Assembly (NCBI GenBank): GCA_027309085.1
Contig: DAIDDL010000025.1
Coordinates: 1 to 63,917 of the forward strand
DNA: 63,917 nt
Reading direction: 5' to 3'
Source of the DNA: Sulfobacillus sp.
GTDB taxonomy: Bacteria; Bacillota; Sulfobacillia; Sulfobacillales; Sulfobacillaceae
Position numbers and translations under genes: made by a program. Each line of letters opens with the position of its first letter. Position 1 is the stretch's first letter. Positions 1-63,917 of the stretch are shown here, one piece after another. The notes beneath the pieces were generated by a model. The model was not told the DNA's origin. It did not search any database and worked only from the letters and a program-made list of their open reading frames with translations.

Positions 1-185
1 TGCCGAGGGCCGTGGTGTGCCGTTTCCTGCCGGAACTGCCTAATCTGTTCTTCAGTGTAAAAACGGCGATCTGTCATGGTGCGGCCTGCCGCTTTCAAGC
101 GCCCCTCCCGATCCCACCGCTGGACCGTCTTAACTTTGACGCCCAACAACCTGGCGACATCCGTAATCGTGTAGGTCTTATCCAT
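1..185 (-). CDS. IS607-family serine recombinase (TnpA), N-terminal fragment
   Basis: The gene runs off the left edge of the window. The visible part begins MDKTYTITDVARLLGV and continues with KTVQRWDREGRLKA and TDRRFYTEEQI. This is the MerR-type helix-turn-helix that precedes the serine-recombinase domain in IS607 transposases, which cut and join DNA ends. The recombinase domain itself lies outside the window, so activity cannot be judged. In-frame ATGs at 200 and 203 would add 5-6 residues; no strong ribosome binding site separates the options. A small MerR-like regulator or excisionase is the alternative. Confidence 0.7.
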   Translation of the reverse strand, partial: MDKTYTITDVARLLGVKVKTVQRWDREGRLKAAGRTMTDRRFYTEEQIRQFRQETAHHGPR

Positions 186-249
186 ACCACTATTATGCAT
201 CATTGTGCATCTTATCGCAAGCTATATAGTAACTCCTATTCGTCGTGTA

Positions 250-426
250 ATGGTGAAAAATAAATCTAGACCCGCAGCGACTGCTTCTGGGAAGATGGTG
301 TTGACCAACGGGAAATTTAGTCCATCCTCGGAGACTGTCCCGGCGGGAAAAAAGTTAACATTTGTCTTTGACGGGATGGGAAGCGACCATATTGAGATTC
401 TCAACGATGGCCACACTGAGTCATAG
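250..426 (+). pseudogene. Cupredoxin-like domain remnant
   Basis: A 58-residue reading frame contains NGKFSPSSETVPAGKKLTF followed by a GSDHIEI segment. It resembles the first half of small cupredoxin-like domains (F-x-P-x-x-x-x-V-P-A-G-K), which carry copper or serve as periplasmic folds. It stops before the region that would supply the remaining copper ligands (usually Cys, His and Met), and it has no signal peptide. It lies just outside the start of the IS607-type recombinase, so I read it as a fragment left after mobile-element activity. A short intact unknown protein is possible. Confidence 0.35.
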
Positions 427-701
427 AATTACTGTGAACTGATAGAGTGGCCCAACCTCTGGCAACACCAGCCTCTGGGTGACTGACGTGTGGGTGCTTC
501 GCGAAGGAGGCTGACTCCCGACATGCCTGCCCTCCCCCCAGTTATGGCCTTCGGGCTAGCCCACGATGAGGCTCCACCACTTCGGATACCCTTATATTCG
601 GGTCTCGACTGCCCCAACTCCTTCTCATATCTCTCTCATCCCTATCGGTTATACTGAAATAAATTCAACAGGGTTTACAGTCAGAAGAGGAGGGGTCGCT
701 T

Positions 702-1451
702 GTGGTACACCAGAAGCCGGCGGATTCCCCTGCATCGCACAGCTCCGCCAAAGCGAAATGGGTATTGGGACTAGCGGCCGCATCAGCCGTCGCGCTCAGC
801 GTGTTTTATGCAGCCAACTGGTCTGCGCTGACGCATCTCCAGCGAGCGGCCCATGCCCGGCTTCTCGCAGAAAAAGCGCCGTGGACTTCCCTGCCCCAGG
901 TGTCGCCCTGGTTTGTCAAGGCATTGATCGCAACCGAAGACCGGACCTTCTATACCAATTGGGGCATTTCTTTTCAGGGAACCGCCCGGGCCGCCTGGGT
1001 TGATGTGCAGACCGGACGCTTCACGCAAGGCGGCAGCACCATTACCCAGCAGCTCATCCGCAATCTGATGCTCTCGCCTGTCAAGACTATTCCCCGCAAG
1101 GTGACGGGTGTGCTGCTGTCCCTGATGGCCTCTGATTTGTACTCCAAGAAGAGGATCCTCACTTTATACGTCAACGAAGTCTATCTCGGCGACCACACCT
1201 ACGGCATTGGCCAGGCCTCCGAACATTATTTTGGCATCCCCGCCAGGCAGCTCACCCTCCCCGAGGCCTCCCTGCTGGCCGGCTTGCCGCAAGCGCCATC
1301 TCTTTACGACCCTCTGGTCCATTTCCGCTTGGCTAAAGAACGCCAGCAGGAGGTCCTCAACAGCATGGTGCAAGACCACATGTTGTCTCCAAGCCAAGCC
1401 AAGGCGGCCTACCGGGCCACTTTGCCTCTTAAACATGGCCAGAGCGCCTGA
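702..1451 (+). CDS. Stand-alone peptidoglycan glycosyltransferase (GT51)
   Basis: This 249-residue protein polymerises lipid II into glycan strands at the outer membrane face. After a membrane anchor (about residues 20-38) it has the GT51 motifs in order: ATEDRTFYTNWG with catalytic Glu79, QGGSTITQQL (110-118), KKRILTLYVNEVYLG (149-163) and LLAGLPQAPSLYDP (191-204). It ends soon after the glycosyltransferase fold, so there is no transpeptidase domain. The GTG start has a strong AGGAGGGG site. The C-terminal third closely resembles the same part of the class A PBP at 23497-26076, so it may derive from a bifunctional ancestor. It stands alone between mobile remnants and a gene-poor stretch. Confidence 0.85.
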   Translation: MVHQKPADSPASHSSAKAKWVLGLAAASAVALSVFYAANWSALTHLQRAAHARLLAEKAPWTSLPQVSPWFVKALIATEDRTFYTNWGISFQGTARAAWVDVQTGRFTQGGSTITQQLIRNLMLSPVKTIPRKVTGVLLSLMASDLYSKKRILTLYVNEVYLGDHTYGIGQASEHYFGIPARQLTLPEASLLAGLPQAPSLYDPLVHFRLAKERQQEVLNSMVQDHMLSPSQAKAAYRATLPLKHGQSA

Positions 1452-2161
1452 GATTGGGGTAGACGGTGCCTTAATGCCGCTTTGCGCTCGGTTTCTTGGA
1501 GGACCTCTAAAACTCCGTACGCCGGGTGCCGGGTAGGCCGGAGGAATTACACATCCAGGCCCCCACCTGACAGCCCCTTTTCCTCAACGCTCACGACCGA
1601 GGCCGTTGTGCCTCAGCCGCTCGTGGTGGTTTGATGGCTCCGCCGACACAGCGCCTGCCGTTGGTGTGGGCGTTGAGTCAATTGGAGACAGCGCGGTTCC
1701 AGAAAAGCCGTCATCACGGTGATTACGGATGGGGCGTCACGGCTATCGCAGACTTCGGAATTGTGCATGTCATTAGTGGCGTATATCTTTCCACCATCCC
1801 CCACCTCTACCTGCACGGAGAGGTCCCACTGGGGCAGCCTATAGGGTCGGGCCACCTGCATAATGGCCCGCCAGTCCTCACGGGTTCTTCTTCGGATGCC
1901 CAGTGTTCTTGACGCTTTTCCGGGTACCGGAGAGAAGCTTCTGCCCGGTACGGCGTGGCGCCGTCAACACCGCATGTTCACGGTCCCGGTGTGAATTCCA
2001 CCCGATCCTCTGCATGGTGTCCCTCCGGTCTATATCAGTGCCCCGCCCATGGGTCTCCCTGACGGCCGCGGCCCGATGCTCATGTGTTTGCCGCACTGTG
2101 GTTGGCTTTCGGACCTTATTGAACTTTCCGGTCGGTGTCTGTGCAAAACCCGCCTTTATCC
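1452..2161. other. Gene-poor stretch
   Basis: About 700 bases with no convincing coding region. Short open frames exist on both strands (for example 1613-1861 and 1878-2201, minus), but none has a recognisable domain together with a good ribosome binding site. No continuation of the preceding glycosyltransferase into a transpeptidase domain was visible in any frame. It may contain decayed mobile-element sequence, but I cannot name a family. Confidence 0.5.
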
Positions 2162-2195
2162 AAAAAAGGAGGGCGGCGCATGCCGTCCTCCTTTT
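2162..2195 (-). terminator. Intrinsic terminator after codY
   Basis: A ten-pair stem (2168-2177 with 2182-2191, one G-U pair) is followed, on the minus strand, by a run of T (2167-2162). It lies 24 bases past the codY stop and probably ends the codY transcript. A-rich flanks on the other side may make it work in both directions. Confidence 0.85.
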
Positions 2196-2218
2196 CCCCA
2201 ATATTTTTTCTGCCGTGC

Positions 2219-3001
2219 TTAGCGCCGCAGTTTTTTCAGCTCGCCCATAAGCCGGTCATTGAGGACCCGGATATGCGTGCCCTTCATCCCCAATGAGCGG
2301 GACTCGATCACCCCGGCCGATTCAAACTTGCGCAGGGCATTGACAATCACGGAACGGGTAATGCCGACGCGGTCTGCAATTTTCGATGCGACCAAGAGCC
2401 CTTCTTCTCCACCCAGTTCATCGAAAATATGCTGAACCGCTTCCAGTTCGGAATAGGACAAGGTGTCAATGGCGACCTTGACGGCTGCCTTCTTGCGGGC
2501 TTCCATCTCTAGCTCATCGGATTTCGACCGCAGTATCTCCATTGCCACCACTGTCGCTCCGTACTCGGCCAAGACCAGGTCCTCGTCGTTGAACTCCCGC
2601 CCAAAGCGGGAAATCACCAGAGTGCCTAACCGGTCTCCCCCGCCATTAACAGGAACCACCGTGGTGATCTTATTCTCGTATAAACAGGCTTTATCCCGGA
2701 AAAACACACATTTGCGCGATTCCTGGGAGACATTGGGATAGGTTTCATCGACCTTGAGCAACCCATTGTTATAGCTGGCGGGAAATGTCTCTTCGGCGAG
2801 GACCTCCTGTATCATGATGTCGCATTCAAAGCCGTCCAATAAGCTGTAGCCAAGAATCTTTCCGCGGCGGCTTACGACGTACACGTTGGCTTGAATGAGT
2901 TCGCTGAGAATTTTAGCCATTTCTTCGAAATTCACTGGATGCCCTGCTGTTCGCTGCAGCAACCGATTAATGCGTCGTGTCTTTTCCAATAATTCTTCCA
3001 C
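2219..3001 (-). CDS. codY: GTP-sensing global transcriptional repressor CodY
   Basis: CodY represses nitrogen, amino-acid and adaptation genes when GTP and branched-chain amino acids are high. The 260-residue product matches the family over its full length: N-terminal GAF ligand domain ([36 protein letters not shown]) and a C-terminal winged helix with the near-invariant [20 protein letters not shown]. An upstream ATG at 3067 is in frame, but a perfect AAGGAGG stands eight bases before the GTG at 3001, which also gives the normal family N-terminus. It follows hslU, as in Bacillus, but has its own promoter-like sequence at 3058-3088. Confidence 0.97.
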
Positions 3002-3057
3002 GACATGCACCTCCTTGATTCGACAACGTTCCCTGTCGTCGCAATTTTCACCACTTG

Positions 3058-3088
3058 AGTATACCACAGCGAAGTTCTATTGTGTAAA
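3058..3088 (-). promoter_or_regulatory. Candidate sigma-A promoter for codY
   Basis: On the minus strand a TATACT -10 (3058-3063) is preceded by TGG, giving an extended -10, with TTTACA (3083-3088) 19 bases upstream. It lies between the hslU stop and the codY start, so codY may be transcribed separately from the hsl operon. The spacing is long, so the extended -10 would matter. Confidence 0.45.
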
Positions 3089-3101
3089 CGAAAATAAACA
3101 T

Positions 3102-4508
3102 TCAGAGTATATATCGATTGATGTCAATATTCTCTGCGATCTTCGCCAGCCGCTGCTGCACATACGCCGAGGTGATCGGAATCGTCTGTCCCGTTAATTC
3201 CGGTGCCGAGAAATTCAGCTCTTCCAGCACTTTTTCCAAAATCGTGTGCAACCGCCGGGCCCCGATATTCTCGGTATCACGGTTCACCTGAAAGGCATAG
3301 CGGGCCATTTCCCATAAAGCCCCGTCATCAAACTCGACGACAACGCCCTCAGCTCCCAGCAAGGCTTGATATTGCTTGATGAGAGAGTGGCGGGGTTCCG
3401 TCAAAATCTTGTAGAAATCTTCCTCCGTCAGGGCGTTGAACTCCACCCGGATGGGAAACCGCCCCTGCAGTTCAGGAATGAGATCACTGGGCTTGGCCAC
3501 ATGAAAGGCTCCCGCGGCGATGAACAGGATATGGTCTGTCTTGACAGGCCCGTATTTCGTGTTGATGGTAGATCCCTCCACAATGGGGAGGATATCGCGC
3601 TGAACCCCTTCCCGTGATACATCCGGGCCGTGTCCCTCATGGCTGCTGGAGGCGATTTTGTCAAACTCATCAATAAAGATGATGCCTTCCTGCTCAGCCC
3701 GCCAAACTGCATCGGCGTGGGCGGCATCGGTATCGATCAGTTTTTGAGCCTCCTCCTGCGTGAGCACCTTGCGGGCTTCGGCCACCGTCATCTTCCGGCG
3801 CTTCGTCCTCTTGGGCAGGATGCCTGAAAACATCTCCCCCAAATTCATCTGGTTGTCCTCACTGCCCGGCATGTTGCCCATCATCGGCAACTGGGGGCCT
3901 GCATCCTCCACATCGATCTCCACAACCTCGTGCTCCATCGCCTTCATGCGAATTTTGTCGCGAACTTTACGCCGTTCCTCTTCAATGCGGTGGCGGTCTT
4001 CCACACTGACGCTGGAACTGGGTTTGTTTTGACGGGCGCCCCCAAACAGCGCTTCCAGAGGATTCACATTGGCCGACGGTTCCTCTGGGTAGGGCACCAG
4101 AGCGTCCACCAGCCGGTCCTCCGCAATGCGTTCCGCCCGGTCCTGAACCGCTTGCGAGCGCTCCTCCTTGACCATGCGCACACTGGTCTCCACCAAGTCG
4201 CGGACCATCGCATCCACGTCGCGGCCGACATACCCCACCTCGGTGAATTTAGTCGCTTCCACTTTGATGAACGGCACCCGCAGCAAGCGGGACAGTCTGC
4301 GGGCGACCTCTGTCTTGCCCACGCCGGTGGGCCCGATCATCAAGATATTTTTCGGCGTGATGTCCTCTTGCAGTTCCGGGTCAAGTTGGCTCCTGCGCCA
4401 CCGGTGCCGGAGCGCTATGGCTACCGCCCGCTTGGCGTCATCCTGCCCCACGATGTACCGGTCTAGTTCTTCGACAATCTTTCTTGGCGTCATCAACCTA
4501 TCGTCCAT
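3102..4508 (-). CDS. hslU: HslU (ClpY) ATPase subunit of the HslUV protease
   Basis: HslU is the AAA+ unfoldase that feeds substrates into HslV. The 468 residues show Walker A GPTGVGKT (59-66), the pore motif GYVGRD (92-97), an inserted I domain (about 110-245), Walker [12 protein letters not shown], and the C-terminal tail ending RYIL, which in this family docks into HslV. The ATG at 4508 follows an AGGGAGGG site and lies 14 bases after the hslV stop, so the two are co-transcribed. Confidence 0.97.
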
Positions 4509-4522
4509 TTCGGATGCCCTCC

Positions 4523-5071
4523 CTACCCCAGTGTCTCAACCGTCAAATGATGGTTGGTGTAAATGCAGATGTCCGCCGCGATGTCCAGGGAACGCCGCAC
4601 CACTTCGTCCAGCGCCATGGGCTGTTCCATTGACGTGAAAGCCCGGGCCGCTGCCAGCGCGTAACTCCCGCCGGAGCCGATCGCGGCAATAAAGTCATCG
4701 GGCTCGATGACCTCTCCCGTTCCGGAAAGAATGAAGAGGTGTTCTTGGTCCGCCACCAGCAGAAGGGCTTCCAGTTTGCCCAGCATCCGGTCTGTCCGCC
4801 ACTCCCGGGACAGAGACACGGCCGCCCGGGACAGATTGCCGTGGCTCTCCTCCAGCTTCCCCTCAAAATGCTCAAACAGGGTCAGCGCATCAGCCACCGA
4901 CCCGGCAAATCCCGCTAGCACTTTGCCATGGTACAGCCGCCGCACTTTTACCGCCGTGTGTTTCATGACAGTATTCTGTCCAAAGGTGACTTGCCCGTCC
5001 CCTCCTATAACCGCCTTGCCGTCCTTTACCATTCCCAGCACCGTAGTGCCGTGAAACTCCAACTCGGCCAC
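4523..5071 (-). CDS. hslV: HslV (ClpQ) proteolytic subunit
   Basis: HslV forms the proteasome-like double ring of the cytoplasmic HslUV protease. The 182-residue product has the family core [41 protein letters not shown] and [12 protein letters not shown]. The start is GTG behind AAGGAGG. Two threonines at residues 9-10 (HGTTVL) align with the catalytic N-terminal Thr, implying removal of eight residues; residue 2 is Ala, so activity from a Ser next to the initiator Met is not possible. It lies between xerC and hslU. Confidence 0.96.
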
Positions 5072-5107
5072 GTTCCATCCTCCTTGTTCCGCCCCACAGC
5101 CAGCGTA

Positions 5108-5989
5108 TCAGGCCCTGGGGTGTGCATGTTGATACACTGAGGCAATATGTTCCTGGGAGACCAGGGTGTACAGCTGGGTCGTGCGCAGCATGCTGTGTCC
5201 CAAAAGTTCTTGAATCACGCGCAGGTCGGCGCCATTCATCAGCATGTGGGTGGCAAAAGAATGGCGCAGCCAGTGCGGACTGACATTGCGCTGAATCGCC
5301 CCTCTCGCCAGCACCACCTTGATGATGCGCCGAACACTGCGTGTTGTGAGCCGCGTTCCCCGGTAGTTGAGGAAGACGGCCTGAGTGCCTTGCCGGGCCA
5401 GCGCTGGCCGGCCCCCGCGGAAATACTGCGCCAGAGCATCTTGGGCCTTAGATCCAAAAGGTACGATGCGCTGTTTCCCGCCCTTTCCCGTCACATGGAC
5501 AAAGGAGGTGTCCATGTCAATGTCCGGCAGGTTCAAGGATACCGCTTCCTGGCTGCGCAGTCCCGATCCATAAAGGATCTCCAGCAGTGCCCAGTTGCGC
5601 AGCCCCAGAGGTCCCGGCCGCAACCTGGCCTGCTCCATCAGGTCATGCGCCTCGTCCATCGTCAGGGTCCGCGGCAGCGCGGGGCGGAATCGGGGGGCCA
5701 AAAGGCGCTGCGCCGGATTGTCCTCCCTGAATCCCTGCCGCTGCGCGAACCGGTAAAAGCTGCGCACCACTGCGATCTTTCGGGCCACTGTCCGCGGTGA
5801 GAGGCCCCCCGCCAGAAGGGCTGCGCCCCACCGCCTCAAGTCCCTGCTCTCCAATTGTCCATAGGGTCCGGCAAACTCCGCCAGTTGCCTGAGATCTTGC
5901 GCGTAGGCCTGAATGGTGTGCTCTGACGCCTGCTCCACATTCAAAAGCGTCCTCAGATAGTAAGACACCCACTCGCTCTCAGGACGCAT
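5108..5989 (-). CDS. xerC: Tyrosine recombinase XerC
   Basis: XerC resolves chromosome dimers at dif with its partner XerD. The 293-residue protein has an N-terminal SAM-like core-binding domain (about 1-90) and the catalytic domain with the full set Arg145, Lys169, His239, Arg242, His265 and Tyr274 (motifs GLRSQE, GKGGK, HWLRHSFATH, LGHS, QLYT). Its ATG overlaps the end of trmFO by 11 bases. Position next to trmFO and hslV matches Bacillus, where this gene is codV/xerC. Confidence 0.95.
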   Translation of the reverse strand: MRPESEWVSYYLRTLLNVEQASEHTIQAYAQDLRQLAEFAGPYGQLESRDLRRWGAALLAGGLSPRTVARKIAVVRSFYRFAQRQGFREDNPAQRLLAPRFRPALPRTLTMDEAHDLMEQARLRPGPLGLRNWALLEILYGSGLRSQEAVSLNLPDIDMDTSFVHVTGKGGKQRIVPFGSKAQDALAQYFRGGRPALARQGTQAVFLNYRGTRLTTRSVRRIIKVVLARGAIQRNVSPHWLRHSFATHMLMNGADLRVIQELLGHSMLRTTQLYTLVSQEHIASVYQHAHPRA

Positions 5990-7325
5990 GGCGCGGCATC
6001 CTCTGGCCCATTTCCTCGACGTGCGCCGTCATCTTCGCCATCGCCCGCGTTCGCAGCCACTGCCTGCGGACTTTTTTTTCGTGAATGCTCTGAATGTCCG
6101 GAGGCAGCTCAAATAGGCCAAAATTGGCATTCATCGGCTGAAAGTGCTCGGGCGCTGTATGGGTAATATAATAAGCCAAAGCGCCCATCATTGTCTCGCG
6201 GGGAAAGGCTAGAGGCTGGAGGCCGGCCAGGTGGTCGGCCAAATGCACAGCGGCCATGATGCCCGTCGCCGCCGACTCCACGTACCCTTCCACCCCTGTC
6301 ATCTGCCCCGCAAACCATAAGTCTTCGCGCCAGCGGGTATTTAGAGTCGGGTGCAGCAGCGCTGGCGACTTCAGGTAGGTGTTGCGGTGCATCACCCCGT
6401 AGCGGGCGAATTCGGCGTGGGCCAGAGCAGGAATCATGCCCAGCACCCTCTTCTGTTCTCCCCAGCGGAGGTTGGTCTGAAAGCCCACCAAACTCATCAG
6501 CGACCCTACCGCGTTGTCTTGCCGCAACTGGACCACGGCATAAGGGCGGCGGCCGCCTTCAAACGGATTTTCCAAGCCTATAGGCTTCATCGGGCCGTAT
6601 AGCGGAGTTTTGAGACCTCTGCGCGCAATTTCCTCAATGGGCAGGCAACCCTCAAAAAATGCGCTGGACTCGAAGTCGTGTCCCGGGTGCTGCTCCGCCT
6701 CCACCAGCGCCGCATGAAACGCTTGGTACTCCGCCTTCGTCAGAGGACAGTTCAGATAGTCCCGGCTGCCTTCCCGGGATCCCCAAAAAGCATGGTCCAT
6801 GTCCACGCTGTCCGTCAGCACAATGGGAGCAGCCGCATCAAAAAAAGACAGCATGCTGTCCCCGAGCGCCTGCTGGATCGCAGCCGACAAAGCCTGGTGC
6901 GTCAGGGGGCCTGTGGCAATAATCGCAGGCCCGGGAGGAATCTCCGTGACGGCTTCTTGGTGCACAGTGATATTGGGATGGTCCACAATGCTTTGGGTGA
7001 CGGTTTTGCTAAAAATTTCACGGTCCACGGCCAGAGCCGAGCCGGCCGGAATCTGGGCGGCGGCCGCGGCCCGCAGCACCAGGGAATCAAAGAGCCGCAT
7101 TTCGTCTTTCAGCAGAGAGGCCGGAGCCGTACCCTGCGTGGAGCCCAGAGAGTTGGAACAGACCAATTCGGCGAAATCTCCGGTCGTGTGGGCAGGAGTC
7201 ATGGTGTGGGGGCGCATTTCGTATAAATGCACGGCAATTCCGCGCTGGGCCAGCTGCCACGCCGCTTCGGAACCGGCCAGGCCTCCGCCCACCACAACCG
7301 GCTCACTGGGCTTGCTCTTCTTCAT
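5979..7325 (-). CDS. trmFO: Folate-dependent tRNA (uracil-54-C5) methyltransferase TrmFO
   Basis: TrmFO makes ribothymidine at tRNA position 54 using methylene-tetrahydrofolate and FAD. The 448-residue protein starts with the FAD-binding VVVGGGLAGSEAAW (10-23), has the conserved ELVCSNSLGS with Cys56, FFEGCLPIEE, and the family C-terminal part with GLFELPP. The start ATG has GGAGGGG in front and overlaps the end of topA by 23 bases, so translation is probably coupled. Confidence 0.96.
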   Translation of the reverse strand: MKKSKPSEPVVVGGGLAGSEAAWQLAQRGIAVHLYEMRPHTMTPAHTTGDFAELVCSNSLGSTQGTAPASLLKDEMRLFDSLVLRAAAAAQIPAGSALAVDREIFSKTVTQSIVDHPNITVHQEAVTEIPPGPAIIATGPLTHQALSAAIQQALGDSMLSFFDAAAPIVLTDSVDMDHAFWGSREGSRDYLNCPLTKAEYQAFHAALVEAEQHPGHDFESSAFFEGCLPIEEIARRGLKTPLYGPMKPIGLENPFEGGRRPYAVVQLRQDNAVGSLMSLVGFQTNLRWGEQKRVLGMIPALAHAEFARYGVMHRNTYLKSPALLHPTLNTRWREDLWFAGQMTGVEGYVESAATGIMAAVHLADHLAGLQPLAFPRETMMGALAYYITHTAPEHFQPMNANFGLFELPPDIQSIHEKKVRRQWLRTRAMAKMTAHVEEMGQRMPRHAS

Positions 7326-9420
7326 ACCCGCACCCCTCCTGAAGGCACATCAAACTGTCGTGACTTCCCCGCCGCTTGAACGCCATACTTGAGCCGCAGC
7401 GGGGGCACACCTTGTCGCTCGGCCGATTCCATGTAACAAAATCACATTCAGGGTACCCCACGCAGCCATAAAATGTCCGCCCCTTGCGGGTCCTCCGGAC
7501 GACCAGGTCCTTATGGCACTTTGGACACAGCGCGCCGGTCTTTTCCATGTAAGGTTTCGTGAAGTCACATTCCGGATAGCCTGAGCACGCCAGAAATTTG
7601 CCGAACCGGCCATACTTGACAATCATGGGCCGCCCGCATTTTTCGCAGACCTCATCGGTCTCTTCTTGCGGCAACTCAATCTTCTCAATATCTCCGTCAG
7701 CCCGCTCCAGCTCTTCCGCAAACTGCCCGTAAAATCCGCTCAGGACATCTTGCCAGACCATCTCATCCGCCGCCACATGGTCGAGCTCCGTTTCGATCGC
7801 CGCAGTAAAACGGGTATCCACAATTTCCGGAAAATAGTGTTTCAAAAGGTCAACGACCACCCGGCCAAGGTCCGTCGGAATCAGTTTTTTCTGTTCCCGG
7901 CGCACATAATCCCGGTGAAGGAGCGTCTCGACAATAGGCGCATAGGTGGAGGGCCGGCCGATGCCCAGTTCCTCCAGCATTTTGACCAGGCTCGCCTCCG
8001 TGAACCGGGGCGGCGGTTCTGTAAAATGTTCCTGAGCGTCGAGATTCTTGATGGTCAGCTCTGTGCCCGCGGTGAAATGGGGCAGCGGCCGCGCCTTGGT
8101 CTCATCGTCGTCGGACGACTGGGGGTCGGCTTCGTCAAAAGATTCCTGGTACACCACCGTAAACCCCGAAAACAGCACACGCGACCCGCTTGCCCGGAAC
8201 GTTGCCTCGCGGTCCTTGACGGTCAGGTCAACCGTCGTCGACTCATAGACCAGCGGCGCCATCTGACTGGCGACAAAGCGCTCCCAGATGAGGCGGTACA
8301 GACGCAGCTGGTCGCGATTCAAGCTGCCCTTGAGCGCATCCGGGTGACGGTGGATATCGGTGGGGCGAATGGCTTCATGAGCGTCCTGGACTCCCGGTTT
8401 GGTCTTGGCGGGCCGTTTTGGGCCATCCTGAGCGAGAAAGGGAGCGCCAAAACGCTCCTCAATGTAGACGCGGGCATCATCCTTGGCCGCATCCCCGATC
8501 CGGGTGGAATCGGTGCGGATATACGTCACCACCCCCACCGTGCCCTCTCCCGGGACCTCCAGCCCCTCATACAGCTGCTGGGCCAGGCTCATCGTCCGCT
8601 TCACCGACAGCCCCAGCTTCCGTGACGCTTCCTGCTGGAGGGTGGAGGTCGTAAAGGGCAGCGCAGGGAAGCGCCTTTTCTCCTTGGTCTTCACATCCCC
8701 CACGGTCACCGGCATCCCCACTTGCACGTCCGAGACAATCTGGTCAATTTCGGCGGACGTCATGCGCCCCTTGCGGCCCAGGGGAGCAATGTAGCGGCTT
8801 TGGATCTCGCCGCTGGCGGACCCCGCCAGCATCTCGACGGTGAAATACTGCTCGGGCTGAAACCGGAGCACTTCGTCCTCCCGGTCTACCAGCAGCTTGA
8901 GGGCAGCGCTCTGCACCCGGCCCGCAGACAGTCCGGGTCGGACTTTGCGCCACAGCAAGGGCGAGAGCTGGTACCCGACCACGCGGTCCAGCACCCGGCG
9001 GGCCTGCTGGGCGTTCACCAAGGCCATGTCGATGGGCCGGGCCTGCTTGATGGCGTGACTGACGGCATCCTTGGTGATTTCGTGGAATTCTATGCGCCGG
9101 ACATCTTGCGGGGCAATGTGCAAAGCCTCCGCAAGATGCCAGGAAATCGCTTCGCCTTCGCGGTCAGGGTCCGTTGCCAGGTAGATGCGGTCGGATTTTT
9201 TGGCTGCGTCTTTCAGTTCCTTAAGCAGGGGACCCTTGCCCCTGATCGTGATATAACGCGGGGCAAACCCATTGGCGACATCCACCCCAAACTGGCTTTT
9301 AGGCAAGTCGCGCACATGGCCCATCGATGCCTTCACCTGATATCGCGACCCGAGAAAGCGGCCAATCGTCTTAGCTTTAGCTGGCGATTCCACGATAATC
9401 AGAGGTTTAGATCTTGCCAT
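7303..9420 (-). CDS. topA: DNA topoisomerase I
   Basis: Relaxes negative supercoils by a type IA single-strand passage mechanism. The 705-residue protein has the TOPRIM domain (Glu11; ATDPDREGE with Asp84, Asp86, Glu88), catalytic Tyr300 in VTYIRTDSTRIG, and three C-terminal four-cysteine zinc ribbons (starting CEKCGRP, CPKCHKD, CPRCGSS). An in-frame ATG exists at 9546, but the start at 9420 gives the standard MARSKPLIIVESPAKAKTI and has a GGGGGTG site. A candidate promoter lies 31 bases upstream. Confidence 0.97.
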   Translation of the reverse strand: MARSKPLIIVESPAKAKTIGRFLGSRYQVKASMGHVRDLPKSQFGVDVANGFAPRYITIRGKGPLLKELKDAAKKSDRIYLATDPDREGEAISWHLAEALHIAPQDVRRIEFHEITKDAVSHAIKQARPIDMALVNAQQARRVLDRVVGYQLSPLLWRKVRPGLSAGRVQSAALKLLVDREDEVLRFQPEQYFTVEMLAGSASGEIQSRYIAPLGRKGRMTSAEIDQIVSDVQVGMPVTVGDVKTKEKRRFPALPFTTSTLQQEASRKLGLSVKRTMSLAQQLYEGLEVPGEGTVGVVTYIRTDSTRIGDAAKDDARVYIEERFGAPFLAQDGPKRPAKTKPGVQDAHEAIRPTDIHRHPDALKGSLNRDQLRLYRLIWERFVASQMAPLVYESTTVDLTVKDREATFRASGSRVLFSGFTVVYQESFDEADPQSSDDDETKARPLPHFTAGTELTIKNLDAQEHFTEPPPRFTEASLVKMLEELGIGRPSTYAPIVETLLHRDYVRREQKKLIPTDLGRVVVDLLKHYFPEIVDTRFTAAIETELDHVAADEMVWQDVLSGFYGQFAEELERADGDIEKIELPQEETDEVCEKCGRPMIVKYGRFGKFLACSGYPECDFTKPYMEKTGALCPKCHKDLVVRRTRKGRTFYGCVGYPECDFVTWNRPSDKVCPRCGSSMAFKRRGSHDSLMCLQEGCGYEEEQAQ

Positions 9421-9450
9421 GACAACACCCCCGGTTACAAACGTTTTTCC

Positions 9451-9459
9451 ATTATAGCA
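9451..9459 (-). promoter_or_regulatory. Extended -10 promoter for topA
   Basis: On the minus strand TGCTATAAT (TG-N-TATAAT) is a perfect extended -10 element ending 30 bases before the topA start. No good -35 hexamer is seen at 17 bases. It would start a topA-trmFO-xerC-hslV-hslU transcript. Confidence 0.55.
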
Positions 9460-9556
9460 AACTGCGGTGTCCCCGAAGGCCACGCTCACACGCAGTTTCC
9501 TGCGAGATATTAGCATGACTGTAACAGGGAACTTCTGCGGATGCAAATAATACGCT

Positions 9557-10201
9557 CTATCCTATGGCGTCGCGGGATAAAATTTTCCTGAGGAATGAGA
9601 GGCGGTGCGCCGGTGATGGCCCGTAGGCCAGGAGCATGGCGCGGTGAAACTCGGTAGGGTAGCCTTTATGCTGGGGGAAACCATAAAGCGGAAACTGTTC
9701 CGCCAGCACGGCCATATAGTGGTCGCGCACAACCTTAGCCACGATGGACGCCGCCGCAATGCTGGCGGAGAGCCCATCGCCGTGGACCAGAGGCACCTCC
9801 TGCCACGGCCCCCCGATGCGCATGGCGTCGGTCAGCAGCACGCCGGGCGGCTGGCGCAGTTGGCGCAGGGCCCGCTCCATGGCCAGGCGGCTGGCGCGAA
9901 GAATGTTGACCTGCTCGATAGTCCGCGGCCCGACCATTCCCACCCCCACGTCCAGCGCCAGCTCGCAGATGCTGGCGTAGAGCCGCAGGCGCTGGCGGGG
10001 CGTCAGTTTTTTTGAATCGTCGACACCAAAAATCGGCGCTGAGGGTTTGAGGACGACCGCCGCAGCCACCACCGGCCCGGCCAGGGGCCCCCGGCCCACT
10101 TCGTCAACCCCCGCAACGCGGTCTCCCAGCAGCCAGAATGGCCGCTCCATCTCCGTGAGTCGCTGCCACTCGCTCCGGAGATCCCGGCGCCCGGCGGTCA
10201 T
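9557..10201 (-). CDS. rnhB: Ribonuclease HII
   Basis: Removes ribonucleotides from DNA-RNA hybrids and single embedded ribonucleotides. The 214 residues carry the type 2 RNase H signature GVDEVGRGPLAGPVVAAAV with Asp33 and Glu34, the GVDDSKKLTPRQR segment, LLTDAMRIGG supplying a third acidic residue, and an AASIVAKVVRDHYM block. The ATG overlaps the rbgA stop as ATGA, so the two are coupled. Confidence 0.95.
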   Translation of the reverse strand: MTAGRRDLRSEWQRLTEMERPFWLLGDRVAGVDEVGRGPLAGPVVAAAVVLKPSAPIFGVDDSKKLTPRQRLRLYASICELALDVGVGMVGPRTIEQVNILRASRLAMERALRQLRQPPGVLLTDAMRIGGPWQEVPLVHGDGLSASIAAASIVAKVVRDHYMAVLAEQFPLYGFPQHKGYPTEFHRAMLLAYGPSPAHRLSFLRKILSRDAIG

Positions 10202-10962
10202 TGGTCTGCGTCGCCAGGCTTTTCCAGACTGAAGCGTCCCAATTTCCCCTGCTGGAACGCCAGCACCACAGCGTCGGCGGCCCGCTGGACATCAACGAGA
10301 CCCCCGGCGCGCAGATACCCCCGCCCTTTGCCCCACTCAACCCAACCCGACGGGTTGGCCGGACCATGCACCATCTCCCAGATTCTGTCGGCCAGGTCCG
10401 TCCTCTCCTCGCCGGATGAGGGCACAATTCCCAGCACTTTCAGCCTCCAGTCATGGGTGTGCCCCGGAGTCACCACGCCGGGCAGGTCGAGCCACTCCCA
10501 CCCGCCCGGCATGCGGATCCACTGCGGGCCGCGGGTGACTCCCGGCTTGGCTCCGGTCGCCACCCGGTTCTTCCCGACCATGCGGTTGAGCAAGGTGGAT
10601 TTCCCCACATTGGGGACCCCGACAACCGCCAGCCGGAACGGGGGCGCCAACACCCGGCTGATAAGGTCTTCCACGTGGTGGCGGGCTTTGGCTTCCTGCG
10701 CTGTCACCGCAAAGGCCTCGGTGCCCTGCTGCCGGTAATATTCAATCCACAGGCGGGTGACGGCGGGATCGGCCAGGTCCGCCTTGTTCAAGAGCAAAAT
10801 CCGCCGTGCCCGCCCAATCCACTGGGTCATGGGAACGTGCCGGCTGATGCCTGGCGCGCGGGCGTCAGCGACTTCGATAAAGGCTGTCAGGTACGGAGCC
10901 AGATCCCGAATCGTCCGCTGCGTAGCCACCATATGCCCTGGATACCAATTGCCTTGTGCCAT
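10198..10962 (-). CDS. rbgA: Ribosome biogenesis GTPase RbgA (YlqF)
   Basis: RbgA is a circularly permuted GTPase needed for late 50S subunit assembly. The motif order is permuted as expected: NKAD (59-62, G4), then GVPNVGKS (115-122, G1), then DLPG (159-162, G3). The N-terminus has WYPGHM with the family's catalytic-type histidine, here His10. It sits between lepB and rnhB and overlaps rnhB by four bases. Confidence 0.95.
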   Translation of the reverse strand: MAQGNWYPGHMVATQRTIRDLAPYLTAFIEVADARAPGISRHVPMTQWIGRARRILLLNKADLADPAVTRLWIEYYRQQGTEAFAVTAQEAKARHHVEDLISRVLAPPFRLAVVGVPNVGKSTLLNRMVGKNRVATGAKPGVTRGPQWIRMPGGWEWLDLPGVVTPGHTHDWRLKVLGIVPSSGEERTDLADRIWEMVHGPANPSGWVEWGKGRGYLRAGGLVDVQRAADAVVLAFQQGKLGRFSLEKPGDADQ

Positions 10963-10972
10963 AGTCTCCCTT

Positions 10973-11491
10973 TCAGTGGAGCAAGCGAAAATCTGCGATA
11001 GGCCACCAGACGACGAATGCTTGTCCCTTTACATTTTTCATAGGCAGCAGCCCAAAATAGCGGCTGTCATAACTTTTAGGACGGTTGTCGCCTTCCACCC
11101 ACAGGTAGCCGGGCGGGACTTTGGTCGGCGGCACGTTTATAGAGGAGCGGTATTTGAGAAAGGGTTCATGGTAGCGCTTGCCATTGATATAGACCACATT
11201 GTTTTGCACACTGATGGTATCTCCAGGCACTCCGATCACGCGCTTTATCCAATCCTGGGTTTTAATGACAGGAGATCGGAACACAATGATCTGGCCAGTT
11301 TTCGGCGACTCAAAATCGTAAATCAGCTTGTTGACCAGCACCCGCTCGCCCGTGTGCAGTGTGGGCCGCATGGATATGCCCTCCACCTCGTAGGACTCAA
11401 AAACAAATGTGCGGATGAGAAAGGCGAGAACAACGGCCAACACAATTGTTTCAATGACTTCCCAATAACCCTTGCGGCGTTCACTGGACAC
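10973..11491 (-). CDS. lepB: Type I signal peptidase
   Basis: Cleaves signal peptides from secreted proteins at the membrane. The 172-residue, single-span protein has a membrane segment at about 13-31, the nucleophile Ser40 in EGISMRPTL and general base Lys83 in DWIKRVIGVPGD, plus the GDNRPKSYDSRYFG box. This is the short Bacillus SipS/SipT form. The GTG start follows a GGGGGG-rich site. A hairpin upstream suggests partly separate transcription from rplS. Confidence 0.95.
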   Translation of the reverse strand: MSSERRKGYWEVIETIVLAVVLAFLIRTFVFESYEVEGISMRPTLHTGERVLVNKLIYDFESPKTGQIIVFRSPVIKTQDWIKRVIGVPGDTISVQNNVVYINGKRYHEPFLKYRSSINVPPTKVPPGYLWVEGDNRPKSYDSRYFGLLPMKNVKGQAFVVWWPIADFRLLH

Positions 11492-11520
11492 GGTTGCAGC
11501 CCCCCAAAGCTATAAAGATA

Positions 11521-11552
11521 GCGAAGACACCTCCGGTTGCAGGTGCCTTCGC
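11521..11552 (-). terminator. Hairpin between rplS and lepB
   Basis: A twelve-pair stem (11521-11532 with 11541-11552, one G-U pair) lies just after the rplS stop. The sequence that follows on the minus strand, TATCTTTATAG, is only moderately T-rich, so it may be a partial terminator or an mRNA-stabilising hairpin. Confidence 0.5.
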
Positions 11553-11558
11553 CACGCA

Positions 11559-11900
11559 TTAGCGCCGTTCTTTAATTCGGGCTGCTTTGCCGCGAAGTTT
11601 TCTCAGGTAATACAGTTTGGCACGCCGCACCTTGCCGCGCCGCACCACCTGGATTGATTCCAGGCGGGGCGAATTCATCAGAAAGATCCGCTCCACACCC
11701 ACGCCATAACTGACACGCCGCACAATAAACGTCTTCGACAGTCCTGCGCCTTTGATGCCAATGACCACGCCTTCAAAGTTCTGCACACGCTCGCGGTTGC
11801 CCTCACGGATCTTGACCGCCACACGCACGGTGTCCCCTGCGCGGAAAGCCGGAATGTCCGACTTGAGTTGCTCTTCTTCCAGCAATCGAATGTAATCCAA
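11559..11900 (-). CDS. rplS: 50S ribosomal protein L19
   Basis: L19 sits at the 30S-50S interface. The product has the family core [42 protein letters not shown] and [24 protein letters not shown] chose the TTG at 11900 because a purine-rich AAAGGGGGG lies just upstream and the resulting 113-residue protein matches family length; an ATG at 11924 would add eight residues but has a poor site. It follows trmD, as in most bacteria. Confidence 0.95.
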
Positions 11901-11966
11901 TATTTCCCCCCCTTTACGGGCCACATGAAATTATACCATCCGTCCCAAAGCCCTGCAAACGCTGCG

Positions 11967-12644
11967 TTACAGTAAATCGGGCCGTCTCTGCCTGGTGCGC
12001 GCTTTAGACTCCTCCACCTTCCAGCGGGCAATGCGCGCATGGTCCCCTGACAGGAGGACCTCCGGGACCGGCCGGCTCCGGAACGTCTTCGGCCGGGTAA
12101 ACTGCGGCCCCTCAAGGCCGCCCTCCCCGCTGAATGATTCCTGCACGGCCCCCTCTTCGGCCCCGAGCGCTCCCGGCAAAAGCCTCACAATGGCGTCAAT
12201 CATGACCATCGCCGGGATTTCCCCGCCCGTCAGAACCACGTCTCCCACCGACACTTCCCGGGCCCCGAGCAGATCCGTCGCCCGCTCGTCGATGCCCTCA
12301 TAGTGCCCAGCCACTATCACAAGGTGCTCAGCCCGACTGAGTTCCTGCGCCATCGCCTGGTCAAAGCGCTGGCCCTGGGCTGAGGTGACTACGACTGTGG
12401 CGGGGGCGGCGTGATGGGCCAGAGCCCATTCCACCGCAGGTACCACCACGTCCGCCCGCAAGAGCATGCCAACTCCCCCGCCGAAGGGGTAGTCGTCGGT
12501 CGTGCGGTGCGGCCCCACCCCAAACCAGCGCAGGGGCACTCTCCGAATGTCGGCCAGGCCATGATCCTGCGCCCTCTTGAGAATGCTGGACGTGACAGGG
12601 CCGTCAAACATTTCAGGAAACAGCGTCACCACCTGAATCACCAT
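11967..12644 (-). CDS. trmD: tRNA (guanine-37-N1) methyltransferase
   Basis: TrmD methylates G37 of tRNA to prevent frameshifting, using SAM in a trefoil-knot SPOUT fold. The 225 residues include DDYPFGGGVGMLLRAD, GHYEGIDERA and SVGDVVLTGGEIPAM, all knot and active-site motifs. Start and the rimM stop share one base in TAATG, a sign of translational coupling. Confidence 0.96.
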   Translation of the reverse strand: MVIQVVTLFPEMFDGPVTSSILKRAQDHGLADIRRVPLRWFGVGPHRTTDDYPFGGGVGMLLRADVVVPAVEWALAHHAAPATVVVTSAQGQRFDQAMAQELSRAEHLVIVAGHYEGIDERATDLLGAREVSVGDVVLTGGEIPAMVMIDAIVRLLPGALGAEEGAVQESFSGEGGLEGPQFTRPKTFRSRPVPEVLLSGDHARIARWKVEESKARTRQRRPDLL

Positions 12645-13183
12645 TATGAGAGATCCTCAAGTCCTGGCGGCAGGTCTACTTCCATGACGTTCTGTGGGAG
12701 GTCCACCCGGGCCACCACCGATTTGAGGGCTGGCACCAGCAGCGGCGGCATGCCTTCCCGGGCCACCTCAAACACATCCTGATTGCCTCCGGCCCGGATA
12801 ATCTTGCTCAGAATGCCAATGGGAGCCTTGCTGCTGGCGTCGCGGACCTCCAGACCTTCAAGCTCGAACCAGTAGTACTCCCCTTCCCCTAAGGCGGGCA
12901 AGGAGTCGATCGGCACGTAGAGGGAGGCCCCGCGCAGCATTTCAGCCTGTTCGCGTGTCGCCACCGACCGCAGCTGCATAATCACCAGCGGAGGACGCGG
13001 CTTCACGCTCATAATCTCCTGCGGTCCCTCCAGCCCGTCCACCCAGACGGTTGTCCGAGCCAAAAGGCGGTCAGGAAAATCCGTCGTGGGATAGACCCGC
13101 AGTTCTCCGTGAATCCCGTGAGGGGCGGTCACCTCTCCCACGCTGACATAATTCTCCCAGACGTGACTACGCGTTTTTCTCAT
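12644..13183 (-). CDS. rimM: 16S rRNA processing protein RimM
   Basis: RimM assists 30S head assembly by binding protein S19. The 179-residue product has the N-terminal barrel ([16 protein letters not shown]) and the C-terminal PRC-barrel ([13 protein letters not shown] to LPPGLEDL). It overlaps the end of rpsP by 17 bases with only a weak ribosome binding site, so it probably relies on coupling. The gene khpA, commonly located here in Firmicutes, is absent. Confidence 0.93.
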
Positions 13184-13454
13184 GTTTTTTTGCCTGTTTA
13201 GCCTCGTGAATTGTCTTAAGTATCCCTGCCTGCCTCAATAGTGAACGGGTGGTGTCTGTGGGCTGCGCTCCATTTTGGATCCACAAGATCGCCTTGTCCT
13301 CATCTATCTTGACCACCGCCGGATCCTTGGTCGGGTCATAATAGCCGATTTCCTCAAGAAACTTCCCATCCCGCGGCGCCCGGGAATCGGCCACCACCAC
13401 ACGGTAAAATGGATGTTTTTTTGCGCCCATCCGCCGTAATCTGATCTTTACCAA
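13167..13454 (-). CDS. rpsP: 30S ribosomal protein S16
   Basis: S16 stabilises the 30S body. The 95-residue product contains [22 protein letters not shown]-type family sequence (residues 4-25) and the GYYDPTK motif. The start codon is TTG, seven bases after GGGAGGG; no ATG is better placed. It follows ffh by 41 bases in the usual ffh-rpsP-rimM-trmD order. Confidence 0.96.
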
Positions 13455-13495
13455 TATATTTCCCTCCCTTCTCTGCTGTAGGACCGCAGGAACAT

Positions 13496-14836
13496 TCAGC
13501 GCAGATCCGGAAACCCGCGAAAAGGCGCCTTGGCCATTCCCCGTTTCTTCCCGGTTTTCATTTGCTTCATCATCTTCCGCATGTCATGAAACTGTTTGAT
13601 AAGCCGGTTGACTTCCTGGACGGTGGTCCCGCTGCCCTTGGCAATCCGCAGGCGGCGGCTGCCGTCAATGATCTCAGGTTTGCGGCGCTCGCCTGCCGTC
13701 ATCGAATTGATAATGGCTTCGACACGGTCCATCCCCTTGTCGTCAACCTGGTCCTTGTATTTGTTGAGAGCCCCCATGCCCGGCAGCATTTCCATCACTT
13801 TGGACAGGGGCCCCAGCTTCTTGACCTGTCCGAGCATGGCCTGAAAGTCTTCGAAATTGAAGTCCTTGGTGCCGATCTTCTTGGCGCGTTCTTCAATTTC
13901 ATCTTTATCCAGAGACTGTTCAGCTTTTTCGATTAGGGTCAGCACGTCGCCCATACCCAAAATGCGCGACGCCATCCGGTCCGGCTGAAAGGGCTCTAGA
14001 GCGTCGATCTTTTCTCCTGAGGCGACCAACTTGATGGGCAGGCCTGTCACAGAGCGGATGGAGAGCGCCGCACCGCCCCGGGCGTCGCCGTCCAGTTTGG
14101 TGAGAATCACCCCGGTGAGAGGGAGGGCCTCTTTGAAAGCGCCTGCCACTCGCACCGCATCCTGGCCAGTCATGGCGTCAACCACCAGCAAAGTTTCATT
14201 GGCTGGCAGGGCCGCATGCATCTTGACAAGTTCTTCCATCAGGGCGCTGTCCACATGCAAACGCCCGGCCGTATCTACCAGCACCACATCTTTGGCCAGC
14301 TGCCGGCTTTTCTGCCAGCCTTCCTGGGCGAGCTCCACAGGCGACAGCCCTGGGGAGAATACCACGGGGACATCAACCTGCTGGCCTAGGGCCTGGAGCT
14401 GGTCCACTGCTGCCGGGCGGTACACGTCGGCGGCCACCATCAGCGGCTGCCGCCCCTGCTGTTTAAGCATTTTAGCCAGTTTGGCAGTAGACGTGGTTTT
14501 CCCCGAACCCTGGAGGCCGACCAGATAGATGACTGTAGGAGGGTTGGAGGCCATTTTGATGCGCTCGACCTGACTGCCCATTAAGGTTGTCAGGTGGTCC
14601 CGAACAACCCGGATCACTCCCTGCGCCGGGGTCAGACTGTCCAGAATATCCTGGCCAACCGCCTCTTCTTCGACCTGGCCAAGAAATTCCTTGACCACCT
14701 TGAAGTTGACATCTGCTTCCAGTAGGGCGAAGCGGACATCGCGCAATCCTTCGCGCACGTCGTCGGGAGTCAGCCGCCCCTTGCTGCGCATGCGTTTGAA
14801 AGTGCCCTGCAGTTTTTCGGTCAAATTATCAAACAT
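13496..14836 (-). CDS. ffh: Signal recognition particle protein Ffh
   Basis: Ffh binds 4.5S RNA and nascent membrane-protein signals. The 446-residue protein has N and G domains ([36 protein letters not shown]) and a methionine-rich M domain with [16 protein letters not shown] near the end. It overlaps ylxM by eight bases. Its receptor gene ftsY lies upstream at 17551-18465 but is separated by an insert. Confidence 0.97.
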
Positions 14837-15185
14837 CGCCCCGGTCCTCCTCCCCCGCCATTTCCGCTATCAGCTGTTCCGCCTGGTCTCTCCAGGATCC
14901 CTGCGGTCCTGAGCGCACAGCATCGGTCAATTTCTCCAGCAACCGCTGGCGTCTTTGCATCTGGTCGAGCAGGTGCAGTGACGCTTCAAACGCCTCCAGG
15001 GTAGCGGCCGTGCGGTTCAGCAAATCGTGAATGGCAGCCCGGGTCACATGGCGGGATTGGGCAATTTCCATAAGAGACCAGTCCTCAAGATAATAAAGCC
15101 GCCACGCCTCCTGCTGGTGCTGCGTCAGCAAGGCGCCGTAATGGTCAAAGAGAAGATTCGCCATCTCACGATTTGGACGCTGCAC
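14829..15185 (-). CDS. ylxM: YlxM helix-turn-helix protein (SRP-associated)
   Basis: YlxM proteins are small sigma-70 region 4-like helix-turn-helix proteins that in Firmicutes are always next to ffh and stimulate the SRP cycle. The 118 residues include LLFDHYGALLTQHQ, WRLYYLEDWSLMEIAQ and the recognition helix VTRAAIHDLLNRT. The start is GTG after GAGGGGTG. It heads the ffh operon, with a strong promoter 49 bases upstream. Confidence 0.92.
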   Translation of the reverse strand: MQRPNREMANLLFDHYGALLTQHQQEAWRLYYLEDWSLMEIAQSRHVTRAAIHDLLNRTAATLEAFEASLHLLDQMQRRQRLLEKLTDAVRSGPQGSWRDQAEQLIAEMAGEEDRGDV

Positions 15186-15233
15186 GTGTCACCCCTCACA
15201 CCTGTAAAGCAAAACTACTTAACAGCCTCACAC

Positions 15234-15262
15234 ATATTACGAAACGGCCAAGGTTTTGTCAA
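15234..15262 (-). promoter_or_regulatory. Sigma-A promoter of the ylxM-ffh operon
   Basis: On the minus strand TTGACA (15257-15262) and TAATAT (15234-15239) are separated by exactly 17 bases. This near-consensus promoter would drive ylxM-ffh-rpsP-rimM-trmD-rplS. Confidence 0.85.
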
Positions 15263-15311
15263 TGTTTCCGGTTGGGTTCTTCGTCCGTCGGGTCTGCCAA
15301 CGGGCAGCACT

Positions 15312-15341
15312 CAAAAAATCCCGCAGAGATTTTCTGCGGGA
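15312..15341 (-). terminator. Terminator after the HAD phosphatase gene
   Basis: An eight-pair stem (15319-15326 with 15334-15341) followed on the minus strand by six T. It separates the riboswitch-controlled glycosyltransferase-phosphatase pair from the ylxM promoter. Confidence 0.88.
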
Positions 15342-15403
15342 GAAGGAGAAATCCGGCAAGACGTTCTGCCAGCCGGGTTAAGACCCATGGCCCGGCTAGC
15401 CAT

Positions 15404-16114
15404 CTATTCCAGCCACTGCCTGAGGGCATCGAGCACTCCCAGCGCCCCGGGGTAGCGGGAGCGCACAATCCATTCCGGCAGGCATTCGCGCACCCGGGCC
15501 TCGCCATTGGCCACCAGGACTCCGGGATAGCGGCTGGCCAGCATGTCCCCGTCATTTTCAGCGTCCCCCGCCACAAAGCAATTCTGCGATTTTACCCGTA
15601 TGCGCTGCAAAATATACTGAAGCGCACGGCTTTTAAGCGCCGTGCAGGGCAGCACATCAAGGCGCGCCTCGTCGGGATACCACAGAGTGCGGACGAGAAG
15701 GTGGTGCTCTGCCAGGCACTCCTTGACTAGAGGCAGCACACTGGGGTCCTCCAGTTCGAAGGCGATGCGCCAGTGAGAGCTGCGGCCGCGGTAGGCTACC
15801 CCGGAAATTTCCCCCAGGGCAGACCGGAGACGGCGTGGCGACCAGTTGCGCCGCTGTTCAAAGGCCCAAAGCTCATCAGCCTCAAGATTCGGTCCCCAGA
15901 AAATATCGGCTCCGACATCGGTAGCAATCGCCAGGGGTGTAGGAAATCCATAGCGGCAGATAATCGCGTGCGCATTGCTTAAAGTGCGTCCGGTCAGATA
16001 GATGACACCCAGTTCGGGATGGTCTAAGAGATAGTCCCGGACAGCCTGCTCGCCCCCGTGCCCGATCAGTGTCCCATCGATATCAGTAGCCAGCACCCGT
16101 TTCATGGTGGCCAC
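15404..16114 (-). CDS. HAD hydrolase, sucrose-phosphate-phosphatase-like
   Basis: A 236-residue HAD-superfamily phosphatase with DIDGTL (nucleophile Asp), YLTGRTL, and the C-terminal FVAGDAENDGDML. The class IIB cap and sequence style resemble sucrose-6-phosphate and mannosyl-3-phosphoglycerate phosphatases. I chose the GTG at 16114, eight to nine bases after GAGGAGG; an ATG at 16105 is also possible. It overlaps the preceding glycosyltransferase by 32 bases, so the pair probably makes and dephosphorylates the same glycoside phosphate. The substrate is not determined by the sequence. Confidence 0.8.
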   Translation of the reverse strand: MATMKRVLATDIDGTLIGHGGEQAVRDYLLDHPELGVIYLTGRTLSNAHAIICRYGFPTPLAIATDVGADIFWGPNLEADELWAFEQRRNWSPRRLRSALGEISGVAYRGRSSHWRIAFELEDPSVLPLVKECLAEHHLLVRTLWYPDEARLDVLPCTALKSRALQYILQRIRVKSQNCFVAGDAENDGDMLASRYPGVLVANGEARVRECLPEWIVRSRYPGALGVLDALRQWLE

Positions 16115-17309
16115 TGGACGCCACCTCCTCATAGACTGTCTGGAGTCTCTGAGCCATATGATTGACGGTATGATGCCGCTGAATCATCTCCTGGCCGTTG
16201 ACCCCCATTTGCCGCGCCTGACTCGGGTTATTCCACAACTGTAGCGCGTCGCTCCACAGTTGGTCAATATGGGTCTGTCCCACTAAAATGCCATTGACTC
16301 CCGATTCAATCCAGTCCTGCACTCCGGGCACCGCTGTCCCAACTACCGGGCAGCCTGACGCCATGGCTTCGATGACAGCCATGCCCAGTGTCGGCCCCTG
16401 ATTCGGTGCAATGGACACCGCCGCCGATCCCATGTAAATGGCGATCGCGTGATGAGGCGTCGGTCCCAAAAAGCGGACATGCGTTCCTAAGGGCCGGGAG
16501 AGTTCTGCCAACCCCGGGTCTGTGGGCTGCCCTCCCAGCACTTCCCCGGAGCTGCCGCCCACCACCAATAGGGCCAGGTCCTCGGGCAGCGAGGTTTTCC
16601 CCATCACCTCCAGCACCTCCTGAATTCCGCGGCCCGCTCCAAGCCGTCCTACGTACAGCACCGGGGGGCGGTATAAGCCCAAGCCACGGAGGAGAGGACC
16701 CGAATCGCGCACGAAAAAGTTTGTGATGTCCACACCGGGGGGCACCACATACAAAGGCACCCCGGGCGCCACTTGGTGGATCATTTCGCTTTCTTCCAAA
16801 TAGGAGACAACAATCGCCTGAGCATTGCCGAGCAGCTGATGTTCCCACTGCAGGCGGACAGGAGAGACGCCATCGCCCGGACGCCGTGTCCATTCCGCCA
16901 TTTTGTAAGGAGAGTGGATCCACGGCACCTGCAGCGATTCCGCCACAGACTGCGCCACCATACCGGAAATCCAGAAATGGCTGTGCACCGCGTAATACTC
17001 CCGCCGCCGCTCGCGAATCCACTCCAGCACCTGCCCGGTGAGGAGCTCTTGGCTGTTGTGCCACTCATCGTCTGACCAGACGCGGCCCTCCCATCCCGTA
17101 AGCCGGATGACCTGCCCCAAGTGGCCGAATGACGAACGCTCAGGCAGCTTGGAATGCTGGCGCACGGTGATGATGTCAACCGCATATCCCAGATGCTGCA
17201 AATTGCGGCCCATCTGCCGGACTAGCACCTGCTGCCCTCCGAGTTCCCCGCCATCCAGGGGATTGAGCGGGTCGGCCCGCAGAGACAAGAACAACACTTT
17301 TTTCATCAT
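16083..17309 (-). CDS. GT4 glycosyltransferase, sucrose-phosphate-synthase-like
   Basis: A 408-residue retaining glycosyltransferase with GT-B fold. It has the N-terminal acceptor loop GGELGGQQVLVRQM (19-32), the HSHFWISG segment, VLYVGRLGAGRGI at the start of the nucleotide-sugar domain, and GMAVIEAMASGCPVVGT. The N-terminal style resembles sucrose-phosphate synthases. The first Glu of the usual E-x7-E motif appears to be Pro (PTLGMAVIE), which is unusual. The ATG follows GGGAGG. The gene lies behind a c-di-AMP-type riboswitch and terminator and overlaps a HAD phosphatase, suggesting production of an osmolyte-like glycoside. Confidence 0.8.
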   Translation of the reverse strand: MMKKVLFLSLRADPLNPLDGGELGGQQVLVRQMGRNLQHLGYAVDIITVRQHSKLPERSSFGHLGQVIRLTGWEGRVWSDDEWHNSQELLTGQVLEWIRERRREYYAVHSHFWISGMVAQSVAESLQVPWIHSPYKMAEWTRRPGDGVSPVRLQWEHQLLGNAQAIVVSYLEESEMIHQVAPGVPLYVVPPGVDITNFFVRDSGPLLRGLGLYRPPVLYVGRLGAGRGIQEVLEVMGKTSLPEDLALLVVGGSSGEVLGGQPTDPGLAELSRPLGTHVRFLGPTPHHAIAIYMGSAAVSIAPNQGPTLGMAVIEAMASGCPVVGTAVPGVQDWIESGVNGILVGQTHIDQLWSDALQLWNNPSQARQMGVNGQEMIQRHHTVNHMAQRLQTVYEEVASSGHHETGAGY

Positions 17310-17341
17310 AATATTGAGACCTCCCTATTAAGCAGGGCATG

Positions 17342-17367
17342 AAAAAGCCCCCCTGTTTCCCGGGGGG
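17342..17367 (-). terminator. Riboswitch expression-platform terminator
   Basis: A six-pair C/G stem (17362-17367 with 17348-17353) is followed by five T on the minus strand. A run of five G just after the aptamer (17398-17402) could pair with the C run instead, giving an antiterminator. It stands 32 bases before the glycosyltransferase start. Confidence 0.8.
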
Positions 17368-17401
17368 AACGAGATAACCCATATCATCAACCTTGAGCCC
17401 C

Positions 17402-17510
17402 CTACGCCTACGAAGTTAGCTGACGGGTTCGGGCCCAGAGCATGCCCGTTGCAAAGCAATTCACCCCAAATCTTGGTGGGTCCTCCGCTTCTTTAGTGAA
17501 TTCGGCGTTG
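17402..17510 (-). ncRNA. c-di-AMP riboswitch (ydaO-yuaA type)
   Basis: Read on the minus strand the leader has the hallmark blocks of the ydaO-type aptamer in order: AACGCCGAAT, GCGGAGGACCCA, GGGGTGAAT, GGGC, CCCGAACCCGTCAGCTAAC, CTTCGTAGGCG. The start and end (AACGCC / GGCGT) can pair as P1. Family members bind cyclic di-AMP and turn off transcription of osmolyte, potassium and cell-wall genes. It sits between a good promoter and a terminator in front of the glycosyltransferase at 16083-17309, so it is placed to control that pair. Confidence 0.88.
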
Positions 17511-17525
17511 TCAAGGTATGTCCTC

Positions 17526-17554
17526 AGTATAGAATTGTTCAGTACAGCGGTCAA
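17526..17554 (-). promoter_or_regulatory. Promoter of the riboswitch leader
   Basis: TTGACC (17549-17554) and TATACT (17526-17531) on the minus strand are separated by 17 bases. The -35 overlaps the last codons of ftsY. Transcription would start near 17519, just upstream of the aptamer. Confidence 0.8.
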
Positions 17555-18465
17555 TCGCCCAGAATCGCCCGGACGTAGCTGTCTGCATCAAACGGCAGCA
17601 GGTCCTCCGCTTTTTCCCCCACTCCGATGAAGCGGATGGGCAGGCCCAACTCGCGCTTAATGGACAGGGCGATGCCACCTTTGGCTGTTCCGTCAAGTTT
17701 GGTTAGGACAATGCCCGTCACCTGCACGGCTTCCAAAAACACTTGGGCCTGCGTGAGGCCGTTCTGCCCCGTTGTGGCGTCAATCACGAGCCAGACCTGG
17801 TGAGGCGCTTGCGGGCGCTCGCGCTGAATGACCCGGACAACTTTTTGCAGCTCATGCATAAGGTTTGTCTTGTTATGCAAGCGCCCCGCCGTGTCAATAA
17901 TCGCCAGGTCGCGGGACCGGGCAATGGCTGCCTGGACGGTATCGTAGGCCACGGCTGCCGAATCTGCGCCGGAGGCTTGCCGGATGACCTCCACCCCTGC
18001 GCGCGCGCCCCACTCCTGGAGCTGCTCCACGGCCGCCGCGCGGAATGTGTCAGCCGCTCCCAGAATCACCTGGTATCCCTGCTGTTTCATGAGGTAGGCA
18101 AACTTCCCTGCGGTAGTTGTCTTCCCTGTGCCGTTGACACCGACCATCAGCCAGATGCTGGGCCTTTGCGGGTCGAGCAGGGAGGGATCTGAGGCAATAT
18201 CAAACAGCCCCACCATGATCCGCCTGAGGATATCCATCACCTCGTCCGCATTGCGGGGGTTTTGCGCCCGCACCTCGTCCCGCAGAGCCGCGGTCAGATA
18301 CTGTATCGTGTCGACGCCCAGGTCGGCTTCGTAGAGTATTTCCTCCAACTCACCCCACAAGGAGTCATCCCACTCCTTGCCATGAAACAGTGCCCGCAGC
18401 CTGCCTCCCAAATTGTTGCGGGTCCGGCTCATCCCTTCTTTTAAGCGGTTCCAAATGCCTGCCAT
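17551..18465 (-). CDS. ftsY: Signal recognition particle receptor FtsY
   Basis: FtsY is the membrane-associated GTPase that receives SRP-ribosome complexes. The 304-residue form has a short N-terminal helix rather than a long acidic A domain, then the NG domain with [38 protein letters not shown] and [11 protein letters not shown]. It begins nine bases after smc with an AGGAGGGG site, so the two are co-transcribed. Confidence 0.96.
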
Positions 18466-18474
18466 GAGCCCCTC

Positions 18475-21400
18475 CTATCCTTGTGCTGCGGCCGCGTCCT
18501 GTTCGAGCCGCACGGAGACCAGCCGGCTTTGCCCCTGGCCGTCACCGGCTACCCCCCACAGTCCGTCGGCAATGACCATCGTCGATTTGTGGTGCGTCAC
18601 AATGACATATTGCGTGGTGCCGTGGTGGTCTTGAATATAGCGGGCCACCTTCCGGGCGTTGGCTTCGTCCAGCGCCGCCTCCACTTCATCCAGCACGACA
18701 AACGGGGACGGGCGCACCGCGAGCAGGGCAAACAGCCAGGCGATGCCGCCGAGGGCCTTCTCGCCCCCCGACAGCAGGCTCATGGAGCTCGGCTTCTTGC
18801 CGGGAGGTTTGATCCACAGCTCCACACCCCGCTCCTCCCCGCCCGTCCAGCGAAAGCCTCCCTCTCCTCCCAGCAGTGCTGAGCAGGCTTCTTGAAAGGC
18901 TTTTTCCACATGGCGGGCCGTCTCATCCAGGCGCCCGTTCACATCGCGGTCAATCTGCTCCAGTGTAGCCTGCACTTCATCTTTGGCAAGCTGGACGTCC
19001 TGGTGTTCACTGTCAAGGTACCGCAGGCGTTCACCCAGTTGGGTATACAGTGCAAAGACGCCCGGTTTCACCGCCCCGACCCTATCCATCGCCTGCTGCA
19101 AAGCTGCCAGGTGGTTTTTCGCCTCCTCAAAGGCCTCAGGGGCCAGAGGCTCTCCCCCAGGGGCGTCATACGATTCCCAGCGCGCGTCATGTTTGGCCAC
19201 CTGCTGTTCCAAATAGGCCAGCCTCTGGGACATTTTACGCTCTTCACCATCCATTCCGGCCAGACGCGCCCCAAGGCGGGACGCATTCTGTTCGAGCTCC
19301 CCATACTCTGCCTGGCGCTGGGCCAGCGCCCGCGATTTCTCGGCGAGAAGGCTCTGGGAGACCGCGTGGTCGGCGCGGGCCTGCTCTAGAGTATGCCCGG
19401 CTTTCTCCATGGCGGCCTCGAGCTCGCCAATCCGCAGCCGGACAGCGCCGCCTTGCTGCCTGATCCTCAGCTTTTCCGCTTGGTAGCGCGCATACAGATC
19501 CCGCTGGTGGCGTGCGCTGTCCTCTTGCTCCTGGAGCCGCTGCACCCGCTGGCGAGCCTGGTTCACCTGTCTGGATGATTCTTCCCAAAGGGCCTCAGAC
19601 TCCTGCAGCCGGATCTGCGCTGTCTGCAATTCCTGCCGGGCCACAGCGGCCTCCTGGGTCAGAGTGCGGATGTCCGCAGCTCCCGTTCCCGGAAGACCTG
19701 CAAAAATGCTCTCGATATGCTCTGCCCGCTGGCGGGTGCGGGCCTGGCCAGCCCGCAGGGTGTCGGACTCAGCCCGCAGCCTGGCCAGCTCGCGGCTGGC
19801 TTCCTCCCGGACCGGCTCGAGCTGAGCTGCGCGCCGTCTCACCAGGGCCAGACGTTCCGCCAAGGGGCCGGCGCGTTCGGCCCCGCTGGCATTCTGCCGC
19901 CTCTCACTCCCCCCAGATATCGCGCCCCCAGCCAGAACCACCTGTCCGTCCACCGTCACCATTTTGTAGCGGAACTGGTGCTGGCGGCCAATCCGGTTGG
20001 CGGCCTCCAGGGAATTCAAGACAAGAACACGTCCCAAAACATGCGAAACGGCCGGGAAAACCGCAGGGTCAAACTCTGTCATGTCCATGGCCCATCCCTC
20101 AGCGCCAGGGAGATGGGCGAGCGCCTTGTCCCGCTCGGCCACTGTGGACGGCCGGATTTGGTCCAGGGGGAGCAGGGTGACCCGCCCCGCCTTCTGGGCC
20201 TTCAGCCAGTCGACAACCTCTCTGGCGTGGACCTCGGTATCTGTCACCAAATCATGGGACTGGCCGCCCAGAGCCACATCCAGTGCGATGACGTAGCCGT
20301 CCTTCACCTCCAGCAGACTCCCCAGTGTGCCCAGCACCCCGCTGAGGCCTCCACCTTGCGCTGCGCGCAGCACCGCGCGCACAGCGCTGGGCAGCGACAC
20401 CTGCTCTTGCTCCACCGTTTTCAGAGCCTTGATGCGGGCCTCGAGTTCCCATCCTTCGGACTGCAGCTGTCGGATTTCCACCTCACGCTGGCTGTGCTGC
20501 TTTTCAGACTGCGCCAGCTGCTGCGTTACAGCGCCCAGCAGGCGCGCGCCCTCCTTGGCCTCCTCCCGGAGCGCCGCCCGCTCCTCATCAAGCGCCTGGA
20601 GCCGGGTGGCGAGCTGCTCCGCATCCTGGGCCTGCAGCGCCCCTTCCAGCCGCGCCAGCTGCCGTTCGCTTCTCTGCAGGCGGTCTTGCTGCTGGTCACG
20701 CAGAACTTGGGCGCGCTCGCGGTCGGCACCCCGCTCATTCATGATGTGGGCCAGATCCTGCTCTGCTTTCCGGGCCGATGCCAGATCATTATCGGAGGCC
20801 GACGGTTCTGCCGCCTTGACCGTATTTTCACTATCGACCGCAGACAGTTGTTCCGCAACCAGCAGAGCCTGACCTTGGAGGCCCTGGAGTTCATGCTGAT
20901 ATCCTCCCCACTCCGCCTCCAGACGGGCAATCTGCGCGTCCTGGGAAGCGAGGACCTGCTCGAGCTGGCGGATTTCCTGCGCCCGCTCAGCCACCTGCCT
21001 CCCCTGCTCTTCCCGCATCTGTTCTGCGCGGCGCCGTTCATCCCCGGCGCGCGCCGCCTCCTGCTGGAGGAGGTCACGCTGGCGGCTGATGGACTGAATG
21101 GCGCCGAGCCACTCCTTTCTGTCCTCAAGCGCCCGGGCATACTGCGTCTGCTGGTAGCGGACGCTGAGCTCCGCGTGCTCTTTATGCAATGTGAGGTACT
21201 GCTGCTCGCGCATGGCCTCGGCTTTAACCGATTCCTGCTGCTGGCGCACATCATCCATGAGGTCGGCCAGCCGGCTTAAATTGGTCTGCACATCCGCCAG
21301 GTGCTGCAAGGTCTCCTTGCGCCGCACTTTGTAACGGGACACGCCGGCGGCCTCTTCGAGCTGCTCCAGCCGCTCCCGCGGCTTCATCAGCAAGGCTTCA

Positions 21401-21837
21401 TCGACCCGCCCCTGCCCGATTACCGCATAGTTGAACCGACCCACCCCGCTGTCCAAAAAGAGATCGACAATGTCTTTCAGACGGCAAGGCCGGCTGTTGA
21501 GAAGGTACTCCGAGTCGCCAGAGAGATAATAGCGGCGGGTCACCGCCACGCTCTCCGGCCAGTCCGCCATCTCCGAGTCATGATTGTCGAAGGTCAGCAC
21601 CACTTCCGCCAATTTGGCGCGCTGGCCCCGGCTGCCCACATGCAATAAGTCTTCCCACCGCTCCGCCCGCAGCTCCTTGACGCGCTGCTCCCCCAGGGCC
21701 CAGCGCAGACCGTCAATGACGTTGCTCTTGCCCCCGCCATTGGGCCCCACGATTACCGTGATCCCAGGCGAAAACACCACGCGGGTATCTTGGGCAAATG
21801 ATTTGAATCCGTACAGGCTAATGGTTTGCAAATGCAT
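18475..21837 (-). CDS. smc: Chromosome partition ATPase Smc
   Basis: Smc condenses and organises the chromosome with ScpAB. The 1120 residues comprise an N-terminal ATPase half (GFKSFAQDT, Walker A GPNGGGKSN), a first long coiled coil, a hinge (GVLGTLGSLLEVKDGYVIALD to about GGAISGG), a second coiled coil, and the C-terminal half with signature LSGGEKALGGIAW and Walker B FVVLDEVEAALDEAN. It is slightly shorter than the roughly 1190-residue Bacillus protein, probably in the coils. Normally rnc lies directly upstream; here a 7.6-kb insert intervenes. Confidence 0.97.
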   Translation of the reverse strand: MHLQTISLYGFKSFAQDTRVVFSPGITVIVGPNGGGKSNVIDGLRWALGEQRVKELRAERWEDLLHVGSRGQRAKLAEVVLTFDNHDSEMADWPESVAVTRRYYLSGDSEYLLNSRPCRLKDIVDLFLDSGVGRFNYAVIGQGRVDEALLMKPRERLEQLEEAAGVSRYKVRRKETLQHLADVQTNLSRLADLMDDVRQQQESVKAEAMREQQYLTLHKEHAELSVRYQQTQYARALEDRKEWLGAIQSISRQRDLLQQEAARAGDERRRAEQMREEQGRQVAERAQEIRQLEQVLASQDAQIARLEAEWGGYQHELQGLQGQALLVAEQLSAVDSENTVKAAEPSASDNDLASARKAEQDLAHIMNERGADRERAQVLRDQQQDRLQRSERQLARLEGALQAQDAEQLATRLQALDEERAALREEAKEGARLLGAVTQQLAQSEKQHSQREVEIRQLQSEGWELEARIKALKTVEQEQVSLPSAVRAVLRAAQGGGLSGVLGTLGSLLEVKDGYVIALDVALGGQSHDLVTDTEVHAREVVDWLKAQKAGRVTLLPLDQIRPSTVAERDKALAHLPGAEGWAMDMTEFDPAVFPAVSHVLGRVLVLNSLEAANRIGRQHQFRYKMVTVDGQVVLAGGAISGGSERRQNASGAERAGPLAERLALVRRRAAQLEPVREEASRELARLRAESDTLRAGQARTRQRAEHIESIFAGLPGTGAADIRTLTQEAAVARQELQTAQIRLQESEALWEESSRQVNQARQRVQRLQEQEDSARHQRDLYARYQAEKLRIRQQGGAVRLRIGELEAAMEKAGHTLEQARADHAVSQSLLAEKSRALAQRQAEYGELEQNASRLGARLAGMDGEERKMSQRLAYLEQQVAKHDARWESYDAPGGEPLAPEAFEEAKNHLAALQQAMDRVGAVKPGVFALYTQLGERLRYLDSEHQDVQLAKDEVQATLEQIDRDVNGRLDETARHVEKAFQEACSALLGGEGGFRWTGGEERGVELWIKPPGKKPSSMSLLSGGEKALGGIAWLFALLAVRPSPFVVLDEVEAALDEANARKVARYIQDHHGTTQYVIVTHHKSTMVIADGLWGVAGDGQGQSRLVSVRLEQDAAAAQG

Positions 21838-22159
21838 CTAAAATCATCCATTCCGGGCAATGTCAGGCACTAGTGGAAACATTGTACCATATCCAATCTG
21901 TCAATCTGCAGAAGCTGTCCCAGACACCTTATACGGTATTATTTCCCATATCTATTCGGCCCCTTTGCCACGGTTCATCCCTAACCGCGGTCTGTTTTCG
22001 GCCTCTGGCGCCCAGGCCTGTTGCCCCGCAGACCGCGTCGCCATCACATTTTTTTGCCTCCCCTCCCCGATCTGCCTGTGCCTCCTTTTGGTAATAGTCG
22101 TATTCTGTCGATTCTTGAATTTCACCAGAAATTACCAGGCAAAGTCGGCGCGCAATCGG

Positions 22160-22180
22160 CTCAATATCCTGTATATTGAG
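22160..22180. repeat. Inverted repeat, candidate operator
   Basis: CTCAATAT and ATATTGAG are perfect eight-base arms separated by five bases. A TATATT that could be a -10 lies across the right arm. The position, 93 bases before the start of a helix-turn-helix regulator, suggests autoregulation. Confidence 0.5.
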
Positions 22181-22189
22181 TGAAGCCGT

Positions 22190-22213
22190 AAATCACATGC
22201 AAAGCTGTGATTT
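22190..22213. repeat. Second inverted repeat, candidate operator or leader hairpin
   Basis: AAATCACA and TGTGATTT are perfect eight-base arms around an eight-base centre. It is ten bases from the preceding palindrome and 60 bases before the gene start. As RNA it would form a hairpin, so it could act at either level. Confidence 0.45.
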
Positions 22214-22272
22214 TGGCGAAAGCAAATTATCGCAACAAACCACACTACCGAAAACTCTGGAGGAGATTCTAC

Positions 22273-22830
22273 ATGGAAATATTGAACAAAATGGGGTATC
22301 TGATTCTTGATGACCCTTTCATCACGGCTGGCGATCTCGCGAAAAAACTTGGCTACGCCGAGGAAAAGACTGTGTACTACTGGCTGTCCAAGGAAAACTA
22401 CCCCGGCTTGCAGGCATTCAAGCGCGCCGTCATTGCCGGCCGCTACCTGCTGCCTGCGGCCAAGGCCCGGGAAACCCAGACGCATTACGGGCGCATTCCC
22501 ATCGTGCAGGGCTTCGCTTCGGACGGTTCGGTGGTGCTGACCTCTGAATCCCTATCGGACAGCCTGGTGGCCAATGCGCTGGGCAAATTCGCGTGGCGGT
22601 ATCAGGGACCAGACCAGGGGCCCGTGCAACACGGGGACTTGCTGTTCTTGGCCAAACTCGAGCGCAAGGACATGGCCAGGTGGGTCATTGCCGGGTCTCC
22701 CAGAACCCCTATAGTTCTGCTGAAGATCAAAATCGGCACTGAAGCGGTTTTTGTTCATCCTGAGACCCATGAACCCGCTAAAGTGCCGACCGAGTTGTAT
22801 AGAATCGTGCAAATCCTGCGCACGCTTTAA
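22273..22830 (+). CDS. LexA/S24-like regulator lacking the self-cleavage serine
   Basis: A 185-residue protein with an N-terminal helix-turn-helix-like part (ITAGDLAKKLGY, TVYYWLSKENYPGLQAFKRAV) and a C-terminal part resembling the S24 peptidase fold of LexA and phage repressors (YGRIPIVQGFASDG, then PVQHGDLLFLA, then WVIAGS and VLLKIKIG). The serine expected nine residues before the GD pair appears to be Gly, so self-cleavage is unlikely. The ATG at 22273 follows GGAGGAG. It lies behind two palindromes and before a strong hairpin, so it is probably monocistronic. Confidence 0.55.
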   Translation: MEILNKMGYLILDDPFITAGDLAKKLGYAEEKTVYYWLSKENYPGLQAFKRAVIAGRYLLPAAKARETQTHYGRIPIVQGFASDGSVVLTSESLSDSLVANALGKFAWRYQGPDQGPVQHGDLLFLAKLERKDMARWVIAGSPRTPIVLLKIKIGTEAVFVHPETHEPAKVPTELYRIVQILRTL

Positions 22831-22855
22831 GGCGGATTTCCCGTCGTTGCTCTTC

Positions 22856-22891
22856 GGTGTCTGGACCCGCGGCCATGCGGGTCCAGACACC
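22856..22891 (+). terminator. Strong hairpin after the S24-like gene
   Basis: A perfect 15-pair stem (22856-22870 with 22877-22891) and six-base loop. The T-rich run CCTTTTTATT comes about 15 bases later, so it may act as a terminator or a roadblock hairpin. Confidence 0.6.
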
Positions 22892-23036
22892 ATTTCAGGT
22901 TAATCCCCTTTTTATTATGCTACAATGATCGAAATTAGGCGAGTCTCTGGGCATAAAAATCGCTGCATGCCAAATTTCCTCTGGCGGGCTTCGAATGATA
23001 TAGTGAGCGGTAAAGAAGAATAAGGCGAGGGATGAC

Positions 23037-23465
23037 ATGGTGTACTGCCGTCACTGCGGCGATCAGATTCCGGTCGATAGTGTGTTTTGTCCCAGTTGCG
23101 GCAAGAATTTGCTGCCTGAGGACCCTAATCTTGATGTGATGGCGCCCGTAGAACCCGCGGAGCCCGAGACGCCCGTGTCGCGGAGGGATTGGCTCCGCAG
23201 TGTGCGGAATATTCCCTGGCAGCGTTACCGAATGGCTGCGTCCGGCGTTATCCATCTGAACAACATTCGCCAGGTGCGGGTCACGTGGACGGTCTCACAG
23301 GTTCTTTTCACCGCGAGTGCCGCATTTTCTGTGGTGGGTTTTGTGTTGAGCCTAGCAGGCCGCCAACAAGGGCTTTCATGGATTTTGTTTGGTCTGGTTT
23401 TAGGACTGGGCGCCCTCTACACAAAAGATCCTCCCAACCGCACACCCCCCACACTAGGCGGATAA
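23037..23465 (+). CDS. Zinc-ribbon membrane protein
   Basis: A 142-residue protein of unknown function. It begins with a four-cysteine zinc ribbon (CRHC at 4-7, CPSC at 18-21), continues with an acidic Pro/Glu-rich linker, and ends with two hydrophobic membrane segments (about 84-106 and 112-128). The ATG has an AAGGCGAGGG site. It precedes by 31 bases a class A PBP that has the same type of zinc ribbon at its own N-terminus, so the two may act together at the membrane. Confidence 0.65.
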   Translation: MVYCRHCGDQIPVDSVFCPSCGKNLLPEDPNLDVMAPVEPAEPETPVSRRDWLRSVRNIPWQRYRMAASGVIHLNNIRQVRVTWTVSQVLFTASAAFSVVGFVLSLAGRQQGLSWILFGLVLGLGALYTKDPPNRTPPTLGG

Positions 23466-23496
23466 CTCGAGTATGCCAAGGAGATGACAAGATAGC

Positions 23497-26076
23497 GTGC
23501 GTTGCCCAAAATGTGGTCAGGACAATACTGCAGGGTCGGCATTTTGTCGGTTTTGCGGAAGCAAGCTGCCTGCCCCCGCAGACAAGCCCCGCCAGACCGC
23601 GCACAGCCCGGTTGCCAAAAAACCCTCCAAAGCCAGTTCGGGAGCCTCGTCTGCAAAACCCCGGCGCAAGGTGCGGTGGGGCCGTCTGGCGCTTTTGGCG
23701 GTGGCTGGAGTCATGGTGGCGGGGTTCGGATACGGAGGCTATATCGGCTACCAGGCATGGCAGACGCTCCCGTCGGTGCAGTCCATGGTCTCCCTGCAGG
23801 CGATGGGTCAAGACTCGGTCATTTATGATAAGTTCGGCCAGCCGGTAGCGCGCCTGCACGGCACCGTCAACCGTGTCAATGTGCCGCTGTCCGCCATTTC
23901 TCCCGATATGCAGCATGCTCTGGTCGCCATTGAGGACCATAGCTTTTATACCAACCCCGGGTTCGACATCACATCCATTGTCCGGGCGGCCCTCGTCGAT
24001 GTGATACATCACCACGCGATTCAGGGCGCCAGCACTCTCACCGAGCAGCTGGCCAAGGATCTGTACCTCAGCGACAAGAAAACCCTAGTACGCAAAGCCC
24101 AGGAATTTATGATCGGGCTGGAGCTTGCGCACACTTACTCCAAACAGCAAATTTTGGATATGTATTTAAATGAAGTATATCTAGGGGACGGCGCCAGCGG
24201 GGTCTATTCGGCGTCCAAGGCCTATTTCGACGAACTGCCGTCCCAATTGACCACCGCCCAAGCAGCGCTGTTGGCCGGGCTGCCCCAAGCGCCTTCGCTG
24301 TACGATCCGCTGGTGAACCTTAAACTGGCTAAGGCGCGGCAGCTGCAGGTTCTGGACGCCATGGCCAAGTACGGATATCTGAGTCAGGCCGCGGCGCACG
24401 CAGCTTATGCCGCGCCGCTCAATCTCCATCCCATGTCGGTGGACACGGCCAACAGCCAGATTTACCCGTACCCGTGGTACGTTGACAAAGTAATCCAGGT
24501 GCTGCAGCAACAGGGATTTTCCGGCACCCAAATTTTTGATGGCGGGCTGAAAATATACACGGCTCTAGACCCTGCGGTTTATAATATCGCGCAGAATGCT
24601 GTAGACCAGACCATGAACTATAATTTTGGCGTCTCCCATTCAGCCGACCCGACTTATCAGGCCACAGCCGTGGTGGAGGACCCCCATACCGGCGACATCC
24701 TCGCTGTCATCGGGGGCAGGACCTTCAGCCAGCCATTCATGGAGGATCTCGCCACGAATCCCTCGGTGCAGCGCTCGACGGGGTCATCTATCAAACCTCT
24801 GCTCGAATATACCCCCGCCATCGTCAAGGGGTACACCCAGATGTCGGTCATCCAGGACGTCCCTATTTTTCATGTCAACGGCCAGTGGTGGCCGCATAAT
24901 GACAACCATCTGTACCGGGGCTATTTGGACTTGCGGGATGCTCTGGCCATCTCCGACAACGACGTGGCGGTTCATCTGCTGAACGATATTGGATTGAATT
25001 ATGGCTACTACTTCGCCAAGAACAAGTTCGGGCTGCCCTTGACCACAGCCGACCTGCATGCTGGACTGGGCATTGCCATCGGCGGCTTGAAAGAAGGCTT
25101 CAATGTCATGGAAATGACTCAGGCCTACGCGACGTTCCCGAATGGCGGCGAGCGCATGTCGCCCATCTGGGTGACGAAAGTGGTCAATCCGGATGGTGCG
25201 GTGGTCTATCAGGATACCCCACACGGCACGGTCGAGTTTACCCCGCAGCAGGATTACGTCATGGAGAAAATGATGGAGCGGGTGATGAACCCCACCCCTA
25301 TTCCCAGCATTGGCCCCGGCAGCGGCGCCACCGGCATTAACTTGAATATCGGCCGCCCGGCTGCTGGCAAAACCGGCACCAACAATGGCGAGGCGGACGC
25401 GTGGTTTTTGGGATATACTCCCCAGCTTATGGTGGGAGTCTGGGAGGGCAACCGCAAAGGGGAATATCCCCAGCCGTCGACTCCCAACGGCCCCGCTTAC
25501 GGAGACGTCGCGGCTGGTCCCATTTGGCAATCGATCATGGAGCAAGTCGACACGCAAGAACACTTGCCCGTCCAGCATTTTCCGCGCCCCACCGGCATGG
25601 TGTATGTGCCTGATGTCAGCATCACTTCCGGAAAGATTGCGAGCCAGTACGCTCCGCCGCAGGATGTGGAAGGCGCGTGGTTTATCAAAGGCACCCAACC
25701 TACCACCATTGGCGACACCCACTACCCCGTCAAAGTGGTGGCCACAGACCCCAGTAAGCTGTGGCAGCAAGGATGCGGGGCTTACGTGACCACCGTGGCG
25801 CTACGTCGCGAATCAGACTGGCATCCCGGCGGTCCCTACATTTGGGACTCCCAGTACTGGGCTCCCACGGCCATGTGCACGCCGCGCGCCACTCCGTCGC
25901 CTTCCCAATCACCCTCCGCGTCGGCATCCCCTCCGGCGAGCTCGTCGCCATCCTCCACCAGTCCCTCCCAGTCGGCTTCCACGCCCTCCGCACCTGCGTC
26001 ATCCATTCCTCCGGCCCCGACTATTCCGAGTGCCAACCCCGCTCCCTCAGGCCAGAAGGTGGGTGCGGCACCCTAA
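23497..26076 (+). CDS. Class A penicillin-binding protein with N-terminal zinc ribbon
   Basis: A bifunctional peptidoglycan synthase of 859 residues. Order: zinc ribbon (CPKC 3-6, CRFC 17-20), basic linker, membrane anchor (63-85), GT51 glycosyltransferase (catalytic Glu146 in EDHSFYTNPG; QGASTLTEQL), transpeptidase with SxxK Ser430-Lys433, SDN 486-488 and KTG 625-627, and a Ser/Pro/Ala-rich tail (about 800-859). All catalytic motifs are present. A cytoplasmic zinc ribbon is not standard for this family. The GTG at 23497 is the only fitting start; its ribosome binding site AAGGAG is rather distant. Probably co-transcribed with the preceding zinc-ribbon gene. Confidence 0.9.
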   Translation: MRCPKCGQDNTAGSAFCRFCGSKLPAPADKPRQTAHSPVAKKPSKASSGASSAKPRRKVRWGRLALLAVAGVMVAGFGYGGYIGYQAWQTLPSVQSMVSLQAMGQDSVIYDKFGQPVARLHGTVNRVNVPLSAISPDMQHALVAIEDHSFYTNPGFDITSIVRAALVDVIHHHAIQGASTLTEQLAKDLYLSDKKTLVRKAQEFMIGLELAHTYSKQQILDMYLNEVYLGDGASGVYSASKAYFDELPSQLTTAQAALLAGLPQAPSLYDPLVNLKLAKARQLQVLDAMAKYGYLSQAAAHAAYAAPLNLHPMSVDTANSQIYPYPWYVDKVIQVLQQQGFSGTQIFDGGLKIYTALDPAVYNIAQNAVDQTMNYNFGVSHSADPTYQATAVVEDPHTGDILAVIGGRTFSQPFMEDLATNPSVQRSTGSSIKPLLEYTPAIVKGYTQMSVIQDVPIFHVNGQWWPHNDNHLYRGYLDLRDALAISDNDVAVHLLNDIGLNYGYYFAKNKFGLPLTTADLHAGLGIAIGGLKEGFNVMEMTQAYATFPNGGERMSPIWVTKVVNPDGAVVYQDTPHGTVEFTPQQDYVMEKMMERVMNPTPIPSIGPGSGATGINLNIGRPAAGKTGTNNGEADAWFLGYTPQLMVGVWEGNRKGEYPQPSTPNGPAYGDVAAGPIWQSIMEQVDTQEHLPVQHFPRPTGMVYVPDVSITSGKIASQYAPPQDVEGAWFIKGTQPTTIGDTHYPVKVVATDPSKLWQQGCGAYVTTVALRRESDWHPGGPYIWDSQYWAPTAMCTPRATPSPSQSPSASASPPASSSPSSTSPSQSASTPSAPASSIPPAPTIPSANPAPSGQKVGAAP

Positions 26077-26397
26077 GCCCGGGTTGTCCGCGGCCGATAT
26101 TCCTCCTCCTTATGAAACCCGCCCGTGGCGGCTATGACTGGCATACAGAAGCCATGGCCGCGCGGGCCGTTAAAATGAGCAGCCGCGATTTTCGTGACGC
26201 CTGCTTCTGAGTATGCCGTCACATTGGTAGGATATGCGGCTCACAAAAGTCTCCCGGCGAAGACGGGTTCGTCCCTTTCCCTTAAATCCACAGATCATGA
26301 CCGGGGCTGGATCCGCCGGGAGCCGTCAGGGATAATCACCGCCCACCAGGAGAGAATATGCACGAGGCGATTTCGGGCCACTTGGGAGATGATACCC
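26077..26397. other. Intergenic region after the PBP gene
   Basis: About 320 bases. It contains an imperfect GC-rich hairpin near 26124-26171 that may end the PBP transcript. The antitoxin frame stays open back to an ATG at 26194, but that extension has no domain or ribosome binding site. Nothing else is recognisable. Confidence 0.45.
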
Positions 26398-26664
26398 GTG
26401 CGGATCAAGACGGTCAGCAGGACCGGCCAGATTACATTGGGCGCCCGCTATGCCGGGCAAGACGTGATGATAGACGAGATCGGGGACGGCGTGTGGATTA
26501 TTAAGATCGGCCATTTTGTGCCGCGCAGTGAAGCGTGGCTATATGATCCAGGCGTCGCTCAAGCGCTCGAGGAGGCGGCCCGGTGGTCCGGAAGCCACCC
26601 GCGCAAAGAGACTGACCTAGACGCTTTAGAAAGGGGATGGAGCGATGACAACGGTACGCCTTGA
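26398..26664 (+). CDS. Putative antitoxin of a type II toxin-antitoxin pair
   Basis: A small 88-residue protein, with a beta-rich N-terminal part (SRTGQITLGARYAGQDVMI) resembling AbrB/MazE-like swapped hairpins and an acidic, helical C-terminus (VAQALEEAARW, ETDLDALERGW) typical of toxin-binding tails. I chose GTG at 26398, nine bases after GGGAG; an ATG at 26389 is too close to that site. It overlaps the downstream toxin by 20 bases, the usual antitoxin-first order. Confidence 0.55.
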   Translation: MRIKTVSRTGQITLGARYAGQDVMIDEIGDGVWIIKIGHFVPRSEAWLYDPGVAQALEEAARWSGSHPRKETDLDALERGWSDDNGTP

Positions 26665-26944
26665 TCTCAATAATCCCACATTTCAAAACCAACTATTCAA
26701 CTTGGACCAAGATGACCGTGAACGGGTGGTGACCACTCTCAAAAAAGTATCCAAGATGACGTGGGACCAGGTCCAGCGTGATAATGGCATCCGCCGGGAG
26801 CGTATTCTCTCGAAAACTGGACCGCAGAGGGAACCCTTGTACTCTATAAGATTAGCCCGTGAAGTCCGCGGCGTCGGCTACCGGGAGTCTGAATGGCTGG
26901 TTCTCTTAACATTGCATCCTGACCGCACACGGGCTTCCCGGTAA
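26645..26944 (+). CDS. Putative RelE/HigB-like toxin
   Basis: A 99-residue basic protein. The segments VVTTLKKVSKMTWDQVQRD, LYSIRLAREVRGVGYRESEW and LVLLTLHPDR match the layout of RelE/HigB-type ribosome-dependent mRNA endonucleases: two helices, then a beta sheet with arginines and a terminal histidine. The ATG follows AGGGGATGG inside the antitoxin gene. Family assignment is by pattern only; the exact subfamily is unclear. Confidence 0.55.
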   Translation: MTTVRLDLNNPTFQNQLFNLDQDDRERVVTTLKKVSKMTWDQVQRDNGIRRERILSKTGPQREPLYSIRLAREVRGVGYRESEWLVLLTLHPDRTRASR

Positions 26945-27030
26945 CACCCGCCCGCTCCGCGCGTTTAGTGGGGCGGAACTGGCGCAAGGCAGTACACAAG
27001 ATGTTTGCCTCCAGGAGAAGGCCTGATACC

Positions 27031-27056
27031 CCCCTACCTAAAAGTAGGGGTTTAAA
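27031..27056 (+). repeat. Hairpin with TTTAAA flank
   Basis: CCCCTAC (27031-27037) pairs with GTAGGGG (27044-27050) and TTTAAA follows. It could terminate the toxin transcript. The shape also resembles right-end hairpins of IS200/IS605 elements, but no transposase is near. Confidence 0.4.
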
Positions 27057-27121
27057 TCTGTATGCTGCCACTGGTGCCCAGGGACTTCGGGTTTGCGCAG
27101 ACGGAACCAAAAACATGATGA

Positions 27122-27859
27122 TCATGGTGAGACAACAACCTCGTCGGGGATGCAGATACCGAATTTCGTGAGGCCGACCTGGCCTGAACCCGTCACGCGG
27201 ATCGACCGCGGAACGGGTCCGCGCTCAATCCATCCGACAGTCAACAGGCGTTCCGCGACCGTTTTTGCCAGTCCTCCGGCAAAATGCGGCACCCGTTCGG
27301 TCCAGTCTATGGCATGCTGGGGGATGAACGTCCCGGCGGCCACCTCGATCCCCGCCAGACTCAATGTGCGCTGTCCTCGTTCCGTCACGGTAAATCCTTG
27401 GTCGACCGGGTGCACTTGGCCGCCGTCGACCCACGATTGGCACCAGGCCACGCCTAGTCGCCCCGCGAGGTGCGAATAGCACGTGCGTCCATAGCGCAGG
27501 GCGTCGCGTTGACCCGCGCCCCGCAACGAGCGTACCGGAGCTGGCCCCGAGACGGCCGCCAAGCGTTCAAGCAGCTCCGCGACGGCGGGGGACGCCAGAC
27601 GGTAGTACCGGTGGCGCCCCTGGGCAATCACCAGGAGCAGGCCACCCGCGACTAACTGCTCTAAGTGATAGCTCGCCGTCGCGGGTTGAATCCCGGCGTG
27701 GCGTGCGAGGTCACCAGCCGGCCAGGACTGTCCATCCACCAGGGCCATGAGTATCCGTAAACGGCGACGGTCTCCCAGCAACTCGCCCGTGTGAACAATG
27801 GCATCGTCGGTTTCGATAGGGAACGCCTCCCTCCACCAATTCATTTCGATGGCATTCAA
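27122..27859 (-). CDS. ArsR-type transcriptional regulator
   Basis: A 245-residue regulator. The N-terminal ArsR winged helix (LLGDRRRLRILMALV, AGDLARHAGIQPATASYHLEQL, GLLLVIAQGRHRYYRLAS) is followed by a longer C-terminal region that contains a Cys/His pair in YGRTCYSHLAG and is related to larger ArsR regulators seen beside exporters. It is divergent from an MFS exporter only 25 bases away, which points to control of that gene. The start may instead be the ATG at 27844; neither has a clear ribosome binding site. Confidence 0.8.
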   Translation of the reverse strand: MNAIEMNWWREAFPIETDDAIVHTGELLGDRRRLRILMALVDGQSWPAGDLARHAGIQPATASYHLEQLVAGGLLLVIAQGRHRYYRLASPAVAELLERLAAVSGPAPVRSLRGAGQRDALRYGRTCYSHLAGRLGVAWCQSWVDGGQVHPVDQGFTVTERGQRTLSLAGIEVAAGTFIPQHAIDWTERVPHFAGGLAKTVAERLLTVGWIERGPVPRSIRVTGSGQVGLTKFGICIPDEVVVSP

Positions 27860-27884
27860 AGTAACGGGTGTCTACGATCATAGC

Positions 27885-29276
27885 ATGAACATACAATCTC
27901 CGCGACTCGTCTGGATAGCCGGTCTGGGGCTTTTTCTGGCCACGTTGGACACCGGGATCATGAATATCGCCTTGCCCACGTTGCAAGCCGCCTGGCACAC
28001 CACGGCCGCCACCATCGCCTGGACGGTCGTCGCCTACACCGTGACGTTAGCGGGCACGGTGCTGTTCTGGGGCAGGCTCGCTGACAGGACTGGGTCCCAG
28101 CGGATTTTTTGGTGGGGTCTGATCGGCTTTGCCGTGGCGTCCGGCGCCTGCGGCGCGGCTCCCACGCTCGACTGGCTCATGGCTGCGCGGGCCTTGCAAG
28201 GTCTGGCGAGCGCGATGATTCAAGGCACCGCCATTGCCCTGGCCACGCAGGATCTCCCGCCAGCGCACCAGAACTTAGCGACGGGCACGCTCGCCTTGCT
28301 CCAAGGGCTCGGCCCCGTGATTGGCCCCGCACTCGGGGGGATTGTACTCACGTGGACATCCTGGCGGGGACTGTTTTGGATCAATCTGCCCGTGACTATT
28401 CCTTTAATCGCGCTCTTGGCACGACGGCATGCCCCACTTCCCCAGCGCACAGGCGAGGCCCCGGCCCTGGATGTGACGGGGAATGGATTGGTCATGCTCA
28501 CCGTCTCCACGGGGTTGCTGGCGCTCACTGTGCCGGGCCCCCTGCGCACACTGTGCACGGCCGCCGCGATGGTCGCCGTGGTAGCGACCCTGTGGTGGGA
28601 ACGTCTATCCCAGTCGCCCTTGATTCCCCGGAGTTTGTGGTCATCCCGGACGTTTTGGGCAGCTGCGGGCGCGGTCGTGATGGTCGGAGGGGCCACGGCC
28701 CTCGGCTTCATGGTGCCTCCTTATATGTTGCATCTGTGGGGACACTGGGCGCCATGGCAAGTCGGTCTCATTAACCTGTCGGCGCCGTTGATGCTCGTGG
28801 TGTTCTCACGCCCCGCGAGCCGCTTGCTCAATCGGCAGAGCGCTGCGCGCGTGATGCTCGGAGGACTCGGGCTGATGGCGGGGGCCTTTGCCGTCCTGGC
28901 CATCACCGCCGGGAACCGGTCGCCCATCCTCCTCGTCCTCGGTCTCGGATCGTACGGACTCGGAGCGGCCGCTTTCTTTCCCGCCAATCTGACGGCCATC
29001 CTGGCCGTGACGGGGAGGGATGCGCAAGGGGTCATGGGCGCTCTCCAGCGCATGGCCATTAATCTGGGGACGGCCATTGACGCCGCTGTGGTGGGGGCGT
29101 TCTTGGTCCACGGCGCGCACGGGCATGGGGTATCCCAAGCGGGGATTCGGACCAGTTGGGCCTATGGCATGACGACACTTCTGACGGCGATGGCAGGACT
29201 CTTGCTCGCCCATCATCGGCGGAGTCGTGCTGGGGCGGACCCGCGTCGCAAGTTTAGAGGGATCGCAGGAGACTGA
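27885..29276 (+). CDS. MFS exporter (drug:H+ antiporter type, 14-helix style)
   Basis: A 463-residue membrane transporter. DTGIMNIALPTLQ near the N-terminus and the GRLADRTGSQRIFWWG loop are MFS drug-exporter motifs; GTLALLQGLGPVIGPALGG is motif C of antiporters. At least 12 hydrophobic segments are visible. No ribosome binding site precedes the ATG, suggesting leaderless translation. It is divergent from an ArsR-type regulator that probably senses its substrate; the substrate is unknown. Confidence 0.85.
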   Translation: MNIQSPRLVWIAGLGLFLATLDTGIMNIALPTLQAAWHTTAATIAWTVVAYTVTLAGTVLFWGRLADRTGSQRIFWWGLIGFAVASGACGAAPTLDWLMAARALQGLASAMIQGTAIALATQDLPPAHQNLATGTLALLQGLGPVIGPALGGIVLTWTSWRGLFWINLPVTIPLIALLARRHAPLPQRTGEAPALDVTGNGLVMLTVSTGLLALTVPGPLRTLCTAAAMVAVVATLWWERLSQSPLIPRSLWSSRTFWAAAGAVVMVGGATALGFMVPPYMLHLWGHWAPWQVGLINLSAPLMLVVFSRPASRLLNRQSAARVMLGGLGLMAGAFAVLAITAGNRSPILLVLGLGSYGLGAAAFFPANLTAILAVTGRDAQGVMGALQRMAINLGTAIDAAVVGAFLVHGAHGHGVSQAGIRTSWAYGMTTLLTAMAGLLLAHHRRSRAGADPRRKFRGIAGD

Positions 29277-29389
29277 GCAAGCGGCACCCCCAAGCCCACC
29301 TAAAACGCTTGCGGGCCGCCAACACAGAGGGCGGACGGACCCCAATGGCCCCACTGCTTTTTCGCATCACCTGTGCGGCAGGCAAATAT

Positions 29390-29442
29390 TTTCGCCCCAG
29401 CAGGGACCAGCAATGACATGCCGGACCCCTGCTGGGGCGAAA
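29390..29442. terminator. Long hairpin between converging MFS and rnc genes
   Basis: A perfect 16-pair stem (29390-29405 with 29427-29442) around a 21-base loop. Neither side has a proper T run (minus side ATATTT), so it may be a bidirectional transcription barrier rather than a standard terminator. Confidence 0.5.
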
Positions 29443-29473
29443 TCACTGTGCTTCACGGGACGCACAAATCAAA

Positions 29474-30184
29474 TTATGAGAGAGGAGGTGCGGCTGAGGG
29501 GGCTGCGCCATCGTGCTCTGCCATCAGCTGCTTGAGGGCCAGCCGGGCACTTTGCTGCTCGGCTTCCTTCTTGCTGTGTCCCACCGCGCGTCCAATGGCT
29601 ACCCCGCCCACGGACACCTCCACTTCAAAACTCTTGGCATGATCAGGACCATAAGACCCTACCACTTCATAGGCGGCTTCCTCGCCGCGGCGCCTGAGCC
29701 ACTCGTTCAGCGCCGTTTTATGGTCCCGCCCCGTTTCCCGCTCTTCAACATCGGTCAAGGCAAACCGCAAGACCTCGAGGATGAAATTCCTCGCCTGTTC
29801 CAGCCCGCCATCAAGGTATATAGCCCCAATGATGGCTTCCATGGCGTCGGCCAGCAGCGAGTGCTTGGTACGGCCCCCGCTGCGCTCCTCTCCCCGGCCC
29901 AGCCGGAGCAAGGAGCCAACCCGCAGGTTTCCGGCTGCTTCGGCCAAGGTCGCCTCACAGACAATAGCGGCCCGGCCCTGGCTGAGCTGGCCTTCCGTCC
30001 AGCGCATGTTGTTGGCATATAGCCACTCTGTCACCACCAGTTGAAGAACCGAGTCTCCTAAAAACTCGAGACGCTCATTGTGCGTTTCCTTGCGAAATCC
30101 TTCATTCGCATAGGATGAATGCGTCAAGGCTTGTTTAAGAAGATTCTGATCTTTGATCCACTGAGACAGGTCGTTCAAACTCAT
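29474..30184 (-). CDS. rnc: Ribonuclease III
   Basis: Cleaves double-stranded RNA, including rRNA precursors. The 236-residue protein has the catalytic signature NERLEFLGDSVLQL, DAMEAIIGAIYLD with the second metal-binding acid pair, and a C-terminal double-stranded-RNA-binding domain (DHKTALNEWLRRRG to SARLALKQLM). The ATG overlaps the fabF stop by four bases. The usual downstream partner smc has been separated by an insert. Confidence 0.96.
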   Translation of the reverse strand: MSLNDLSQWIKDQNLLKQALTHSSYANEGFRKETHNERLEFLGDSVLQLVVTEWLYANNMRWTEGQLSQGRAAIVCEATLAEAAGNLRVGSLLRLGRGEERSGGRTKHSLLADAMEAIIGAIYLDGGLEQARNFILEVLRFALTDVEERETGRDHKTALNEWLRRRGEEAAYEVVGSYGPDHAKSFEVEVSVGGVAIGRAVGHSKKEAEQQSARLALKQLMAEHDGAAPSAAPPLS

Positions 30185-31419
30185 GAGGTGTACTCCCTGG
30201 CTATCAGTGCGGCATTTTGGCCGCCAAATCCGAAGGCGTTGGACATGACAATATGCACCGGCCGCTGCTGCGGGCTGTTCGGCACGTAGTTCAAGTCACA
30301 GTCGGGACTGGGCTCGGTGAGATTGACCGTAGGCGGGACGGTTTGGTGTTGAATCGCCAGAATCGAAGCGATCATTTCCACGGCTCCCGCCGCCCCCAGA
30401 AGATGACCCGTCACAGACTTGGTCGAGGATACCGCTAACCGGTAGGCATCCTCCCCGAAGACGTCTTTAATGGCAATGGTCTCCACCAGGTCGCCCTTTT
30501 GAGTGGATGTTCCATGCGCGTTGATATAATCGACGTCTCCCGGGCTGATTCCGGCGTCTGCAATGGCGCGGCGCATGGCTTGCGACGCCCCGCGCCCCTC
30601 AGGGTGCGGCTCCACTACATGGAAGGCATCCGCTGACCGTCCGTACCCGACCATCTCCGCGTAGATCCGGGCTCCGCGGGCTTTAGCGTGGGACAGGCTT
30701 TCCAAGACAAGGAACCCTGCGCCCTCACCCATGACAAACCCGTCGCGGCCCACATCAAAAGGACGGCTGGCGTGGAGAGGGTCGTCATTGCGCGTGGACA
30801 TAGCCTTCATGGAGCAGAATCCCGCAAAGGCAATCGGCAGCACAACCGCTTCTGTGCCCCCTGCCAGCATCACATCCGCCTCTTTATACTGCACGGCCCG
30901 CAATGCATCTCCCAGAGCGCTGCCAGACGAGGCGCATGCCGTCACCAGGGTCACATTCGGCCCCTGGAGATTAAACCGCATGGCTACCTGGGCGCCGGCA
31001 ATGTTGGCAATCATTTTAGGAATAAAGAACGGGCTGACACGGCCCGGCCCGCGGTGCAGCAAGATCTCATGCTGCTCCGTCAGGGTCTCCATCCCCCCTA
31101 TCCCCGTGCCGACAGCCACCCCAGACCGTTCGGGATCCAGATCGTGCAGTTGCGCGTCATCATAGGCGTCCTGTGCCGCGGCCACAGCCATTTGCACAAA
31201 GCGGTCCATATGCCGGGCCTCTTTTTTCTCGACATATCTGAGCGGGTCAAAGTCGTGCACCTCAGCGGCAATGCGCGTAGGAAAGTCCGAAGCATCGAAT
31301 CGTGTTACGGGTCCGACACCGCTCTTGCCACTGATAAGTCCTGCCCATAAAGTCTCCAAAGTGGACCCCACGGGCGAAACAACTCCCATACCCGTGACCA
31401 CTACCCGTTCCCGCTGCAT
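30181..31419 (-). CDS. fabF: 3-oxoacyl-[ACP] synthase II (FabF)
   Basis: Elongates acyl chains in fatty-acid synthesis by condensing malonyl-ACP. The 412-residue protein has the KAS II triad: Cys162 in VTACASSGSALG, the His of NAHGTSTQKGD and the His of SVTGHLLGAAGA. A strong GGGGGAGGGAG site precedes the ATG. It closes the fab operon and overlaps rnc by ATGA. Confidence 0.96.
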   Translation of the reverse strand: MQRERVVVTGMGVVSPVGSTLETLWAGLISGKSGVGPVTRFDASDFPTRIAAEVHDFDPLRYVEKKEARHMDRFVQMAVAAAQDAYDDAQLHDLDPERSGVAVGTGIGGMETLTEQHEILLHRGPGRVSPFFIPKMIANIAGAQVAMRFNLQGPNVTLVTACASSGSALGDALRAVQYKEADVMLAGGTEAVVLPIAFAGFCSMKAMSTRNDDPLHASRPFDVGRDGFVMGEGAGFLVLESLSHAKARGARIYAEMVGYGRSADAFHVVEPHPEGRGASQAMRRAIADAGISPGDVDYINAHGTSTQKGDLVETIAIKDVFGEDAYRLAVSSTKSVTGHLLGAAGAVEMIASILAIQHQTVPPTVNLTEPSPDCDLNYVPNSPQQRPVHIVMSNAFGFGGQNAALIAREYTS

Positions 31420-31475
31420 TCGCTGCTCCCTCCCCCAGTCGCGGAGAATTTTCTCCCCATCCCTAGGGCCATTAG

Positions 31476-31718
31476 TTAGGCATTTTCCCGAATATATTCC
31501 ACAGCATCATTCACTGTAGCAATTTTTTCGGCTTCGTCATCGGGAATCTCGAGACCGAATTCCTCTTCCAACGCCATGATCAACTCGACAATATCCAGGG
31601 AATCCGCTCCGAGGTCATCGACAAAAGACGCTTCTGCAGTCACTTCTTCCTCATCCACACCCAGTTGATCCACAATAATTTCTTTAACTTTGTCAAAAAC
31701 CTGTTCTTTGTTTGCCAC
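31476..31718 (-). CDS. acpP: Acyl carrier protein
   Basis: Carries growing acyl chains on phosphopantetheine. The 80-residue acidic protein has the attachment Ser40 in [15 protein letters not shown] chose GTG at 31718, which follows GGGGGTG and gives standard length; the in-frame ATG at 31808 lies inside fabG. It stands between fabG and fabF. Confidence 0.96.
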
Positions 31719-31735
31719 TGCTGACACCCCCAAAA

Positions 31736-32476
31736 TTAGTCCATTACCAGTCCGCCATCGACTACCAATGTCTGGCCTGTAATGTAATCCGCCTGAACAA
31801 GAAACCATACAGCATCTGCTACATCTTCCGGCCGGCCTGCGCGCCCCAAAGGCACCTGGCTCAATAATTGGTTATAGGCTTCTGGCGTCATCTGGTGAGC
31901 CATCTCGGTATCAATGATCCCCGGTGCCACCACATTGGCCGTAATCTGCCGGGATGCCACTTCACGGGCCACTGAGCGCATCAGCCCGATCACACCCGCC
32001 TTTGCTGCAGAGTAATTGGCCTGGCCAGCATTCCCTAACAGTCCCGCAATCGACGAAATCGTCACTATCCGGCCAAAGCGCTGTTTCAGCATGGGCCGCA
32101 ATGCGGCGCGCGTGCAAGCAAACACTCCCGTCAGATTCGTCGCAATGACGCGGTCCCAATCTTCCATTCGCATGCGCAGCACTAACGTATCCCGAGTAAT
32201 GCCAGCATTATTCACCAAAATATCAAGATGACCCCAGTCCTTGACCACTGTGTTGACCAGGCTTTGAGCCTGGTCTGCATCAGAAACATCGGCAGGGTAC
32301 AGTGCGCATTGGCCGCCATGAGACCGGATCAGATCCTGGGTTTCTTGTGCCGCGGCCGTGTTGCCTCGGTAGTTGACAGCGACCGCGATACCTTGCTGGG
32401 CTAATTTCAGAGCGATAGAGCGGCCAATTCCTCGTGATCCGCCCGTCACTAACGCCGTTCTCTGGTCCCAAGACAC
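31736..32476 (-). CDS. fabG: 3-oxoacyl-[ACP] reductase (FabG)
   Basis: NADPH-dependent reduction of 3-oxoacyl-ACP. The short-chain dehydrogenase shows GGSRGIG cofactor loop, NNAGIT, catalytic Ser in ISSIAGLLG, and YSAAKAG with Tyr and Lys. The GTG at 32476 is seven bases after GAGGG and preferred over a TTG two codons earlier. Adjacent to fabD and acpP. Confidence 0.95.
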
Positions 32477-32523
32477 CCGCAAACCCTCTTCCTATCGGTC
32501 ATATAGCTACCAGGCAATAATTC

Positions 32524-33477
32524 TTAGCTATTATAGCCTGGCCCCTGGACGAGTTCAAGAGCTTTCCGCAGACTAGTGTCGTCTTCTACATTAGCGACTT
32601 TTTGCCGGCGGTCAATCTTTTTTACCAAACTGCTCAAACTTCGTCCCGGTCCGAACTCTAAAAACCCCTGAACCCCGAGAGATATGGCGTGTTCCACGCT
32701 CTGCTGGAAGCGCACGGGCTGCGACACCTGGGTAATCAGGCGGGGAATGGCCTCCTGTGGAGTCTGGCAGAGCTCCGCGTCCACATTGGCCATCACGGGA
32801 AATGCGCCCGGACTCATGGCGATTCCCGCCAGGGCCTTTGACAGCACCGCTCCCGCGGGCACCAGCAGGCGGGAGTGGAAGGGCGCCGACACCGGCAGCC
32901 TCACCACCCGGGCGCCTTGGGCCCGGGCCGCTTCCTCCACCCGCTCCAGACCCGACACCAGTCCGGATACGACAATCTGCCCGGGAGCGTTGTAGTTTGC
33001 CGGCTGCACCCAAGCCGCCTGGGAGGCGTCCGCGCATAGCGATTCCACCTGGTCCGCCTTCAGACCCAATATGGCTGTCATGCCCCCGAGCCCCCGGGGC
33101 ACGGCTTCCTGCATAGCTTGGCCCCGTAGGCGGGTTACACGCACGGCGTCGTGCAAAGTCATCACGCCCGCTGCCACATAAGCCGAATATTCCCCGAGCG
33201 ACAGTCCAAATCCCACCGGCACGGAAAGGTCCGGCACGGCGGAGCGAAAAGCCCTCCACGCCGCCACGCTGACCACCAAAATCGCCGGCTGCTGCACCTC
33301 GGTGTCCTGCAGGCGGGTTTCCGGCCCGTCAAAAATGATGTCCGAGAGACGATATCCCAGGGCATCATCCGCCTCTTCAAAAACTTGGCGGGCACTGCCA
33401 GACGCTTCCCACAAACTGCGCCCCATCCCTACGTGCTGCGCACCCTGTCCGGGAAACATCACAGCCCAACCGGCCAT
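32524..33477 (-). CDS. fabD: Malonyl-CoA:ACP transacylase (FabD)
   Basis: Transfers malonyl groups to ACP. The 317 residues contain FPGQGAQ near the start, the nucleophile motif GLSLGEYSAYVAAG and PFHSRLL with the catalytic His. The residue before the catalytic Ser is Leu instead of the more common His, which is also found in some Firmicutes. AAGGAGGAGG precedes the ATG; 15 bases from fabH. Confidence 0.95.
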   Translation of the reverse strand: MAGWAVMFPGQGAQHVGMGRSLWEASGSARQVFEEADDALGYRLSDIIFDGPETRLQDTEVQQPAILVVSVAAWRAFRSAVPDLSVPVGFGLSLGEYSAYVAAGVMTLHDAVRVTRLRGQAMQEAVPRGLGGMTAILGLKADQVESLCADASQAAWVQPANYNAPGQIVVSGLVSGLERVEEAARAQGARVVRLPVSAPFHSRLLVPAGAVLSKALAGIAMSPGAFPVMANVDAELCQTPQEAIPRLITQVSQPVRFQQSVEHAISLGVQGFLEFGPGRSLSSLVKKIDRRQKVANVEDDTSLRKALELVQGPGYNS

Positions 33478-33492
33478 ATGCTTTCCTCCTCC

Positions 33493-34485
33493 TTAACGGC
33501 CCCAGCGGATCACGTTGGATCCCCACGTCAGGCCAGCCCCAAAAGCGCAGAGCACCACCACATCCCCGTCATGCACCCGGCCTTGCTCACGGGCCTCTTG
33601 CAGGGCCACAGGTATGGTTGCCACCGAGGTATTGCCGTAGCGATCGATATTGACCACCACCCGCGACGGGTCGAGCTCAAAGCGCCTGACGGCCGCATCG
33701 ATAATCCGCAGGTTCGCCTGGTGCGGAACCAGCAGAGTCATATCCTCAACGCCCAGACCGGCCTTCTTCAGCCCTTCCTCCACTGCCTCCGGCATGGCTT
33801 TGACCGCAAACCGGAACGTCTCGTTGCCATTCATTTTCAGGTAGTGCTGGCGGGCTGCCACCGTCTCAGCAGACGCGGGCAGCTTGGATCCCCCGGCCGG
33901 CTGCACCAGCAAATCTTCCCCGCGGCCGTCGGCTTGCAGGTAAGACGCCAGGATGCCGCGGCCGGTATCCTCGCGGCCCTGCAACACAAACGCCCCAGCC
34001 GCATCGCCGAAGAGCACGGCAGTGGTCCGGTCCTCATAGTCGGTGATGCTCGTCAGCTTGTCGGCCCCGATGACCAGCACATTGCGGTACGAGCCGCTCT
34101 GAATGAGCGCCGAGGCCATTTCCATCCCGTAAATGAGACCGGTGCAGCCTGCCTGCACGTCGACCCCGGGGATGGGTTTCGAGGTCAGTTGGTGCTGAAC
34201 CCTGGCAGCGGTGGAGGGGAAGATGGTGTCCGGCGTGTTGGTGGCGCAGACAATAAAGTCCAGGTCCTCCGCCACAAGTCCCGCGTCCGCCAGCGCTCTC
34301 ACACTGGCTTTCGCGGCCATCATGGACGTCGTTTCACCGGGTTCGGCAATGTGCCTCTCTTTGATGCCGGTACGGGACACGATCCACTCATCAGACGTGT
34401 CCACAATTTGTTCCAAGTCTTGGTTGGTCAGAACCTTCTGCGGCACGTACGTTCCCAATCCCGCGACAACGGCTCTTCTGGTCAT
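33493..34485 (-). CDS. fabH: 3-oxoacyl-[ACP] synthase III (FabH)
   Basis: Starts fatty-acid synthesis with acyl-CoA primers. The 330-residue protein has Cys114 in VQAGCTGLIYG, VPHQANLRI with the catalytic His and YGNTSVATIP with Asn. It is coupled to plsX by ATGA overlap. FabH substrate choice sets branched versus straight chains, but this cannot be read from sequence. Confidence 0.96.
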   Translation of the reverse strand: MTRRAVVAGLGTYVPQKVLTNQDLEQIVDTSDEWIVSRTGIKERHIAEPGETTSMMAAKASVRALADAGLVAEDLDFIVCATNTPDTIFPSTAARVQHQLTSKPIPGVDVQAGCTGLIYGMEMASALIQSGSYRNVLVIGADKLTSITDYEDRTTAVLFGDAAGAFVLQGREDTGRGILASYLQADGRGEDLLVQPAGGSKLPASAETVAARQHYLKMNGNETFRFAVKAMPEAVEEGLKKAGLGVEDMTLLVPHQANLRIIDAAVRRFELDPSRVVVNIDRYGNTSVATIPVALQEAREQGRVHDGDVVVLCAFGAGLTWGSNVIRWGR

Positions 34486-35486
34486 TGATTAGCCTCTTCC
34501 TTCCTGACACGCTCGCGAATGCGATCTTGCGTGTGCTTTTGGCAATAATTGTAAGCGAGTTTGGTCGCGCTGTAAAACGCGCCGTCCCGGCTCGCCCCGT
34601 GCACTTTATACACAATCTGGTCCAGCCCCAAAAGAGGCGCCCCGCCGTACTCCTCATAATCCAAGCGGCGCTTCAAGTCCATCAATCCGTCCTTCAGCAG
34701 CCATGCGGCGATTTTCGACTTGAAATTCGCCAGCAGCACTTTCTTGAACTCTCCCATCAGGTCACGGGCCAAGCCTTCGGTCAGCTTCAGGGCAATATTG
34801 CCGCTGAAGCCGTCGGATACGACGACATCAGCCCGTCCCTGCAGCAGTTCCCGGGACTCGATGTTCCCCACAAAATTGAGGTCGGTCAGTTTAAGGCGCT
34901 CATAGGTCTCCCGTGCCAAGGGAGTCCCCTTGCGCGGCTCCTCCCCCACATTGAGGAGCCCAACCCGGGGGTTGGCGATGCCGTAAACCTCCTGGCAGTA
35001 ATAAGCGCCCATCACGCCGTATTGCACCAGCTGGGAGGCCTTGGGGTCCAAATTGGCCCCGACATCCAGCAGGAGCACTCCCCAGCCCTTCATGACGGGC
35101 ATCAAGGCGGAGAGCGCCGGCCGCTCAATTCCCGGCATCCTGCCGAGAATAAAGAGGCCCGCGGTCATCAGCGCGCCGGTGTTTCCAGCCGAGATCACCG
35201 CCATGGCATCCCCCGACTTCACCAGCTTGATGGCCTGCACCATGGAGGAATCCGGCTTGCGCCTCACCGCCTGTACGGGGGCTTCGCCCATGCCGATCAC
35301 GTCCGGGGCGTGGTGGATGGTCAGGCGCGTCTGCCGCGGCTTGTCATGCAACAGAGATTTAATCCGTTCGTGGTCGCCAACCAAGATAATCTCCAGGTCA
35401 CTGATTTCCTCGAGGGCCCTGAGCGCGCCCTGCACAGGAGCCAAGGGCGCGTTGTCGCCGCCCATCGCGTCTACCGCGATTTTCAC
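34482..35486 (-). CDS. plsX: Phosphate acyltransferase PlsX
   Basis: Makes acyl-phosphate from acyl-ACP for phospholipid synthesis. The 334-residue protein begins IAVDAMGGDNAP and has the family blocks AVISAGNTGALM, LLDVGANLDPK and NVGEEPRKGTPLARETYE, and VSDGFSGNIALKLTEG. Overlaps both neighbours by four bases (fapR upstream, fabH downstream), a tight operon. Confidence 0.96.
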   Translation of the reverse strand: MKIAVDAMGGDNAPLAPVQGALRALEEISDLEIILVGDHERIKSLLHDKPRQTRLTIHHAPDVIGMGEAPVQAVRRKPDSSMVQAIKLVKSGDAMAVISAGNTGALMTAGLFILGRMPGIERPALSALMPVMKGWGVLLLDVGANLDPKASQLVQYGVMGAYYCQEVYGIANPRVGLLNVGEEPRKGTPLARETYERLKLTDLNFVGNIESRELLQGRADVVVSDGFSGNIALKLTEGLARDLMGEFKKVLLANFKSKIAAWLLKDGLMDLKRRLDYEEYGGAPLLGLDQIVYKVHGASRDGAFYSATKLAYNYCQKHTQDRIRERVRKEEANQ

Positions 35487-36088
35487 GAAAGAGCCCCCTC
35501 CTTGCGATCCATTGAGACATTGGCTTTTCCGTTGAAAGGATCCGTCAGCACCACAAATTTTCCGCGGAAGACCGTGATCTCCCCCACCCGGCTGATGACC
35601 AGCACAACCCAGCGGTGCCCTTGCCGGCGAATCACTTCCGCGCCCGAGATAATCTGCTGCCCCGCCTGCACCATATGCTTGAATTTCGCGTTGGCCAACC
35701 CTGTCACCGCCGTTTCGCCATCCACCACAGCCAGCGCCAGGGAATCAGCCTGGGCGAATATAAAATGGGACTGCACGACGCCCGACAGCGCAAAGGCCAT
35801 GGATTCATCCGTGCGCAGGAGCGAGCGCCCGCTCTGCCCGATCACCAGGTCAATCAGGTCACCCACCATGTCCTGCCGCTTGAGAGTCCGGGTGTGGACC
35901 ACACTCAGGCGGGCCAGGCCTTCGGACCGCAGCCGCAGTTCGGGAATGCCCAGGTGAAGGCGGTCCAGACGCACCGTGGGCACGCTGACCCCGAAGCGCT
36001 GGGCCAAATCCTCATCCGTCTGCAAGGGATTGTCCCGAAGGGCTTCCGCCAGCTTCCGTTGCCGTTCCATGCGGTTTAGCCGAGCCAT
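35483..36088 (-). CDS. fapR: Fatty-acid and phospholipid repressor FapR
   Basis: FapR represses fab and pls genes and is released by malonyl-CoA. The 201 residues have an N-terminal helix-turn-helix (DEDLAQRFGVSVPTVRLDRLHLGIPELRLR) and a C-terminal hot-dog ligand domain (FALSGVVQSHFIFAQADSLALAVVDG, GLANAKFKHMV). It is first gene of the fab operon, after an AGGGGGG site, behind a candidate operator. Confidence 0.95.
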   Translation of the reverse strand: MARLNRMERQRKLAEALRDNPLQTDEDLAQRFGVSVPTVRLDRLHLGIPELRLRSEGLARLSVVHTRTLKRQDMVGDLIDLVIGQSGRSLLRTDESMAFALSGVVQSHFIFAQADSLALAVVDGETAVTGLANAKFKHMVQAGQQIISGAEVIRRQGHRWVVLVISRVGEITVFRGKFVVLTDPFNGKANVSMDRKEGALS

Positions 36089-36117
36089 GCGCCACCCCCC
36101 TACTTGTGATCGAATAA

Positions 36118-36132
36118 TATCACTAAGTCATA
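36118..36132. promoter_or_regulatory. Candidate FapR operator
   Basis: The sequence TATCACTAAGTCATA is an imperfect 15-base palindrome (six of seven pairs). It lies 29 bases before fapR, overlapping AT-rich promoter-like sequence. It is not a close copy of the Bacillus FapR site, so the role is inferred from position. Confidence 0.4.
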
Positions 36133-36143
36133 ATTATGGCGAT

Positions 36144-36175
36144 AAAAAGATTCCATGACCAAAAGCCATGGAATC
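36144..36175 (-). terminator. Terminator after rpmF
   Basis: A nine-pair stem (36149-36157 with 36167-36175) followed by five T on the minus strand, six bases past the rpmF stop. It separates rpmF from the fapR promoter. Confidence 0.9.
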
Positions 36176-36180
36176 CTGTC

Positions 36181-36360
36181 TTATGCGTCGTGTTGTACCA
36201 CTATCCGCCCGTTATAAAAGCCGCAGTGCGGGCAGACGTGATGGGGAAGCCGGTCTTTGTGGCAACGCGGGCACTCTACCCACTGAGGAGCTGTAAGCTT
36301 CCATGCTGACCGCCGCCTGTGAGTGCGTGAGCGGGATAATTTCTTCTTCGGAACTGCCAT
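36181..36360 (-). CDS. rpmF: 50S ribosomal protein L32
   Basis: A 59-residue protein beginning MAVPKKKLSRSRTHRRRSAW, the L32 signature, with a zinc-binding CPRC...CPHC pair (residues 30-33 and 43-46). It follows a GGGAGGAAG site. It is paired with the upstream yceD gene, as in nearly all bacteria. Confidence 0.97.
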   Translation of the reverse strand: MAVPKKKLSRSRTHRRRSAWKLTAPQWVECPRCHKDRLPHHVCPHCGFYNGRIVVQHDA

Positions 36361-36399
36361 CGAATTCTTCCTCCCATAATCAAGACCAGTTGGGTGTTG

Positions 36400-36924
36400 C
36401 TAGTGGTGCGATGAGGACGGGTCATCAGGAAACTTGAGCTGACCAAGAAGAGACCAGGGACTGTCGTGAGGCTCCTGGCAGTCGCATGTTTCCCGATTGA
36501 GGTTTGTCCCGCACATAGGGCACAAACCCTTGCAATCCGGCTGGCAATATGGGGCATATGGCACAGAAACGCCAAACGCATCCGCCACAATATCGTCCAG
36601 GACAATCTTATCACCTTGAAAGCGGTAATAGTCCTGATCCGGATCGCTCGGGCCCGGTTCCTCACGAAATTCCTCGACCGTGGTGAATGGCACCGTCAGG
36701 TCAAACGGCTCCAAGCACCTAGAGCAAACCGCCAGAACGTGTGCTGTCCCGGAGATCTCCACAATCAGAGCCCCTCCCGTATTGCGCACGCTGACGTCCA
36801 GTTCGGCAAGCCCCTGCAAAGGGTACTCGGTCCGCTCCTGGACAGCGGCGGGCCATTCCTCGAAAAAATTCTGCCGCTCTTCACGGCCAGCCCATTTCTT
36901 AACGTCCAAAACCCGGATATGCAT
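36400..36924 (-). CDS. yceD: YceD/DUF177 family protein
   Basis: A 174-residue protein of the family that accompanies rpmF; members are linked to 23S rRNA accumulation. It has VCSRCLEPFDL and a C-terminal cysteine cluster (YCQPDCKGLCPMCGTNLN, CDCQEP) that probably binds zinc. It lies 39 bases upstream of rpmF in the same direction. Molecular role is inferred from the family only. Confidence 0.9.
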   Translation of the reverse strand: MHIRVLDVKKWAGREERQNFFEEWPAAVQERTEYPLQGLAELDVSVRNTGGALIVEISGTAHVLAVCSRCLEPFDLTVPFTTVEEFREEPGPSDPDQDYYRFQGDKIVLDDIVADAFGVSVPYAPYCQPDCKGLCPMCGTNLNRETCDCQEPHDSPWSLLGQLKFPDDPSSSHH

Positions 36925-36988
36925 CTAAACCCACCTCGCAAAACTGAAAAAATTATATCCAACATAGTCCTTGCCTGTCAACTTCCGG

Positions 36989-38647
36989 TCACAGGCGCCT
37001 GTGAAAGGCCGCTTCCACCACAGCCCACAGCACCAGTCCCGCACCGAGCAGGGCCCCATACTCCCCCAAAGGGGCATGAACCGCGCCGCTGGCATGGTCC
37101 CTATGCGCCACAAACGCCGTGCCCAAAATCACCGCGCAGAGAATAAACGTCAAGGACATGCGGTTCGCCAGCTTTTCCCAGTGGGAAAAAATCCGTTCGA
37201 TATTTCTGCCCTCAATCACCAGGCGGAACTCCCCGCGCCCCAGCGTCTCCAGGGCCTGTTCCATCTGCTTGGGCAAAGTCATGCCCCACTGGGCCCAGTC
37301 CATGGCCGCTTCGGAGAGCGGGGGCGCCCAGGCTTCGGGGCTCAGCCGGCTTAACACAATCTTAGCGGAAAACTTCCGCCCAATCTCCACCAGAGACAGG
37401 GAACTGTCCAGCTTGCGCACCACCCCGTCCGCGATGACGGCCGCACGCGCCAGCAGGGTGTACTCGGCCGGGATGCGGATATGGTGGCGCTGGGCCAGCT
37501 GCAGCAAATCGCCCAGCGCTTGGCCGATGCGGAAATCGCCCAGCGCCGTGTCATAGTACCGCCGGCGCAGGGTCTCGACATCGTAATAGAGGGCATTGGA
37601 GTCCAACTGTCTTGGGCCCATGCCCATTGCCAGCAAGGCCTCCACCACCTTGTCGGAACGGCCCCGGCTCATTCCCAGCACCAGGTCCAGCGACCGGGAC
37701 CGCATGGCGGGAGACAGCATGCCTACCAGCCCCCAATCCAAAAAGATCAGGTGCCCCTGCCTGTCCACATGCACATTGCCGGGGTGGGGGTCCCCGTGAA
37801 AGAACCCCTCCACGAAGACCTGCTGGTACAAAGACTCCACAAACCGGCGGGCAATGCCCCCGGGATCCAGCCCCATGCGCACAAGCCCGTCACGGTCACT
37901 GATTTTAATCCCATTCAGCTCTTCCATCACGAGCACCTCGGGAGTGGTCAGGGGCCAGAACGGCACAGGAATATCCTGCTCCGCGGTCTGGCAGTGCTTG
38001 TGGGCTAAATCGGTATTATGCGCCTCGACGGTGAAATCGAGCTCACTGCGCAAGGCCGCCACCAGTTCCGCCACCACGTGCCCCAAGTCATACTGGCGGG
38101 CCCACTCCAGCCGGCGCGCGGCCAGGTCGGCTAAATTTTGCAAAATGGCAAAGTCCGATTCACTGCGCCCCACAATATCCGGGCGGCGCACTTTGACGAC
38201 GACCCGCCGCCCATCTCGCATCACCCCCCGGTGCACCTGCCCTACCGACGCTGACGCCAGGGGCTCCGGCTCCAAAACCTCCAGGACGTCTGCGTAGGGG
38301 CGGCCCCAGGCGCGGTCCAGAGTCTGCTCAATTTGCTCAAAAGGAACCGGGGGCACCCGGTCCTGCAGGGTCTCCAGGGCGGTGATCAGCTTGGCCGGCA
38401 GCAGGTCTGGCCGGGTGGATGCCAACTGGCCCAGCTTCACATAGGTTGGTCCCAGGTCGGCCAGGACGAGAGGAATCCGCTCAGGCCAGTTGGCATCGAC
38501 ATCCGGACGGAAAATTCCCAGCAGCCGCCTGGACCACGGCAGGTGGGCAGAGAGGCCAAGGCTGTCCAGCACCATCACAAACCCGTGCCGCGCCAGCACT
38601 TCAGCGACTTCGCGGTACCTGCGCCAGTGTCTGGGCCTAATGGGCAT
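36989..38647 (-). CDS. ABC1/UbiB-family atypical kinase
   Basis: A 552-residue UbiB/AarF-like protein. Motifs: YVKLGQLASTRPDLLP (KxGQ), ASASVGQVH (the A-rich loop replacing a normal P-loop), VVVKVRRP with the lysine, HGDPHPGN and FLDWG. Two membrane segments close the C-terminus. Related proteins act in quinone or lipid pathways with ATPase activity; no quinone genes are nearby, so the pathway is open. I chose the ATG at 38647; it overlaps the end of iadA by 11 bases. Confidence 0.88.
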   Translation of the reverse strand: MPIRPRHWRRYREVAEVLARHGFVMVLDSLGLSAHLPWSRRLLGIFRPDVDANWPERIPLVLADLGPTYVKLGQLASTRPDLLPAKLITALETLQDRVPPVPFEQIEQTLDRAWGRPYADVLEVLEPEPLASASVGQVHRGVMRDGRRVVVKVRRPDIVGRSESDFAILQNLADLAARRLEWARQYDLGHVVAELVAALRSELDFTVEAHNTDLAHKHCQTAEQDIPVPFWPLTTPEVLVMEELNGIKISDRDGLVRMGLDPGGIARRFVESLYQQVFVEGFFHGDPHPGNVHVDRQGHLIFLDWGLVGMLSPAMRSRSLDLVLGMSRGRSDKVVEALLAMGMGPRQLDSNALYYDVETLRRRYYDTALGDFRIGQALGDLLQLAQRHHIRIPAEYTLLARAAVIADGVVRKLDSSLSLVEIGRKFSAKIVLSRLSPEAWAPPLSEAAMDWAQWGMTLPKQMEQALETLGRGEFRLVIEGRNIERIFSHWEKLANRMSLTFILCAVILGTAFVAHRDHASGAVHAPLGEYGALLGAGLVLWAVVEAAFHRRL

Positions 38648-39830
38648 GGGCTGGACCAGATTCAAACATGCCGCGGACAAGAGCCGTCCCGCTCTCCACC
38701 ATCACCCGGCCCTGGGCGATGACCGTGTCAATCTTCCCCGCGTTCAGCACCACGCAGTCTGCCGGCCCCCCCGCCGCCAGCCGTCCCGCCTGACCGATCC
38801 CCAGAATATCGGCCGGGGTGGAGGTGATGGGCCGCAGGCACTTCTCCCATGACCATCCTGTCAGGTCATGCAGAGCCGCGGCCTCCTCAAACAGCGTGGC
38901 TGCGGACCCCACGTCCATGCCAGCCAAGCGGCCACCGGGGTCAAACACCGGAATGGATCCCTGCGCGTCCGAACTGAAAGAGATCCGGTCCCAGGGCACT
39001 CCCGCCTGCTCCAGGTCCTGCGCCGCCTGTGATGCCCGGACTGCGCCTGGGTCGTGGGCATCAGGAAAGATTCCCGTGGTCAGGTCGCAGTAGCCTCCCA
39101 TCTTGCCCCAGCGCACTCCGTCCTCCAGCAGGCGCCGGCGGCGGTTGAGGTGCGTGGGCACGAAAGTGGCCAGCGGCACATCGTAATGTTCCATCAAGCG
39201 GAACAGGATGGACAGTCCTTGGGGGCTGTCGCCGACATGCAAGTGCAGCACGCCGGCCTTTCCGGCCAGAAGCCCCCCCACCCGGGCCTCGGAGGCCAAG
39301 GCGGCCAGCGCCTCATCCCCCGCCTGGCTGCCCCGGTGATCGCTGATGGCGATCTCCCCGATTCCCAGCACCTTGTCGATCAGGATAATATCGTCCCGCG
39401 CAGACCCGGTAATGGTGCGCGTCGGCACCTGGTATGCACCGGTGTAAATCCAGGCAGACACTCCCATAGCGCTTAAGGCGCGGGACTTGGCCAGAAGCGA
39501 CTGCACGGAGCGCGTCGTCCCGTCCGTGCCCAAGACCCCGACCACCGTGGTAATTCCCGCTTCAGTGAGTTGGGACAGCGAAATTTCCGGAGTTCTGAAC
39601 ATCGGTCCCCCCTCCCCGCCCCCGCCCGCAATATGCACGTGCTGATCGACGAACCCGGGGCACACCATCTTGCCAGAAGCCTCGATCACGGTTCCCTCGG
39701 CCCACCCGGGAATCTCCAGGGCGGGGCCGATGGCGGCAATCTTGCCGCTGATCATGAGAATGTCCTGCTGGCCTCGCGCGCTGGGATCAAACAGCTCGCC
39801 ATGGCGGATCAGTATAGCACGCACCGTCAT
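38637..39830 (-). CDS. iadA: Isoaspartyl dipeptidase
   Basis: Hydrolyses beta-aspartyl dipeptides from damaged proteins. The 397-residue amidohydrolase has GFVDQHVHIAGGGGEGGP-type family sequence, LTEAGITTVVGVLGTDG, TGAYQVPTRTITGS, AISDHRGSQ, HLHVGDS, PTHLNR and SFSSDAQGS. Similarity to E. coli IadA, recalled from memory, runs end to end. The position of its carbamylated Lys seems to be Glu here (GIGEIAISDHR), so metal bridging may differ. Overlaps the Ser/Gln-rich gene by four bases. Confidence 0.9.
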   Translation of the reverse strand: MTVRAILIRHGELFDPSARGQQDILMISGKIAAIGPALEIPGWAEGTVIEASGKMVCPGFVDQHVHIAGGGGEGGPMFRTPEISLSQLTEAGITTVVGVLGTDGTTRSVQSLLAKSRALSAMGVSAWIYTGAYQVPTRTITGSARDDIILIDKVLGIGEIAISDHRGSQAGDEALAALASEARVGGLLAGKAGVLHLHVGDSPQGLSILFRLMEHYDVPLATFVPTHLNRRRRLLEDGVRWGKMGGYCDLTTGIFPDAHDPGAVRASQAAQDLEQAGVPWDRISFSSDAQGSIPVFDPGGRLAGMDVGSAATLFEEAAALHDLTGWSWEKCLRPITSTPADILGIGQAGRLAAGGPADCVVLNAGKIDTVIAQGRVMVESGTALVRGMFESGPAHAH

Positions 39831-40381
39831 TCTTTATTTCCACTGCCCTTCTCTCCATGTCCCAAAACCAGTTCAATTTTCTTGGCGATTTCCTGACTTT
39901 GCCGGATTACGCTGCGCAGTTTCTGCAGATTCGCCTGCAGTTCCTCGCTGAGTTCGTACTGCGCCTGGGTCAGCACTTCCGCCACCGTCTGGTCCTGCCC
40001 GCTGGACGACTTCGGCTGAATTTTGGCCTTCTTGGACTGGGATGACTGCCCCACTTGGGAAGCGCTGGTAGACCCCTTGCCGCCGGAACTGCCAGATGCC
40101 GATTGCTGTGACTGGGCAGAGGATCCCGCTTGGTTGCCCGAGCCGGAGGACTGGCCAGAATTCTGCTGGCCTCCTCCGGCTTTCGCCATTTCCGCTTGAA
40201 TCATCGACCGGATTTGCTCGAGGCCTCCGGATTCTTGGGACTGCTGCGACTGCTGCCCAGCGGATGACCCGGACTGGGATGACGAGGCCCCTTGCATGCG
40301 CTGCATTTCCTGCCGGATTATCTCTCTGAGCGACTGGCTGCTATTCTGACCTGCTGATGTGCCTGAACCCTGTGTCCCCAC
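39827..40381 (-). CDS. Ser/Gln/Gly-rich protein of unknown function
   Basis: A 184-residue low-complexity protein. Two related short helices (SLREIIRQEMQRMQ and LEQIRSMIQAEMAKAG) are separated by Ser/Gln/Gly linkers; a C-terminal helical region (VLTQAQYELSEELQANLQKL) follows. There is no signal peptide or membrane segment. The GTG start has a strong AGGGAGGG site and the stop overlaps iadA as ATGA, so it is a real translated gene. I do not recognise the family; it may be a disordered scaffold or spore-coat-like protein. Confidence 0.65.
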   Translation of the reverse strand: MGTQGSGTSAGQNSSQSLREIIRQEMQRMQGASSSQSGSSAGQQSQQSQESGGLEQIRSMIQAEMAKAGGGQQNSGQSSGSGNQAGSSAQSQQSASGSSGGKGSTSASQVGQSSQSKKAKIQPKSSSGQDQTVAEVLTQAQYELSEELQANLQKLRSVIRQSQEIAKKIELVLGHGEKGSGNKE

Positions 40382-40437
40382 GGCTGACCCTCCCTAAGAG
40401 ATTAGTATCTCCCGTAGTGTGGTCAAATTCCCAGTCT

Positions 40438-41457
40438 TTATGTGGCGGATTGGGTGAGGTCGTGCAAAGCCTGGCTGAGCGTGGCGACCGGGTAGATCTT
40501 CATGTCGTAGCCCTTGCGCCGGGCCATCGCCAGCGCTTTGGGATAGTTGGCCTTCGGGCACAGGAACACTGTCGCGCCCGAGCGGTGCACGGTAATCACT
40601 TTCTGGGCCACACCGCCAATGGGCTGCACCTGCCCTGTCGGGGTGATCTCTCCCGTTCCCGCCACAATGCGTCCGCGCGCCAGGTCTTTGCCTGTCACCT
40701 GCGAATAAATTTCCAGAGAAAACATCATGCCAGCGCTGGGCCCGCCGATTCCCTCGCTGTTGATGCTCACGGAGCGGGGAATCACCGGCTCTTGCAGGGA
40801 GGAAATCATCACCCCGATGCCCGGCGCCGAGTCGTGGGCGACGTGCGTGGTGCGGATGGGCACCACCACCGTCTGGTGTTTGCGCACGACGGTGAACGGC
40901 ACAATTTCTCCAAAGGTAAAGTGCTTGGTCATGATGCCGTGGACCACTCCCGGGCTGGTGACTGGATAGGGGCCAATTTTGGTGATCAGGTCTCCTGGCT
41001 GAATCTTGCCGACCGCATTGCCCTTCTTGAGCACGCCGATCACCAGGGCGCCCGGCACCGTCTTCACGTAGGCATGGAGTCCGGCCAGCCGCTCCCCCGC
41101 CACTTCCGCGGTCAGCTGGCTGTTGGCCATCAGGCTCGTGTTGTATTGGATGTACTGGTTCATATTGAGCCCGCCCATGGCGTAGCTGGCTTTGAGCAGC
41201 TCAACGTTGGGGTCGACCCGGGCGCCAAGATACTCCAGCTCATTGACCTGACTCAACCCGACGGCTACCATCAGCAGCTGCCCTTTGGAAGGCGGGGTGC
41301 GGCCATTGCGGACTTTCACCATCTGGCCCAAATTGCCGGTGACGCCAGGGGTGATCACCAGATACGGAGTCGGCACAAACCACAGCACCCCGGCCACAAC
41401 AACCAGGGCAGCCGCTGTCCAGATCACCCATTTCAGGGTTTTTTTCCCGCCCTTCAT
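40438..41457 (-). CDS. PDZ-Lon secreted protease (YlbL/SepM-like)
   Basis: A 339-residue membrane-anchored serine protease. It has an N-terminal membrane segment (about 10-27), a PDZ domain (VIGVLKKGNAVGKIQPGDLI) and a Lon-type catalytic domain with Ser in GGPSAGMMFSLEIY and Lys in GGVAQKV. This matches the YlbL/SepM family, and the neighbours patatin and coaD repeat the Bacillus ylb order. The ATG at 41457 has AGGAGGGG; one at 41472 overlaps the patatin stop. Confidence 0.9.
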   Translation of the reverse strand: MKGGKKTLKWVIWTAAALVVVAGVLWFVPTPYLVITPGVTGNLGQMVKVRNGRTPPSKGQLLMVAVGLSQVNELEYLGARVDPNVELLKASYAMGGLNMNQYIQYNTSLMANSQLTAEVAGERLAGLHAYVKTVPGALVIGVLKKGNAVGKIQPGDLITKIGPYPVTSPGVVHGIMTKHFTFGEIVPFTVVRKHQTVVVPIRTTHVAHDSAPGIGVMISSLQEPVIPRSVSINSEGIGGPSAGMMFSLEIYSQVTGKDLARGRIVAGTGEITPTGQVQPIGGVAQKVITVHRSGATVFLCPKANYPKALAMARRKGYDMKIYPVATLSQALHDLTQSAT

Positions 41458-41468
41458 TGAACCCCTCC

Positions 41469-42239
41469 TCATTCATCCCCTAAAAGCTGCATAATGCGGG
41501 GCATGGCCGCCTCGCAAGCGTCCTCGCCCGCTTTGACAATCGCATCCACGTGGTAGGCATGGCCCCCACGGCTGAACTCTATCTGCGGCTCGATAACCAC
41601 GTCAGCCTGCACCGGAAGGTAGCCGCGGAGTTCACGGGCCATAATGTCAAACGACTGGAACAGGACATCGAACAGGGAGTGGACCTTGGGAGTCAGCGTC
41701 ACGCCCACATCCACCGCCACCGTCAGCGATCCGGGCATCCCCGAGAGCACGCTCACCGGCACCCGGTTGATGATGCCGCCGTCGACCAGAGTCCTGCCCT
41801 CCAGGACCACCGGGCTGAACATTCCCGGGATGGCCGCTGTCGCGCGCACCGCGTGTGCTAAAGACCCCGAATCCATCACAACCTCACTGCCGCTTTCAAT
41901 ATCGGTGGCCACCAGTTTCAGCGGGGGGCTGCAGTCCGCAAAAGTCTTCCCCTGCGTGTAGAGTTCAATGAGCCCCTCCAGCTTTTTGCCCGCCAGCAAC
42001 CCCATTTTAGACAGGGAAAAGTCCATCCAGTGGCTGCGCTTGATGCTCCGGGCAATCTCGTGGATCATTTCCCCGGAGTAGCCGGTGCTGTAAAGGGCCC
42101 CGACCACGCCTCCCATACTGGACCCCGCAATCGCCACAATGGGAATGCGGTGTTTTTCAAGCGCTTTGAGCACACCTATATGCGCCATTCCCCGGGCGCC
42201 CCCCGAAGACAGGGCCAGCGCAACCCCACGCGTATTCAT
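41469..42239 (-). CDS. Patatin-like phospholipase (YlbK-like)
   Basis: A 256-residue acyl hydrolase with oxyanion loop SSGGARGMAHIG (11-22), nucleophile Ser41 in GSSMGG and catalytic Asp in LVDGGIINR. Patatin-like proteins cleave lipid acyl esters. Position between the PDZ-Lon protease and coaD is as in Bacillus ylbK. The physiological substrate is unknown. Confidence 0.9.
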   Translation of the reverse strand: MNTRGVALALSSGGARGMAHIGVLKALEKHRIPIVAIAGSSMGGVVGALYSTGYSGEMIHEIARSIKRSHWMDFSLSKMGLLAGKKLEGLIELYTQGKTFADCSPPLKLVATDIESGSEVVMDSGSLAHAVRATAAIPGMFSPVVLEGRTLVDGGIINRVPVSVLSGMPGSLTVAVDVGVTLTPKVHSLFDVLFQSFDIMARELRGYLPVQADVVIEPQIEFSRGGHAYHVDAIVKAGEDACEAAMPRIMQLLGDE

Positions 42240-42356
42240 TCTCTGCTGGCTTCGATACCTCCCCTATGCCCGCCGCCCCCAAACTTTCCCGGTCTCAAGG
42301 CGGCGCGGCGTTGTGACCCGCTCCCTTACGGGTGGGATCTCCCCCAAGGTCCAGCC

Positions 42357-42821
42357 TCATTCCTCCCGCAGCTCCGCCCGGTTGGTTTCTAGACTCTGGC
42401 TGAGGTGGTTTAGTTCGGTCACCAGTCCCGCTAATATTTCGTCGGCATAGACCCGGGCGCTGCGGTGAATTTCCCGGGCCGTCGTCCGGGCCTGCTCAAC
42501 AATCTGGTCGGCTTTGCGGCGCGCCTCCTGGAGCACCTCGGATTCTTCAGCCATCTTCGCTGCCTGCTCCCGAGCTTCCTGCACGAGGCCATGGGCCTCG
42601 TCACTGGCATTTTGCAGGAGGCGGTCCCTCTCTTGCACAACCCACCGCGCCTGCTTCATCTCTTCGGGCAGCACATGCTGAATCTGCGCCACCAGGGTCG
42701 ACAGCTCCGCCTCATCAATGAGGACCCGGCTGGTCCAAGGCAATTTGCGGGACTGGTGGATCAAAGTTTGCATGCGGTCCAAAAGCACGGTCAGTTCCGA
42801 AACAATCGGCTCGTTGGTCAT
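42357..42821 (-). CDS. Coiled-coil protein next to coaD
   Basis: A 154-residue, almost entirely helical protein; residues about 50-135 form heptad-rich coiled coil (ARWVVQERDRLLQNASDEAHGL). It resembles the V-ATPase subunit H/DivIVA-like helper proteins annotated beside coaD in some Firmicutes. No catalytic motif. It overlaps coaD by ATGA. Confidence 0.75.
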   Translation of the reverse strand: MTNEPIVSELTVLLDRMQTLIHQSRKLPWTSRVLIDEAELSTLVAQIQHVLPEEMKQARWVVQERDRLLQNASDEAHGLVQEAREQAAKMAEESEVLQEARRKADQIVEQARTTAREIHRSARVYADEILAGLVTELNHLSQSLETNRAELREE

Positions 42822-43315
42822 ACAGATCCTCTATTTCCATGGAATTTGTCGTTAAGGGCCCCGGCCACCGCTGCAGGCACCAACGTGCTGATGTCGGCGT
42901 GGTAGGACGCCAGCTCTTTGACAAGAGTGGAGCTGAGATAGGAATACTTCTCCCCGGTCAGGATAAACACTGTTTCCAGCTCCGGAGCCATTTTCTTGTT
43001 CATCAGGGCGATCTGGAATTCGTAATCAAAGTCCAAAACCGCCCGCAAGCCGCGGACAATAGCCTCCGCTCCCCGCTTTTGGGCATAGCGCACCAGAAGA
43101 TCTTCGCTTTGCTCGACAATAATGTTGGGGATATGCTTGGTAGACTCTCTGACCAGAAACAGACGCTCCTCCGCAGAAAACCGCGGAGTTTTCCCCACAT
43201 TCACGAAGACCGCCACAATGAGCGTGTCAAACAGCTTTGCGGCGCGCTCAATAACGTCCACGTGGCCGTCGTGAATGGGGTCGAACGATCCCGGGTAAAC
43301 GGCCAGCCTCGCCAT
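42818..43315 (-). CDS. coaD: Phosphopantetheine adenylyltransferase
   Basis: Catalyses the fourth step of coenzyme A synthesis. The 165 residues start ARLAVYPGSFDPIHDGHVDVIERA, holding the nucleotidyltransferase HxGH-type motif, and contain RGLRAVLDFDYEFQIALMN-type family sequence and YSYLSSTLVKELA. AAGGAGGG precedes the ATG. Upstream rsmD is its usual neighbour. Confidence 0.96.
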   Translation of the reverse strand: MARLAVYPGSFDPIHDGHVDVIERAAKLFDTLIVAVFVNVGKTPRFSAEERLFLVRESTKHIPNIIVEQSEDLLVRYAQKRGAEAIVRGLRAVLDFDYEFQIALMNKKMAPELETVFILTGEKYSYLSSTLVKELASYHADISTLVPAAVAGALNDKFHGNRGSV

Positions 43316-43333
43316 GATCTCCCTCCTTTTTAA

Positions 43334-43879
43334 TCAGGGTCTGACCCAGTAGCTGACGGCGGTGTCGCCGTAGCTCCGCGCTTTCGAGACCACCAGTCCA
43401 GGCAGCGCCCCCGGTTCCTGGTGTGCCGGGTGCTCCACGACAACCACGCCCATTGGGGCCAGCACCTCAGGCAAACTCTCTCGCACCGCCTGGCTGAGCC
43501 CGTCTCTCCACGGAGGGTCGCAAATAATCACATCAAACTTTTCTCCTGACGACTTGAGCCGGACCAGAGCGCTCTCAGCCGTGGTGGGCCACAGCTGAAC
43601 CCAGTCCGCCATGCCGACATGGGCAATATTGGCCCGGATAACAGCCTGGGCCTTGCGGCTGGGTTCTACGGCAATGCACACGGAGGCTCCCCATGACACG
43701 CTTTCCAGCCCCATCGCCGCGCTCCCCGCATACAGGTCCAGGACACGGGCGTCCGCGAGCACTCCCATGAGGCTGTTGAACACCGCCTCACGCACCCGCT
43801 CCTGTGTCGGGCGCGTGCCGGTCCCTGCCGGCGCCTCAATACGCAGGCCCGAAGCCCACCCGCCCACGATACGCACCAA
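43334..43879 (-). CDS. rsmD: 16S rRNA (guanine-966-N2) methyltransferase
   Basis: Methylates G966 in 16S rRNA. The 181 residues have RPTQERVREAVFNSL, the SAM-binding VLDLYAGSAAMGLESVSWGA and catalytic DPPW in VIICDPPW (usually DPPY). The start appears to be TTG at 43879, with GTG at 43876 as alternative, after AAGGGGGCGGG. Confidence 0.93.
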   Translation of the reverse strand: MVRIVGGWASGLRIEAPAGTGTRPTQERVREAVFNSLMGVLADARVLDLYAGSAAMGLESVSWGASVCIAVEPSRKAQAVIRANIAHVGMADWVQLWPTTAESALVRLKSSGEKFDVIICDPPWRDGLSQAVRESLPEVLAPMGVVVVEHPAHQEPGALPGLVVSKARSYGDTAVSYWVRP

Positions 43880-43955
43880 GGCCCGCCCCCTTGTCTTGGC
43901 ATGACATAATTGCCCACCAGCGCCTGTCCTTGCCAGTATACCATTGCCATTCCTC

Positions 43956-44702
43956 TCAATGCATCTTCATGAGCGCTGACACCGTGACAAACCGGTAGCC
44001 CCGCAGCGACAAGTCCCTAAGAATAATCGGCAGGGCTTGAATGGTCTCGGTGCGGTCAGATCCGCCGTCGTGAAACAGCACAATATCTCCGGGCTGAATG
44101 TGGCTGACCACCCGTGTGACAATCGTCTCGACTCCAGGATTCGACCAGTCCCGGGTATCTTCCGTCCACGACCACATCACCACGTGCAGGTGCAGTGTCC
44201 TGGCCGCGCGCAGAACGTCTTGATTGTATGTGCCGTACGGTGTCCGCAGCAAAGAAGGCGGCTGGCCCGCCGCCTGGGTGATGGCCTGGCTGGCCTCCGC
44301 CATGTCTTCCAGATCCTGCTGGTAACTGTGCCGGGCCAAATTTATGTGGCTGAAGGTGTGATTCCCGATCTCCATATGGTCGCGGGTTTCCTGGCGGATG
44401 ATTGCCGGGTCGCGCAAAACCTGCTGGCCTATGACGAAAAACGTCGCCAGGGCATGGTGCTGCACAAGAATCCGGAGGATGGCCGGGGTAGAGGACTTCC
44501 AGGGTCCGTCGTCAAATGTCAGCGCCACCGCTTTTTGCTGGGTGGGGACATACCAGGTGATCTCCGGGTTGCGCCCGCCCCGGGCGGACGCCGCATGCAG
44601 GGCATGCCACTCCCCCCCGCCAATAATCATAAGCAGGACAGCCGCCCCAAATTTCCAGTGCCGCAGAAGCCGGCGGAGCGACACGGTGACAAACCAGTTC
44701 AC
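43956..44702 (-). CDS. Polysaccharide deacetylase (CE4)
   Basis: A 248-residue NodB-type deacetylase with a signal anchor (about 15-30). Motifs: LTFDDGP (62-67), GNHTFSH (113-119) with the two metal-binding His, RTPYGTYN and VLFHDGG. It likely deacetylates peptidoglycan or another surface glycan; in spore formers such enzymes often act in cortex or wall. Start GTG at 44702 overlaps the stop of the yqhV gene as GTGA. Confidence 0.88.
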   Translation of the reverse strand: MNWFVTVSLRRLLRHWKFGAAVLLMIIGGGEWHALHAASARGGRNPEITWYVPTQQKAVALTFDDGPWKSSTPAILRILVQHHALATFFVIGQQVLRDPAIIRQETRDHMEIGNHTFSHINLARHSYQQDLEDMAEASQAITQAAGQPPSLLRTPYGTYNQDVLRAARTLHLHVVMWSWTEDTRDWSNPGVETIVTRVVSHIQPGDIVLFHDGGSDRTETIQALPIILRDLSLRGYRFVTVSALMKMH

Positions 44703-44968
44703 CGGGTCGTCCCCCACAAGATCATGGCGACTCCGGCCCCGATCCAGGCAATTTTAGCGACCGGCACCTTGGTCGCGGCCAGGCCGGCAATCCCTAAAAG
44801 CATGGTGGAGGTCAGGATAATCGGGCCGGCCAGCCCCAGCAGGCCATTGATCCGCACGGCCGTATCCAGTCTCTGATAGCGCCACATCAAAAAAGCCCCG
44901 GTAAACTCGATACTGGCAGAAAGGAACCGGATCAGGACCATGCCCTTCAAATACAAATCATCAGTCAT
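44699..44968 (-). CDS. yqhV: YqhV-family membrane protein (DUF2619)
   Basis: An 89-residue protein with three hydrophobic segments matching the small YqhV family found in spore formers, where it is often near spoIIIA. Function unknown. GAGGAGGGG precedes the ATG. Coupled to the following deacetylase gene. Confidence 0.75.
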   Translation of the reverse strand: MTDDLYLKGMVLIRFLSASIEFTGAFLMWRYQRLDTAVRINGLLGLAGPIILTSTMLLGIAGLAATKVPVAKIAWIGAGVAMILWGTTR

Positions 44969-45005
44969 TGCTGCCCCTCCTCGCGCCTGGCGCTGCGGCT
45001 CTTTG

Positions 45006-45476
45006 CTATTTCATCAGGTGGCTCAGCCACCCCACCATTTCAAGCATCAGGTAAGTCGTGCCGGCGGCCATCAGCGGCCCTACCGGAATGCCGCCCCACA
45101 GCACAATGCCGAGGATTGACCCCACGATCAAGCCGAACATCAGGTGACTGTTGTCCGCCAAGAGCTGCAAGCCCCGCCCGTTGAGATTGGTGGCGATGGC
45201 TCCCCCAAGCACCGCCAAAAGGCCTGGCAGTGTCAGGAAACTTTGAAAGACCTCTTTGACGTTGACCTTGCCCAGGGCAAAGGGGATCAGCATGGCCATG
45301 GTCAGGAACAGGAGTCCAATCTCCACACCGCGGCGTTCGAGGATGGGATAGAGAAAATTCATGCGCGTGAACCTGATGACCAGCAAAATGGCCGCCGACG
45401 CCGCGATCAGATTGGACCTGGCCCACATTCCCAGCAGCAGCAGCATAATCAGTCCGACCGTCTCTGTTGTGAACAT
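45006..45476 (-). CDS. DUF441 (YeaL-type) membrane protein
   Basis: A 156-residue protein with four to five membrane segments and the family sequence LLLLGMWARSNLIAASAAILLVIR, with GVEIGLLFLTMAMLIPFALGK. Function is unknown. I chose the ATG at 45476, which gives normal family length; a GGGGGC-type site lies upstream. Confidence 0.85.
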   Translation of the reverse strand: MFTTETVGLIMLLLLGMWARSNLIAASAAILLVIRFTRMNFLYPILERRGVEIGLLFLTMAMLIPFALGKVNVKEVFQSFLTLPGLLAVLGGAIATNLNGRGLQLLADNSHLMFGLIVGSILGIVLWGGIPVGPLMAAGTTYLMLEMVGWLSHLMK

Positions 45477-45527
45477 TGCTGTCTTTCTTGCCCCCTGTCC
45501 GACGCCAATATCTATGAGACAAACCCA

Positions 45528-45558
45528 TAAAAAAGACCGGCCGCTAGGCGGCCGGTCT
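45528..45558 (-). terminator. Terminator after comB
   Basis: An eleven-pair GC-rich stem (45534-45544 with 45548-45558), three-base loop, then six T on the minus strand. It separates comA-comB from the downstream membrane-protein genes. Confidence 0.9.
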
Positions 45559-45605
45559 CCCACTCCACTTCTGTAAGCTCTTTGTGTGTGGCGCTTCTAG
45601 AGGAT

Positions 45606-46328
45606 TCAGGACTCCGGGGCGGTTTCTTCAAACCACCCTCCGGCCGTGCGCACCACGGCCGTCTTGTACATGTCAAGGCGGGACGCAAACTGCACATCAG
45701 CGCCGATTCCCTGGTCAATGAGAGTCCTCGCATGGCCAGATTGTGACACGCCTTCGTAAAGCCGGCCGCGCCAGTTGTCAAACAGGGCGCGGGCGATGAG
45801 GGCGCGGTCTGAGCAGGCTTCCTGGGGCCAGTGCCATGCAATGGCCCCAGCAGCCAGCACATCTTCCAGGGATACGTGGCCCTGGGTGCCGGCGCAGACA
45901 ATGAGACCTTGCCCGGATCCTTGTTGCTGTGCGGCTGCGGCAGCACGGGCATTGACCAGGGCGCCCAGGCCCTGCCACCGGGCTCCTTGTGCCCGTTCCA
46001 CGGCCTGGGTGCCGTTGGTGGTCGTCAGGACCACGCGGCGGCCTCTCACCACGTCAGGGGGGTAATCATAAGGAGAGTTGCCTGCGTCAAATCCTGGCAG
46101 CGGGCGGTTGTCACGCTCCCCGCCCAGAATGAGGGCTGGATCCTGTTCTTTCATCCGGTAGGCTCTTTCCACCTCTCCCACCGGCAGGACCGCCCGGGCG
46201 CCATTGGCCAGAATGGCCGCAATCGTCGTCGTGGCTCGCAGTGTGTCAATCACTATAACGGCTGTCTGGGTTAAATCCGGCAGGTCATCCTGCCACCGGT
46301 AAATCACATCAATCGAGCGGATAGGCAA
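45606..46328 (-). CDS. comB: 2-phosphosulfolactate phosphatase (ComB)
   Basis: Removes phosphate from 2-phosphosulfolactate to give sulfolactate. The 240-residue protein has the family blocks VIVIDTLRATTTIAAILANGA, LGGERDNRPLPGFDAGNSP and LTTTNGTQAVERA, and ICAGTQGHVSLEDVLAAGA-like sequence. The TTG at 46328 is the best start after AAGGAGG though spacing is short; no ATG fits. It overlaps comA by 20 bases. Confidence 0.88.
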   Translation of the reverse strand: MPIRSIDVIYRWQDDLPDLTQTAVIVIDTLRATTTIAAILANGARAVLPVGEVERAYRMKEQDPALILGGERDNRPLPGFDAGNSPYDYPPDVVRGRRVVLTTTNGTQAVERAQGARWQGLGALVNARAAAAAQQQGSGQGLIVCAGTQGHVSLEDVLAAGAIAWHWPQEACSDRALIARALFDNWRGRLYEGVSQSGHARTLIDQGIGADVQFASRLDMYKTAVVRTAGGWFEETAPES

Positions 46329-47193
46329 CTCCTCCTTCAATGCGCGGCCGCACCGGCTTGGGGCCGTTGGCGGGGGCACTGACTTGGCTTACCGTTAAAT
46401 AGTAATGGCGCAGGGTGTCTCCGCGCAATCCTACCCGCAGGGCTTCCAGCGCCAGCACATCCTGCGGCTGCACATTGCCTAGGTTGACATTGGGGCCAAA
46501 ACGCAAGATCAGTTCCTGCTGCTGGCTTTTCTGCGGCGCCTCCCACAGCACGCGGCTGGGGTCGGCGATGTGGGCCACCAGCTCCTGCAGCGCCTCTTCC
46601 AGAACATTGCCGCTGTCATCATAAATGACGACCCCCTCCCCGCTCTCCCGCCCTTCCACAATCACGGTGTCGGCGCCGGCATCGATGTCCTGGGCGACTT
46701 GCTGCCACAGGGGCGGCCCGCCGACCGCATCGCGCGAATCTTTTTTGCCGACCTCGCTGATGACGAGCCCGAATCCATAGGCGCGGGCCAGCTGGATGGT
46801 GGAGAACCGGGTCTCCTCATCCAGGTCAATCGTGCCGTCAGACACCTCGACGCCGGTAAATCCCAGTTCCCGGGCTCTGTCGAAATATTCCACAATGCGG
46901 CCCTGCAAGAGCGCCAGCTCCAAAAAAGTGCCGCCGGGAAAGATGTCGACGCCATAGGACTTGATCAGCTCAATTTTTTGCCGCAAGAGCCGTGTTTTAT
47001 AGAATGCGGAAGTGCCAAATGTCAATTTCACCTGATCCACATAATCGCTGGCCAATTCCATGAGGTCTCTGGTATCCGTCAGACCCAAGCCCTTATCGAT
47101 CACCATGGTGACGCCGCGCTGCCGCGGCTTTTCTGTCCGGTCCGGATGCGGAAAATCCAGGATGTCAAACCACGCTTTATCCTGTTTGCTCAT
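46309..47193 (-). CDS. comA: Phosphosulfolactate synthase (ComA)
   Basis: Adds sulfite to phosphoenolpyruvate to form phosphosulfolactate. The 294-residue TIM-barrel protein has FPHPDRTEKPRQRGVTMVIDKGLG (15-38), DYVDQVKLTFGTSAFY, GVDIFPGGTFLELAL, GFTGVEVSDGTIDL and VISEVGKKDS, all typical. The ATG at 47193 has GGGAGG. With comB it makes sulfolactate, a coenzyme M precursor in archaea and a spore compound in Bacillus, more likely here. Confidence 0.92.
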   Translation of the reverse strand: MSKQDKAWFDILDFPHPDRTEKPRQRGVTMVIDKGLGLTDTRDLMELASDYVDQVKLTFGTSAFYKTRLLRQKIELIKSYGVDIFPGGTFLELALLQGRIVEYFDRARELGFTGVEVSDGTIDLDEETRFSTIQLARAYGFGLVISEVGKKDSRDAVGGPPLWQQVAQDIDAGADTVIVEGRESGEGVVIYDDSGNVLEEALQELVAHIADPSRVLWEAPQKSQQQELILRFGPNVNLGNVQPQDVLALEALRVGLRGDTLRHYYLTVSQVSAPANGPKPVRPRIEGGVAYPLD

Positions 47194-47344
47194 GTGTCGG
47201 GCCTCCCATTTTGTTGTGCCGTTCCCTGCCACGATATTCACGGCAAAACCTGGAGGTGATTCAAATAATTTGATGTCATCCGCGGCCCCGAAAAAGGACA
47301 TCTTAAAAGATGCAGCATTGATTTGAGGAAATGGAGGCAGCGGC

Positions 47345-48685
47345 ATGATAAAGCGCGCTCAACACGGTAACAGTGAAGGAATGTCGAAGCAGCAGGACCT
47401 CAAGTCCCATAACGGGAAACTCTGGGTCTTGTCGACAGTCCCGTTTATTATGGTGCTCGGCAACTCCATGCTCATTCCGGTGTTGCCGAAAATGATGAAG
47501 GTCATGCACCTGACCCTGTTTCAGGTGGGCCTGCTGATCACCATCTTCTCGATTCCGGCCGGAATCATTATCCCCTTCGCAGGAGCCTTGTCGGACCACA
47601 TAGGCCGCCGGGTCATCATGACTCCCGCGCTTTTGGTGTACGGCATTGCCGGGCTGGGAGCCGGGATATCGGCCTGGGTGTTTCCCCACCCGTATGCCTG
47701 GATCATGGGATTCCGGCTGCTGCAGGGCATCGGCGCCGGCGGCACCTACCAGCTCGCCATGGCAGTGGCGGGCGACATGTTCCAGTCTGAAAAGCGGGCC
47801 GCCGCCTTGGGTACCCTGGAGGCCGCCAACGGGCTGGGCAAAGTGATTTCCCCTATTGCCGGGTCTGCTTTGGCCCTGATCATCTGGTTTGCGCCTTTTT
47901 TCGTGTACGGACTGCTATCGTTCCCGATAGCGGCCGGAATCTGGTTCTTGATCCGGGAGCCGAAGAACCAGACCGCTGCGGGCGGCATGGGAGAATATTG
48001 GCACGGGCTGGCCACCACCTTCAGAACCAAGTCCGCGTCCATCCTCACCACATTTTTGGGCGGTGCTGTGGTCTTGTTCGTGCTCTTTGGCGTGCTGAGC
48101 TACCTGGCGGATATTTTGGAAAAGAATTTTGGCTATGGCGAGTTCACCCGCGGGCTCATCATTGCCATACCTGTGCTGGCCTCAGCGGTGATGTCGTATG
48201 TCTCCGGCACCCTGCTCCAGAAAAGGCTGGCACAGTGGTCGCGGCCCATTGTGGTCATCGGGATGGGCCTCATTGCCGCCGCTATGGTGGTTGAGCCATT
48301 TTTTGCCACCACCAACCCCTATCTGGCCATCGGCGTGCTCGTCTTTCAGGGGATTGGGACAGGCAGCGTGCTGCCCTCCATCAATACCCTGGTGACCAGT
48401 GCGACCACCTCCAAAGAACGCGGGGTGGTGACCAGCCTGTATGGCAGTGTCAGATTTTTCGGGGTTGCCATGGGGCCCCCGATTTTTGCGATGGCCATGA
48501 CCCACCGCTACCTGACGTTTTGGGGAGCCGCCCTGCTGGCCGCTATCACGGCTGTGCTGTCGTGGTTTTTCATTAATGAGAAACTGATGCTGCCCAAAAA
48601 CATGCGGGGAGGGGGCGGGGGCAGCCCCAGCCCCGAGCGCGCCAATAGGGCGCCTGCGAAAAGATCCCGCGCCCCTGTGCGCTGA
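47345..48685 (+). CDS. MFS exporter
   Basis: A 446-residue transporter with about 12 membrane segments. GALSDHIGRRVIM is MFS motif A between helices 2 and 3; the GMSK- N-terminus and the basic C-terminal tail (SPSPERANRAPAKRSRAPVR, 20 residues) are cytoplasmic. The ATG follows GGAGGCAG. Divergent from comA and may share its regulatory region, which raises the possibility that it moves a sulfonate, but this is only positional. Confidence 0.85.
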   Translation: MIKRAQHGNSEGMSKQQDLKSHNGKLWVLSTVPFIMVLGNSMLIPVLPKMMKVMHLTLFQVGLLITIFSIPAGIIIPFAGALSDHIGRRVIMTPALLVYGIAGLGAGISAWVFPHPYAWIMGFRLLQGIGAGGTYQLAMAVAGDMFQSEKRAAALGTLEAANGLGKVISPIAGSALALIIWFAPFFVYGLLSFPIAAGIWFLIREPKNQTAAGGMGEYWHGLATTFRTKSASILTTFLGGAVVLFVLFGVLSYLADILEKNFGYGEFTRGLIIAIPVLASAVMSYVSGTLLQKRLAQWSRPIVVIGMGLIAAAMVVEPFFATTNPYLAIGVLVFQGIGTGSVLPSINTLVTSATTSKERGVVTSLYGSVRFFGVAMGPPIFAMAMTHRYLTFWGAALLAAITAVLSWFFINEKLMLPKNMRGGGGGSPSPERANRAPAKRSRAPVR

Positions 48686-48751
48686 GAAGATGATGCCATG
48701 ATTTTTTCTCGGGGATTGAAAAGATTCACAAGTGAGTTGCCAAAGGTTACC

Positions 48752-48781
48752 GGAGTAAAAAGCCCGTGGGGAGTCATACTA
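48752..48781 (+). promoter_or_regulatory. Candidate sigma-G promoter of the SASP gene
   Basis: CATACTA (48775-48781) matches the sigma-G -10 and GGAGTA (48752-48757) shares four of six -35 bases, with a 17-base gap. This fits forespore expression of the SASP that begins 33 bases downstream. Confidence 0.6.
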
Positions 48782-48813
48782 ACCTCACCACACAAACAAG
48801 GAGGTGAAAACAG

Positions 48814-49038
48814 ATGGCACGAGGAAGCAACACAGGCAACCGGGCTATGGTCCAGGGAGCGCAGAAAGCCCTTGACCAGTTCAAGTACGAAGTCGCTCAC
48901 GAACTGGGCGTGCAGGGTGTCGACGACGGCTACTGGGGTGAAGTGCCCGCGCGCCAATGCGGCGCGGTAGGCGGCCACATGGTGCGCAAAATGATTGAAA
49001 TGGCCGAGCAGAGCATGGCTGGGCGCACTAGCCGGTAA
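48814..49038 (+). CDS. Alpha/beta-type small acid-soluble spore protein
   Basis: A 74-residue SASP that coats spore DNA. It has QGAQKALDQFKYEVAHELGV followed by GGHMVRKMIEMAEQ, matching both conserved halves of the family. The GPR cleavage region around KYEVAHE is recognisable. A perfect AAGGAGGTGA precedes the ATG, and a terminator follows. The protease that degrades it, gpr, is 3.8 kb downstream. Confidence 0.92.
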   Translation: MARGSNTGNRAMVQGAQKALDQFKYEVAHELGVQGVDDGYWGEVPARQCGAVGGHMVRKMIEMAEQSMAGRTSR

Positions 49039-49062
49039 AATCCGGACTCTATCGTAGCAATT

Positions 49063-49093
49063 AAAAAATGGACGGGAACCCCGTCCATTTTTT
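49063..49093 (+). terminator. Terminator after the SASP gene
   Basis: A 14-pair A/T-flanked stem (49063-49076 with 49080-49093) and a three-base loop, the right arm ending in six T. A strong intrinsic terminator that may work on both strands. Confidence 0.93.
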
Positions 49094-49098
49094 CTCTA

Positions 49099-49129
49099 TA
49101 TGTTACGGTATAATAACATATCATGTTAT
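49099..49129 (+). promoter_or_regulatory. Overlapping palindromes at the ABC operon promoter
   Basis: TATGTTA and TAACATA form one inverted repeat around eight bases; ATAACAT and ATGTTAT form a second around three bases, sharing the middle arm. A TATAAT (-10) at 49109-49114 lies within them. They precede the binding-protein gene by 27 bases and are a likely operator, perhaps for the regulator encoded at the end of the operon. Confidence 0.65.
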
Positions 49130-49155
49130 GAAATAATGACATAGGAGAGTGGATC

Positions 49156-50127
49156 ATGCGCTACGGACTGCCGTCCATGGCTTCGATTGTTCTCGCAGGA
49201 CTCTTGGGAGGCTGCGGGCAGTCGGCCCAGACTCCTCCCGCTGCACCGGTTCACGTGGCCTACGCGGGCTCTCTGGAGCTGTTGAACAACCAGATTATTG
49301 GCCCGGCTTTTCAGCGTGGCACAGGGATTCCCTATCAGGGACAGGGTGGGGGGTCATTTGGCATTGCCCACGAAATCGCGGCTGGCAGCATTCCGGCCAA
49401 TGTGTTTGAAAGCATCGGCTATGCCCCCATTAAAATCCTCGAGCCCCGCCAGACGTCGTGGGCGCTGGAGATCGCAGCAAGTCCGCTGGTCATCGCATTC
49501 AGCCCCCATTCGCGCTACGCGGCCCAACTGGATCTCATCCGCGAAGGCCGCAAGCCTGTGCAGGATGTGTTTCAGATTATGGCCCAGCCAGGATTCAAGC
49601 TGGGACGCACCAACCCCAATACGGATCCCCAGGGACAAGCCTTTGTGATGATGGTCGAACTGGCCCAAAAACAATATCACCTGCCTGCGGGGACTGTGTC
49701 CCGCATATTGGGTCCCCTGACCAGCGGGCCCGAAATTTACACGGAAGAGGGGGTTCTGTCTCTGCTGCAGACCGGAGGGCTGGATGCCTCCAGCGCGTTT
49801 TTGTCTGAGGCCCAGGAACGGCATCTGGACTATATCCCCCTGCCCGCCTCCCTGAATTTTTCCAGTCCCGCTGAGGCCGGGGTTTACCAGTCGGCCCACC
49901 TCACTTTGTCCAGCGGCAGCGTTGTCACGGGGACTCCCCTGACGGTCGATGTTACCGCAGTGGGCCGCCGGGGAGCCAAAAACGCCGTGGCATTCATTGA
50001 GTTCCTGATTTCCCCGAAAGGCCAGGCGGCCTTCCAAAAGGCTGGCTACCAGGTGTTTGCACCCAAAGTGCTGGGCGCGGCCAAGAACATGCCGAGCCCC
50101 TTGCAGCACGCTCTGGCCCATGCTTAA
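49156..50127 (+). CDS. Tungstate/molybdate-type ABC substrate-binding lipoprotein
   Basis: A 323-residue lipoprotein: signal peptide ending LLGGC with lipidated Cys20, then a type II binding fold with VAYAGSLELLNN and GGGSFGIAHEIAAG, like the WtpA/ModA oxyanion-binding group. Downstream permease and ATPase confirm transport. Tungstate, molybdate or sulfate are candidates; binding residues do not let me choose. TAGGAGAG precedes the ATG. Confidence 0.85.
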   Translation: MRYGLPSMASIVLAGLLGGCGQSAQTPPAAPVHVAYAGSLELLNNQIIGPAFQRGTGIPYQGQGGGSFGIAHEIAAGSIPANVFESIGYAPIKILEPRQTSWALEIAASPLVIAFSPHSRYAAQLDLIREGRKPVQDVFQIMAQPGFKLGRTNPNTDPQGQAFVMMVELAQKQYHLPAGTVSRILGPLTSGPEIYTEEGVLSLLQTGGLDASSAFLSEAQERHLDYIPLPASLNFSSPAEAGVYQSAHLTLSSGSVVTGTPLTVDVTAVGRRGAKNAVAFIEFLISPKGQAAFQKAGYQVFAPKVLGAAKNMPSPLQHALAHA

Positions 50128-50878
50128 GCGCGCAGGTGGACTGATAACCGTCCTGACATTGGTCATGGCGGCGCTCCCTGTGCTAATCTTGCTCACTGAG
50201 GGGGCCAGGCACTTCCCTTCCGCTTTGCAATCGCCGGGGGCCTTGCGCTCCCTAGAGGTGACCGCCCTGTCCGGGGCGGTGTCCATGCTCGTTATTTTCG
50301 CAGTGGGCCTGCCTGCCGCCTACTGGCTCCGGTATGTGCCGTCGCCAGCGGTGAGGCGGGCGGCCGGGGTGATCCTGGTGCTGGCCCTGCTCATGCCGCC
50401 GCTGGTTCTGGGACTGGTTCTGGCCTATGTGCTGGCCCCGGCGACCTGGGCGGGACAGTGGCTCAACAGCGTGCATGCCGCCTCCAATAGCTTCTTTGCT
50501 CTGATACTCGCCGAGATCTACGAAGCCATGCCGTATTTTGTGCTCACGGCCTGGAGCGCGGTCAACGCAATTCCCCGGGCTTGGGAAGAAGATGCCTGGG
50601 CGCTCCACAAGACCCCCTGGCAGACTTTTCGATTTGTCTTGTGGCCAGCCTCGCGGCCGGGGTTGATTACGGCCACGGCCATGGCCTGGGCCCGGATTGT
50701 GGGAGCCTTCGGGGCGCCCGTGGTGGTCGCCTACCACCCTACGGCGCTGCCTGTGCAGATTTGGATAACGATTGAGGAGACCGGACTGCCCCAGGCGCTG
50801 TCTCTGGCGCTGTGGCTGGTCCTGATCGGCCTGCCGCTGCCGGGGCTTCTGACATGGCGGCAGGGGCGCACGCCATGA
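50120..50878 (+). CDS. Oxyanion ABC transporter permease
   Basis: A 252-residue membrane protein with six hydrophobic segments and the EAA loop (AWEEDAWALHKTPWQTFRFVLWPA-type, about 165-188) that contacts the ATPase. This fits ModB/WtpB permeases. The ATG overlaps the binding-protein stop by eight bases. Confidence 0.87.
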   Translation: MLKRAGGLITVLTLVMAALPVLILLTEGARHFPSALQSPGALRSLEVTALSGAVSMLVIFAVGLPAAYWLRYVPSPAVRRAAGVILVLALLMPPLVLGLVLAYVLAPATWAGQWLNSVHAASNSFFALILAEIYEAMPYFVLTAWSAVNAIPRAWEEDAWALHKTPWQTFRFVLWPASRPGLITATAMAWARIVGAFGAPVVVAYHPTALPVQIWITIEETGLPQALSLALWLVLIGLPLPGLLTWRQGRTP

Positions 50879-51813
50879 GCCTCAGAGCCCATTTCGGCCC
50901 CGGGGGGTTCCTGCAGGGAGAAGTGGACTGGCCCCGGGGAGTCCACGCCCTGATGGGCCCTTCCGGCAGCGGGAAGACCACTTTGCTGCGGCATCTGGCG
51001 GGATTAGGCGGGCCCGGGCCCGCCGTCACTCTGGACGGGAGCCGCTGGCAGGCGATCGCTTCAAAGCCCCTGCCCCCATACCGGAGGCCTGTCGCTTATG
51101 TGCCCCAGCATCCCAGTTTGGTGCCGTTCAAGACCATTGCCTCCCAAATTGCCTGGATTCAGCCAGGAAAAAGCTCGCTGGCTCCCCCTGTCCTTGATGT
51201 GAGCGCCCTGCTGTCCAGATTTCCCAAAGAACTGTCAGGAGGCCAGCAGCAGCAGGTCGCACTGGCACGGGCGTTGGCAGCTGACCAAACGGTGCTGCTG
51301 CTTGATGAATCGCTGTCGCAGGTTGACCAGAATCAGCGCCGGCGCATCATGCAGTGGCTCGGGCGCGCGCGGCCCGCGCCGTGGATTGTGTTTTCCACGC
51401 ACCAGCTGTCCGAAGCGCTGCAGTTCAGCGACACGGTGACGGTCATCCAGGAGGGCAAGATCTTTGCGGCCAAGACTCCCGACTTGCTGCTGCAAAGCCC
51501 AGACAACCCTGCCATGGCGAGGTTTCTAGGATACTGCGGAAGTTTCCCGGCGGGGGACGGCCGGCACATACTCATCCACCCCGCCCGGACTCTCATCGGG
51601 GCTTACCCCGGTCTTGGACTGGTGCTCGAAGCCGATGTGCACAGTCTTCCCGGTCCGGGTCCGCTCGAGAGGCGGTGGTCCGTCAAACGCCAGGGAAATA
51701 CCGTCTCCTGGCAGGGCGTGGCGGCGTCCCCCGTGGACCGTGCAAGGGCCATTACGCTCATCGCTGCCGCCACCGTCCCCTATTCTTTAGACAGTCAGGA
51801 GGAATGGCCTTGA
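50875..51813 (+). CDS. Oxyanion ABC transporter ATP-binding protein
   Basis: A 312-residue ATPase with Walker A GPSGSGKTT, Q-loop YVPQHPSLV, signature LSGGQQQQVALARAL, Walker B VLLLDES and switch His in STHQL. The C-terminal ~90 residues form an extra domain resembling the small regulatory (MOP/TOBE-like) domain of ModC-type proteins. Starts in an ATGA overlap with the permease. Confidence 0.9.
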   Translation: MSLRAHFGPGGFLQGEVDWPRGVHALMGPSGSGKTTLLRHLAGLGGPGPAVTLDGSRWQAIASKPLPPYRRPVAYVPQHPSLVPFKTIASQIAWIQPGKSSLAPPVLDVSALLSRFPKELSGGQQQQVALARALAADQTVLLLDESLSQVDQNQRRRIMQWLGRARPAPWIVFSTHQLSEALQFSDTVTVIQEGKIFAAKTPDLLLQSPDNPAMARFLGYCGSFPAGDGRHILIHPARTLIGAYPGLGLVLEADVHSLPGPGPLERRWSVKRQGNTVSWQGVAASPVDRARAITLIAAATVPYSLDSQEEWP

Positions 51814-52823
51814 CCATCGGCACGCTCATCCGCACCCACCGGCTGGAAAAGCACCTGACCCAGGCCCAGCTCGCCCAGCATCTCGGCGTCGCCCGCCAGA
51901 CCATTATTCATCTGGAGCAGGGCAAATTATCGCCGTCCTTCGAGCTTATGGCCCGCCTGCGCGAGCTGCTGGCCATCTCACTGGACGCGGCCGCCGAGAC
52001 CCTTGGGTCCCGGGAACCCGGGTGGCACTGGTGGCCGGGGAAGCCAGGCCATTCCGGACCCGTCGTCTCGGCGGTGATCCAGGGCCGCATGATTGTCGCG
52101 CCGGCACTGGAGACCCTGACCCGGGACTTCAGCAATGGCTGGTGGGACGAAAAAGCGGGGCAGATCCGATGGGTCGATTCACTGTCCCCCCTGACCCAGA
52201 TCTTCGTGGCGGGCTGCGATCCCTTTCTGCCCTGGCTTGCCCGCGCCTTTGGCGCAGCCGAGGCGCCCTACCGGGTCATCCCATTTTCTTTGTCGAGCAC
52301 CAAGGCTGTGGCTGCGCTGGAGGCGGGCTATGTCCACCTGGCTGGCAGCCACCTTTTTGACCCCCCCACGGGCCGCTACAATCAGCTGGCTGGCAGCGGG
52401 GGCCCGTGGGCCTATATTGGCTATCTGGACTGGGAGGAGGGGCGGGTGTTTCACCCGCGGACTGGGAAAAGCGGCGGATGGTTCCTGAGGGAGCCCGGCA
52501 GTGAAGCTTATGCGCTGTGGCGCCGGCAGGGGCTTGAGGGACGGCCCATCCGGCACTGGCCGTCCCACTTGCAACTCATTGAGGCCCTCGCTCGGCAAGA
52601 CGACGCTCAGGGAGTGTCCCTGGGCAGTTTGGCGGCCCTCTACGGGCTCCAGTTCGAGCCCTGGTCAGCGGAGTCTTATGAATGGGTGTGCGCGCCGGGG
52701 GATCTCGACACGCCGTGGCTCGACGCCTTCCTGCACGTCTTGCGCTCCAGCCCGCTCAGCCGGCAGCTCTCTCCCATCTTGCACCAGAGCCAGGCGCGCT
52801 GGGCCCAAGTCCGGCAGGACTAG
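51810..52823 (+). CDS. XRE-type regulator with binding-protein-like sensor domain
   Basis: A 337-residue regulator. Residues 1-65 are an XRE helix-turn-helix (LTQAQLAQHLGVARQTIIHLEQG); the rest resembles a periplasmic binding-protein-like ligand domain (IFVAGCDPFLPWLARAFG, AALEAGYVHLAGSHLFD, NQLAGSGGPW). Such one-component regulators sense the anion transported by the operon. The TTG start at 51810 is seven bases from AGGAGG and overlaps the ATPase stop as TTGA. It probably acts at 49099-49129. Confidence 0.82.
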   Translation: MTIGTLIRTHRLEKHLTQAQLAQHLGVARQTIIHLEQGKLSPSFELMARLRELLAISLDAAAETLGSREPGWHWWPGKPGHSGPVVSAVIQGRMIVAPALETLTRDFSNGWWDEKAGQIRWVDSLSPLTQIFVAGCDPFLPWLARAFGAAEAPYRVIPFSLSSTKAVAALEAGYVHLAGSHLFDPPTGRYNQLAGSGGPWAYIGYLDWEEGRVFHPRTGKSGGWFLREPGSEAYALWRRQGLEGRPIRHWPSHLQLIEALARQDDAQGVSLGSLAALYGLQFEPWSAESYEWVCAPGDLDTPWLDAFLHVLRSSPLSRQLSPILHQSQARWAQVRQD

Positions 52824-53785
52824 GCCCACTCACTGCGGTCGAGCCGGGGCTGCAGCGCGCGGTTGAGCGCCTCCGCGAGCACGTCGGCCATATCATTGAT
52901 CAGCAGGTCGATTTCTTTGGGAGTCACCATCAGCCCTCCCAGCCGGTCTCCCAGCACCTCTTCCATGAGGGCATTCTGGCTGGGCTCTCCCATTTCCTGC
53001 AGGATCTTGTAAAACTTGGCGTCATCGGCCAGCTGCTGCACCAGCATGTGGGTGGCTTCCTGGGCAATGCTCATCGCCTGCACCACGGTGCACACCCCGA
53101 TGGCTGTAACCGGCACCCCCACAGACTCGTGACTGAGCCCCTGCCTCTTGTTGCCCACCCCCGAACCCGGGTGAATCCCGGTGTCGGCAATTTGCACACT
53201 CCCCAGCAGCCGGTCCAAGCTGCGGGCGGCCAGGGCGTCCACGGCGATAACCAAATCCGGGTGGGCCTGGGCCACAATGCCCTTGATCATGTCCAGGGTT
53301 TCGATGCCGGTCGTACCCAGCACCCCCGGAGCCACCGCGGCCACCGGCCGCATCCGCTCCCGGACATCCTCGGGCACCAGTTCGCTCAGGTGGCGGGTCA
53401 CCAGAAGGCGCTCGACCACGCGGGGTCCCAAGGCATCGGGAGTCGCATTCCAGTTGCCCAGCCCCACCACCAGCACGCTTTTCGCCAAGTCCTCCGGAAT
53501 CAGCGTTTTCAGCTGGTCGGACAACACATCCACCAGGGCTGCCCTCACTCCTGCATCGCGGTCCTTAAAACCCGGAACGTCGAGCGTGATATAGTGTCCT
53601 TCGGGCTTCCCCATCAAGTGGGCCCCTTGGCTGTTGAAGATCTCGACCCGGGTGATTTCAATCTGCTGGTCGCCATCTTTTTCGACGCGCACGCCAGGCA
53701 CTTCTTCGTGGGCTTCTCCGCGGACAATGTCACGCGCTTCAATCGCCATATCCGTGACAACCCGAATGGGTTGAAAATCGGCCAT
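52820..53785 (-). CDS. gpr: Spore germination protease Gpr
   Basis: Cleaves SASPs during germination. The 321 residues have the A25-family core: VVTDMAIEARD near the N-terminus (zymogen cleavage region), VGLGNWNATPDALGPRVVERL, APGVLGTTGIET, AVDALAARSLDRL and GSGVGNKRQGLS. The ATG at 53785 follows a GGGGG site; an upstream in-frame ATG at 53827 would give a longer pro-segment. Its stop shares the palindrome CTAG with that of the preceding regulator. Confidence 0.94.
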   Translation of the reverse strand: MADFQPIRVVTDMAIEARDIVRGEAHEEVPGVRVEKDGDQQIEITRVEIFNSQGAHLMGKPEGHYITLDVPGFKDRDAGVRAALVDVLSDQLKTLIPEDLAKSVLVVGLGNWNATPDALGPRVVERLLVTRHLSELVPEDVRERMRPVAAVAPGVLGTTGIETLDMIKGIVAQAHPDLVIAVDALAARSLDRLLGSVQIADTGIHPGSGVGNKRQGLSHESVGVPVTAIGVCTVVQAMSIAQEATHMLVQQLADDAKFYKILQEMGEPSQNALMEEVLGDRLGGLMVTPKEIDLLINDMADVLAEALNRALQPRLDRSEWA

Positions 53786-53823
53786 AGGGCGCCCCCTCTC
53801 CTCGGGCATTAGACTGCACGCCC

Positions 53824-54993
53824 TCACCGGGGTTTATGCGTTAAGGCCCCCACCCGCTTTTGCCCGCGGCCTGCCAGCGCCGCCGCGGCCAGCAAGGTGA
53901 GGTCCCGAAAGGCGATGACGGGGGCCGGCACCATTTGCGCAAACCGTCCCAGAAAGGGGTTCCCGGTTGTGCCCAGCGCCAGCCAGCGCATGGCCAGAAA
54001 GAAATCGAGCAGTCCAGCCACATTCACGGCGGTGAGAAGGAGGGGGTTCACGTCCACCCACAACAGGGCGTAGTAAACCCACAGCATATATTGGGGACTG
54101 TAGACTTTGTTGCACAACAGCCACCAAACCAGCGCGGCCGTGCCCGCCCCGAGCGCTTCCAAATGCCCCTTCCAGACGGCCCAAAGCAGCACCAGGCCGC
54201 CCCCCAGTGTCAGGGCGAGACTCAGGCCATTGATGGTGTCGATGTGCGCAAGACCTTGCGCACAGATCCACTGATACACCCCAGGCACTGGGCCGCGGCC
54301 ACTGTTGTAAGTAAAAAACTCAGACCAGCCCGGCCTTGCCAGCAGAGCGAACGGCAAATTGATGCCCACAGCACCGAGGGCAAACCTGCCGAGAAATACC
54401 CGGCGCCCCCTCCTGGCGCCATTCACCGTCAGCGCCAGCAGCATGTAGGGGACCAGCACCACCGGGAAGAATTTTGTCACGGTGCCCAGACCGAGGTACA
54501 GCCCAGCCTGGCCGAACCGTTCCCGGCGCCAGGCCAGCGCCGCCAGACCCCAGGTGGCAATCCCCAGGAGGTCCCAGTTCAGCAGGCCGTAGACCACTAA
54601 AAGAGGGGACAGGGCAAACCACCAGGCAGCCCTGTCCCCCGTCCCCTGCCTCAGAACATACAAGGCTCCCACAAACGCCAGCATCAGCCCTGCCGAGGAG
54701 CCGGCAAAGTACCCCCAAAAGCCCGGAAGCCAGGCCATCGCCCACATATAGAGCCCGATGAGAACCGGATACTCAATGACGTTTTGAAAATACGGCAGCG
54801 CATGCTCGTACAGGTGCCGGGAGGTGTACAGCGCCACGACATCAGAATAGCTGCTGTGCAGAAAGCTGTAGGGGTAGTAGGTCAGGCTCAGATGCCCTGC
54901 GGGCAGCAAAAACCGGGGCGGCGCCACGCGCCACGCCGCCCAGCCGATCCCTATCAACCCCACCAAGGCCATCTGCCAAAATTTCCGGCGCAC
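53824..54993 (-). CDS. GT87-like membrane glycosyltransferase (DUF2029)
   Basis: A 389-residue polytopic protein with about ten membrane segments, resembling GT-C mannosyltransferases of the GT87/DUF2029 group (SYSDVVALYTSRHL after helix 1, WDLLGIATWG and KFFPVVLVPYMLL). These use polyprenyl-phosphate sugars. The GTG start follows an AGAGGG-like site. It neighbours gpr and the flippase gene spoVB, so a role in spore or envelope glycan building is conceivable but not shown. Confidence 0.72.
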   Translation of the reverse strand: MRRKFWQMALVGLIGIGWAAWRVAPPRFLLPAGHLSLTYYPYSFLHSSYSDVVALYTSRHLYEHALPYFQNVIEYPVLIGLYMWAMAWLPGFWGYFAGSSAGLMLAFVGALYVLRQGTGDRAAWWFALSPLLVVYGLLNWDLLGIATWGLAALAWRRERFGQAGLYLGLGTVTKFFPVVLVPYMLLALTVNGARRGRRVFLGRFALGAVGINLPFALLARPGWSEFFTYNSGRGPVPGVYQWICAQGLAHIDTINGLSLALTLGGGLVLLWAVWKGHLEALGAGTAALVWWLLCNKVYSPQYMLWVYYALLWVDVNPLLLTAVNVAGLLDFFLAMRWLALGTTGNPFLGRFAQMVPAPVIAFRDLTLLAAAALAGRGQKRVGALTHKPR

Positions 54994-55146
54994 TCTCTTT
55001 AAAGCCCTCTTTCCCTGCTGTGGCCTGCCTATTTTTATAGCACATTGCGCGCAAAACTTCTAAAACGGACCAGTCCCCAATCCAAAAGCTCCAAGCTGAG
55101 GCAAATTCCCGCGGCTTGACTCATACATCTAAGGGGAGGGATGGAC

Positions 55147-56643
55147 ATGCGCAAGAGACGCTCCTTGTGGTGGGGCACACTAACGTTAACCGGAGCTGCC
55201 GTTGCGTCCAGGGGTCTGGGTCTGATCTACCGCGTGCTCCTGGCCAGGTTTTTGGGTGCTGAAGGCCTGGGGTTCTTCCAGATGATCTTCCCCTTTTACA
55301 TCGCGCTGGTTACCCTGGCGATGGCCGGGACCCCCGTCGCGGTATCCCAGCTGATTGCGGAAGACCAAACCAACCCGCGGCTGTTGATGCGCCTCGCGCT
55401 CGTGATCGTGACGGCCGTCAGTCTCCCCCTCATTGTCATGGTCACCCTTCTGGCCAAGCCTCTGGCGCTGGCGCTATATCACGACCCCCGGTTTGTCCCC
55501 CTCATCATGACGATTGCGCCAGCCCTCCTGGCGGTGGGATTTTCCGCTGTCCTGCGCGGGTACTTTGTGGGCATCCAGCAGCTGGCCTACCCAGCCGTGT
55601 CCCAAGTGTCCGAGCAATTGATCCGCGTGGTGATCCTGTATACGATCCTGAATTTTCTCGGGCGCCAGGCTTTTCACAATGCGCCCCTGGTCGCGGTGGC
55701 GCTCATCCCCCTGGGGGAAGGCGTCAGTCTGGTGATTCTCGGGCTCGCCTATATCCGGGCCTACGCGCCGAACATGCCGCAGGCCCGCCACCGTACGGGC
55801 GTCCGCGATATTTTGCGGCTGTCCCTGCCTGTCACCTTCAGCCGCCTGCTCTCCTCCCTGGTGGGAGTCGTCGAAGCGGTTCTGATTCCCCTGCGCCTGG
55901 AGGCCGCGGGAATGAACTCCTACCTGGCCATCCGCTATTTCGGGCAGCTGACCGGAATGGCCCTGCCCCTCATTTTCTTCCCCACGGCCCTGACCCTCTC
56001 CCTGTCGACCAATCTGGTGCCCGTCATGGCCCACAAGCATGCGGCCCAGGATACCCAGGGAATTCGGGATTCGCTGATGGAAGGTCTTGAGGCCACGGCA
56101 CTGTTTACCGTCCCGGTGACCATCCTCCTCCTCGCCTTGGGCGTGAAGCTCGACGACCTCTTCTTTCACGCCCATATCTCCCCGGCGGTATTCTACCCTC
56201 TGGTTCTCGGCGGGTTCTTCCTGTACTTTGACATCACCCTGTCGGGGGCGCTCAGGGGCCTGGGACGGACTGACATTCCCATGCGCAACGACCTGGTGGC
56301 CAGCGTGATCGAGATCGCTTTGATCTGGGTGTTCACCGTAAACCCGCATTCGGCTCAGGCCGGAATCCCGGCGGCCATCGGCATCGGCTTCGTCTTAAGC
56401 ATGGTGTTCAACGCGGTCAGCCTGGCCCGCTTAAGCCGCATCAGCATCCCTTGGGGCCGGATTTTGGCCCGCCCCCTGGCAGCGGCTGTACCCGTGCTGC
56501 TCACCCTGGCGCTGTGGCGGATTTGGGGATCGTCGCACCACCTGACCCAGGCCGTGAGCCTCACGGGCAGTGTCGGCCTGACCATCATGGCCTATCTCCT
56601 GTCCCTGAGGCTCACGGGAAGCACGGTGCACAAATTTCTTTAA
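55147..56643 (+). CDS. spoVB: SpoVB-type polysaccharide flippase
   Basis: A 498-residue MATE-like flippase of the MVF/Wzx group with about 14 membrane segments; GAEGLGFFQMIFPFY and RGYFVGIQQLAYPA are family segments. SpoVB proteins move lipid-linked precursors for spore cortex. I chose the ATG at 55147, six bases after AGGGGAGGG; an ATG at 55141 lies too near that site. Convergent with the thioredoxin gene, sharing TTAA at the stops. Confidence 0.85.
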   Translation: MRKRRSLWWGTLTLTGAAVASRGLGLIYRVLLARFLGAEGLGFFQMIFPFYIALVTLAMAGTPVAVSQLIAEDQTNPRLLMRLALVIVTAVSLPLIVMVTLLAKPLALALYHDPRFVPLIMTIAPALLAVGFSAVLRGYFVGIQQLAYPAVSQVSEQLIRVVILYTILNFLGRQAFHNAPLVAVALIPLGEGVSLVILGLAYIRAYAPNMPQARHRTGVRDILRLSLPVTFSRLLSSLVGVVEAVLIPLRLEAAGMNSYLAIRYFGQLTGMALPLIFFPTALTLSLSTNLVPVMAHKHAAQDTQGIRDSLMEGLEATALFTVPVTILLLALGVKLDDLFFHAHISPAVFYPLVLGGFFLYFDITLSGALRGLGRTDIPMRNDLVASVIEIALIWVFTVNPHSAQAGIPAAIGIGFVLSMVFNAVSLARLSRISIPWGRILARPLAAAVPVLLTLALWRIWGSSHHLTQAVSLTGSVGLTIMAYLLSLRLTGSTVHKFL

Positions 56644-57227
56644 GAGGGCGCCAAAAGCTTGTGCAGGTATGGCGCAATGCTGGCTGGGGACAGAAGCGCC
56701 CCGCTGTACACCGCCCGGATCTTGCCGTGCGGGCCGATGAACACCGACATCGGCAGCCCCTGGACCCCGTACGATGCCGCCACGGCCCCCTGGCTGTCGA
56801 GCAGCATTGGATAGTTGACCGCTTTGGCCGCCATGTATTGCGCGACCGTAGACTGGGACTGCTGCACGTCAACGCCGTAAATGTCAATGCGGCCAGCGTA
56901 CGCGTCCTCCACGTTTTCAATCTGGGGGATTTCCTTGTTGCACCAGGGACACCAGGTGGCCCAAAAATTGAGCCACACGGGATGCCCGCGCAAATCCAAC
57001 AGGGTCACGCTCTGGCCCTTGGTGTCGGTCAATGTGAAGTTCGGCGCAAATTGTCCCGCGCTTAGTCCGTACTGCGGCGTCGACGCGGCAACGCTCGCCT
57101 GGCGGCGCGGCGTCTTGGCGGCAGCCTCCGGGTGGCGCGCCGGGGCGGTGCGGCCAATAAGAAAACCGGCATAGATCAAGGCCGCCAGCAGGACAGCCCA
57201 GCCCGCCCACCGTTTGGTTGCAGACAC
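56640..57227 (-). CDS. ResA/TlpA-like membrane thioredoxin
   Basis: A 195-residue extracytoplasmic thiol-disulfide protein: N-terminal anchor (about 8-26), thioredoxin fold with active Cys93 and Cys96 in WATWCPWCNKE, and cis-Pro segment GLPMSVFIG. This resembles ResA for cytochrome c maturation or StoA for spore cortex. The neighbouring flippase hints at the latter, but sequence does not decide. GTG start after GGAGGTGA. Confidence 0.85.
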   Translation of the reverse strand: MSATKRWAGWAVLLAALIYAGFLIGRTAPARHPEAAAKTPRRQASVAASTPQYGLSAGQFAPNFTLTDTKGQSVTLLDLRGHPVWLNFWATWCPWCNKEIPQIENVEDAYAGRIDIYGVDVQQSQSTVAQYMAAKAVNYPMLLDSQGAVAASYGVQGLPMSVFIGPHGKIRAVYSGALLSPASIAPYLHKLLAPS

Positions 57228-57250
57228 TGCGTCTCACCTCCACTTTTTGT

Positions 57251-59854
57251 TTAGAACACCGGTGTTTCCTTGGGCGTGCCAATGGCAAAGGTCAACTCGC
57301 CATTGACTTCGTCAATGTTCACCGTCTGGCGCCCGGACAGCTCCCCGTCCAGCATCTTCATAGCCAGAGGATCCTGGATAGCCCGCTGGATGAGGCGGCG
57401 CAGCGGCCTCGCCCCATACTGGGGATCATACCCTCGGGCCGCCAAATTGTCCAAGGCCCGCTCGCTGACGGACAGGGTGATGTCCCGTTCTCTCAGGCGG
57501 TCCTGAATTTCTCTGAGGCTGACCTGCACGATGAGGCGCAGCTCTTCGGGCGTCAGCCGGGAGAAGGTGATCACCTCGTCAATCCGGTTGAGAAATTCCG
57601 GGCGGAAAGCATCGCGCAGCACCGCATCCAGCTGCTGCTGGCGCCGTTCCGGATCGTTCTCCTCCAAAATGACATGGCTGCCCAGATTGGAGGTCATGAT
57701 GATGACGGTATTGCGAAAATCCACGGTCCGGCCCTGACCATCAGTCAGACGCCCGTCGTCGAGCACCTGCAGCAGCACATTGAACACTTCCGGATGCGCC
57801 TTCTCTATTTCGTCCAGCAGCACGACCGAATAGGGGCGCCGCCTGACCGCTTCCGTTAGCTGCCCGCCCTCTTCATATCCCACGTAGCCGGGAGGGGCTC
57901 CCACCAGCCGCGATACCGTGTGGCGCTCCATGTACTCCGACATGTCGATGCGGACCAAGGCATTCTCGTCGTCAAAGAGAAAGGCCGCCAAGGCTTTAGC
58001 CAGTTCGGTCTTCCCCACTCCGGTCGGGCCCAGGAAGAGAAAGGAGCCCATCGGCCGGCGCGGGTCGGATAGCCCTGCCCGGGCCCGCCTCACGGCATTG
58101 GAGACGGCCTCCACGGCTTGAGTCTGCCCCACAACCCGCTCCCCCAGACGCTTCTCCATTTCAACAAGCTTCGCCCGCTCGCCTTCCAGCAGCCGGCTCA
58201 CCGGAATTCCTGTCCACTTGCCCACGATCTGAGCCACATCCTGCTCAGTGACTTCTTCGCGCAGGAGCCGGTCGGAGCCTTCCAACGCTTGGAGGTCTTT
58301 GTGCGCCTGCTCCAGCTCTTTTTGCAGGGACAGCAGTTTCCCGTAGCGCAGTTCGGCCGCGCGGCCCAAATCCCCATTGCGCTCGGCCTGCTGCTCCTCC
58401 GTGCGGGCCTGCTCAATCTGCTGCTTGACCTGGCTCACATTCGCCACCTGCTGCTTTTCCTGTTCCCAGCGCGCCATCAGGCCGTTGCGCTTCTCGCGCA
58501 CATTGGCCAGCTCTTCTTCCAGCTGGACCAGGCGGGTCTTCGACGCCGCGTCATCTTCTTTCGACAGCGCTTCCCGCTCGATTTCCAGCTGGAGGCGCCG
58601 GCGCTCCAGCTCGTCCAGTTCCTCCGGCATGCTGTCCATCTCCACCCGGAGGTGCGAAGCCGCTTCGTCAATAAGGTCGATGGCTTTGTCCGGCAGAAAC
58701 CGGTCAGTGATATAGCGGTGGCTCAGCCTGGCTGCGGCAATGAGCGCCCCGTCACGGATTCTCACACCGTGATGCAGCTCATAGCGCTCCTTCAGGCCGC
58801 GCAGGATGGCAATCGTGTCCTCGACAGACGGCTCATCGACAAACACCGGCTGGAACCGCCGCTCCAGGGCAGCATCCTTTTCAATGTACTGGCGGTATTC
58901 GTCCAACGTCGTCGCGCCCACCGCCCGCAGCTCACCGCGCGCCAGGGCGGGTTTCAGAAGGTTGGCCGCGTCTACGGCGCCTTCGGCCTTGCCTGCCCCG
59001 ACAATCGTGTGCAGTTCGTCTATAAAGAGAATAATGCGGCCCTGGGCGCCCTCAATTTCTTTTAGCACCGCTTTCAGCCGGTCTTCAAACTCTCCGCGGA
59101 ATTTGCTGCCGGCAATCAGGGAGCCGAGGTCCAGCGCCAGCACTTTCTTGTCCTTGAGACCCTCAGGCACATCTTGCTGCACGATTCTCTGCGCCAGCCC
59201 CTCGACGATGGCGGTTTTTCCCACACCTGGCTCTCCTATGAGCACCGGATTGTTCTTGGTGCGGCGGGAGAGCACCTGGATGACACGCCGGATCTCCTCA
59301 TCGCGCCCAATCACGGGGTCCAGTTTCCCCCGGCGGGCCAGTTCCGTCAGGTCTTTGCTGTATTTGCTGAGGGCTTGATACTTTTCCTCAGGATTCTGGT
59401 CCGTCACCCGGGCCTGTCCGCGCACATCCTTCAGCGCTGAAAACACCGTGTCCCGCTTCACCCCGAATTCCTTGAGCAGCCGCCCTGCAGGACTGCCAGG
59501 CTGCTCAAGCAGCGCCAGCAGAAGATGCTCGGTGGAGATGTACTCGTCTTTAAGGGCCTCCGCCTCTTTCTCGGCCTGCTCCACCACGGCGGTCAGACTC
59601 TGGCTCATATAGGCGCCGGGCTGGGTGCCTGAAATTTTTGGCAGTTTGCTGATCTCGCGCTGAACCCCGGATTCCAGGGAAGGCAGCGGGATCCCCACTT
59701 TTTCCAGCAGGGGCCGCACCACCCCGTCGGTCTGCTTGAGCAGCGCCGCCAGCAGATGATCCGGAGTGATCTCCTGATTCTGCATCTCCCGCGCGATATT
59801 CTGGGCATCCGACAAGGCCTCTTGAGACTTCACTGTCAATTTATCGAGGCGCAT
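57251..59854 (-). CDS. clpB: ClpB disaggregase
   Basis: Hsp100 chaperone that rescues aggregates with DnaK. The 867 residues include the N-domain repeats, first AAA+ Walker A GEPGVGKT (207-214), a long coiled M-domain (about 395-520), second AAA+ Walker A GPTGVGKT (near 606) and Walker [16 protein letters not shown]. Overlaps dnaJ by 14 bases. It is the last gene of the hspR heat-shock operon. Confidence 0.97.
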
Positions 59855-60779
59855 GAACTTCTCCCCCTTTTTCGGAATGGTTATTCAACAGCTGCTGGTA
59901 CAGCTCATCATCCGAGGCCGTAAAGGGTTCCGGAAAGCGCAGCGTCACTTCCAGCAGCAGGTCCCCTTTGGATTCGCTTCCCCGCTGCGGCAGACCCATC
60001 CCCCGCAAGCGGAGCATCTTGCCCTGGTTGGTATGGGCTGGGATCTTCACCATCACGGGCTCCCCGGTCAGGGGTTTCACCGGCACCTCGCCGCCAGTGG
60101 CCGCCAGCGGCACCGGCACCATCAGACGCCCCACAAGGTTGCTGCCCTGCCGCGCAAACCGCGGGTGCGGAGCAACTTCCACGCGGAGGCGGGCATGGTT
60201 GCCCACACGCAAAACGGCTCCTGCTTCAACCCCCGCAGGAATGCTGACCGTGAACTTTTTCGGTTCCATGACCTGTCCCAGCCCCCCGCAGCGGGGGCAG
60301 TCTGGATCCGTGCCGTGGCACACCGGACAGACCACGGGTTCGGATACGGAAATAGGCAAAGACACTCCCCGTGCGACTTGTTCCAGGGTCAGGGTGACAC
60401 TCTCTTCCGGCACTCTCTGCGTCCTTGTGCGCGCGGCACCCCCAACGTCCGCCCCGGACTGCGAAAATAAATCCTCGAAAATGCTGCCCCACTCCCCGAA
60501 TCCACCTCCATCGTACGAAACGCGTTCATACCCGGGGCCCTGGCTGCGGGCCTTGCGGTTGGCATAGCCGCGGCGCATCTGGTCGTACTCTTCGCGTTTC
60601 TTGGGATCTGAAAGCACTTCATAGGCTTCGTTAATCTCTTTGAACTTGTCCTCCCCAGCTTTACCGCTAACATCGGGATGGTATTTCCTGGCCAGCTTCC
60701 GGTAAGCCGCCTTGATTGCCGTCTTGTCAGCGGATTCGCTCACGTCGAGGATCTTGTAATAGTCCTTAGGAGCCGCCAT
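59841..60779 (-). CDS. DnaJ-family co-chaperone with half zinc domain
   Basis: A 312-residue J protein. The J domain has HPD (34-36); a Gly-rich linker follows (GGGFGEWGS), then CPVC (151-154) and CPRC (161-164), only two CxxC pairs rather than four, and the two substrate-binding barrels ([23 protein letters not shown]). It therefore lies between CbpA (no zinc) and DnaJ. It stimulates DnaK and probably feeds ClpB. Confidence 0.9.
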
Positions 60780-60803
60780 CCACCCTCACCTCACCTGGAA
60801 AAT

Positions 60804-60837
60804 AGGAGGACCGGAGAGCAACGTCTCGGGTCCTCCC
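60804..60837 (-). terminator. Hairpin between dnaK and dnaJ
   Basis: An eight-pair outer stem (60805-60812 with 60829-60836) with some inner pairing in the 65-base gap. The minus-strand flank TATTTTCC is short on T. It may reduce dnaJ-clpB expression or stabilise the dnaK message. Confidence 0.45.
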
Positions 60838-60844
60838 CCTATCA

Positions 60845-63044
<2,200 letters not shown>

Positions 63045-63098
63045 TCCGCATCACATCCTCAAATCGCACTCCGTTAGTCATGATATTCTGACACCCCT

Positions 63099-63152
63099 AT
63101 TGTAGCAATAATCCTAAAAAATATCTATAAGAAATCTATAATGATCTGATAA
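63099..63152 (-). promoter_or_regulatory. Heat-shock operon promoter with spaced direct repeats
   Basis: TACAAT (63099-63104, minus) is a candidate -10. Upstream, three near-identical units on the plus strand (ATCTATAA at 63123 and 63134, ATCTGATAA at 63144) repeat every 10-11 bases and overlap the expected -35. The spacing fits a regulator reading one face of DNA. They do not match the usual HspR inverted repeat. Confidence 0.5.
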
Positions 63153-63234
63153 GGATATTGCGCCGGATTTCCGCATAGACATCCTGAAACGGGATTGCTG
63201 CGGCAGTCCCCGGAAACGAAAAGGAGGCAACGGC

Positions 63235-63810
63235 ATGCGCAAAGAACGCCTGCTCCCTGGGCCCATGAACTACCGGATGCTGTCCTGGCGGCCGCCCTGG
63301 CGAGGATCAGGGCTCCGGCCCCGGGCCCGCGACTACCAGAATATGCACGACGTATATTGGTGGAGTCTCACCGCAACCGCGGTGCTAGTATCGCTCTACC
63401 AATTCTTTAGTATTCTTCCCGCGGGGCGCGCGCTTACCCGGACAGTCCTGGGCATCTTCGTGGTATTCGCCGCCGGCTACGCCTTTGTGGCCGTGTTGGC
63501 GCGGGTCGCGGGAGCCTTGCTTGCGAGTCTGGGGATGTACAAATCTGTGAAAGACACTGAACTGGTATTCATGGCGGAAGGGCCGTGGATAGCCGCCACC
63601 GCCCTGGCGGCGGTAGCGACGTCGACGGTCTGGGTACCGGCGCTGGTAGGGATGGCGGCCGTGGCATTTCTCATCGGAAACATGGCCAGGGCGCTGGGCA
63701 TCTCCCGCTGGCAGGCAGCGTTTGTCGTCGGTATTGAACTCGGTCCGCTGCTCGCTCTCGGACTCTTCTGGTCCTGGTCTATGGGGTGGAACTTCACGCC
63801 TTTCTATTGA
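63235..63810 (+). CDS. Membrane protein of unknown function
   Basis: A 191-residue protein with a basic N-terminal cytoplasmic stretch (about 1-40) followed by four to five hydrophobic segments (SLTATAVLVSLYQFF, TVLGIFVVFAAGYAFVAVLA, AATALAAVATSTVWVPALVG, AAFVVGIELGPLLALGLFW). AAGGAGGC precedes the ATG. Divergent from hspR. It could be a Yip1-like protein, but I cannot confirm a family. Confidence 0.65.
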   Translation: MRKERLLPGPMNYRMLSWRPPWRGSGLRPRARDYQNMHDVYWWSLTATAVLVSLYQFFSILPAGRALTRTVLGIFVVFAAGYAFVAVLARVAGALLASLGMYKSVKDTELVFMAEGPWIAATALAAVATSTVWVPALVGMAAVAFLIGNMARALGISRWQAAFVVGIELGPLLALGLFWSWSMGWNFTPFY

Positions 63811-63849
63811 ACAGCGGCGGTAGAGGGAATCTGTCCTTAATCTGCTATA

Positions 63850-63879
63850 AATCATGTGATCTTTGGTGATCTCATGATT
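63850..63879. repeat. Inverted and direct repeats near the right edge
   Basis: AATCATG (63850-63856) and CATGATT (63873-63879) form perfect seven-base arms; between them GTGATCT occurs twice, ten bases apart. Could be an operator for a gene beyond the window. Confidence 0.4.
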
Positions 63880-63917
63880 CTTCCTGCCCCGAAGCCGCCA
63901 GCATAGAGCCAGCGGGT

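Follow-up and report, generated by a model that had tools for sequence, protein, structure and literature searches.

The window, a stretch of 63,917 nucleotides from a Sulfobacillus genome, carries two adjacent genes on its forward strand, one for a small zinc-ribbon membrane protein (ORF1) and one for a class A penicillin-binding protein (PBP), both of which begin with a CxxC-x10-CxxC ribbon (Table 1). Both ribbons score above the cut-off of 25 bits for the Pfam family Zn_Ribbon_1 (PF13240), and these two are among only five matches above that cut-off in the 4.5 Mb genome. Since the ribbon and the gene pair also recur in relatives, neither is due to chance. The ribbon, linker, membrane helix, glycosyltransferase and transpeptidase of the PBP form a single reading frame with a conserved start. 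The protein contains both the GT51 and the transpeptidase domain with all catalytic motifs (SxxK, SxN and KTG included) and is assigned to class A only: at 485.7 bits against a cut-off of 508.75 it marginally misses the PBP1A family TIGR02074 (NCBIfam), and we do not claim membership of that subfamily. The closest named relative is Sulfobacillus thermotolerans, at about 86% identity. A full-length AlphaFold model of the PBP, based on 19 sequences, had a mean pLDDT of 38, too poor for use in a fold search.

Table 1. Positions of the genes and features discussed in the text. Coordinates refer to the window except in the last three rows, which name other loci.
Feature	Position	Strand	Remarks
ORF1, zinc-ribbon membrane protein	23037..23465	+	142 aa; ribbon, variable linker, two-helix hairpin
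ORF1 ribbon YCRHCGDQIPVDSVFCPSCGKNL	23043..23111	+	residues 3-25; PF13240 30.5 bits
Shine-Dalgarno AAGGAGATGA of the PBP gene	23478..23487	+	from start contexts of 45 orthologs
Class A penicillin-binding protein	23497..26076	+	GTG start, 859 aa
PBP N-terminal zinc ribbon CPKCGQDNTAGSAFCRFCGSKL	23503..23568	+	residues 3-24; PF13240 26.3 bits
Flexible, fast-evolving linker of PBP	23569..23664	+	residues 25-56; pN/pS 0.66; length variable
Basic RRKVRWGR motif and transmembrane helix of PBP	23665..23754	+	residues 57-86
GT51 glycosyltransferase domain of PBP	23839..24363	+	PF00912 193 bits; EDHSF, GASTLTEQLAK, RKAQE, KQQILDMYLN
Transpeptidase domain of PBP	24664..25425	+	PF00905 61 bits; SSIK, SDN, KTGT
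ORF1-like gene, family f2	L119 4820-5218	-	unlinked to PBP
ORF1-like gene, family f2	L120 3772-4602	-	unlinked to PBP
ORF1-like gene, family f2	L121 4342-4740	-	unlinked to PBP

The pair sits in what we take, from reading the sequences, to be a housekeeping block, with smc and ftsY beside it and rnc, fabF and acpP-like genes after it. Among these neighbours we saw no linked regulator of metal or redox response. A gene for a short HTH-like protein (22207-22830, forward strand) lies directly upstream of ORF1 or of the ribbon PBP in the loci that we viewed from the same order (Sulfobacillus and its kin), and is retained upstream of the PBP also in loci without ORF1. Relatives suggest that its true start is an ATG near 22273 (MEILNKMGYLILDDPF), and its product is a possible regulator of the PBP operon. 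A monofunctional GT51 gene is found about 22 kb upstream of the pair (702-1451, forward strand).

Translation start of the PBP and coupling to ORF1

The earlier note on this DNA had read the ribbon as the N-terminus of the PBP, a reading that a PBP start downstream of the ribbon would overturn. The start was instead located just before the ribbon, at GTG 23497 with AAGGAGATGA upstream. A GTG, TTG or ATG stands two codons ahead of the first ribbon cysteine in 45 distinct PBP orthologs, preceded in most of them by a purine-rich ribosome-binding sequence. A start 3' of the ribbon is ruled out by this conservation of start codon and Shine-Dalgarno across orthologs, and the GTG at 23497 is secure as far as the sequence can tell. 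In many relatives the PBP start lies one base past the stop of ORF1, and the C-terminus of ORF1 (ending ..KEMTD or ..EMRD before the stop codon) is encoded by the PBP's own Shine-Dalgarno. In Sulfobacillus, the genus of the window, the two genes are now about 31 bases apart and the Shine-Dalgarno signal has been kept.

Distribution of the ribbon PBP

The earlier note had proposed looking for the ribbon-PBP architecture in related genomes. Using a profile of the N-terminal region, we found the PBP ribbon in 42 of 42 genomes of the order, with the match beginning at the ribbon. The same profile returned no credible case in 112 other genomes of the class, and none among the matches listed for 395 genomes of the phylum outside the order. 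Because a profile search could miss a ribbon placed behind an unusual linker, we also inspected 80 distinct PBPs of genomes outside the order directly at their N-termini (one of them edge-truncated) and met no ribbon. Restriction of the ribbon PBP to this order thus holds within the phylum sample. Four genomes of other orders gave apparent partial matches to the ribbon (G125, G144, G114, G150), which were rejected on account of stop codons or because no ribbon was present where the locus was read (G125, G114, G144). A PBP from another order of the class (G057:C66, L060/L126), cut by the contig edge, has one CxxC (CRRCGA) before its membrane helix, which may be half a ribbon.

The RRxRWGR juxtamembrane motif is common to many ribbonless PBPs of other orders, which argues that ribbon and linker were added in front of an existing PBP. 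Judged from these comparisons, they are most likely an addition to an ordinary class A PBP that was then retained. In several sister genera another class A PBP is encoded 16-22 kb away from the one with the ribbon, and such copies are found among L086-L091 and L190. The ribbon is kept in the duplicated copies L086-L088 and L190, degenerate in L089 and absent in L090 and L091; the other class A PBP encoded in the genome of the window likewise has no ribbon. Catalysis as such therefore does not need it.

Constraint on the PBP ribbon

Among eight members of the genus, pN/pS was 0.063 for the ribbon, 0.66 for the linker, 0.11 for the glycosyltransferase and 0.09 for the transpeptidase domain; the ribbon value is approximate, being drawn from 22 codons only with a synonymous rate that is also lowered, perhaps by translation-start constraints. 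The ribbon evolves more slowly than the catalytic domains (0.06 versus about 0.10) while the linker drifts, and these rates indicate strong purifying selection on the ribbon across the genus members compared. All 45 orthologs share the four cysteines, N10, R18 and G21, and their linkers vary in length from 7 to 45 residues. Constant key residues beside a linker of variable length are what one expects of a folded domain that is flexibly tethered. N10 and R18, which are invariant and yet not ligands, suggest a recognition surface.

ORF1 and its partnership with the PBP

ORF1 has predicted helices at residues 86-106 and 112-129, and its structural model (pLDDT about 77 for the ribbon, 66 on average) supports a ribbon plus helices only. 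The cysteine ligands are invariant in 20 of 20 ORF1 proteins. A profile search placed full-length ORF1 orthologs in 28 of the 42 genomes of the order, and every clear one (28 of 28) lies directly upstream of the PBP; the pair is thus present in most of the order, where its absence in all relatives would have spoken against the earlier note. In the remaining 14 genomes (genera g4, g7, g9 and g10, and family f2) the PBP has its ribbon but no ORF1 next to it, which makes ORF1 dispensable over evolution. A quick tree agrees with ORF1 having been gained or lost only a few times. Taken from gene linkage and coupling, a partnership of ORF1 and PBP is well supported.

Two further arrangements were observed. 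Three genomes of genus g12 in family f2 carry an ORF1-like gene away from the PBP, ahead of an asparagine-synthase-like gene (Table 1). In a Chloroflexi MAG (L026), a ribbonless class A PBP (5088-7313, forward strand) stands beside a divergently transcribed gene for a ribbon and two helices (4224-4760, reverse strand) that resembles ORF1 (36 bits against the ORF1 profile); this pairing could be chance or a wider association of PBPs with ribbon proteins.

The earlier note had further argued that matching ribbons on the two proteins point to a complex. The ribbons of ORF1 and PBP are alike at 9 of 22 residues, and each is alike to unrelated ribbons of the same genome at 8-11 of 22. Their invariant residues also differ, with P12, D14, S15 and P19 in ORF1 and N10 and R18 in the PBP, which suggests that they belong to two subfamilies of ribbon with distinct surfaces. 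The argument from matching ribbons is therefore weak, and gene coupling is better evidence of partnership than ribbon likeness. What stands of the earlier description is an intact class A PBP that begins with a CxxC ribbon, presumably on the cytoplasmic side, and a translationally coupled ribbon membrane protein upstream of it in most relatives. The proposed complex gains from linkage and translational coupling, but not from the ribbons themselves nor from the 14 genomes that lack an adjacent ORF1.

Comparison with known systems

Like members of the PBP1A family (TIGR02074), the PBP has complete glycosyltransferase and transpeptidase motifs, a single N-terminal transmembrane helix and a basic juxtamembrane tail; it differs from them by an added cytoplasmic zinc ribbon and linker. 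ORF1 is typical in layout of small Zn_Ribbon_1 (PF13240) membrane proteins; the literature searched contains no account of such a ribbon fused to a peptidoglycan synthase. Our search of the literature on zinc ribbons with penicillin-binding proteins and on Sulfobacillus PBPs found no paper describing the ribbon-PBP architecture. The architecture is confirmed as real and conserved, a variant on known class A PBPs that is undescribed in that literature.

In other Firmicutes, cytoplasmic mini-domains of class A PBPs bind GpsB through short arginine-motif tails (PMC6335420). These mini-domains (B. subtilis PBP1, L. monocytogenes PBPA1, S. pneumoniae PBP2a) are N-terminal cytoplasmic tails, and docking is what we propose here too; they are, however, short arginine-motif peptides, whereas the tail of the PBP in the Sulfobacillus order is a Cys4 ribbon. 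An SRxxR(R/K)-like GpsB motif (pattern [ST]R..[RKY][RK]) was found in the cytoplasmic tails of none of the 45 orthologs. A similar layout is known from ZitP of Caulobacter, which has a cytoplasmic zinc finger at its N-terminus, joined to a membrane helix, and with this finger binds the scaffold protein PopZ (PMC5182065). ZitP differs in belonging to another finger family, in having no enzyme attached and in being alphaproteobacterial, and no MJ0042-type (ZitP) finger domain was present among Pfam hits up to E 0.1.

Possible roles of the ribbon

We tentatively favour a docking role, in which the tethered ribbon brings the synthase to a partner in the cytoplasm or at the membrane, and ORF1 is an accessory in the membrane, dedicated to this synthase yet dispensable. 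A bifunctional peptidoglycan synthase of the normal kind would have acquired an N-terminal ribbon on a flexible cytoplasmic tether in the order's ancestor. The four ribbon cysteines would bind zinc, and the ribbon would dock on a partner, cytoplasmic or membrane-associated, that puts the synthase in place or activates it, in the role that short GpsB-binding tails play in other Firmicute PBPs. ORF1 would assist this synthase from the membrane, being translated together with the PBP and perhaps reaching the same partner by its own ribbon. The genome has a single DivIVA/GpsB-family protein, whose gene adjoins a sepF-like gene, which makes it a candidate partner and nothing more. Against the docking reading count the many bacterial membrane proteins that begin with a small ribbon, for the most part without an explanation, the 14 genomes with no ORF1 beside the PBP, and the duplicated PBP copies in which the ribbon is lost or degraded.

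Three other readings are less likely. The ribbon might simply cap the N-terminus and help the protein to fold, stay stable or insert into the membrane, with no specific partner involved, as would be allowed by such ribbons at the start of unrelated membrane proteins of the same genome (L101, L103); we consider this somewhat unlikely, given the invariance of N10 and R18 beyond the ligands, the slower change of the ribbon compared with the catalytic domains, and its absence from the other class A PBP of that genome. Direct contact of ORF1 and PBP through their ribbons, as an obligate regulatory pair and hence the complex of the earlier note, would fit their tight linkage, translational coupling and unbroken adjacency, but is unlikely where the two ribbons resemble each other no more than they do unrelated ones, differ in their invariant residues, and part company in a third of the order, where the PBP ribbon persists with no ORF1 beside it. 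The ribbon could also be a metal or redox sensor, with zinc loss or cysteine oxidation switching wall synthesis off or on. The four invariant cysteines and the acidophilic, metal-rich habitat of Sulfobacillus speak for such a switch, which we nevertheless regard as quite improbable, with no linked metal or redox regulator seen in the neighbourhood and the same kind of ribbon occurring in non-acidophiles too.

The docking reading can be carried further, to a zinc-dependent cytoplasmic adaptor system formed by the ribbon PBP and ORF1 for peptidoglycan synthesis in the order, replacing GpsB-type recruitment; this would place a folded metal-binding docking domain inside a class A PBP and add a co-translated membrane co-adaptor, and taken as a whole we hold it to be rather doubtful. 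How class A PBPs are switched and placed from within the cytoplasm is known for only a few model Firmicutes, where it works by way of short peptide tails. An order-wide ribbon that is more constrained than the active-site domains provides a defined handle for finding a different cytoplasmic control partner, and the ribbon PBP and ORF1 suggest that wall synthesis is steered here in a manner not described so far.
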